The notes under the pieces: generated by a model
Seen by the model: only the letters and a program-made list of their open reading frames with translations
Databases searched by the model: none
Told to the model about the DNA's origin: nothing
Shown here: positions 1-35,220 of the stretch, piece after piece
Layout: each line of letters starts with the position of its first letter
How positions within the stretch are numbered: the first letter of the stretch is position 1
Source of the DNA: Planctomycetota bacterium
GTDB lineage: Bacteria; Planctomycetota; Planctomycetia; Planctomycetales; Planctomycetaceae
Reading direction: 5' to 3'
Assembly: GCA_003670925.1 (NCBI GenBank)
Contig: QWQG01000068.1
Span: 1-35,220 of the forward strand
Length of the DNA stretch: 35,220 nt
Position numbers and translations under genes: made by a program

Positions 1-85
1 CATCACGACGCAACTCTTCCACCAGAGTTCGTAGTGATTCCAACTGCTGATCAACCGGATTCCATTCCAGATGTATGGCACTCAT
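1..85 (-). CDS. 5' end of an unidentified gene, cut by the window edge
   Basis: On the minus strand an ATG at 85-83 opens a frame that stays open to the first base of the window (28 codons, beginning MSAIHLEWNP). An in-frame stop lies just upstream at 109-107, and no other start codon lies between, so 85 is the only reasonable start. The visible residues are helical and charged (LESLRTLVEELRRD), but too few to assign a family. No Shine-Dalgarno sequence is seen. It would be divergent from secA. The frame could also be chance. Confidence 0.4.
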   Translation of the reverse strand, partial: MSAIHLEWNPVDQQLESLRTLVEELRRD

Positions 86-510
86 GGACGCAAAAACTAC
101 GACATCTCAGAAATCTATGCCAGAGCAGTTTCCAAATGCCCACACCTTCGGCGAATATTTACCCTCCGTAGCCGTAAGTTCTGACAGGCTTGGACTTAGA
201 ACTACAGTCCCGCAGATTGGTGTTCCTGAAACGCACACAGTCCTTGGTCACAGCAGGCTACGGCACGTGCTCCAAGGGGTTGTTTTCCAAAAGGCTGTTT
301 GTCGCCCCAAAATGATAAAACTGGAGTTTTTCCGACCTTAGGCGCGGCATTGACCATGCTTTATCCAATCCAATACACTTGCGGGGCTTTGACTTACGAC
401 AAAACTGCCATTTTTCGATCCGAGTCGATCGTGCTGCCGCTGGGGTGGCCTGCTGATTTCTGCCCGGGTTTAATGATGTCTCACCTAGAATCTCAGGACG
501 ATTGCGCGAC
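86..510. other. Intergenic region upstream of secA
   Basis: About 425 bases separate the partial minus-strand gene from secA. Short frames on both strands have no recognisable composition or domain. The only signal I see is one sigma70-like promoter candidate in the secA direction (350-379, listed separately), which would leave a leader of roughly 125 bases. No convincing hairpin or secM-like leader gene was recognised. Confidence 0.5.
350..379 (+). promoter_or_regulatory. Candidate sigma70-type promoter for secA
   Basis: TTGACC at 350-355 and TACACT at 374-379 are separated by 18 bases. This matches the -35 and -10 consensus reasonably well, and it lies in the only intergenic space before secA. 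This is pattern matching only; chance matches of this quality are common. Confidence 0.3.
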
Positions 511-3500
511 ATGGAGTTTCTGGAAAAAGTAGGCGACTTCTTTGAAGTTGCCAGCGGGAAGCTGGTACGCGGCATCACGACGCTGTTTGGTTCGTCGAAC
601 GAACGTCACATTAAGCGTCTCGGCTTTGTGCGCGACAAACATGGAAATACAACAATTGTTCCCGGTTCGATGCTTGACCGCATCAACACCTTGGAATCTG
701 AATGGCAAAAACTCTCCGACGACGAGCTGCGTCAAACTGCCGCGCGTTTCCGCGCGCGGTTGCTCAAAGGCGAAACATTGGAAGATTTGATGCCGGAAGC
801 GTTTGCAGCTGTCCGCGAATCGAGCCGTCGTTTTCTCAAGATGCGTCACTACGAAGTGCAGATGATTGGCGGTTATATTCTGCACCGAGGCATGATTTCC
901 GAAATGGTAACTGGCGAAGGCAAGACGCTGGTGTCATCGCTGCCAGCTTTTCTGAATGCGCTGGTCGGCAAAGTCCATGTCGTCACAGTCAACGACTACT
1001 TGGCTCAGCGCGATATGGAATGGATGGGACCGATCCATTTGAATCTGGGTCTTACGGTCGGCGCGATTCAGTCGAACATGTCATCGTCCCAACGACAGGT
1101 GCATTATGCCTGCGACATTACGTACGGCACGAGTAATCAATTTGGCTTCGATTACCTCCGCGACAACATGAAGCCGACCAAGGATCAACAGGTTCAGGGG
1201 CCGATGGACTATGCCATTGTGGATGAGATTGACAACATCCTGATTGACGAAGCGCGCACGCCGCTGATCATCTCAGGACCAGCCCACGACAACCTCGAGA
1301 AATACCCGCGGGCCGATGCGATTGCGCGGCAACTGAAAAAAGATACGGACTTCGAAGTCAAAGAAAAAGAACACACCTGCCATCTGACAGAAGATGGCGT
1401 ACGCCGGGCAGAACAGTTGGCGGGTGTGGAAAGCTTCTACACCGCTGGCAATATGGAATGGCCGCACCTCTTAGATAATTCACTGAAAGCGCATTTCCTC
1501 TACAAGCGCGATGTGAACTATGTGGTTGAAAAGGGGGAAGTGGTTATTGTTGACGAAAACACGGGTCGTAAAATGGAAGGTCGCCAGTGGAGCGACGGAT
1601 TGCACCAAGCGGTGGAAGCAAAAGAAGGCGTCAAGATCAAGGAGGAGTCGCAGACTCTGGCCACGATCACGCTGCAGAATTATTTCAAGCTGTACAAGAA
1701 ACTGGCAGGAATGACCGGCACGGCAATGACCGAATCGGAAGAGTTCCTCAAAATTTACGATCTGGACGTCGTGGCGATTCCTACCAACCGCCCGATGCAG
1801 CGGAAAAACTATCCCGACAATATCTACGGCACTGAGAAAGAAAAATGGGATGCCGTCATTCAGGAGATTGTAGAAATTCACGCCACAGGTCGTCCAACGC
1901 TGGTCGGGACGACGTCGATTGAGCTCTCAGAGATGCTCAGTCAGCGACTGATCCGCAAGGGTGTTCCTCACAACGTGCTGAACGCAAAGTTTCACGAACG
2001 TGAAGCGGAAATTGTGGCGCAGGCGGGCCGCAAGGGGGCCGTCACAATTGCCACAAATATGGCAGGCCGTGGCACCGACATTATCCTCGGCGGCAACCCG
2101 GAACATGCGGCATGGGAAGAACTCAAAGCAAAATTTTCGTCGCGGCTGGACGTGCCCAAATCCGAATGGGATGCGCTCACCCGACAAATAGCCGAACGCG
2201 AAGGCATGGTGGCTGAGTCGAAGGTTGTTACCGAAATTGGTGGCTTGCATGTCGTCGGTACGGAACGACATGACTCACGCCGGATCGATTTGCAGCTGCG
2301 TGGTCGCGCCGGACGTCAGGGGGACCCTGGTTCCAGTCGGTTCTTTATTTCGCTTGACGACAAACTGATGCGGCTGTTTGCCGGTGACGCGGTTAAACGC
2401 ATCATGCAGTGGGCGGGCCTAACGGAGGGTGAACCGATCGTGAGTTCCATGGTAACGCGGCGTATCGAAGGGGCTCAGAAAAAACGCGAAGAACAGCACT
2501 TCGACCAGCGCAAGAATCTGTTGGAATACGACGAAGTGATGGACGAACAACGTAAACGCACCTATTCGTATCGTCAGAAAATTCTGGACGGCGTTGATTG
2601 TCGCAGTCTGTTGCTGGGTATGATCAACGACGAAATTGCACGCTGGACAGGTCAGTTCCTCGCAAAAGATTATCGCTGGGAGACGATCGTTGGCTGGGTG
2701 GGGCAAAATCTGAATTTGGAAATTGAGGTATCTGATGTTCGTGACATGACACGTCCGGAACTGGAACAGTACCTCCGCGATGAAAGCGAACGTCAGGGCG
2801 AAATTCTGATCTACGAACAGATCGATGTGGATTTGCCCGAGGACGCAGAAAGTAAACTAGACTGGAACTGGCTTGCGCTCAGCAAGTGGGCTAATCGCCA
2901 CTTTGGGCTCTCGCTTCAAGACAGAGATCTTCGCAAGTACGATCGCGAAGCACTCGCACCCGCGATGTTGCATCTGGCCAAGGAGGCCATGGCTCGCCGG
3001 GACTTTGCTCCGTTGGACGATTTTTTGGATCAATATTTCCCATCCAAGTCACTGACTGGCTGGGCAAATTTCAACTTTCTCTTGGGAATGAAGCCCGACG
3101 AGTTGCTTGGGAAAGAGCAACCAGACGTTGTCAAACTTTTGCAGGCACGAGTGTGTTCACGCTATGACGATAAAGAAGTTACGTTTCCCGTCTCAGTGGG
3201 GATGCACAATTTCCTAGCCGGTGACGGTAAAGAAAACGAGCGATTCAATCGGGAAAAACTGGCGAGGTGGGCGAATACGCGGTTTCGTTCCGAGTTTATT
3301 CCGGAGCAGTTTTCCGAAATGCAGTCGGCGCAGATTTATGAAACGCTTGTCGCCACCAGTCGCCAGTTTCTGGCGCGACGGCCAGATCCGGAAAAGGTGG
3401 AAGTCCGGCTCAAGGAAATCCTGGGGTCCGAGGCGGCAGAGACCAACTTGGTCAGCGAAAACCAGGTTCAGGATTTGCTCAAATGGGCGGATGTGGAGCA

Positions 3501-4047
3501 CAGCTTAACCTTAAATGATGCGAATCTGCGGAAGATGAATGCGGTGCAGGTCAGGCTTGAGCTGTTGCAAGGGATTGAACAGGTTTTCAGACCGGAAATG
3601 CGGCAGACCGAGCGATCTGTGTTGCTGGAGTTCCTTGATACGGCATGGAAGGATCATCTCTACTTCATGGGGCATTTGAAGCAGGGCATCGGCTTTATGG
3701 GCTATGCTCAGAAAGATCCGCGGACCGAGTACAAACGCGAAGGACGACGAGCCTTCTTGGCAATGTGGGATCGCGTTGCCGAACAGGTGACTCAGGCCGT
3801 GTTTCGGATTGAACATGAAAGTCCGGCCTTTGTGGGATCACTTTGGCGGATCTCAGCGACAGAACACGACGTGGCTGCTCCGCTGCCGTCGGAAAACAGG
3901 GTCGATGACCTACAGACCAACGCTCCGGAAGCAGGTGAAGGAGGCAAGACGATTGCGCCGATCATCAATGACTCACCGCGCGTCGGTCGCAACGACGATT
4001 GTCCCTGTGGCAGTGGCAAGAAGTATAAGAAATGCTGCGGTAAGTAA
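511..4047 (+). CDS. secA: Preprotein translocase ATPase SecA, enlarged form
   Basis: SecA is the ATPase that drives unfolded preproteins through SecYEG. The 1178-aa product has the Walker A motif GEGKT (135-139), the DEAD-like DEIDNILIDEARTPL (from 238), the motif TNMAGRGTDI and the helicase signature LRGRAGRQGDPGSSRFF. The helical scaffold continues with LLEYDEVMDEQRKRTY and, near the C-terminus, GYAQKDPRTEYKREG. It ends in a SEC-C zinc-binding tail (CPC at 1164-1166, then KKCC). I chose the ATG at 511 because AGGA at 495-498 fits it, whereas an in-frame TTG at 502 is too close. SecA is usually about 830-900 aa; the extra length sits between the scaffold and the C-terminal core, where five degenerate tryptophan-centred repeats occur (listed separately). 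waaA follows 26 bases downstream. Confidence 0.97.
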   Translation: MEFLEKVGDFFEVASGKLVRGITTLFGSSNERHIKRLGFVRDKHGNTTIVPGSMLDRINTLESEWQKLSDDELRQTAARFRARLLKGETLEDLMPEAFAAVRESSRRFLKMRHYEVQMIGGYILHRGMISEMVTGEGKTLVSSLPAFLNALVGKVHVVTVNDYLAQRDMEWMGPIHLNLGLTVGAIQSNMSSSQRQVHYACDITYGTSNQFGFDYLRDNMKPTKDQQVQGPMDYAIVDEIDNILIDEARTPLIISGPAHDNLEKYPRADAIARQLKKDTDFEVKEKEHTCHLTEDGVRRAEQLAGVESFYTAGNMEWPHLLDNSLKAHFLYKRDVNYVVEKGEVVIVDENTGRKMEGRQWSDGLHQAVEAKEGVKIKEESQTLATITLQNYFKLYKKLAGMTGTAMTESEEFLKIYDLDVVAIPTNRPMQRKNYPDNIYGTEKEKWDAVIQEIVEIHATGRPTLVGTTSIELSEMLSQRLIRKGVPHNVLNAKFHEREAEIVAQAGRKGAVTIATNMAGRGTDIILGGNPEHAAWEELKAKFSSRLDVPKSEWDALTRQIAEREGMVAESKVVTEIGGLHVVGTERHDSRRIDLQLRGRAGRQGDPGSSRFFISLDDKLMRLFAGDAVKRIMQWAGLTEGEPIVSSMVTRRIEGAQKKREEQHFDQRKNLLEYDEVMDEQRKRTYSYRQKILDGVDCRSLLLGMINDEIARWTGQFLAKDYRWETIVGWVGQNLNLEIEVSDVRDMTRPELEQYLRDESERQGEILIYEQIDVDLPEDAESKLDWNWLALSKWANRHFGLSLQDRDLRKYDREALAPAMLHLAKEAMARRDFAPLDDFLDQYFPSKSLTGWANFNFLLGMKPDELLGKEQPDVVKLLQARVCSRYDDKEVTFPVSVGMHNFLAGDGKENERFNREKLARWANTRFRSEFIPEQFSEMQSAQIYETLVATSRQFLARRPDPEKVEVRLKEILGSEAAETNLVSENQVQDLLKWADVEHSLTLNDANLRKMNAVQVRLELLQGIEQVFRPEMRQTERSVLLEFLDTAWKDHLYFMGHLKQGIGFMGYAQKDPRTEYKREGRRAFLAMWDRVAEQVTQAVFRIEHESPAFVGSLWRISATEHDVAAPLPSENRVDDLQTNAPEAGEGGKTIAPIINDSPRVGRNDDCPCGSGKKYKKCCGK
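2677..3591 (+). repeat. Five degenerate W-centred repeats inside SecA
   Basis: Five segments share the pattern (L/V)xxW(A/V)xxx(F/L/H)xLx, followed by an acidic or basic DLRxM-like stretch and a helix. The tryptophans are at SecA residues 729 (VGWVGQNLNLEI), 793 (LSKWANRHFGLSL), 851 (LTGWANFNFLLGM), 920 (LARWANTRFRSEF) and 992 (LLKWADVEHSLTL), with spacings of 64, 58, 69 and 72 residues. The segment of ordinary SecA between the scaffold halves (helical wing) contains one W...F.LDLP-like unit. I therefore infer repeated duplication of a wing-type unit rather than insertion of a foreign domain. The repeats are too diverged to be visible at DNA level. Confidence 0.7.
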
Positions 4048-4073
4048 TTCTGCAACGGGAAAAGGATTTCCTC

Positions 4074-5399
4074 ATGCGTTGGCTGCTCAATCCCGCCTAC
4101 CTGCTGCTCTTGACGGTGCTTGCGCCGTTCATCGCGTGGAGGATTGTGCGACATGGACGGTATCGCAGAGGCATCGCGGAGAAAACTCTCGGGTGGCTTC
4201 CGCCTTCAAATGATCCCCGCGATGTTGTCTGGTTTCATGCGGTGAGCGTTGGGGAAGTCATCCAGCTTCAGAAAGTTGTGAATGAGTTTCGTCGTCAGAC
4301 CGGCGATCGTTTCCGGGTTCTCGTTTCAACATCCACTGACACGGGATTCGACCTCGCGTTACAGCGGTTTCCGGATTGTCAGGTGACTTGGTTTCCCCTC
4401 GATTTTTCGTGGGCCGTGCGGAACGCCTTGCGTTCCGTGCAACCGCGGATGGTCGTCTTAATGGAACTGGAGTTGTGGCCAAATTTTCTGGCGGAGTGTC
4501 AGCGGCAGCAAATCCCGGTCAGCGTGATCAACGCCAGAATGAGTGAACGTAGTCATCGCGGCTACGCGCGCATTCGCAGTCTTATGGCGCCGTTGTTCGA
4601 GCGACTAGCACTGGTGGCGGCTCAGTCGCAATCGAATGCCGGGCGTTTGCAAGCGTTGGGTGTGTCGCAAACTCGACTGCATGTGACCGGGTCCATCAAG
4701 TTTGATGGTGTGGCGACCGATCGCCATAACTCGGCGACTGAGGGCCTGAGAAAACTCTTCAGTCTCTCGCACGCGGAAACTGTATTCATGGCGGGCAGTA
4801 CGCAAGAACCTGAAGAACGACTGGCACTTCAGACGTGGCTTGCGTGCCGTAAAGCATGTCCTTCGCTCCGATTGATTCTTGTCCCTCGACATCGCGAACG
4901 ATTCGACGATGTTGCGAGACTAGTCCGTGAGGCTGGCGTAGACGTCGTGCGTAGGTCGTCGTGGGAGTCCTCGACGTGTCCAAGCTCCGATGCCGTGATC
5001 CTGCTCGACACAATCGGCGAACTGTCTGCCTGCTGGGGCTTAGCCGACATTGCGTTTGTGGGGGGCAGTTTCGGAAATCGTGGCGGTCAGAACATGATCG
5101 AACCAGCGGCCTTTGGAGCGGCGGTGCTCTTCGGCCCGAACACTTGGAATTTTCGCGATGTCGTGCAGACATTCAAAGAGGCCAATGCCTGTGTGCAGTT
5201 AGATTTTCCAGCACAATTGACACCAGCGGTCGCTCGCTTGCTGGCGGGCCCGATGGAAAAACAGGCGCTGGGAAATGCCGCTCGGAATGCAGTCAAAGCA
5301 CAGTCTGGAGCGACCGCAAACACGGCACAGCTGCTCGTGAAAATTCTGGATGCGCAAGCAGTGAAGCAGGGAATTTTTAAAAATCAAAAAGCCGCGTAG
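4074..5399 (+). CDS. waaA: 3-deoxy-D-manno-octulosonic acid (Kdo) transferase
   Basis: WaaA (KdtA, glycosyltransferase family 30) transfers Kdo from CMP-Kdo to lipid A precursors at the inner face of the cytoplasmic membrane. The 441-aa product has the N-terminal membrane anchor (about residues 5-22), then HAVSVGEV with the family's catalytic glutamate at E61, the segment MELELWPNFL, INARMSERS and the C-terminal donor domain segment VGGSFGNRGGQNMIEPAAFG. The ATG at 4074 is preceded by AAGGA (4062-4066) at good spacing. It follows secA by 26 bases on the same strand and may be co-transcribed. Its presence implies a lipopolysaccharide-type outer membrane. Length and motifs are typical. Confidence 0.95.
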   Translation: MRWLLNPAYLLLLTVLAPFIAWRIVRHGRYRRGIAEKTLGWLPPSNDPRDVVWFHAVSVGEVIQLQKVVNEFRRQTGDRFRVLVSTSTDTGFDLALQRFPDCQVTWFPLDFSWAVRNALRSVQPRMVVLMELELWPNFLAECQRQQIPVSVINARMSERSHRGYARIRSLMAPLFERLALVAAQSQSNAGRLQALGVSQTRLHVTGSIKFDGVATDRHNSATEGLRKLFSLSHAETVFMAGSTQEPEERLALQTWLACRKACPSLRLILVPRHRERFDDVARLVREAGVDVVRRSSWESSTCPSSDAVILLDTIGELSACWGLADIAFVGGSFGNRGGQNMIEPAAFGAAVLFGPNTWNFRDVVQTFKEANACVQLDFPAQLTPAVARLLAGPMEKQALGNAARNAVKAQSGATANTAQLLVKILDAQAVKQGIFKNQKAA

Positions 5400-5767
5400 C
5401 GACCTGATCGGCAAAGACTGCTGGTACTCAAATGACACAAATCGCTGTTCCTGAGACAGCAGAAAAATGATAGGCAGCCCACCTGTCACGTTTGCGGCAC
5501 AAAGTTGGTACCTGGCTATTTCACAGGCTGAAAACCCGTCCGTAAATTCAATCTAGAAGCTCGGTGCTGCTCGTAATTCGGCGGATTCCGCCGCTGTAAA
5601 TCCTGTGGTGAATGTAGCTTACGGCGATAATTTCGACCTTGATTGCTTTTCACAAAAAGTCGTATCATGCGGTTCCTGTCTTTGGATAGTTCTTTCGTGC
5701 GGTCTGCACGCTTCTCTTCGATGACATCCGACCCACACCCGATAAATTGTCTCGCAGGGTGAATTCT
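5400..5767. other. Intergenic region with GC-rich hairpin
   Basis: About 370 bases lie between waaA and the parvulin gene. They contain a perfect 6-bp GC stem with a 3-base loop at 5579-5593 (CGGCGG, ATT, CCGCCG). It has no T-run after it, so it is a weak terminator candidate at best. A promoter candidate follows at 5639-5668. No gene is supported here. Confidence 0.5.
5639..5668 (+). promoter_or_regulatory. Candidate sigma70-type promoter for the parvulin gene
   Basis: TTGATT at 5639-5644 and TATCAT at 5663-5668 have an 18-base spacer. They lie about 100 bases before the likely TTG start of the downstream lipoprotein gene and after the GC hairpin at 5579-5593. This is a consensus match only. 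Confidence 0.3.
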
Positions 5768-7003
5768 TTGGCTGCGTATTTTTCACCATCATTGACTCCC
5801 ATTCCGACATTGCGGACGGTTCGGGTACGCATGTTGATTGTGTTTGCAGGCCTGATCTCGTTGGGCCTGAGCCTCGGATGCAAAGGAACAACGGTCAAGG
5901 AAGCCAATCCTGTCTTTACGTCTGCTCCGCCGCGAAGATCGCTCGTCAATCATACCGCTGATGCTGAAGAGCAGCGTTTAGCGGAACAGGGCGACCCGCA
6001 GGAAGGCGGAATTGTGCCGGTGGCCTTCCATGAAATCGGAGTCGCTCCGTTGTCTGGTTCCAGTGTCGTTGCAACCGTCAATGGGAAGCCCGTGTTCGTC
6101 GATGACGTGCTGGGTGGCGTCCGGCGTAGAATCGAATCAGATCCAAATCTGACCGATGAACAACGGCAACTGATACTCATGCAATCGCTCCGCGCTCGGA
6201 CGCGGGAATATGCAGAAGATTCACTGGTCGTCCAAGCGCTTGAGGCCACGATCCCGGAAGACAAACAAAAAACCATTCGTGATTCCCTGGAACCGGCGTT
6301 TCAGGAAGTTTGCCAGAAGATGATGAAGGACAATAAGCTGGCGTCAGAGGAGGATCTGGATACTTGGCTTGAAAACCAAGGTTTCACCCGTCGCGAAATG
6401 AAAGACACGTTCATTCGTCGCCAGTTTGTCGTCGGATATGTGCAGTCAAAAATTCAAGTGCCCAAGCAGATCGATCGCGCTGTTCTGGTGAAGCACTATC
6501 AGGAGCATCTCGCCGAATACACTCCGGACGAAGAAGTTCGGTTCGCCGAAATTGTGGTGCGTTTCCGGGATCACGGAGATCGCGAAGGTGCAGAGGGCGT
6601 GATGACGCAAGTGGTGGAGCGGCTTGGGAAAAAAGAAGATTTTGGCAAGGTGGCATTGGAATTGTCAGACGTTCTGAGCAGCGAAAAACGAGGGGACATT
6701 GGCTGGATCAAGCGCGGATCGCTCGCGGATAAAGCGTTGGAGGCGATGTTATTTGAGATGTCAGCTGGTGACATGACGAGCGTGCAGGTTCGGGAGGATC
6801 GTTTTGAGGTTTACAAAGTCATTGACCATCGCCACCCAAAGACTGTTGAGTTTCAGGCTGTGCAGAAAGAGATTGAGGCCAAAAAGTTAGAGGAACTCCG
6901 TGAAGCAGCCCAAAAGCAGGTGCTGGACGACCTCCGCGCTAAAGGCATCATCGTGACAATTTTCGACGGCGACAAACCTTCGGATAAATCTGTTCGCCGG
7001 TGA
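5768..7003 (+). CDS. Parvulin-type (PpiC/SurA-like) peptidyl-prolyl isomerase lipoprotein
   Basis: This is probably a periplasmic foldase or chaperone of the SurA/PrsA type. The product has a hydrophobic signal ending in a lipobox (LSLGC), so it should be lipid-anchored after cleavage before the cysteine. A SurA-N-like helical region follows, starting near VVATVNGKPVFVDDVLGG, and then a parvulin rotamase domain with EVRFAEIVVRF, GDIGWIKRGSL and the closing FEVYKVIDHR. I prefer the TTG start at 5768 (411 aa) because AGGGTG at 5756-5761 is well spaced and the basic TLRTVRVR stretch then forms the signal's n-region. An ATG at 5831 gives a shorter signal without positive charges. It ends 47 bases from the convergent trpA. 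The exact client role is unknown. Confidence 0.85.
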   Translation: MAAYFSPSLTPIPTLRTVRVRMLIVFAGLISLGLSLGCKGTTVKEANPVFTSAPPRRSLVNHTADAEEQRLAEQGDPQEGGIVPVAFHEIGVAPLSGSSVVATVNGKPVFVDDVLGGVRRRIESDPNLTDEQRQLILMQSLRARTREYAEDSLVVQALEATIPEDKQKTIRDSLEPAFQEVCQKMMKDNKLASEEDLDTWLENQGFTRREMKDTFIRRQFVVGYVQSKIQVPKQIDRAVLVKHYQEHLAEYTPDEEVRFAEIVVRFRDHGDREGAEGVMTQVVERLGKKEDFGKVALELSDVLSSEKRGDIGWIKRGSLADKALEAMLFEMSAGDMTSVQVREDRFEVYKVIDHRHPKTVEFQAVQKEIEAKKLEELREAAQKQVLDDLRAKGIIVTIFDGDKPSDKSVRR

Positions 7004-7050
7004 CGCGATTGTGGATCGGAGTGGGAGAAGTGTCCCGCTTGCCAAGTTTG

Positions 7051-7869
7051 TCATGTCCCCAGTGACGGTTTCGTCGTCGCTGTTGCCAATCGCATTTCTT
7101 TCGCGAATGCGCCGACGCTCGTTGCTGCAGCTGCACTGCTACCGGCTTCGGCCATTCTGCGTACGATCGCCGAACCAACGATAATTCCGTCAGCGACGCC
7201 CTCGAGCGTTGAAACTTGCTCCGGACTGCTGATGCCAAAGCCCACCGCCAGCGGCAGTTTTGACTGAGCTCGAAGCGACTTCAATTGTGCAGTGAGTTCC
7301 GGCGGTAACTCTTGACGTACACCAGTTGTTCCGGCGACAGAAATGCAGTAGAGAAATCCCGTCGATGCGGCCAGAATCTGTTTCGTCCGTTCGGCGGTTG
7401 TTGTGGGAGCAATCAACTGCACGACATCCAGCTTGTGTTGGCGGGCCACGTCGATCACGTCGCTCGCTTCGTCAGCAGGCAGGTCTGGGATAATCAGCCC
7501 ACTGAAGCCGGCCTCTGCGGCGTGCGCGACAAACAGGGCAGTACCGTGTCGAAAGATAATGGCGAACGACACCATCGCGAGTACCGGTGGCAACGCTTCC
7601 GATTTCAGCGATCCCATCATCTTAAAGATCCCGTCCACCGAGATGCCACTGTTGAGGGCTCGCGTGTACGACGCCTGAATGACAGGGCCATCGGCGATCG
7701 GATCGCTGTAGGGAAATCCCAGTTCAATCAGATCCACCCGCGCATCACGTAACGAACAAAGGACGGCAGCGGTGGTGTTGAGATCCGGATCACCAGCAGT
7801 GACAAACGGCATAAACGCCATGCGGGATTCGTGGGCGGCCGTGTGAAACACTTCAGAAATTGAAGGCAT
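7051..7869 (-). CDS. trpA: Tryptophan synthase alpha subunit
   Basis: TrpA cleaves indole-3-glycerol phosphate to indole, which is channelled to TrpB in the last step of tryptophan synthesis. With the ATG at 7869 the protein has 272 aa, close to the family norm of about 268. The catalytic residues fall exactly at the classical positions: E49 in IELGFPYSDP and D60 in ADGPVIQ. The phosphate-binding region VGFGISSPEQV and GSAIVRRM are also present. The frame extends upstream to a TTG at 7947, but that would add 26 unneeded residues. No trpB, trpC or trpF is in the window, so this copy is unlinked to its usual partner. It faces the divergent gene at 8035 across about 165 bases. Confidence 0.95.
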   Translation of the reverse strand: MPSISEVFHTAAHESRMAFMPFVTAGDPDLNTTAAVLCSLRDARVDLIELGFPYSDPIADGPVIQASYTRALNSGISVDGIFKMMGSLKSEALPPVLAMVSFAIIFRHGTALFVAHAAEAGFSGLIIPDLPADEASDVIDVARQHKLDVVQLIAPTTTAERTKQILAASTGFLYCISVAGTTGVRQELPPELTAQLKSLRAQSKLPLAVGFGISSPEQVSTLEGVADGIIVGSAIVRRMAEAGSSAAAATSVGAFAKEMRLATATTKPSLGT

Positions 7870-8034
7870 CGAAAAACTTAGCTGGGAATGGTACTGGGGG
7901 AATTTAACGCGATTAGGATGTATAACGCAGACCGCCGCTGTCGCCAACTGTCTGGGTTTTAATCTATTGTGATTTCCCTTCAGTAACCTCAGAATACAGG
8001 ATCAGGAACCAATCGCATTTCAGGAGGTTATGCC

Positions 8035-9156
8035 GTGCCGCGTTCTTTATCCAGCTTGCAAATGACCGTCTTACTTATTGCAGCGATGTGTGTGACTCAG
8101 GTTCTTCAGCCGGCTGTCGCGGATGAACCAGAACCGCGGCGGCGGACACTCGAGGTGGAAGTCCTCATTCAATCGCAGCCATCGTATCGCATCAAGTCTC
8201 AAGAATGGGGGCGGGTATTTCAGGAACTTGGATACAGCGTCAAGTTTCGTGAACCTCGCGGGGGCGAAGCTGCCCGAATCGAAGATCTGGATCGCGACGA
8301 TTTCTTGGCAACTCGCGTTGTGGCGGCCATGGCAGCCGACGGCTCGCTCCGGATCGGAAAACAGAAATTCGACATCGAGAGTACGAAACTCTTAACCCAG
8401 TCCCTTGATGAAATCCAGCGGCATGGCGCGAAAGGACCACCGGACGATAGTCCGACATGGGGGCTGACGGATGAGCAGTTTAAAGAAGTCACGAGCCTCC
8501 TAGGAGTGCCAGTGGAAAATCCCGTCGAACTTCAGTCTTCCATCTTGGCGCTCGAATCCATCGGCCTTCCGGCAAACATGCGGATGAAGTTCACAGAGGC
8601 CGCGCGGCAGCAGGCGTTGGCGGAGCGTCCCGCGTCAGCTCCCGATACCATCGAACTGCAGGGATTCACGAAGGGGTCGGCAATCGCGATCGTGCTCGCC
8701 CAATATGGACTGGGATTTCGTCCTAGGTACGTGGCACCTGGAAAGTATGACATGGAAATCGATCGTGGGAATGAATCGCATAATCTCTGGCCGATCGGCT
8801 GGAAACCCGAACAATCCTTCAGTGAGATTTTGCCTTCGTATTTTCGCGCAATTCCGCTCGATGTGGAAGACGTTGCAATCAAGTCCCTAGTCGAGGCAAT
8901 CTCAGAAAAAATGGGAGTGACACATTTCTCTGCGGCATCTGCCTTGACGGAAAAAGGCCTCGATATCAACACGCTCAAGTATACACGGAAGGACGACCGC
9001 ATCTCGCCCGCACGCCTCTTAACGGCCGTTGGCGACAAGCTGGATCTTGGTTTCGATGTTCGCGTTGATGAGGCGGGGAAAATGTTTCTGTGGGTTACAA
9101 CAGTCGACGACGCCCAAGCCTTCCGAAATCGATTTGCCCACGTGAAACAAAAATAG
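8035..9156 (+). CDS. Exported protein of unknown family
   Basis: I do not recognise a family. The 373-aa product begins with a good Sec signal peptide (hydrophobic TVLLIAAMCVTQVL, probable cleavage after AVA near residue 29). A basic RRRTLEVEVLIQSQ strand and alternating alpha/beta segments follow, with no cysteine-rich or membrane parts. It is likely periplasmic. The start is a GTG at 8035, set by a perfect AGGAGG at 8022-8027 with 7-base spacing. An ATG at 8030 lies only 2 bases from the SD and opens just 11 codons in another frame. The mature region contains two short repeated themes (ELQ- and SL-rich helices) but no catalytic motif I can name. It is divergent from trpA. Confidence 0.85.
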   Translation: MPRSLSSLQMTVLLIAAMCVTQVLQPAVADEPEPRRRTLEVEVLIQSQPSYRIKSQEWGRVFQELGYSVKFREPRGGEAARIEDLDRDDFLATRVVAAMAADGSLRIGKQKFDIESTKLLTQSLDEIQRHGAKGPPDDSPTWGLTDEQFKEVTSLLGVPVENPVELQSSILALESIGLPANMRMKFTEAARQQALAERPASAPDTIELQGFTKGSAIAIVLAQYGLGFRPRYVAPGKYDMEIDRGNESHNLWPIGWKPEQSFSEILPSYFRAIPLDVEDVAIKSLVEAISEKMGVTHFSAASALTEKGLDINTLKYTRKDDRISPARLLTAVGDKLDLGFDVRVDEAGKMFLWVTTVDDAQAFRNRFAHVKQK

Positions 9157-9387
9157 GTAGCTGACTATTTTGCGGTTCACTAATGTGGGGGGTGCGTGGC
9201 TGCTGAAACCATGCCAGCGAAATTTACGACAGTCTCCCCAAAAGCATGCTTCCTGGGAGTTATTCAGGTTGTAGACTGCACAATGCTGGCGGATACTTAG
9301 GCGGGGAGTAGCATTTCAGAAGCCGTTGCTGAAATTCCTCAAGCCGTACGACCATCGCGTCCAATCTTCGTCAGATGTAAACTTGCC

Positions 9388-10770
9388 ATGTTATCACCGC
9401 TGTTTCATTTCAATCGTCGCAGCCTGCTGAAAGTCACGTCCGCGAGCGTCCTAGGGGCGACTCTGCCATGCACTGCTGCGCAGGCCGTTGCCAATCTGAA
9501 GAGAGCAAACCCAAAAGCAAAATCAGTGCTGTTGGTTCTGCTGAGCGGTGGGCCGAGTCAACTGGACATGTGGGACCCGAAACCGGATGCTCCCGCCGAG
9601 ATCCGTGGTGAGTTCAGGGCTATCAATACGGCTGTTCCAGGTATTTCCATTTGCGAGCACATGCCACAACTGGCGTCGCGAATTGAGCATTGGTCCATTA
9701 TTCGTTCAATGGCGCACGTCGAGCATAATCATCTGCTGGCAACCCATGTTGCGTTGACAGGGCGCCCGACACCGATTCCACGAGCCGGCAGTGATCTGGA
9801 TCGTGTTGAGTCTCGGAACGACTTTCCGAATTTTGCTGCAGCACTCGATTTTGTGAAGCCACGTCAGGACGGAATCCCCAACGGAGTTTCGCTGCCAAAC
9901 TATTTAATTGAAGGCCCTTTGACGTGGCCTGGCCAGCATGCCGGATTTTTGGGAACGCGGCATGATCCTTGGCAGATCAATCATGACCCGAATGATCCCA
10001 ATTTCCGCGTTGATTCACTCAGCCTGCCTCAGGACATGAATGCGGATCGATTGGTGACGAGACGGAGTCTCTTGGATCAGCTCAATCAGAATAACACACA
10101 CCTGGCAGCGGACACCCGGACAACCGCGTTCTGTGAACAACAGGACGTGGCATTTTCTTTATTGACGTCCGCTCGAGTGGCAGAAGCATTTCAAATCAAC
10201 AACGAAGATGCGGCGTGTCGAGATCGCTATGGTCGCCACAAATTTGGGCAGTCGCTCTTGTTATCTCGACGCCTCATTGAAGCGGGAGTTCCTGTTGTTC
10301 AGGCCACGATGGGAATCGTGCAGACATGGGACACCCATGTGGATAACTGGGGTCGCTTAAAGAATACCTTGCTCCCTCAGTTGGACCAAGGGCTTGCGGC
10401 GTTGATGGATGATCTGTCAGCGAGTGGACGCTTGAACGAAACGATGATTGTGGTGATGGGTGAGTTTGGTCGAACTCCGAAAGTGTCAACTTTGCCGGGG
10501 CAAACGGTGCCTGGGCGCGATCACTGGGCCCATGCTTATTCGGCCTTGTTTGCCGGTGCTGGAATTCGCGGCGGGCAGACTATTGGCGAAACGGACTCGA
10601 TCGCCGCCTATCCGCTGTCCCACGCGTGGAGCCCTGCTGATGTGGGCACAACCGTACTGGATGCACTTGGAGTTCCTCATGACGCAATGGTGGTCGATCC
10701 ACTGGGTCGACCCACTCATCTTCTAAACGGTGAAGTGATTGCGCCATTGTTCACAGGATCTGCTGTCTAA
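9388..10770 (+). CDS. DUF1501 family protein, Tat-type signal (first of tandem pair)
   Basis: DUF1501 proteins are predicted members of the alkaline phosphatase/sulfatase superfamily, abundant in planctomycetes and of unproven substrate. The N-terminus has a twin-arginine-type signal (NRRSLLK, residues 9-15, then a hydrophobic stretch to TAAQA), so export in folded form is likely. Family motifs seen are SGGPSQLDMWDPKP (about 53-66), WDTHVDNW, MGEFGRTP (about 358) and GRDHW (about 376), which carry the presumed metal ligands. The 460-aa length is typical. The ATG at 9388 has no clear SD. It lies 21 bases before a second DUF1501 gene, so the two are probably one operon. The DUF1549/DUF1553 gene that often accompanies this family is absent. 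Confidence 0.9.
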   Translation: MLSPLFHFNRRSLLKVTSASVLGATLPCTAAQAVANLKRANPKAKSVLLVLLSGGPSQLDMWDPKPDAPAEIRGEFRAINTAVPGISICEHMPQLASRIEHWSIIRSMAHVEHNHLLATHVALTGRPTPIPRAGSDLDRVESRNDFPNFAAALDFVKPRQDGIPNGVSLPNYLIEGPLTWPGQHAGFLGTRHDPWQINHDPNDPNFRVDSLSLPQDMNADRLVTRRSLLDQLNQNNTHLAADTRTTAFCEQQDVAFSLLTSARVAEAFQINNEDAACRDRYGRHKFGQSLLLSRRLIEAGVPVVQATMGIVQTWDTHVDNWGRLKNTLLPQLDQGLAALMDDLSASGRLNETMIVVMGEFGRTPKVSTLPGQTVPGRDHWAHAYSALFAGAGIRGGQTIGETDSIAAYPLSHAWSPADVGTTVLDALGVPHDAMVVDPLGRPTHLLNGEVIAPLFTGSAV

Positions 10771-10791
10771 CTTTTCCGCCGGAGAATTTCT

Positions 10792-12201
10792 ATGCGAAAC
10801 TCAGCGATGTCGCATGAGAATTCTGCGGTGGCTGACTCAGTAAGTCGCCGCAACTGGCTGTCAAGGACAGGCATCCCCGTCGCTGGTATCGGGGCACTTC
10901 ATCAATTCTGGGACAGTGTTGCCCATGCCAGTGCGCAGCCGAAAAATCCAACGCCCCGCGCGTCAAACACATGCGGGGCAAAATCGGTAATCATGATCTT
11001 CAACTGTGGTGCGCCCAGCCACATTGACTTATGGGACATGAAGCCCAATGCTCCATCTGAGCTTCGCGGCCCGTTTCAACCGATCTCAACCAACGTGTCC
11101 GGGATAGAGATTTCTGAGCTGCTGCCGGAAGTCGCCAAGCGAATGGACAAGCTGTCGATCGTGCGCACGCTGCACCATACGCATGGAGGACACAATTCGG
11201 GGATGCATTGGTCAATCGTCGGCAAGCCGTATCGAATTGACAGCACGCTCATTAATCCCAGTCGTGCGGATATTCCTAGTTTCGGAACGCTCATCAACTG
11301 GCTGGCCCAACGCGACGGATATACGGGCAACGTGCCGCCCTATGTGATCAGTCCGTCGCCGCATTGTGACAGCACAAAGTATTTGACACCGGGGCAATTC
11401 GGTGGATGTCTTGGAAGTCGATTCGATCCCTTTGTGCTGAATTCGGATCCCAACGCTAAAGATTTCCAGATCCCAGGCATGAAACTCGACGAAGCAATCA
11501 CCCTGCAACGCCTGCTAGATCGTCAGTCTCTGCTGCAGACACTGGACGTGCATGGCAAGTTCGTGGCCTCCGACATCACGGCCGATATCGACGTGCAGCG
11601 TGCCACGGCTCTCGGGCTTATCGGTTCAAATACTGCGAGTGAAGTCTTCGATCTCACCCGAGAACCAGACAGCGTCCGTGATCGTTACGGACGACACAGT
11701 TGGGGGCAGTCGCATTTGCTGGCACGTCGCTTGGTCGAAGCTGGCAGCCGTTTTGTTACGACAGTCAATGGCCCGAGCATTACGTGGGACACTCACAAAG
11801 ACAACTTCAACCAGCTGCAGAATCGCCTTGTACCCCCGATGGAAAAAGCTTTTGTTGCCTTGGTAGATGACTTGTCTGAACGCGGCCTGCTGGATGAAAC
11901 GCTCGTGATCTGGATGGGTGATTTTGGACGAACTCCGATGATCAATAAAGACGCTGGACGCGATCATTGGCCACAGTGTTATTCGATGGTGCTTGCCGGT
12001 GGCGGAATTCGAGGCGGTCAGGTCATCGGCGAATCGGACAAGACCGGTGCTTATCCATTCGTCCGCCCCATCACTCCTGCCGACATTCACGCCACAGTCT
12101 TTGCCGCGCTCGGCTATGACGCGAAAAGTCTCACATACCACATGCCTGATGGTCGGCCGATGCCGGTTTGCGATGGTGAAGTGATTCGTGAACTGCTTTG
12201 A
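10792..12201 (+). CDS. DUF1501 family protein, Tat-type signal (second of tandem pair)
   Basis: This is a 469-aa paralogue of the preceding gene with the same motif order: GAPSHIDLWDMKP (from about 73), WDTHKDNFNQL, MGDFGRTP (about 376) and GRDHWPQCYS (about 389). A twin-arginine-like SRRNWLS (18-24) precedes a short hydrophobic segment (GIPVAGIGAL), so it is probably exported, although the signal is weaker than in the neighbour. GGAG at 10781-10784 supports the ATG at 10792. The two proteins differ widely outside the motifs, so the duplication is old or the genes were assembled separately. The substrate is unknown; a hydrolase acting on sulfate or phosphate esters is only inferred from the fold. 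Confidence 0.9.
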   Translation: MRNSAMSHENSAVADSVSRRNWLSRTGIPVAGIGALHQFWDSVAHASAQPKNPTPRASNTCGAKSVIMIFNCGAPSHIDLWDMKPNAPSELRGPFQPISTNVSGIEISELLPEVAKRMDKLSIVRTLHHTHGGHNSGMHWSIVGKPYRIDSTLINPSRADIPSFGTLINWLAQRDGYTGNVPPYVISPSPHCDSTKYLTPGQFGGCLGSRFDPFVLNSDPNAKDFQIPGMKLDEAITLQRLLDRQSLLQTLDVHGKFVASDITADIDVQRATALGLIGSNTASEVFDLTREPDSVRDRYGRHSWGQSHLLARRLVEAGSRFVTTVNGPSITWDTHKDNFNQLQNRLVPPMEKAFVALVDDLSERGLLDETLVIWMGDFGRTPMINKDAGRDHWPQCYSMVLAGGGIRGGQVIGESDKTGAYPFVRPITPADIHATVFAALGYDAKSLTYHMPDGRPMPVCDGEVIRELL

Positions 12202-12381
12202 TTCGCGTTAGCCGTTTGTCCGCATTGCACGGCAATGACAAGCGGGAAGCGGATCTCACTTCCCTGCGGTCACAAAGATGGTAAGTCACGCAGAAGCCCT
12301 TGAATCAGAAGATTCCCTTCGACAGGTTTGACTTTCCACCTCCTGTCCTTGATCTACATCAAACATATTTTGCGAATTCAC

Positions 12382-12996
12382 ATGAATCTGAAGTCTCCAG
12401 TCGTGCTCAAACTTGGCGGCAGTTTATTGACGTTGCCGGATCTAATGGAACGACTGCATGCCGTCGTGCGGTTATTGCATCCGCAGAAAGTTCTGATCGT
12501 CGTTGGTGGTGGCCCGGCGGCGGATGAGATTCGACGGCTGGATAATTTGGCCTGTCTCACGACCACGCAGGCTCATTGGAATGCTATCGCGGCAATGACG
12601 TTCAACGCACGTGTTCTGTCGCGTGTCAGCAAATGCCTACCTGTCGTTTCAAACCGGATGCACGCAGCGACGGCATGGCAGGAGCACAATGCCGTCCTGC
12701 TCGATGCTAACGCGTTTCTGCGCAAGGAACAGAGCCAGTATGCTCGTTTTCTCCCAGCATCATGGAGCGTGACAAGTGATTCCATCGCTGCTTTTCTGGC
12801 GCTCTACTGGCCGGCAACACAAGTGGTGTTCTGTAAATCGTGTGATTTAATGTCGCCGCAAATCGAGCAACTCTGTCTGGGCGGCCTGCTCGATCAATGG
12901 CTTCCAAATTTGTGCACATCACTCGAGCAGTCCGGCGTTCAATTGCAGTGGCTCAACCTCCGGGCTGAGATTCCTAAATTAACGCTGATTCGTTAG
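12382..12996 (+). CDS. Amino-acid-kinase-fold protein, MfnE/COG2054-like
   Basis: The 204-aa product has the amino acid kinase fold: VVLKLGGSLL (7-16) for phosphate binding, VLIVVGGGPAADEIR (37-51), and WSVTSDSIAAFLA followed by VVFCKSCDL near residues 130-160. This pattern, with a short lid-less chain, resembles the archaeal aspartokinase-like group that includes MfnE, the kinase for the aminomethylfuran precursor of methanofuran. Planctomycetes are known to carry tetrahydromethanopterin/methanofuran-type C1 genes, so such a role is plausible but unproven here. None of the other C1 genes is in the window. I take the ATG at 12382; an in-frame TTG at 12328 would add an unlikely tail. No SD is seen. 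Confidence 0.75.
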   Translation: MNLKSPVVLKLGGSLLTLPDLMERLHAVVRLLHPQKVLIVVGGGPAADEIRRLDNLACLTTTQAHWNAIAAMTFNARVLSRVSKCLPVVSNRMHAATAWQEHNAVLLDANAFLRKEQSQYARFLPASWSVTSDSIAAFLALYWPATQVVFCKSCDLMSPQIEQLCLGGLLDQWLPNLCTSLEQSGVQLQWLNLRAEIPKLTLIR

Positions 12997-13045
12997 CTTA
13001 ACCGGTTCATTGGGTACAATTAGACTGGGGATTTTCCCGTAATGC

Positions 13046-13061
13046 CGCTCGAAAACGAGCG
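13046..13061. promoter_or_regulatory. GC-rich hairpin between the kinase gene and the PilZ gene
   Basis: CGCTCG (13046-13051), AAAA loop and CGAGCG (13056-13061) form a perfect 6-bp stem. It lies about 50 bases after the kinase stop and about 78 bases before the PilZ start. There is no T-run, so it is either an attenuating or RNA-stabilising hairpin, or chance. Confidence 0.35.
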
Positions 13062-13138
13062 TGCGTTTGCGCCATCCCGTGCCGTATGACATACGCTCCA
13101 TGATACAGAGGACGGGAACTCGTTGAGGCCTAAATGTC

Positions 13139-13459
13139 ATGAGTGGTCAGCGTGAACATTATCGAATTCAATATGCCGATCGTGAACCCCTCTGGCTCAC
13201 GGTTGGTAATGCTAAGCACGCAATCCATGATCTCTCGGAGAGTGGCGTTTGTGTGGACAAAACTCCTGACTTCGAGGAAGGCCTACCACCACAAGAGGTT
13301 GCGATCGTCTTCCGAGATAGCAGTAGGTTTTTGACGACTGCAGTCTTCGTGCGCAACGACGACAGTCGAACCGTCATTCGATTCTTAAAACTCCTGCCAC
13401 TTGCTCTAATTCTGGCAGAACAAAGGCGACTGAGACTCCTGTTCCGGCATGTTGACTGA
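13139..13459 (+). CDS. Single-domain PilZ protein (putative c-di-GMP receptor)
   Basis: The 106-aa product fits a stand-alone PilZ domain. It has the RxxxR motif near the N-terminus (REHYR, R5 and R9) and the second ligand motif DxSxxG (DLSESG, 31-36), the two elements that bind cyclic di-GMP. Beta-strand segments and a C-terminal helix with LAEQRRLRLLF follow, the usual end of the domain. Both binding motifs are intact, so ligand binding is likely. The target is unknown because no output domain is fused and the neighbours are unrelated. TGAGG at 13124-13128 precedes the ATG at 13139. It converges on the GHKL ATPase gene with an 86-base gap. Confidence 0.7.
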   Translation: MSGQREHYRIQYADREPLWLTVGNAKHAIHDLSESGVCVDKTPDFEEGLPPQEVAIVFRDSSRFLTTAVFVRNDDSRTVIRFLKLLPLALILAEQRRLRLLFRHVD

Positions 13460-13545
13460 CGCAGGCATGGCTTGTTTTAGATCAGCATGGAGCAACATCG
13501 ATCAGCAGCACCATGACATGCCGCCGGATTGATGATCATTGCTCG

Positions 13546-15492
13546 TTAAACGTCTTGCAGTTGTGGCGTGCTGGTGGCCTGCATGACTTTGTTTGACGGT
13601 TGACTGTTGCGCGCCTGCAGGAACAGATCACGATTAAGGTCAAAGCCGGTCACCACAACGCTGAATTCGTCAGCAAGCGGATAAATCACCAAATGATTGG
13701 CGGCGCGAATTTCAGTGATCGCGTTTTTGGCTTCGATACAAATTGGATTTTGATCCAATTGAAAATCAGAGTTCGAATATTTTTTTAGAGGATTACCGCC
13801 GCGGCGATCGTACGCAATCAGCACTTCGACTGGGCGGCGAGGTTCCACCACATCGGATAGACTCCCTACACGAAAACCACCCTGACGACTGGACAAGCGA
13901 AATGACTTCTGTTTGCGGGGCTTCGTATTCAGGACTTTCAGGCGATCTATCGCGGCCTCACCGCCCTTGTTGGTCATTGATGAGAACTGCACTGAGATCC
14001 CTCGCTGATCTTTGCCAGTCCCGACAGAAAAGACGTCCAAGAGAAGTTCTGGATCATCATCATCGGCGGCTTCTGCCAGCATCTGGCAGAGATCTGACAC
14101 TGCGTTTCGAATAAACCGGAGGGTCGCCGCACCGTTGACGTATTTGCCTTTGAAGTGAGATGTTTCTTCACTCCATTCTGTATGCGCAGGATTTTCCGCG
14201 TCGCCCAAAAATCCAGTCAGCGGAGCATCATCAATCGCTACGATCGCATAAACATCCCGCATCAGGCGAGAACGCACATCGGAAATCACAATGCCGTCGC
14301 GGATGAACATTGGTCTCTTCTGCGCTGACCCCTCAGCCCGTTCAATGTAGGCATCGAATTGCGTGCGTTTACTGAGTCCATTTTTATACTGCACAATTGC
14401 CGGAATACGCACGGCAATCCGGCCGGCTTCGGACAGCGTTTTTCGCATACCTTCGAACAGCCTGTCATCGATAGATTTGCGGTTCCATTTGGTCGCCTTC
14501 CCCATAAAACTGTTGAGCACGATCAATGATTTTTCGTCGGCACGGTGCAACGCCCACTGCGTCAGATTTAGCAACGGCTGAATCACATCACGAATAGCAT
14601 CGGCACTTTCGCTGACAACAGTCGCCAGCGACTGCGCGTTGAGTACCGTTTGTGTGTCCGCGTCTTCGACCGTTACGACAAGATCGTCTTTCAGGATGGG
14701 ATAAAAATAGTCTTGGACGATCGCATCCACAACTGCGGCAGGTGTCCAGCGTTCATCACAAAATGGCACGACGATGGAGAGGCCGGGATCGTGTCCGCGT
14801 TCCAGACAAAAATCTTTCGCAAACTGTTGAATAAAATCTGGGTCGTCGACTGGCGTAGCGGCGGCGTCTTTCTCCGGTTTTTCACCGAACCAGCCGTCCG
14901 GCGTAAAACTCTTGTCGTCAATGTTGTGCGAACGCAGGATCGACTGCCCGACGAGCAACCTCTGGCGGTCATCATGCCGAACCGTGACGCCAAAAAAACT
15001 GCGAATACGGCTGCATCGTGGAAAGACGAACTTGCCAAGTCCCCAACGTCCACGTCCCGATTCCGTTTTATTCGACTGCCCTTCCGCCCGGAAGAAGTAG
15101 TAAAAAGGGTTCCGCACGCCGGCAACTTCATGGTACTGATGCACGTCTCCTGTCAATCCTGTGGTACCGCTGTCTTCGTACGTGATGAAACAACAGTTAT
15201 CGTCACGTCCCGGTGAATCACGTAGACCGCTGCCTTCGGCGTGAAAATGGTCCCAGCCACCCTTGAAGTAACGTTTGGATGCGTCTGTCGATAAGGCCGA
15301 TTTGCTGCCGGAAACAAAAATTCGCACGGAGACTGGCCCTAGATTGCCAGCACGCCGCGCGTCCATCGAATTCTGGACGGCTTCCCTTACAAATGCCCGT
15401 AACTCGGTATCGTTCGCGAAAAACTCACCTTGAGTCGCTTCGCGATTCTTAAACCGAGGGTTCACTTTGCTAAAATGCCAAGTCAGTTTCAT
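13546..15492 (-). CDS. Orphan GHKL (Hsp90/MutL-like) ATPase, unknown function
   Basis: The 648-aa product has a GHKL ATP-binding domain at its N-terminus: N-box EAVQNSMDA (E37, N41, D44), G1 box EDSGTTGLTG (D107, G109, G112) and G2 box GRGRWGLGKFVF (146-157). After residue 157 there is a long region without recognised domains, including a probable transducer-like part (GLSIVVPF, VVDAIVQDYFYPIL). Related multi-domain GHKL proteins occur in MutL/MORC-type conflict systems (MutL plus Z1 helicase plus AIPR and the like), which makes a defence role conceivable. None of those partners is present here, and no kinase, topoisomerase or mismatch-repair C-terminal domain is visible. I start at the ATG at 15492 (MKLTWHF); an in-frame GTG at 15558 is possible. 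It is flanked by convergent PilZ and divergent isomerase genes. Confidence 0.75.
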   Translation of the reverse strand: MKLTWHFSKVNPRFKNREATQGEFFANDTELRAFVREAVQNSMDARRAGNLGPVSVRIFVSGSKSALSTDASKRYFKGGWDHFHAEGSGLRDSPGRDDNCCFITYEDSGTTGLTGDVHQYHEVAGVRNPFYYFFRAEGQSNKTESGRGRWGLGKFVFPRCSRIRSFFGVTVRHDDRQRLLVGQSILRSHNIDDKSFTPDGWFGEKPEKDAAATPVDDPDFIQQFAKDFCLERGHDPGLSIVVPFCDERWTPAAVVDAIVQDYFYPILKDDLVVTVEDADTQTVLNAQSLATVVSESADAIRDVIQPLLNLTQWALHRADEKSLIVLNSFMGKATKWNRKSIDDRLFEGMRKTLSEAGRIAVRIPAIVQYKNGLSKRTQFDAYIERAEGSAQKRPMFIRDGIVISDVRSRLMRDVYAIVAIDDAPLTGFLGDAENPAHTEWSEETSHFKGKYVNGAATLRFIRNAVSDLCQMLAEAADDDDPELLLDVFSVGTGKDQRGISVQFSSMTNKGGEAAIDRLKVLNTKPRKQKSFRLSSRQGGFRVGSLSDVVEPRRPVEVLIAYDRRGGNPLKKYSNSDFQLDQNPICIEAKNAITEIRAANHLVIYPLADEFSVVVTGFDLNRDLFLQARNSQPSNKVMQATSTPQLQDV

Positions 15493-15791
15493 GTTGGGTC
15501 TGCCACGAATCATCATCACTAAATCGCGAGACGTTCCAGAATATCGCGGGTTGGTCACTGTTCAAGTGAGAATCACCCATCTTCATGCATCGGCTTGAAT
15601 CTCTGAGAATCACAGTCAGAATAAGCGACATGCAACACCCTCATGGGATGATTGCTTTCCCTTGATCTGGTATGAATTCTCCATAAAGCTAGGTCAGTTT
15701 CATTTTGCAGCCTGAATCGTTATTTTTTGAGAGCTTTTAACAGTCTTCCCCGCTTTTTTAATTTCAAAATCTAGCACGACTGAGGTCCGGA

Positions 15792-16772
15792 ATGTCCATT
15801 GATCGACGACGTTTTGTGTCCTCCGCAGTGCTTTCAGGCGTCGGAACGACCCTGTCAGGTTCGAACGCTGCTTGCGGCGCAGTGCTTGCTTTACCTGCTC
15901 CTGCAATTCGGGAAGCCGCGGACGGTTTTCGCTTTTGCCTGAACACCAGCACGATTCGTGAACCGAAGCTGGGGATCCAAAAGGAAGTTGAAATCGCGGG
16001 TGCTGCCGGATACGACGGCATCGAGCCGTGGATTCCGACGCTGCGGGAATTCGTCAGTGGCGGTGGAAAACTGTCCGATCTTAGTAAACAAATTGCCGAC
16101 GCTGGTCTCACTGTCGAAAGCGCCATCGGATTCGCACAATGGATCGTTGACGACGAGAAACGTCGCATGGAAGCTCTGGAAGAAGCAAAACGCGACATGG
16201 ACATGCTCCGTGAAATCGGCGGTACACGCATCGCGGCACCCCCCGTCGGTGCACATCAGGGTGATAGTCCTAAGATTGAATTGCAGGTGGTCACTGAACG
16301 TTTTCGAGCCCTCTTGGAAATCGGCGATCAGACGGGCGTTGTGCCGCAATTGGAAGTCTGGGGCTTTTCACAGAACCTGTCTCGGCTTGGCGAAGTTATG
16401 TACGTTGTTGGTGAGAGCGGACATCCGAAAGCTTGTCTATTGCTCGACATTTATCATCTCTACCGAGGTGGCTCAGACTTCACTGGACTTGACCTAATGA
16501 GCGACCATGCCTTGCAAGTTTTTCACGTCAATGATTATCCGGCAACGCCATCTCACGAAAAGATGAACGATTCGGACCGCGTGTATCCTGGTGATGGAAT
16601 CGCACCGATGTCACAGATCCTAAAAGCAATCGGAGGCAATGGACGCAGCATCGTATTGTCGCTGGAATTGTTTAACCGTGACTATTGGAAACAAGATCCA
16701 CGGGAAGTCGCAAAGACCGGCCTCGCAAAGATGAAGGCAGCAGTCGAAAAAGCCTCACAGGATAAAGCCTAG
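15792..16772 (+). CDS. Exported sugar phosphate isomerase/epimerase-like TIM barrel
   Basis: This xylose-isomerase-like TIM-barrel protein (AP endonuclease 2 superfamily) has 326 aa. A twin-arginine signal (DRRRFVSSAVLSG) indicates export. The metal-binding set usual for epimerases and isomerases of this fold is complete: E188 in QLEVWG, D219 in LLLDIYHLYRG (with H222), H245 in FHVNDYP and E292 in LSLELFNRDYW. This supports an active enzyme on a sugar or keto-sugar, but the substrate cannot be read from sequence. The start is the ATG at 15792. About 300 bases separate it from the divergent GHKL gene. It is convergent with the DUF1501 gene, ending 102 bases away. Confidence 0.88.
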   Translation: MSIDRRRFVSSAVLSGVGTTLSGSNAACGAVLALPAPAIREAADGFRFCLNTSTIREPKLGIQKEVEIAGAAGYDGIEPWIPTLREFVSGGGKLSDLSKQIADAGLTVESAIGFAQWIVDDEKRRMEALEEAKRDMDMLREIGGTRIAAPPVGAHQGDSPKIELQVVTERFRALLEIGDQTGVVPQLEVWGFSQNLSRLGEVMYVVGESGHPKACLLLDIYHLYRGGSDFTGLDLMSDHALQVFHVNDYPATPSHEKMNDSDRVYPGDGIAPMSQILKAIGGNGRSIVLSLELFNRDYWKQDPREVAKTGLAKMKAAVEKASQDKA

Positions 16773-16874
16773 GGCTGTTTTCAAAAACTGTTGCAGAGTT
16801 CGTGAGAACGTGGGTGCATTACCGCTTCATCAAGTCAGCCATTCTTCTTCCGAATCCAGCCATCACGACAATCA

Positions 16875-18266
16875 CTACGCTAGAATCGATTCCACAATTT
16901 TCCCATGAATGTCCGTCAGCCGGAAGTCGCGCCCCTGATAGCGGTAGGTCAGACGTTCGTGGTCGAAACCCATGCAATTCAGAATGGTCGCATTGAGATC
17001 ATGCATGTGGACAGGATTTTGCACAATGTTGTAGCCGTAGTCGTCTGTCTGTCCGAAAGTCATGCCCGGCTTGATTCCGCCGCCAGCCAGCCACATTGAG
17101 AAGCAGCGACCGTGGTGGTCGCGCCCGTAGTCGTCTTGCAGGCCGCCCTGTCCGTAGACAGTGCGTCCAAATTCCCCGCCCCAGATGATGAGCGTATCGT
17201 CCAGCATGCCGCGTTGTTTCAAATCTTTTACCAAAGCCGCCTGAGCCTGATCAATATCCATGCATTGTTTGGGAATATTCGTTGGCAGGCCACCATGGTT
17301 GTCCCAACCGCGATGATACAACTGCACAAAACGCACACCTTTTTCGAAGAGCCGGCGCGTGAGGAGGCAGTTAGCTGCAAAGGTACCGGGCTTACGAGCA
17401 TCATCGCCGTACATGCGGAATGTGGCATCAGTTTCGTGACTCAGATCGGCGAGTGCGGGAACCGATGACTGCATGCGAAATGCCATCTCATACTGCGCGA
17501 TCCTCGTTGAAATCTCCGGATCACCGGACTTCGCAAGTTGTTCGTTGTTGAGCTTTGCGATGCTGTCGAGCATTTGCCGTCGTAGTCCGCGATCAATGCC
17601 TTTCGGATCGGAAAGATACAGGACAGGATCTCCCTCACTGCGGAGCTTCACACCTTGATGGCTCGACGGCAAAAACCCACTACCCCACAATCGTTCCAAT
17701 AGCCCCTGATTCGCGTCTTTGCCGCTTCCATGTGAGATCAAGACCAGAAACGCGGGAAGATCTTCCGCTTCGCTGCCAAGTCCGTAGCTGGCCCATGCCC
17801 CAAGCGACGGACGACCGGGCTGCTGTGAACCGGTCTGCATAAATGTAATTGCCGGATCGTGATTGATGGCTTCCGTAAACATTGACTTTACGATGCAGAT
17901 GTCGTCCACGACAGATCCTGTATGCGGCAGCAGATTGCTCATGCGCGTTCCCGACTGGCCACAGGAATGAAACCCGAATTTCGGCGCTATGATGGGAAAA
18001 CTGGCTTGCCCCGACGTCATGCCCGTGAGGCGCTGACCCTGCCGAATAGAATCTGGCAGTTCTGTTCCATGGAGGCGTCGCAGTTCCGGTTTTTCGTCAA
18101 GTAATTCCAGATGCGACGGCCCACCAGACTGAAACAGGTACACGACACGCTTTGCTTTCGGCGCAAAATGCGTTGTCCTAGTGGCAGCGATTCCATCTCG
18201 CTGCAGCAATGATGCAATCGCGGCAGTGCCCAGAGCAGATTTCAACACCGTACGACGCGTGGACAT
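16875..18266 (-). CDS. DUF1501 family protein, Tat-type signal (third copy)
   Basis: The 463-aa product starts [13 protein letters not shown], a twin-arginine-type signal. Phosphatase/sulfatase-superfamily motifs follow: [14 protein letters not shown] (47-60), a [12 protein letters not shown] segment, [10 protein letters not shown] and [12 protein letters not shown]. It belongs to a different DUF1501 subgroup from the tandem pair: it has a longer N-terminal insert ([29 protein letters not shown]) typical of copies that usually sit downstream of a DUF1549/DUF1553 cytochrome-like gene. No such gene is here; upstream is the divergent TIM-barrel gene. The frame extends to 18323 without need; the ATG at 18266 gives the clean Tat signal. 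Confidence 0.9.
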
Positions 18267-18486
18267 GAGAAACACTCGTCCGAAAACACAGGATGTGCAA
18301 AGAAACCACCCGGATTGTCGCAACTTCGGGGCCAGTCGTCCAACGACGTTGCGGCAGGAACACAGTCAATCAGCCGTGGATTGCATCCGACGCTTTCTGT
18401 TCCCGGACGCAGACGACCGCTATGATCCCCAGAGTCAAAACGGTGCAGAGCAAAACGGTGCCACCCATTTTCTAGGAGTTTGCGAT

Positions 18487-19431
18487 ATGAATCTTTCACG
18501 TCGAACATGGATGGCGGCATCCGCCGCCGCAACGGTTACGGTGCTCGCTCAAGCCGAATCACCGATCGCGCAGGGTGCGAGCGCGGCCGATCCGGTGAAA
18601 CGTCCCGGAGCTCCGTTGTTGAAACTAAGTCTGGCCGGTTACTCGTTCAACGGGATGCTTGTAAAACGAGGAACTCCGGATGAAATTATGAAGGCGGAGA
18701 TGTCGCTGGAAAAGTTCATCGACTACTGTGCGGCACAGGGTTTGGGAGCTACAGAACTTACTGGATATTATTTTCCGAAAACTATCACCACTGAATATCT
18801 TCTGAGTCTGCGAGCTCAGACGCATCGCCTAGGACTCTCGATTTCTGGCACCGCCATCGGCAATGATTTCTGTCTGGCGGAAGGTGACGCGCGACAAAAG
18901 CAACTTGCGGAATGCCGTGAGTGGATTGACTATGCCGCCATCATGGGCGCACCGACGATCCGAATTTTTGCGGGCTCAGTGCCGCAGAATGACACCGAGG
19001 ACGCCGCCATTGAGCGCTGTGTTGCGGGCATCAACGAATGTCTGCAATATGCTGCTACAAAGGGCATCTTTTTGGCTTTGGAAAATCACGGCGGGATCAC
19101 TGCCACGCCAAAACAGATGTTCAAGATCATCGACAAAATTAATGCCTCACCTTGGTTTGGCGTCAACTTCGACAGCGGCAATTTTCAGACGGAAGATCCT
19201 TATGCTGACATGGCAATGATCGCTCCATACGCGGTCAATGCTCAGATCAAGGCTTCCATTTCACCGAGCGGCAAAGAAAAACAACCCGCCGACTTTCAAC
19301 GCATCGTCAAGATTCTCAAAGACGCCGGCTACCGCGGCTTCGTGGCTCTGGAATACGAGGAAAGTGAATCGCCGTTCGATGGCATTCCTCGAATCCTTGA
19401 TCAACTGCGACCTCTGATGGACACTCCGTAG
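18487..19431 (+). CDS. Exported sugar phosphate isomerase/epimerase-like TIM barrel (second copy)
   Basis: The 314-aa product has a twin-arginine signal (SRRTWMAAS, then an alanine-rich hydrophobic stretch) and a xylose-isomerase-like TIM barrel. Presumed metal ligands are E199 (LALENHGG), D229 (VNFDSGNF) and E289 (VALEYEESE). The position usually held by histidine reads Q253 (NAQIKAS), a variant that may alter metal or substrate preference. AGGAG at 18474-18478 fixes the ATG at 18487; the frame is open further upstream, but that part overlaps the divergent DUF1501 start region. It is only distantly similar to the gene at 15792. The substrate is unknown. Confidence 0.88.
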   Translation: MNLSRRTWMAASAAATVTVLAQAESPIAQGASAADPVKRPGAPLLKLSLAGYSFNGMLVKRGTPDEIMKAEMSLEKFIDYCAAQGLGATELTGYYFPKTITTEYLLSLRAQTHRLGLSISGTAIGNDFCLAEGDARQKQLAECREWIDYAAIMGAPTIRIFAGSVPQNDTEDAAIERCVAGINECLQYAATKGIFLALENHGGITATPKQMFKIIDKINASPWFGVNFDSGNFQTEDPYADMAMIAPYAVNAQIKASISPSGKEKQPADFQRIVKILKDAGYRGFVALEYEESESPFDGIPRILDQLRPLMDTP

Positions 19432-19674
19432 ACGCTCGGCGGCGAGGCATCGCACTTAGCCTTGCCCGTCGGACAAGACGGAGCCCGTCAGATACTGAGC
19501 CAGTTACTCCACAACATGCGTCGCTGCGGGTCACTCGATGCCGAAAACTTTTCATGGAGACGGGATCAGCGGGCGGAACCGGCGGATTGCATAGACGCGG
19601 CAGGGCCGGCTTCGGTGCGGAAGCGTTTGCGCAACTTCAGATCCTGATCCAGCGTCAGCGGTAGACAACCTTCG

Positions 19675-19748
19675 TGGCTGGCTCGCCGAGACGATTGCTT
19701 CTCGCGTACTTTCTTACGCGGCGAATCAAGAGCCACCGGAGCCAGCCA
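19675..19748. repeat. Nested palindrome (74 bp)
   Basis: An outer inverted repeat of 10 bp (TGGCTGGCTC at 19675-19684, GAGCCAGCCA at 19739-19748) encloses an inner 6-bp hairpin (CGCGTA at 19703-19708, TACGCG at 19715-19720, 6-base loop). It lies in a gene-free stretch between the TIM-barrel gene and the IS remnant. A weak minus-strand frame runs through it (19566-19805), but I see no protein family in that frame. Confidence 0.6.
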
Positions 19749-19807
19749 ACGCCCTCGCGCACCATGTTCAAGGCGACGATCCATTGCATCGCCCCCCCGT
19801 CCCAATT

Positions 19808-19996
19808 AGCCGCAGGGCGCTAGCCCCGGTTTGTACCGCTAGAACCGGGGCTAGCGTTCAATGGCACTCACTTTGTAACCCGAAGCGTCAGCGAGGGGCT
19901 TTGACTGTTTATTTTCAACGAGAATTCCCTCGCTGACGCTTCGGGTTAGTGAGTCCAGAATGAAACTGAGTGCCATTGGGCTAGCGCCCTGCGGCT
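19808..19996. repeat. Composite nested palindrome (189 bp) with 19-bp exact ends
   Basis: Four inverted pairs are nested here. The outer arms are 19 bp and exact (19808-19826 with 19978-19996, AGCCGCAGGGCGCTAGCCC). The left end carries its own 14-bp hairpin (19818-19831 with 19843-19856, 11-base loop). A 12-bp pair (19859-19870 with 19967-19978) and an inner exact 22-bp pair (19876-19897 with 19927-19948, core CCCGAAGCGTCAGCGAGGG, 29-base loop) follow. The whole could fold as a long cruciform or act as a REP- or MITE-like unit. No target duplication is obvious. From memory, similar palindromic words recur in planctomycete genomes; I could not check this. Confidence 0.8.
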
Positions 19997-20042
19997 GATC
20001 GTCAGACCAGAACACTCCACTTTCAAAACGGGAAGCATCCAC

Positions 20043-21198
20043 ACACGTGCGACAAAAGTCCTTGGCAAAATGCGTTGTGTTGGCCCAGCGTGACGCGTGA
20101 CGCAGCGCAAGCGCTCCTGTGCTTTTGGCTGGCAGCATGTCTTGCGGCAGGCCATTCTGAAGTTGATGCCGGCAGGAAAGCTGGCCGAATACTTCGATCC
20201 TCAGATGGGGCGGCCTACCAAAGAGCTCTATTCCATGGCTGGCCTGTTGTGCATCATGGAGTTCCGCAACTGGACTCACGAGGAAGCCGCGATGCATACA
20301 TGTTCAACATTGATGCGCAGTATGCACTGAATCTGCAGCCGGAAAAGCAAAGCCTGTGCCGTCGCACAATTGCGCGATATATCAAACTGTTTCGCGATGA
20401 CGAACTTGCACAGGCGATCATGCACGATGTCATCGGTGAACTGGTACAGTTGCTGGTCAAGGTGTTTGAGCAGCAGTGTGATGTGGTCGATAGAAAAGTC
20501 GTGGTGAAGAAACACACGGGCGGTGACATCGTATGCAATCCGTCAGATCCGGATGCAATTACGGTCTCCGATTTCCGTATCGAAGACGGCGAAGCCAAAG
20601 ATGATTACGACCGCACGATCATCGTGCCGACCTGCGTGGAATGTCCGGCTGGTCAAAAGCCGCATCGTTCGTTCTATGAAGAATTCCTGCAGCCGATCAA
20701 TATCCTGTAGCATCCTCACGTGTGTGCCGCGTGTCCGCTGCTGCAGAAGTGCCCCGTTCGATTTGCGTCGGGCTGGAATCAGGTGACGATTGAGGCGAAG
20801 CAGGTGCGGCTGATCGATTATCGGCGCAAGGAAAAGACAACGGAGTTTCGCGATGCACACCGACTGCGCAGCGGCATTGAGGCGACCAACAGTCTTCTGA
20901 AACGAGTGACGGGGCTCGACCGTCTTTGCGTGCGTGGTCGTCCGGCGGTGTTTTCGAGCATCCTGTTAAAAGTCGCCGGCTGGAATCTCCTGCGAGCCGC
21001 GAGCGTGCGCTCATCGCCAAACTGACGAAAGGTGGTCAGGCAGGGCAGTCTGCGGTGAGTTTTGCGACGTCATATCGCCGTCTGGTGACTTTCAGCACGC
21101 TCCTGGTCGCCTGAGAAGTCCGCCAACCACGCTGCAGCAAAAAAATCCACGTCCGTCACCTAAACCGAATCCAACCATGCGACGTTTGTCGCACGTGT
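20043..21198 (+). mobile_element. Decayed IS1182-type insertion sequence with inverted ends
   Basis: ACACGTGCGACAAA at 20043-20056 and its exact reverse complement at 21185-21198 bracket the transposase remains. Allowing one mismatch extends the match to 18 bp (ending GTC). The enclosed 1156 bases hold only a broken transposase of the IS1182-type DDE group. I see no convincing target duplication (CCAC before, CTAT after). The right end also contains a local 6-bp hairpin (21178-21193). The element lies 46 bases after the 189-bp composite palindrome. It cannot move by itself, but the intact ends might still be recognised by a related transposase. Confidence 0.7.
20097..21114 (+). pseudogene. 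Broken IS1182-type DDE transposase
   Basis: Family segments appear in the right order but in different frames. MGRPTKELYSMAG and FRNWTHEEA are in one frame. A 1-base loss near 20289 shifts to DAYMFNIDAQYALNL, RRTIARYIKLFRDDEL and VKKHTGGDIVCNPSDPDA. An in-frame TAG at 20708-20710 interrupts, after which HRLRSGIEATNSLLKR, VRGRPAVFSSILLKVAGWN continue. A further shift near 21002 restores the tail (RALIAKLTKGGQ, to the stop at 21114). Compared with intact relatives as I remember them, two internal stretches are missing: one after DVIGELVQL (with the first catalytic aspartate) and one after NPSDPDA (with YDGHKGPGYQ and the second aspartate). Only the final glutamate (SGIEATNS) survives, so it is inactive. 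Confidence 0.85.
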
Positions 21199-21637
21199 CT
21201 ATGGGCGTATCACTAAACTGTTACTTTTCCCTGTCCACGGAAAAAATTTCCGCAGACAGTGTGAACGACTTGTCACAACTCTCATAGTGGCTGGTTTTGA
21301 AGCGACTTTCGCTGGTTGGTTTTAGGCGCCTCCTGACAACACGATTCAGCCACCCGCCAAGCGCCACGGTTTCTCGCCGCCGTTTACAGACGCTTGCGGC
21401 ATTTACTTCACGCCGACCGGACATGTGTTTTCTGACCTGCAGGCCAAACGCTTCAAAACCTAAGAGAGCCTATGTGCTCGGGTGGGGTACGTGGCCGTGC
21501 ATGCTGGCAATGAAAGATGTAAGATGAGAACAAGGCCAGCGGAAATTGTCTCGGCGACATCATTGCATTTTTCGATGCTGCCTTCTTTGGAGCTTGTTCG
21601 ACACCGTGCACCACCAGATTTCACGAGGAGCATTTCA
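21199..21637. other. Intergenic region after the IS remnant
   Basis: About 440 bases before the DUF1080 gene. A 67-codon minus-strand frame (21221-21424) and a plus-strand frame (21297-21527) overlap each other; both are rich in arginine and serine with no recognisable domain, and I do not call either. Near-repeats of GCTGGTTTT and GCTGGTTGGTTTT (21291-21331) are present. The region could be further mobile-element debris. Confidence 0.4.
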
Positions 21638-22381
21638 ATGGTTCGTTTATCATTTGCCGCACTGGCAATCCCAACGCTGGCACTGTGTCTGGTGTCATTA
21701 AGCGGACACGCGCAAGACGATCCTCAACCAACCGAGGCTGCACCGGCCGCGCGTATCGATGGCACGGGTCCCGATTGGAAGCCGCTCGGCAAAGTCGATT
21801 TTGTCAACGTCAACTGCGACGAAAACACCTGGACTTTTCCCGAAGGCGAAATTCACTGCACCGGCAGTCCGGTCGGTGTCATGCGGACAACCATGGAACT
21901 CGCCAATTTTGAACTGGTCGTCGAATGGCGGCATTTAAAGTCAGCCGGCAACTCGGGCGTGTTTCTGTGGGCCAGTGAAGAATCACTTTCCGCATTGAAA
22001 CGCAACGGACTGCCCGCCGGAATTGAAGTTCAGATTCTGGATCATGGCTACGCGGAAAACTATCGCAAACAGACGGGCAAGGAGCCGGACTGGTTTACCA
22101 CGAATGGCGACGTATTTCCTACTGGAAACGCAGACATGACACCGTTTCCGCCTGTCGCTCCTGACGGCAAACGCAGTTTTCCGCGCAAGAACCTGAGTCA
22201 GGGAGTTGGCGAATGGAATCACTACTACGTCCGTGCGATTAATGGCGAAGTCAGGCTGTGGGTGAACGGCGAAGAAGTGTCCGGAGGAAAAGATTGCAAG
22301 CCAGCTCGCGGTTTTCTCTGCTTAGAATCTGAGGGTTCTCCGATCGAATTTCGGGGACTGCGAATTCGCGAACTGCCGTAG
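21638..22381 (+). CDS. Exported DUF1080 (3-keto-disaccharide hydrolase-like) protein
   Basis: DUF1080 is a LamG/concanavalin-like beta-sandwich, common in planctomycetes and annotated in families as 3-keto-disaccharide hydrolase. The 247-aa product has a signal peptide (MVRLSFAALAIPTLAL, probable cleavage after GHA) and the family segments WTFPEGEIHCTG, NFELVVEWRHLKSAGNSGVF, GIEVQILDHGY and a closing IEFRGLRIREL. GAGGAG at 21625-21630 sets the ATG at 21638; the frame runs further upstream without support. It probably acts in the periplasm on carbohydrate. It precedes dnaE by 79 bases on the same strand, though the functions are unrelated. Confidence 0.9.
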   Translation: MVRLSFAALAIPTLALCLVSLSGHAQDDPQPTEAAPAARIDGTGPDWKPLGKVDFVNVNCDENTWTFPEGEIHCTGSPVGVMRTTMELANFELVVEWRHLKSAGNSGVFLWASEESLSALKRNGLPAGIEVQILDHGYAENYRKQTGKEPDWFTTNGDVFPTGNADMTPFPPVAPDGKRSFPRKNLSQGVGEWNHYYVRAINGEVRLWVNGEEVSGGKDCKPARGFLCLESEGSPIEFRGLRIRELP

Positions 22382-22460
22382 TATGCATGCCGAATCCCGT
22401 TGATACAATGCGAAGATCAAGACACATTGAGTCACATTCGCATCCGACGGACCGACCCTC

Positions 22461-25400
22461 ATGGCCGATAAAGCCCCCGAGATCACGGCACCTGTGGCGG
22501 TTTCTACCCGACCATTTGCCCATCTGCACTGTCACACGCATTATAGTCTGCTGGACGGCGTCAATCGCATTCCGGAGTTGGTCAAGCACGTCAAAGCGAG
22601 CGGCATGAATTCGCTGGCGATCACCGATCACGGCAACTTATACGGCGCAATTGAGTTCTACAACGGCTGCAAGAAAGGCGGCGTCAAGCCCATCTTAGGA
22701 TATGAAGCGTATGTGGCCCCGGGCCGGCGGTCTGATCGAAGTGCTAGCCGGCAGAAGGATGCATCTTCGCATTTGACTTTGTTGGCGATGAATCGCAAGG
22801 GATTCGATAATCTCATTCGCTTGTCATCCACGGCATATCTGGAAGGCTTCTATTACAAGCCCCGCATCGACCGTGAGATTCTGGAAGAATGCAACGAAGG
22901 CATCATCTGTCTGTCGGGATGTGCATCGTCGGAATTGTCTCGTCTGCTACTAGCTGAGAATAACGACGAGGCAAAGCAGTTAGTCGAATGGTATGCGCGA
23001 GTGTTTGGCGATCGTTTTTACATGGAGATTCAGAACGCCGGCTTTAAGATTCAGAAGGACTGTCTGGAATTAACCGTGGACTTAGCGAATCGCGTGGGGC
23101 TACCACTGGTCGCTACGAACGATGCGCATTATTTGCACAAGTCCGATGCAAAAATTCAAGACGTGATGCTGTGTGTCAACACGCGAACCACGCGCGATGA
23201 CGAAAAACGCATGAGGATGGAGCATGACGGATTGTTCGTTTGCACGCCGGATGAAATGTACGCCTGTTTTCCGGGGCTCGATCATGCGGTAGCCCGGTCG
23301 CAGGAGATCGCTGATCGCGTCGATATTCAGCTGGGTGAACGCAAACTGTATCCCGTGTTTCGCCCCCCGAACCAGCAGACGGATACGGAGTATTTGAAGG
23401 ATCTTTGCCACGAGCGCATGTACGAACGGTACGGTGATGAACTGACCGAACGCCATTGGAAGCGGCTGGAGTACGAATTGAGCGTGATCAATTCGAAGGG
23501 CTACGCGAGTTACTTCCTGATCGTATGGGACTTCGTGGAATTTGCTCGCCGCAATGGAATTCCGTGCGGTGCAAGAGGTTCTGCATGCGGCGCCATCGTG
23601 GCGTATCTCTTGCGGCTTGGCGACGTTTGTCCGTTGAAATACGACTTGCTGTTTGAACGATTTCTGGACCCCAGTCGTACAGAGCCGCCGGATATCGACA
23701 TCGACTTTTGTCGCGATCGGCGGCAGATGGTGATCGACTACACGAAGCAGAAATACGGCGAACGCAACGTCGCCCAGATCGGCACGTTCGGCACATTGAA
23801 GGCGAAGAACGCCATCCGCGACGTTGGCCGCGCGCTCAACGTACCCCTGCAACGTGTCAGCGAGCTGGCAAAGATGATTCCCGAGACATTGAATATTAAA
23901 CTGGAAACCGCACTGACGGAAAGCGCGGACTTGAAAGCCGCGTACGATACAGATCCTGTCGCGCGGGAAGTGCTGACATTTGCGATCGCGGTGGAAGGTC
24001 TGGCACGGAGTGCGGGAACTCACGCGGCCGGCGTTGTGATTGCCGACGTGCCACTCGATACGGTCTTGCCGCTGCAAACGATCACCGGCAAGGAAGACAT
24101 CATTACGCAGTGGGACGGCCCGACGGTGGAAAAAGTTGGCCTGCTGAAGATGGACTTTCTAGGCCTGCGAAATCTCACCATTCTTGACAAAGCCGTGAAT
24201 AACGTCACCCGCACGCACCCGGATTTTGATTTTGAACATGTCAAGACGCATCTGGATGACAAAAAGACTTTTGCACTGCTGCAGCGTGGGGAAACAAAGG
24301 GCGTGTTTCAGTTGGAATCCGGTGGGATGCGTGACCTCCTGACAAAGATGAAGCCCGACTGTTTTGCGGATATTATTGCGACGTCTGCATTGTATCGGCC
24401 TGGTCCGCTGGAAGGCGGGATGGTCATGGAATATGTGGATGTGAAGCACGGCCGCAAGCCGCCGCGTAAAGTACATCCGGTTGTCGATGAAGTCCTAGCG
24501 GAGACCTACGGTGTGATGGTCTACCAGGAACAGGTGATGCGTATTCTGAATCGCGTGGGCAACATCGAACTGTCGAAGTCATACAAATGTATTAAGGCGA
24601 TCAGCAAGAAGAGTCAGGAGATTATTTCCAGTTTCCACGAGGAGTACATTGCGGGCGCGGTCTCGAACGGAATTTCCGAGCAGGTTGCTCAGGAGTTGTG
24701 GAGTCTGATTGTGGCGTTCGCGGGTTACGGTTTCAACAAGTCGCACTCGACGGCATACGGTCTGATTGCCTATGAGACAGCGTATCTGAAGGCGCATTAC
24801 CCGGTTGAGTTTATGGCCGCGTTGCTCAGTTGTGAGATGGAAAGTACGGAGCGCATCAGTGAGCACGTCGATGATGCACGGCGCATGAAAATTGAAGTGT
24901 TGGGGCCGAACGTTAATCAGTCGGATGTCGATTTCAGCGTGCTGGGCCACAAAATCACGTTCGGCCTTGCAGCGTTGAAGGGCGTGGGACACAACGTCGT
25001 GCAGGCAATAGTCGATGAACGGACGGCGCGTGGTCCGTTCAAGGATATTTTCAATCTGACCGAACGTGTCGATCCGAAAGTGCTAACCAAGGGCATGCTC
25101 GAAACACTGATCAAAGCAGGAACCTTAGACTGCCTGCCGGGCACAAGGGCGCAGCAGTCAGCGATTGTTGAACGGGCAGTTCAGTCGGCGTTGTCACGCC
25201 AGAAAGACAAGGCGCGCGGGCAGAAGAGTCTATTTGGCGGCGATGAAGACGACGCGGATGATTCTGGCAAATCAATCGCCATCAGTCTGCCGGATGTTCC
25301 AGACTGGACACCGCCCCAGAAGTTGGCATGGGAAAAGGATACGATCGGATTCTATCTGACCTCGCATCCGTTGACGCAGCATGCACGGCGGATAGAGCGG

Positions 25401-26105
25401 TATGCGGCGAATCACAATTCAGAACTGGCGGAGATGGAAGACGGTGTGCAGGTGACAGTTGGCGGGATGATTTCCTCGATTAAGCTGGCGACGGCCAAGA
25501 AGAGCAGTCGCAACGGACACAATCGCTATGCGAACTTCGATTTGGAAGATTCATCCGGCATCATGCGATGTATCGCTTGGCCTGAAGACTATGCGCGGTA
25601 TGAAGAATTGATCAAGACGGAAAACGTGATCATCGTCGCGGGAAAAGTCGATCGGCGCAGTCGTGAACCAAATCTCATCGTGAATCGAATTCATACGCTC
25701 GATCAGGCCGATAAAGAATTTACGACTCATGTCGCGATCAAGTTTGAAAAAGGCCTGCATTCCCATGACGACATTCAGCAGGTCCGGAATGTCGTGACGC
25801 GTTTCCCTGGTGCGACGGAAGTGATTCTGATTGTCGATTCATTTGCGGAGAACCTGCGGGGCGGCAAGGGAATGAGCGAGCATGGAAATCATGATGCTGA
25901 CAGCCATGGGCAGGGAGACTCCGACGAGCAATCTGAAGGCTCGCCGGTCTTACGATTGCGTTACATTCTGACGACCGGTAACGAATGCAAAGTCAACATC
26001 GGACCGGAGTTTCTGCAGGCACTCGCCGCGGTTGTTGGCGGCGACAACTATGACTTAAAAACGGCAAAGGCCAAACGACCCTCTGGGCAAAGCACCGGAC
26101 GGTAG
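22461..26105 (+). CDS. dnaE: DNA polymerase III alpha subunit
   Basis: DnaE is the replicative polymerase of the holoenzyme. The 1214-aa product has an N-terminal PHP domain with its metal-binding histidines intact (HLHCHTHYSLLDG, H23 and H25; ITDHGNLYGAIEF). A C-family polymerase core follows with GARGSACGAIVAYLL and the catalytic aspartates in PDIDIDF (D411, D413), then VYQEQVMRI, KAISKK and FNKSHSTAYG. Next come a helix-hairpin-helix region (LKGVGHNVVQAIV) and a C-terminal OB-fold (VTVGGMISSIKLAT, YANFDLEDSSG). The conserved PHP metal ligands leave open a proofreading activity. A low-complexity acidic/His insert (SEHGNHDADSHGQGDSDEQ) lies near the C-terminus. The ATG at 22461 has no clear SD. 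Confidence 0.97.
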   Translation: MADKAPEITAPVAVSTRPFAHLHCHTHYSLLDGVNRIPELVKHVKASGMNSLAITDHGNLYGAIEFYNGCKKGGVKPILGYEAYVAPGRRSDRSASRQKDASSHLTLLAMNRKGFDNLIRLSSTAYLEGFYYKPRIDREILEECNEGIICLSGCASSELSRLLLAENNDEAKQLVEWYARVFGDRFYMEIQNAGFKIQKDCLELTVDLANRVGLPLVATNDAHYLHKSDAKIQDVMLCVNTRTTRDDEKRMRMEHDGLFVCTPDEMYACFPGLDHAVARSQEIADRVDIQLGERKLYPVFRPPNQQTDTEYLKDLCHERMYERYGDELTERHWKRLEYELSVINSKGYASYFLIVWDFVEFARRNGIPCGARGSACGAIVAYLLRLGDVCPLKYDLLFERFLDPSRTEPPDIDIDFCRDRRQMVIDYTKQKYGERNVAQIGTFGTLKAKNAIRDVGRALNVPLQRVSELAKMIPETLNIKLETALTESADLKAAYDTDPVAREVLTFAIAVEGLARSAGTHAAGVVIADVPLDTVLPLQTITGKEDIITQWDGPTVEKVGLLKMDFLGLRNLTILDKAVNNVTRTHPDFDFEHVKTHLDDKKTFALLQRGETKGVFQLESGGMRDLLTKMKPDCFADIIATSALYRPGPLEGGMVMEYVDVKHGRKPPRKVHPVVDEVLAETYGVMVYQEQVMRILNRVGNIELSKSYKCIKAISKKSQEIISSFHEEYIAGAVSNGISEQVAQELWSLIVAFAGYGFNKSHSTAYGLIAYETAYLKAHYPVEFMAALLSCEMESTERISEHVDDARRMKIEVLGPNVNQSDVDFSVLGHKITFGLAALKGVGHNVVQAIVDERTARGPFKDIFNLTERVDPKVLTKGMLETLIKAGTLDCLPGTRAQQSAIVERAVQSALSRQKDKARGQKSLFGGDEDDADDSGKSIAISLPDVPDWTPPQKLAWEKDTIGFYLTSHPLTQHARRIERYAANHNSELAEMEDGVQVTVGGMISSIKLATAKKSSRNGHNRYANFDLEDSSGIMRCIAWPEDYARYEELIKTENVIIVAGKVDRRSREPNLIVNRIHTLDQADKEFTTHVAIKFEKGLHSHDDIQQVRNVVTRFPGATEVILIVDSFAENLRGGKGMSEHGNHDADSHGQGDSDEQSEGSPVLRLRYILTTGNECKVNIGPEFLQALAAVVGGDNYDLKTAKAKRPSGQSTGR

Positions 26106-26578
26106 CAACTGAAGTGGCATCTACTCTGCATTGTTCCATAAGTCGGATCAGACAATTTTCCACGCAAGGCAGCATGCCCGGACGCTCCAACCCTGTTGGC
26201 CCCAGGGCACCCGTGAAAACGGCCTAAGTTCACTGTATGGATTTCGCATGATTCCGTGAAGTTTGTGGAAGATAGGCTTGGGGATTGTGGGTTGAAGTTG
26301 GTGTTGCTATTATTTCGAATTGAAGGTAGTGTGCTATCTGCCTGAGTCAAATCGGAACGATATTTTGATCCGCCTGACTCGGTGGGTGTAGCCATCAGCA
26401 AGCTCGAAGACAGTCGCGTACTTCCAGTCTCGTCAGCCCTCGAGTCCTGCGCAGCATACACCTTTGTGATCAGCCTCTGATGTTTTTGATCAGTCGGGCT
26501 TCTAAATTTGTGTTCAAACGGTTGCCGTTGTGGCAACGATCAGGTGTTTAGTTAGCTGTATAGCTCAAGGGTTTTGTG
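26106..26578. other. Intergenic region and probable leader of the RRM gene
   Basis: About 470 bases without a credible gene; a 162-codon minus-strand frame (26048-26536) overlaps dnaE and has no domain. Two small hairpins lie near the 3' end: ATCAG-CCT-CTGAT (26469-26481) followed by GTTTTT, a weak terminator-like form, and GTTGCC-GTTGT-GGCAAC (26521-26537), 41 bases before the RRM start. A long structured leader would fit a temperature- or self-regulated RNA-binding protein, but this is inference. Confidence 0.4.
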
Positions 26579-26986
26579 ATGAGTAAGAACATTTTTGTGG
26601 GTAGCCTCGCGTGGGGCACGACGTCTGAGGGCCTCGAGCAGGCCTTCGCGCAGTACGGCGTTGTGACTTCTGCCAAGGTTGTTAGCGACCGCGAAACAGG
26701 CCGATCCAAAGGATTCGGTTTTGTGGAGATGGAGACCGGTGGTGATGAAGCCGTTCGTGCTCTGAACGGTTCAGATCTCGATGGTCGCCAGATTGTCGTC
26801 AACGAAGCACGTCCTCGCGAAAGCGGTGGCGGCGGTGGCGGTGGCGGCGGCGGTGGTGGACGCGGCGGCTATGGTGGTGGCGGCGGCGGTCGTGGAGGCA
26901 GTGGTGGTGGCGGCGGCGGCGGCTACGGTGGTGGCGGCGGCGGTCGTGGAGGCAGTGGTGGTGGCGGTGGACGCGACCGTTACTAG
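26579..26986 (+). CDS. Glycine-rich RRM RNA-binding protein
   Basis: The 135-aa product has one RNA recognition motif with both RNP signatures (RNP2 IFVGSL, 5-10; RNP1 KGFGFVEM, 44-51) and the usual end LDGRQIVVNEARPRE. A tail of roughly 50 residues made almost only of glycine, with R, Y and S, follows and ends in RDRY. This is the architecture of bacterial and cyanobacterial Rbp proteins, some of which are cold-induced and act as RNA chaperones. AAGGG at 26567-26571 supports the ATG at 26579; a GTG directly before it is an alternative. The tail contains an in-frame 54-bp tandem duplication. A strong hairpin terminator follows. Confidence 0.93.
   Translation: MSKNIFVGSLAWGTTSEGLEQAFAQYGVVTSAKVVSDRETGRSKGFGFVEMETGGDEAVRALNGSDLDGRQIVVNEARPRESGGGGGGGGGGGGRGGYGGGGGGRGGSGGGGGGGYGGGGGGRGGSGGGGGRDRY
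26864..26971 (+). repeat. 54-bp in-frame tandem duplication in the Gly-rich tail
   Basis: Two adjacent 54-bp units (26864-26917 and 26918-26971) differ at only three third-codon positions. Each encodes the same 18 residues, in the order GGYGGG, GGGRGG, SGGGGG. The near identity indicates a recent slippage or unequal-exchange event, or strong homogenisation. Confidence 0.85.
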
Positions 26987-27041
26987 TTCAATTTTTGAGA
27001 TTAATAGTTAGCGTGTTCCAGATTAATGCTGGGACATTCAT

Positions 27042-27090
27042 GATCAAAAAAAAGATGGTCGGCTCATCAGAGCAGGCCATCTTTTTTGAT
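27042..27090. terminator. Bidirectional intrinsic terminator
   Basis: A run of A (27046-27053) precedes GATGGTC (27054-27060). A 14-base loop is followed by GGCCATC (27075-27081) and TTTTTT (27082-27087). The stem is 7 bp with one G-T pair, extended by A-T pairs. The A-run on one side and T-run on the other make it work in both directions, as expected between the convergent RRM gene and the repeat-protein gene. Confidence 0.85.
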
Positions 27091-27163
27091 TTACATCCCT
27101 TGCGAATACAAGTGTATTCAGCGACAGCAAAACATTGCAATCAGAGCTGGGCAGAGGAGGTTC

Positions 27164-29029
27164 CTAAAACGCGCCGCCAATCATCTGCAGGATACTGGAT
27201 GCCTGTGCGTCACTGGACGGGAGCGTCCAGAGCCACATCGTGCGGACAAGTTCGATTCCGACGACTGCGCACATCACGGAAACCAATGCCGAAAAAGCGA
27301 TCATGATCTTCGTGCCAGTGCTCCAGTCCACGTCGGCTCGTCCAACACGCATCGTAACAGGGAAGCCTGTAACTTGACTTTGACCCGACGTGAAGTTGGC
27401 GTCTTCTTCGAATTCCTCGGAGTCATGCACATCCTGATCACCGTCTTCTTCGAATTCATCTTCGCTGTATTCAGACGAACTTTCTTCGTTCTCAAACTCT
27501 TCTTCGACGTCTTGATCCTTTGCCGCAGCGGCGGACAATGTCGGAACGGCCACGGTCCTTGAAGAATCTAGATCTTCGTCTTCTTCAAATGTTAGCACGC
27601 CAGTATTGGAGCCGACTTCATCATCATCATCGTCAAGCCCAGCGAGTTCAAATTCACTGTCATTGCCGCTGCCTAATTTCCGAATTTCAAATTGGGTAGT
27701 CATGGCCGTCGAATCGGACAGGGCGGCTTTGGCACCCGGGATCGCCTGCATCGACATTGTCCGGCTCACATCGTCGGCTTGCATTGAGATCCCACTGTCG
27801 TCATCCAGATCCAGCGAAATCCCGCTGTCTCCGGCGTCCAGTGTGATCCCGCTGTCATCACCCAAGCTAGTTCCGCTGGCGTGGCTTTCCAGCGAAATCC
27901 CGCTGTCGTAGCTTTCCAGACTAATGCCGCTGTCGTCTGCTTCTAGACTGATACCACTGTCCATTTCCAGCGAAATTCCGCTTTCATCAGCTCCTAACCC
28001 AAGTCCGCTGCCGCGTACTTCGAGTGAGATGCCACTGTCAGGCTTATCTCTTCTGACGCCAGACCCCTTATTGATCAGTTTCAAGTCGCTGTCATCTGGC
28101 GGAAATTGAAGCCGGTTTGGTGTTGCCTTTGGCGGAGCTGACGGCTTCGTGGACGGGGTCGGTGAAAACTTTGCGGTTGGTGCGGGTGAAGGTTCCGCAA
28201 GGCGGATATCACTGTCAGTGCGATCTAGGTCTGCACTCAGTTTCACATCGCTGTCGCTGTCTGCACTCGGCACCAAGAGATCTTCGCTGCCCATCAGTTT
28301 GACATCACTGTCAGAATCGATGCCATCAAAATGTCCGGTCGCAGCCAGATTATTATCGACGGCCGCATCATTGTCAGCAAGCTGCACGTCGCTGTCATCG
28401 TCTTCACCAGACAGACGTACGTCGCTGTCAGAATCAGACATCTTAAAGTCGGAATCAATAGACGGGCCGACCTTACTGCCGGGGGCTTTCACTAGCACGA
28501 CATCGCTGTCGGGATTGTCGAGCATCTCACCCGTAGCACCCAGATCGATGTCCGCGTGAGTCCCCGCACCAACCAGTTTAACATCACTGTCTGAATCCGA
28601 GATTTTTGCATCACTTCCCCAGCCACTCAGATCCAATTCATCTTCAGATTCTACTTCCTCGAGGTTTGGCCCACTGTCGCCAGCCAGTCGCACATCGCTG
28701 CCAGTAGTCTCCAGACTCTTCGCGTCTGTGTCGCCAAACAATGCTTCATCAAAAAACAGCCGCACGTCGCTGTCTGATGATGACAAATCAGCAGCATCCA
28801 GTTCTTCCAGAACGGACGATGACGAGCTCCCAGTGATGATTGGAAAGTCGGGCGAAGAATCCGCCTGCCGACTGCGCTGAAATTCATCGATATCCTGTTC
28901 GCGAAACTTCCAGCTGCCACGATCCGCGAATCCGCGAATTTCGCCCTGCTCACGGACCTTCATCAATTGCTCGGTCGTCATGTCCAGCAGGCCAGCTGCT
29001 TCTTCAAGGCTGAGATATTTCTTTGCCAT
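27164..29029 (-). CDS. HTH protein with DSDV(K/R)L and DSGISLE repeats and C-terminal membrane helix
   Basis: The 621-aa product has an unusual order. Residues 1-55 form an excisionase/MerR-type helix-turn-helix (KYLSLEEAAGLLDMTTEQL, then RGSWKFREQDIDEF). A long acidic region follows with about 12 SDSDV(K/R)L-type motifs (28075-28785) and then about 8 DSGISLE-type motifs (27775-28045), separated by a Pro/Ser/Thr-rich linker. A Glu/Asp-rich stretch (DVEEEFENEE) leads to one transmembrane helix (about 575-595) and a short tail of about 26 residues. This suggests a tail-anchored, membrane-bound DNA- or partner-binding protein; I know no function for it. The start is the ATG at 29029; the frame runs on to 29098 without need. 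The gene converges on the RRM gene across a strong terminator. Confidence 0.8.
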   Translation of the reverse strand: MAKKYLSLEEAAGLLDMTTEQLMKVREQGEIRGFADRGSWKFREQDIDEFQRSRQADSSPDFPIITGSSSSSVLEELDAADLSSSDSDVRLFFDEALFGDTDAKSLETTGSDVRLAGDSGPNLEEVESEDELDLSGWGSDAKISDSDSDVKLVGAGTHADIDLGATGEMLDNPDSDVVLVKAPGSKVGPSIDSDFKMSDSDSDVRLSGEDDDSDVQLADNDAAVDNNLAATGHFDGIDSDSDVKLMGSEDLLVPSADSDSDVKLSADLDRTDSDIRLAEPSPAPTAKFSPTPSTKPSAPPKATPNRLQFPPDDSDLKLINKGSGVRRDKPDSGISLEVRGSGLGLGADESGISLEMDSGISLEADDSGISLESYDSGISLESHASGTSLGDDSGITLDAGDSGISLDLDDDSGISMQADDVSRTMSMQAIPGAKAALSDSTAMTTQFEIRKLGSGNDSEFELAGLDDDDDEVGSNTGVLTFEEDEDLDSSRTVAVPTLSAAAAKDQDVEEEFENEESSSEYSEDEFEEDGDQDVHDSEEFEEDANFTSGQSQVTGFPVTMRVGRADVDWSTGTKIMIAFSALVSVMCAVVGIELVRTMWLWTLPSSDAQASSILQMIGGAF

Positions 29030-29477
29030 CTGTTCCAATACTCCCAGAGGGGGGACATCCGTGCGAAAAAAGGTTGTGCCAGCGGTTGGTGATTGCAAGG
29101 ACTACTGGTCTTCGTCGAACCCCGCGATCCGACAAAAACAATAAACGGACAATATCCTGCGCAGTTTGACTTATCTGTCGAATTCTAAAACAGTACTCTG
29201 CAGATGCAAGATCTTTGTTGCGAACACGCAAAGACTTGCACCGGTTGTGGCGATCTAACACTTGTGACTTCTCAGCTACCTAGGCGTCACAGCCCGCACT
29301 ACCACTACGCTGCACACATTTGCCCTCACTGGCCGCATCAAGGCGACCTAGCTACCAGAAATACCGCAGTGCGATGTCTTATCCCGGATTCGGCGACTTC
29401 TCAGCAAGGTCTTCAAGAAAACCCTATCCACCCGGACCGGAAACAAGTATCTGTCTTTTCCAACCGAAATAAGTATT
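29030..29477. other. Intergenic region upstream of the repeat protein
   Basis: About 450 bases between two minus-strand genes. It must hold the promoter of the repeat-protein gene and possibly a terminator of the EamA gene, but I see no strong hairpin. A 105-codon plus-strand frame (29204-29521) is cysteine- and histidine-rich, overlaps the end of the EamA gene and has no recognisable domain; I leave it out. Confidence 0.45.
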
Positions 29478-30497
29478 TCAAGTGCTACGACTGGAACCCG
29501 CTCGGCGGCTTCTGTGGATGATAAACAAGCCACTGATGATCATGCCACCGCCAAGGGCCTGACCCGAGTTGATCGTTTCTCCCAGCCACACCCATGCCGC
29601 TGCCATTGCTACAATTGGCGTCAGATTCTGGATCATGGCCGCCTGAGCTGCTCCGGCATGTTTCACACCGTAGCTCCACATCGCCAAGGCTAGTCCCGTG
29701 GAAAGAATTCCCGAGTACAAGGCGCAAGTGACCAACGACACATCTTTCATCGCAGCGACACTCGCCGGCACGGAGTCCCAGCCGATCACGAGCGCAATGA
29801 TGATGTGAAAGGGTAAACCCAGCGTGGCGGAGCACGCCGACAATTGAATGGGAGAGATTTTTCCCAGCAACGGGCGACTAAAGACGGTGCCTCCGGCCCA
29901 TGCCAGTGCCGCCGATAATGCAAACAGGTTTCCCAAGAGTTGCCCTGAGGCATCAGGGGTCGTCTGCGAATGTGTCGCAGTGACAACGTGCATAGCCCCT
30001 GGACTATTGACGGGCGGTGGCGGAGCTTTATGCAGTGTCACGATCATGGTCCCCGCAAACGCAATGGTCAGACCGACCCACGCCATGAGCGGGAGGATTT
30101 CTTTTAGAAAGAATCTTGCACCAATTGCAGTCCACATCGGGACAGTCGCCATGATTAGCGCGACATCGGCCGACGTCGCGTAAGAAATGGCCAGGAGAAA
30201 CAGTAACTGGTACGCCATAGAAACGACGGATGCATAGATGCAGACGTCGCGTTTCGACAACGATTTGGCCGGTCTGATGCCATTCAGAAATTCCCGCCTC
30301 GCAAAAAAGATCAGCACGGCGGACGAAACCACCAGTCGGATCGCATTGAAGGCATAGGCGTCGATCTGGTGTAATGCCACTTTCATGACGGGGATGTTCA
30401 CACCCCAGATGATCGCCACCAGCAGCAGCGTCAAGTCTGCCAGCCATAAAGGCCGCGCGGTCGGCGAGTTTAATGGTGATGTGACTGGAGCATTCAT
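29478..30497 (-). CDS. EamA/DMT-superfamily transporter
   Basis: The 339-aa product has about ten hydrophobic helices in two EamA halves: the first from LADLTLLLVAIIWGVN to about GLTIAFAGTMIVTL, the second from LLGNLFALSAALAWAGG to LGGGMIISGLFII. Typical signatures are WGVNIPVMKVAL, LTPIVAMAAAWVWLGE and a Pro-rich linker (KAPPPPVNSPG) between halves. Such proteins move metabolites such as amino acids or purines across the inner membrane, usually as exporters; the substrate cannot be told. The ATG at 30497 is chosen because upstream codons of the open frame (to 30671) look non-coding. The tail HRSRRAGSSRST is basic, as expected for a cytoplasmic end. Confidence 0.9.
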   Translation of the reverse strand: MNAPVTSPLNSPTARPLWLADLTLLLVAIIWGVNIPVMKVALHQIDAYAFNAIRLVVSSAVLIFFARREFLNGIRPAKSLSKRDVCIYASVVSMAYQLLFLLAISYATSADVALIMATVPMWTAIGARFFLKEILPLMAWVGLTIAFAGTMIVTLHKAPPPPVNSPGAMHVVTATHSQTTPDASGQLLGNLFALSAALAWAGGTVFSRPLLGKISPIQLSACSATLGLPFHIIIALVIGWDSVPASVAAMKDVSLVTCALYSGILSTGLALAMWSYGVKHAGAAQAAMIQNLTPIVAMAAAWVWLGETINSGQALGGGMIISGLFIIHRSRRAGSSRST

Positions 30498-30756
30498 AAA
30501 GACGTTGTCGAAATTCGATGTTTCGTAACGAGGCTTTCGGCGTGGAGTTTTTTTTGAGGGGTGCTGCCACCGAATGCGGCTCAAAAAATCCAGTTGCAGG
30601 GTTCGCAAAACGTCGGGTGTCAATTTTTGACGGCGACCGATAACCGTGCAGGATATGTGAAACCTGCACACTGACCCTCCTCAACTGCACAACGTTCGCG
30701 CAGAATACGCCGAGTTCCCGGCATTGAGCCGGATACCGACGGGAGCGTGAACGATT

Positions 30757-32076
30757 ATGGAGACGGCGAATATGACTGGATGGCGTTGGGCGATGATCGC
30801 CGGATTGACTTTGACAATCCCAACGGTGGCTGCAGCCGACGACTGGCCGCAATGGATGGGTCCGCACCGCGACAATGTCTGGCGTGAAAGTGGGATTATT
30901 AAAAAGTTTCCCACGGGCGGACCAAAAGTGCTGTGGCGCACTCTCATCTCGGGAGGTTATGCTGGTCCGGCAGTTGCAGATGGACGCGTCTTTATCACCG
31001 ACTATGTGACAATCGACGACGTGAAAGTTGATAACTTCGATCGTAAAGAATTCACTGGGCAAGAGCGCATCCAGTGTCTGGATGAAGCCACCGGCCATGT
31101 TTTATGGGCCCATGAGTATCCCGTCAAGTACACGATTTCATATCCGGCAGGGCCTCGTTGCACGCCGAATGTCGAAAAAAATCGCGTGTATATGCTCGGG
31201 GCAGAAGGGAATTTGGTCTGTCTGAATACTGCCGATGGAAAAGTAATTTGGGCGCACGATTTGAAGTCGGAATACGGCACAAAGGCACCTCTGTGGGGCT
31301 ACGCGGCTCATCCTCTGATTGACGGCGACAATCTTCTGTGTCTAGCCGGCGGTCTAGACAGTCATATCGTGGCCTTCAGCAAGCACGATGGAAAGGAAGT
31401 TTGGAGGAGCACGACGTCACCTGAACAAGGCTATTCACCGCCAACAATTTTCAAACATGGTGGAGTGCGGCAACTGATTCTGCTGCGTCCGAATGCCGTG
31501 TCATCGCTTGACCCGGAGACCGGTAAGGAATACTGGTCGATCCCATACGAAGCCTCCATTTCGATTATTATGTCGCCTGTCATGGTCGGTGATTATTTGT
31601 ACGTCGCTGGCCATAGCAATCGGAACGTGCTAATCCAGATGGATCCTACAAAACCCGCCGCCACCGAAGTCTGGCACGACAAGCAGAACATCATCTGTCC
31701 TGTCAATGTGCAGCCGATCGTTGATGGAAACACGCTCTATGGGATGGACCAGAAAGGTGTCATGCGTGCCGTCTCGATTCCTGACGGAGAGCGTCTGTGG
31801 GAAACCCACGCCCCGATCGGACGTCGCGTCGCTGACTCGGAGACGGTTTTTATTGTGCGTCACGAAGATCGTTATATCCTCTTCAATGAACTGGGTGAAT
31901 TACTGTTCGCCCATCTGTCACCGGAGGGCTACACCGAAATCGATCGCGTCAAAGTGATTGAGCAGACCAATACGGCGCTTGGACGTGACGTCGTCTGGAG
32001 TATGCCAGCTTTTGCAAACAAGCATGCTTACATTCGAAACGACAAAGAAATCATCTGCGTCGATTTGGCGAACTAG
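30757..32076 (+). CDS. Exported PQQ-type beta-propeller protein
   Basis: The 439-aa product has a signal peptide (WRWAMIAGLTLTIPTVAAA, cleavage before DDWPQW) and repeated blades of the PQQ/quinoprotein kind, for example LDEATGHVLWAHEY, LNTADGKVIWAHDL, FSKHDGKEVWRS and LDPETGKEYWSI. The opening DWPQWMGPHRDNVW is typical of planctomycete secreted PQQ-repeat proteins. These lack evidence of PQQ binding and probably act as a periplasmic scaffold or binding protein, similar in fold to BamB. GGGAG at 30741-30745 precedes the ATG at 30757; an ATG at 30772 is also possible. The Sua5 gene starts 8 bases after its stop, so the two are likely co-transcribed despite unrelated functions. Confidence 0.88.
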   Translation: METANMTGWRWAMIAGLTLTIPTVAAADDWPQWMGPHRDNVWRESGIIKKFPTGGPKVLWRTLISGGYAGPAVADGRVFITDYVTIDDVKVDNFDRKEFTGQERIQCLDEATGHVLWAHEYPVKYTISYPAGPRCTPNVEKNRVYMLGAEGNLVCLNTADGKVIWAHDLKSEYGTKAPLWGYAAHPLIDGDNLLCLAGGLDSHIVAFSKHDGKEVWRSTTSPEQGYSPPTIFKHGGVRQLILLRPNAVSSLDPETGKEYWSIPYEASISIIMSPVMVGDYLYVAGHSNRNVLIQMDPTKPAATEVWHDKQNIICPVNVQPIVDGNTLYGMDQKGVMRAVSIPDGERLWETHAPIGRRVADSETVFIVRHEDRYILFNELGELLFAHLSPEGYTEIDRVKVIEQTNTALGRDVVWSMPAFANKHAYIRNDKEIICVDLAN

Positions 32077-32084
32077 GAACTCAT

Positions 32085-33050
32085 ATGACTTCATGGCCCA
32101 CCACGCTGCAGTCCGCTGCCGAATTGCTCCGCACTGGATATCTTGTCGCGTTTCCCACCGAAACGGTTTACGGACTTGGTGCCGATGCCACCAATCCGGC
32201 TGCCGTGGCACGTATTTTTGAAGCCAAACAACGCCCAACATTTGATCCGCTGATTGTGCATGTCGCCAAACTCGCGCAGGTCGAGAGTGTCGTCAGTCAG
32301 TTTCCTGAGACAGCGCGCCTGCTAGCCACGGAATTCTGGCCTGGCCCTTTGACACTTGTCCTTCCCAAACGTGATATCATCCCGGACCTTGTGACGGCAG
32401 GTCTGTCGGGTGTCGGGATCCGCATTCCGCGGCATCCGGTGGCCATCGAACTTTTGAAAGCCGCTGGCTGTCCTGTGGCCGCTCCGAGTGCCAATCCCTT
32501 CGGCGGTATTAGTCCGACGACGGCCCAGCATGTCGCCGATGGCCTGGGAAGCAGCGTCGATTGTATTGTCGATGGTGGTCCGTGTGCGGTTGGACTGGAA
32601 TCCACAGTGCTGTCATTGATGACCGAACGGCCAGTGCTGCTGCGTCACGGTGGGTGTCCGCTGGAAGACATCGAACGCCTCATCGGTCCGGTTGAGATTG
32701 CACGGTCTGACCCTTCGCGGGACGATGCGGCTCAACCGGCCCCCGGAATGCTCAGCCGCCACTACGCGCCCGCCACGCGGCTGATCGTCATCCCCCATCA
32801 ACAACTTGCAGAACCAATTGCGGGACTGCGGTGCGGGCTGCTTACGGCAGGCAAACAGCCATTTTCAGGTCGATTTGTGAGAATTGAGACTCTTTCTGAC
32901 GACGGAAATTTGCAAACTTGTGCCGCAAATTTCTTTGCAGCCATGAGAACTCTCGACGCGTCCGATCTGGACGTTATCATCGGTCATGAATTTCCTCCTC
33001 ACGGCTTGGGTGTTGCCTTAAACGATCGTTTGCGGCGAGCCGCCCATTGA
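32085..33050 (+). CDS. sua5: L-threonylcarbamoyladenylate synthase (Sua5 type)
   Basis: This enzyme makes threonylcarbamoyl-AMP from threonine, bicarbonate and ATP for the t6A modification of tRNAs reading ANN codons. The 321-aa product has the YrdC domain with PTETVYGLGADA (24-35), the KxR motif in AKQRP (K48, R50), RIPRHPVA and PSANPFGG. It also has the C-terminal Sua5 domain after the PGMLSRHYAP linker, which separates it from the short TsaC form. AGGA at 32075-32078 overlaps the stop of the upstream PQQ gene and sets the ATG at 32085. Its TsaB/TsaD partners are not in the window. Confidence 0.95.
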   Translation: MTSWPTTLQSAAELLRTGYLVAFPTETVYGLGADATNPAAVARIFEAKQRPTFDPLIVHVAKLAQVESVVSQFPETARLLATEFWPGPLTLVLPKRDIIPDLVTAGLSGVGIRIPRHPVAIELLKAAGCPVAAPSANPFGGISPTTAQHVADGLGSSVDCIVDGGPCAVGLESTVLSLMTERPVLLRHGGCPLEDIERLIGPVEIARSDPSRDDAAQPAPGMLSRHYAPATRLIVIPHQQLAEPIAGLRCGLLTAGKQPFSGRFVRIETLSDDGNLQTCAANFFAAMRTLDASDLDVIIGHEFPPHGLGVALNDRLRRAAH

Positions 33051-33087
33051 CATTATCTCGATTTTTCTATGCCAACATTGGCATGAA

Positions 33088-33666
33088 ATGATTTTCATGA
33101 ACAGAACGTCTTGGATCTTGGTTGCTGCGGCATGTATGGTTGCCGTTTCCCTGCGGTTGATTGATCGCCCCTACATGAACTTCTCTGCTCTCGGTGCCCT
33201 CGCCGTGCTTTGCGGAGCAGTTGTGCGACCGGCATGGTTGGGGATCCTGATCCTGCTGGGATGCCGCACACTTACAGATGTCATCATCGAAGCAAAGACG
33301 GGCGACGGATTTTACGGTTCATGGATGTTCGACTACGCCGCTTATGTTGCCATCTTCGCACTCGGACGATGCATCCTGCCAAAACACTTTGCTTCTGCGT
33401 TTGGAACTGGATTACTGGCCGGTGCTGCCTTCTTTCTAGTCAGTAATCTTGGCGTGTGGTGCATGCCATATGAAGCAGGCGAATATCTTTATCCGCGGAC
33501 GCTTACCGGGCTCACCAAGTGCTTTATAAATGCCATCCCATTCGCACGCGGCACATTCCTTGGCGACATCGGCTTCACCGTCGTCTTTATGGGTGCGATG
33601 CAGCTGCTGGCATTAACCACAAAGCGTGAATCGTCGGACGCAGATTTCGCTGGAATACGCCGTTAG
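33088..33666 (+). CDS. Small multi-pass membrane protein, DUF6580-like
   Basis: The 192-aa product has about five hydrophobic segments and motifs I associate with the DUF6580 group: NFSALGALAVLCGAV near the start, a central tyrosine-rich segment (YAAYVAIFALG), SNLGVWCMPYEAGEYLYP, GLTKCFINAIPFARGTFLGD and a final helix. Such proteins resemble membrane components of vitamin or cobalamin-related ECF transporters in topology, but no function is established. The start is the ATG at 33088; an in-frame ATG at 33097 is equally possible, and neither has an SD. It follows Sua5 by 37 bases on the same strand and may be co-transcribed. The C-terminus is hydrophilic. Confidence 0.75.
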   Translation: MIFMNRTSWILVAAACMVAVSLRLIDRPYMNFSALGALAVLCGAVVRPAWLGILILLGCRTLTDVIIEAKTGDGFYGSWMFDYAAYVAIFALGRCILPKHFASAFGTGLLAGAAFFLVSNLGVWCMPYEAGEYLYPRTLTGLTKCFINAIPFARGTFLGDIGFTVVFMGAMQLLALTTKRESSDADFAGIRR

Positions 33667-33831
33667 ATACAGGCTGCAATTCCGGTAGCCAAGACATCCA
33701 TGTCCGAGGCGTTTCTAGGCGGCATTCCATTGCCCCACGCCTTCCGTATCATTGCATCTTCCGGCCAATATCGATGCACGGTCACGCGGCCGACATGATG
33801 AATGGCCATCCTGCTTGAACGCGGGCTCGCT

Positions 33832-34839
33832 CTACTTAGTAATGCGTACCAGTTTCATCAGACGACCGGCGACGTTCCAGTCCTGAACATACAGGTTGCC
33901 GTCTTTGTCCCAGTATGATCCGTGCGTGCCGCTGAAGATCCCTTCGATCCACTGCTCCTGCGGTATGTTGTAGCTGCCACCTTTCGCCGGATCCGGATTG
34001 TGGCCGAGCACGGAGATAATCTTGTTGCTCTTGTCCAAGATCACGACTCTTCCTTGTAAATCTGGAATAGCTACAAAATCGCCATGGATCGCGACCGATG
34101 TGGGCATCCCCAAGCCTGTGATTACCTCTTCGATGAAGTTCCCCTCAAGATCGTAGTGCAGCAGGCGACCCTTGGGCTCGTGGTTGCGATCACAGATCAG
34201 CAGCCGAGGCGGCTCGTAACGCGTGTCCAGCGTCATGCCGTGTGCCGTGTTGAATTGCTTGAGGTCATTCCCTTTACTGCCAAAGTGCATGAGGTACTTA
34301 CCTGTTTTGTCGAACTTGAAGATGTAGTTGCTGGCGTAACCATCGGACAGAATGATGTCGCCGTTGGGGGCGACCGTAATCGCAGTCGGATTAAATTGCT
34401 TCAAATCAAGCTTTGATTCCTTCGGGAATGGCAATTTGAGCACGATGTCACCGGTTTCCGCGTTAAACTTGATCCCTTCCGCGTTCGCGTTGCGTGCACC
34501 GTAGATAAATTCGCCTTCGGCCTCATCTCGAATTTCGATATCATGGATCCGCGTATACTCGTCCCCGACGAAACGGCGAATTAACTTGCCGTCCGGCGAG
34601 AAGACAAACACGCCCATATCAGCGCTGGTATAGATATTGCCCGCTTTGTCGATCACGACACCGCCGTGAGTCGGACCAATGACCGACTTGCCGTCTTCGC
34701 CAAGTCCCCAGCCTGGCACTGTGTCGAAGGTCATCGCTCCCGAACCCATCCGAACCGGTGCCACCTTGTCCGTTGCAAAGCCGGATACTGCAATGCTCAA
34801 CAAAACCGTAAAGGCGATGGACTTCAAAATACTCTTCAT
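33832..34839 (-). CDS. Exported NHL-type six-bladed beta-propeller protein
   Basis: The 335-aa product has a signal peptide ([20 protein letters not shown], cleavage after FA or nearby) and repeated NHL-like units: [57 protein letters not shown] and [15 protein letters not shown]. It is probably a periplasmic or extracytoplasmic binding or enzymatic propeller; related peptidyl-alpha-hydroxyglycine lyase-like propellers exist, but the catalytic set is not recognised here. I start at the ATG at 34839, preceded by AGGA at 11-base spacing. It is divergent from a sulfatase gene across about 160 bases, an arrangement that suggests joint regulation. Confidence 0.85.
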
Positions 34840-35001
34840 GTTCAGGATTCCTGGTTGAACTTTGAGCGGCAATGGTCAGACTTTGGTGCAGCCGGACGAT
34901 CAAACGTTACGCGGCGTCTGGTTCGGGCGAAATCGACTTCAGCTTTAATCGATTCCGGTTTGTGTGAACAAGTTCTAGTCCATGAAAAGCAAGGTTGTCA
35001 A

Positions 35002-35220
35002 ATGGTCGCAGGGCATCGGCAGGATTTCAGACAGTCAGTGAAACACACAATCGGACTTCTGATCGCACTGATGGTCACACCGTTTGCATCGTCGCGCGCC
35101 GCGGAAAACTCCCGGCCAAACATCATCCTGATCATGGCGGATGACTTCGGGTACGAATGCGTCACGGCGAATGGAGGTCAGTCGTACCAAACGCCAAACC
35201 TTGACAAACTTGCCGCTACG
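35002..35220 (+). CDS. Sulfatase, 5' part only (cut by window edge)
   Basis: The first 73 codons show a signal peptide ([20 protein letters not shown]) followed by the sulfatase N-terminus [17 protein letters not shown], whose Asp pair contributes to the calcium site, and [10 protein letters not shown]. Sulfatases of this type hydrolyse sulfate esters, often of algal polysaccharides, in planctomycetes. The CxPSR formylglycine motif would lie beyond the window and cannot be checked. I take the ATG at 35002, with AAGG at about 7-base spacing; a GTG at 35038 with AGGA further away gives a shorter, more ordinary signal peptide. The gene is divergent from the NHL-type propeller gene. Confidence 0.88.

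What the first reader, a model, noticed from the sequence alone, without database searches (positions are those of the whole stretch)
27164..29029. Tail-anchored helix-turn-helix protein with two families of acidic DSD/DSG repeats
Seen directly: an N-terminal excisionase-type HTH, about 12 SDSDV(K/R)L-type motifs, about 8 DSGISLE-type motifs, an acidic stretch and one transmembrane helix close to the C-terminus. Inference: a cytoplasmic DNA- or protein-binding head on a long, disordered, negatively charged tether fixed to the inner membrane. The short repeats may be phosphorylation or partner-docking motifs, since each has a D-S-(D/G) core followed by a hydrophobic residue. It could link nucleoid or a protein complex to the membrane in a phylum with unusual cell organisation.
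Basis: partly seen in the sequence, partly recalled or inferred. Interest (0 to 1): 0.7.

Follow-up and report, generated by a model that had tools for sequence, protein, structure and literature searches.

The report
Membrane-tethered helix-turn-helix protein paired with OmpA
Most planctomycete genomes examined carry a protein with a small DNA-binding-like head on an acidic floppy arm anchored in the membrane, here studded with short repeated motifs, and in many lineages its gene sits beside one for a wall-binding outer-membrane lipoprotein, which points to an unstudied complex between cytoplasm and cell envelope.

Summary
The frame is real: window 27167-29029, minus strand, 621 aa, with an HTH_17-type head (res 1-56), 10 DSD-type and 7 DSG-type motifs (shuffle means 0.06 and 0.02), an acidic stretch and one transmembrane helix near the C-terminus. 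Proteins picked by their head also have the anchor: 38 of 38 closed ones, nearly all of the window's family, 20 of 20 elsewhere in the class, 56 of 58 outside it. The head profile hits 195 of 246 genomes of the phylum. New here: outside the class an OmpA-type lipoprotein gene follows on the same strand within 1.5 kb in 44 of 66 loci and precedes in 0 of 66; in the window's family it is adjacent in 11 of 61 genomes, but not in the window's own. The head's recognition helix lacks the Thr usual in DNA-binding relatives and is acidic, though a basic wing and one Arg remain. Best reading: an inner-membrane docking scaffold coupled to an envelope lipoprotein. Rivals: membrane-bound regulator, nucleoid tether. 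The paper searches made listed no description of the pair. Function is inferred.

The parts
27164..29029 (-). whole gene, ATG 29029 to TAG 27164; 621 aa
28862..29029 (-). N-terminal HTH_17 / MerR-like winged head, res 1-56
   Evidence: Pfam; AF2 model pLDDT 77 (best of five, the others 47-54); PDB fold matches
28076..28774 (-). zone of ten DSD[VILF]x[LIM] motifs, res 86-318
27782..28039 (-). zone of seven DSG[ILV]x[LM] motifs, res 331-416
27395..27661 (-). acidic stretch, about res 457-545
   Evidence: read in the sequence; linker net charge
27242..27310 (-). single transmembrane helix, about res 574-596
   Evidence: hydropathy; AF2 helix 569-601
27167..27241 (-). short C-terminal tail (res 597-621), predicted outside the cytoplasm; the junction motif [DE]Lxxx[MAVI][WY] is in 30 of 38 homologues

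Best explanation
The protein is a single-pass inner-membrane docking scaffold. Its MerR/excisionase-fold head has most likely been turned from DNA binding to protein binding. The 500-residue acidic, probably disordered arm displays 17 copies of a short docking motif (Asp-Ser-Asp/Gly-hydrophobic-x-Leu) that lets it gather many copies of a cytoplasmic partner. The short tail beyond the membrane works with an OmpA-type, peptidoglycan-binding lipoprotein that is encoded next door in many lineages, which I take to be the ancestral order. The whole would tie a cytoplasmic assembly to the cell envelope. Shown: architecture, motif conservation, wide presence, gene pairing in other genomes. Inferred: topology, partner binding, loss of DNA binding, contact with the lipoprotein, scaffold role.
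For: Head and anchor go together in proteins picked by their head: 38 of 38 closed homologues, 20 of 20 class loci, 56 of 58 other loci. Presence: 58 of 61 genomes of the family, 69 of 79 of the class, 195 of 246 of the phylum. OmpA-type gene within 1.5 kb downstream on the same strand in 44 of 66 loci outside the class (37 of 58 in the set not used to build the OmpA profile) against 0 of 66 upstream within 3 kb; in the 54 loci usable, slots -3 to -1 hold it 0 times of 153, slot +1 27 of 53, slot +2 13 of 50; 6 of 20 class loci; 11 of 61 family genomes by comparing coordinates by eye. OmpA domain Pfam 1.4e-13 and 3.4e-17 in two tested, lipobox-like Cys read in the sequences. Recognition helix: the residue before the core hydrophobic is Thr in 17 of 23 control HTH_17 domains, Glu in 25 of 37 and 43 of 57 family heads; mean domain charge +4.1 vs +0.2 and -2.5. 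CbpM is a precedent of a MerR-like fold that binds a protein and lacks the DNA-binding residues (PMC4063869, passages), and is among the Foldseek matches of the head (3ucs). Motif cores are better conserved than the rest of the linker.
Against: No interaction, localisation or phenotype is known. In the window's own genome the OmpA-type gene is on another contig, and 22 of 66 loci lack the neighbour. The wing stays basic in all groups (+2.6 to +3.4) and the Arg/Lys two after the core residue is kept (31 of 37 and 51 of 57, against 19 of 23 controls), so DNA binding is not excluded. The positive-inside rule supports N-in in 45 of 56 distant proteins but is neutral in the window's set (13 more, 10 equal, 14 fewer of 37). 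The large motif array is mainly a feature of the window's family (0-3 DSD-type and 0-4 DSG-type motifs in class relatives); the tail is long (46-146 residues) in 18 of 56 distant proteins, and 5 of 56 arms are not clearly acidic. 10 of 79 class genomes, all in one family (f88), gave no head hit.
Confidence: 0.46

Rival explanations
1. A membrane-bound transcription regulator with its periplasmic partner encoded next door, like ToxR/ToxS or VtrA/VtrC: the OmpA-type lipoprotein reports envelope state through the TM to the DNA-binding head.
For: HTH fold close to BldC, RacA, SoxR and NmlR; HTH_17 above cut-off; two-gene order regulator then periplasmic partner matches co-component systems (PMC9214523, passages); membrane-bound regulators are widespread (PMC10269533, abstract, passages, sections 6 and 12); wing and one helix Arg stay basic.
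Against: Recognition helix acidic, Thr lost, domain net charge near zero or negative; the tail outside the membrane is 16-27 residues in the window's set and 26-37 in class relatives, too short for a sensor fold, although 18 of 56 distant members have 46-146; a highly acidic arm of up to 500 residues is not a feature of those systems as I recall them.
Confidence: 0.31
2. A nucleoid-to-membrane tether in which the head binds DNA with low specificity, as the first reader proposed and as RacA does at the pole (recalled).
For: RacA-DNA (5i44) is among the best fold matches (E 0.03); the long arm gives reach; membrane anchor.
Against: Acidic recognition helix and an arm of net charge -95, which would repel DNA; RacA itself carries no TM (recalled).
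Confidence: 0.14
3. A mobile-element excisionase or a fortuitous reading frame.
For: Weak similarity to the excisionase model (18 bits).
Against: Below the excisionase cut-off; present in 58 of 61 genomes of the family, one head per genome in 18 of the 20 family genomes; no match in 50,697 phage records (head only) or 72,556 plasmid records (whole protein); motif cores conserved at 89% among close relatives.
Confidence: 0.02

Closest known systems
CbpM (MerR-fold regulator of the co-chaperone CbpA)
   Same: MerR-like head fold used for binding a protein; DNA-contact residues lost; encoded beside a partner gene (PMC4063869 passages; fold match 3ucs)
   Different: CbpM is a small protein that dimerises through a coiled coil (same passages); no acidic repeat arm or membrane anchor as I recall it
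Co-component systems ToxR/ToxS and VtrA/VtrC; transmembrane transcription regulators
   Same: N-terminal HTH, one TM, partner gene downstream acting outside the cytoplasm (PMC9214523 passages; PMC10269533)
   Different: Folded periplasmic sensor domain; lipocalin-like partner, not an OmpA lipoprotein; other HTH family and no long acidic motif arm (recalled)
BldC, RacA, Xis/RdfS winged HTH proteins
   Same: Head fold (VIA Z about 6-7; Foldseek E 0.014 at best, none at 0.001 or better)
   Different: Soluble DNA binders (recalled); 10-18% identity in the alignments; the contact helix differs in this family
Pal/YiaD/YfiB-type OmpA lipoproteins (for the partner)
   Same: OmpA domain after a coiled coil and lipobox-like start
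   Different: The two tested are below the cut-off of all 25 listed NCBIfam families each; pairing with an HTH-TM gene is in none of the papers listed by my searches, by title or shown abstract
RodZ (HTH-TM cytoskeletal protein)
   Same: Cytoplasmic HTH that binds a protein, single TM (recalled)
   Different: No RodZ-type domain among the Pfam hits; here the anchor is at the very C-terminus

Membership tests
Pfam HTH_17 | score over the gathering cut-off | tested here: met
   29 vs 27 bits for the window protein; a distant relative scored 22.9, below the cut-off
Excisionase (TIGR01764) | score over the curated cut-off | tested here: not met
   18 vs 28.8 bits; a distant relative 15.4
Excisionase | mobile or phage context | tested here: not met
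   no phage match for the head or plasmid match for the protein; present in 58 of 61 genomes of the family
MerR/BldC-type DNA-binding regulators | winged HTH head fold | tested here: met
   Pfam HTH_17 and AF2 model matching BldC, RacA, SoxR at middling scores; 4-sequence alignment, only the best of five models is confident
MerR/BldC-type DNA-binding regulators | usual residues of the DNA-contact helix | tested here: not met
   Thr before the core residue in 17 of 23 controls, Glu in 25 of 37 and 43 of 57 family heads; but Arg/Lys at +2 and a basic wing are kept. No binding assay
Transmembrane transcription regulator / ToxR-type co-component | HTH, one TM and a downstream partner gene acting outside the cytoplasm | tested here: inconclusive
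   partner gene downstream in 44 of 66 loci outside the class (TM in 56 of 58 of them examined) and 11 of 61 family genomes; unlinked in the window's own genome
Transmembrane transcription regulator / ToxR-type co-component | folded periplasmic sensor domain | tested here: not met
   21-25 residues after the TM here; 26-37 in class relatives; 18 of 56 distant members have 46-146
Transmembrane transcription regulator / ToxR-type co-component | binds promoter DNA | not testable with these tools
   needs ChIP-seq or a gel shift
RodZ | RodZ-type HTH and C-terminal domain in Pfam | tested here: not met
   only HTH_17 and two sub-threshold unrelated families listed at E up to 1
OmpA-family peptidoglycan-binding lipoprotein (partner) | OmpA domain and lipobox | tested here: met
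   Pfam OmpA 51 and 63 bits vs 27 in two tested; Cys after a hydrophobic leader read in the sequences; no lipobox predictor run
Pal (TIGR02802) (partner) | score over the cut-off | tested here: not met
   42 vs 125 bits for one of the two tested

The most novel reading that the evidence does not exclude
A phylum-wide planctomycete envelope complex of a kind not yet described: an inner-membrane scaffold with a repurposed excisionase-type head and, in the window's family, a multivalent acidic docking arm, joined across the periplasm to an OmpA lipoprotein (with, in some lineages outside the class, a third small membrane-anchored protein encoded upstream), organising cytoplasm against envelope in bacteria that lack the usual FtsZ division machinery (recalled).
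Probability: 0.3. Interest if true: 0.82.

Novelty: new variant of a known kind. Interest (0 to 1): 0.62.

Why it matters
Planctomycetes divide and organise their cells in unusual ways, and many of the responsible proteins are unknown (recalled). A widespread, usually single-copy, uncharacterised gene pair linking a cytoplasmic arm to a wall-binding lipoprotein is a directly testable candidate. It also shows an HTH label ('excisionase family' type) that probably misleads across a phylum, and an expanded array of short linear motifs in bacteria, where such arrays are seldom documented (recalled).

Tried and rejected
Operon partners inside the window: among 44 loci compared, no neighbour gene family is shared widely; the few shared with the window stay with its closest relatives L002-L004, apart from one in L092, one in L105 and one large family found at scattered places. 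The link appeared only through other families. Upstream small protein N0 as a universal third member: adjacent upstream in 19 of 66 loci outside the class and two genes away in one, no Pfam or NCBIfam hit for the one tested, 0 of 61 genomes of the window's family (no positive control in that call), so probably not part of the window's version. Phage or plasmid origin: no match. Essentiality in Planctopirus limnophila (PMC10632474, listing and one passage): the terms searched do not lead to the gene; supplements could not be opened. PMC3422733 (passages) read for Pal/OmpA in planctomycetes: no bearing on the pair. The regulator survey PMC10269533 collected TM-bearing DNA-binding proteins and mentions Planctomycetota; its tables were not open to me, so members of this family may be listed there. 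Distribution outside Planctomycetota was not tested. Chlamydial Euo (PMC4989314, passages), another excisionase-like winged HTH, described there as unique to Chlamydiae: no homology test run. PDB matches of the head are middling (best Z 7.2), so they show a common fold and no function. The full-length AF2 model is low-confidence and was not searched.

Paper searches aimed at the protein or pair; none of the papers listed is about it by title or shown abstract (capped listings; open-licence PubMed Central only).

Data handling: one search examined 57 of 60 loci (L031-L033 are duplicate stretches); 38 were kept for a recognisable head and a closed frame, 13 distant ones (L018-L030) were treated, and 6 (L038, L042, L046, L048, L053, L058) dropped as cut by contig ends or locus edges. 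mis-trimmed three starts (L005, L039, L059); their C-termini were read. still held L005 from an internal Met; that row was dropped (37 left, one of them, L017, of another family of the class). Of 33 HTH_17 domains printed, 10 were left out as controls: 4 are members of this family, 6 duplicates or near-duplicates. L161 and L163 (duplicates) were left out from then on; L137 (head without TM), L111 (cut) and L137. One search lost the HTH gene in 12 of its 66 loci; one search is the full count. The 66 loci come from 56 families, so a few are relatives; the 8 of the first set partly built the OmpA profile. I lowered the best explanation by 0.02 for the kept Arg and the long tails.

Full report
Observation. 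The gene is on the minus strand, 27167-29029 plus stop, 621 aa. HTH_17 is the only Pfam family above cut-off. Ten DSD-type and seven DSG-type motifs stand against shuffle means of 0.055 and 0.018. Copies that spell the same peptide differ at many synonymous sites (35 of 60 codon comparisons for DSGISL), so they are not a fresh DNA duplication. Aligned with three close relatives, motif cores defined on the window are 89% identical, the same residue types elsewhere in the linker 70%, the head 92%, TM plus tail 84%. The AF2 full-length model gives the HTH helices, one long helix at 569-601, a short helix at 610-620, and otherwise little at good confidence (mean pLDDT 38.7), as expected of a disordered arm; a shallow alignment contributes to that.

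Family. The protein is found in 58 of 61 genomes of the window's family. The 38 closed homologues kept for a recognisable head (the window, three named MAG loci, 33 of the family, one of another family of the class) all have a hydrophobic segment near the C-terminus: 35 parsed, three mis-trimmed there and read. Over these, 282 DSD-type and 212 DSG-type sites show Leu two after the V/I in 86% and 87%, and Ser before DSD in 82%, positions that the search pattern did not fix. Some genomes hold a diverged paralogue of the same plan (G274, G275, G285). In the class 69 of 79 genomes have the head; the 10 without are all of one family, f88. In 20 loci fetched of the 49 hit genomes outside the window's family, 20 have a TM with 26-37 residues after it and 0-3 DSD-type and 0-4 DSG-type motifs: the plan is class-wide, the large motif array belongs to the window's family. 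Across the phylum the head profile hits 195 of 246 genomes, 114 of 134 good ones. Of 13 first hits outside the class, 12 read as 207-336 aa (frame length) head-arm-TM-tail proteins and one is a multi-head protein cut by the locus (by eye). In a second set of 58 loci from 53 families, picked by their head hit, 56 have a TM; one is cut by a contig end, one (L137) lacks it. In those 56 the arm is acidic (net -5 or lower) in 51 and the tail is 17-45 residues in 38 and 46-146 in 18.

Gene neighbour. In loci of other families an OmpA-type gene follows on the same strand. Over 66 loci from 56 families it lies within 1.5 kb downstream in 44 (7 of 8 first hits, some of which built the profile; 37 of 58 in the second set) and upstream within 3 kb in none. 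By slot, in the 54 loci usable: 0 of 153 in the three upstream slots, 27 of 53 (26 on the same strand) and 13 of 50 in the first two downstream slots, 1 of 45 in the third. In the class it follows in 6 of 20. In the window's family this OmpA-type protein gives one match at E 1e-20 or better in each of 59 of 61 genomes and, comparing coordinates by eye, lies directly downstream in 11 (G246, G252, G253, G263, G266, G267, G281, G289, G291, G295, G299), divergent in one (G296) and some 7 kb off in one (G048). With one copy in about 6 Mb, chance adjacency would be rare (reasoning, no simulation). In the window's genome the two are on different contigs (G000:C254 and C188). The partner has an OmpA domain (51 and 63 bits vs 27 in two tested), a coiled coil and a lipobox-like start (by eye). 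A third small membrane-anchored protein lies adjacent upstream in 19 of the 66 loci but was not found in the window's family.

What the head does. Its model (pLDDT 77; four-sequence alignment; the other four models 47-54) matches BldC, RacA, MerR-type regulators and CbpM in the PDB at middling scores (Foldseek E 0.014 at best; VIA Z up to 7.2). Against 23 other HTH_17 domains from this genome and its relatives, the family lacks the Thr before the core residue of the recognition helix and mostly carries Glu/Asp there and before it; mean domain charge is +4.1 in controls, +0.2 in the window's type and -2.5 in distant relatives. The wing stays basic in all, and the Arg/Lys two after the core residue is kept. 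CbpM shows that this fold can be turned to protein binding with loss of DNA contacts (PMC4063869, passages). I therefore favour protein docking, without excluding DNA binding.

Mechanism. The favoured model is an inner-membrane scaffold: arm and head in the cytoplasm (positive-inside supports this in 45 of 56 distant members but is neutral in the window's set), motifs as multivalent docking sites, the tail outside, acting with the OmpA-type lipoprotein. The junction motif [DE]Lxxx[MAVI][WY] is in 30 of 38 homologues. Steps not shown: topology, any binding event, localisation, phenotype. The chief rival is a membrane-bound regulator with its partner next door, as in ToxR/ToxS-type co-component systems (PMC9214523, passages) within the transmembrane regulators surveyed in PMC10269533 (abstract, passages, sections 6 and 12); it fails two tested features (helix residues, folded periplasmic sensor) and shares the HTH-TM plan and, in many genomes, the gene pair.

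Novelty. Head, anchor and partner domains are each known; the combination, its wide presence in the phylum and the gene pair are not, by title or shown abstract, the subject of any paper listed by the searches (capped lists, open-licence papers; supplementary tables not seen). I rate it a new variant of a known kind (membrane-tethered HTH protein with a partner gene), with about 0.3 probability that it is a new kind of envelope scaffold.

Noticed in passing
L110, L112, L113, L121, L129, L136, L138, L143, L149, L164 and others, directly upstream of the HTH gene: A family of small (118-165 aa, one 241 aa) membrane-anchored proteins with a motif like VTG...LWxIDT..LxxY...AARxIxYDL; the one tested has no Pfam or NCBIfam hit.
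   Followed up: partly
L028 (G089:C67): A protein with at least five HTH_17-like heads in series (by eye), open at the locus edge, in a genome with 7 head matches whose best lies elsewhere.
   Followed up: no
L087, L088, L089, L103: Diverged paralogues with DSGLSLDTGDSGLSL-type arrays and a MWTG-type tail in some genomes of the family.
   Followed up: partly
L196 (G000:C188) and L197 (G293:C35): In the window's genus the ompA-type gene is followed on the same strand by an LmbE-like and a PP2C-like phosphatase gene (names recalled from sequence).
   Followed up: no
L003: A contig filed under Candidatus Kuenenia stuttgartiensis encodes a protein 71% identical (best segment) to the window's and shares three neighbouring gene families with the window: probably a mislabelled or contaminated MAG.
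   Followed up: no
window 26576-26986 (+): Small RNA-binding-like protein with a glycine-rich tail beside the gene; a relative lies beside the gene in L002 too. Name recalled from sequence.
   Followed up: no
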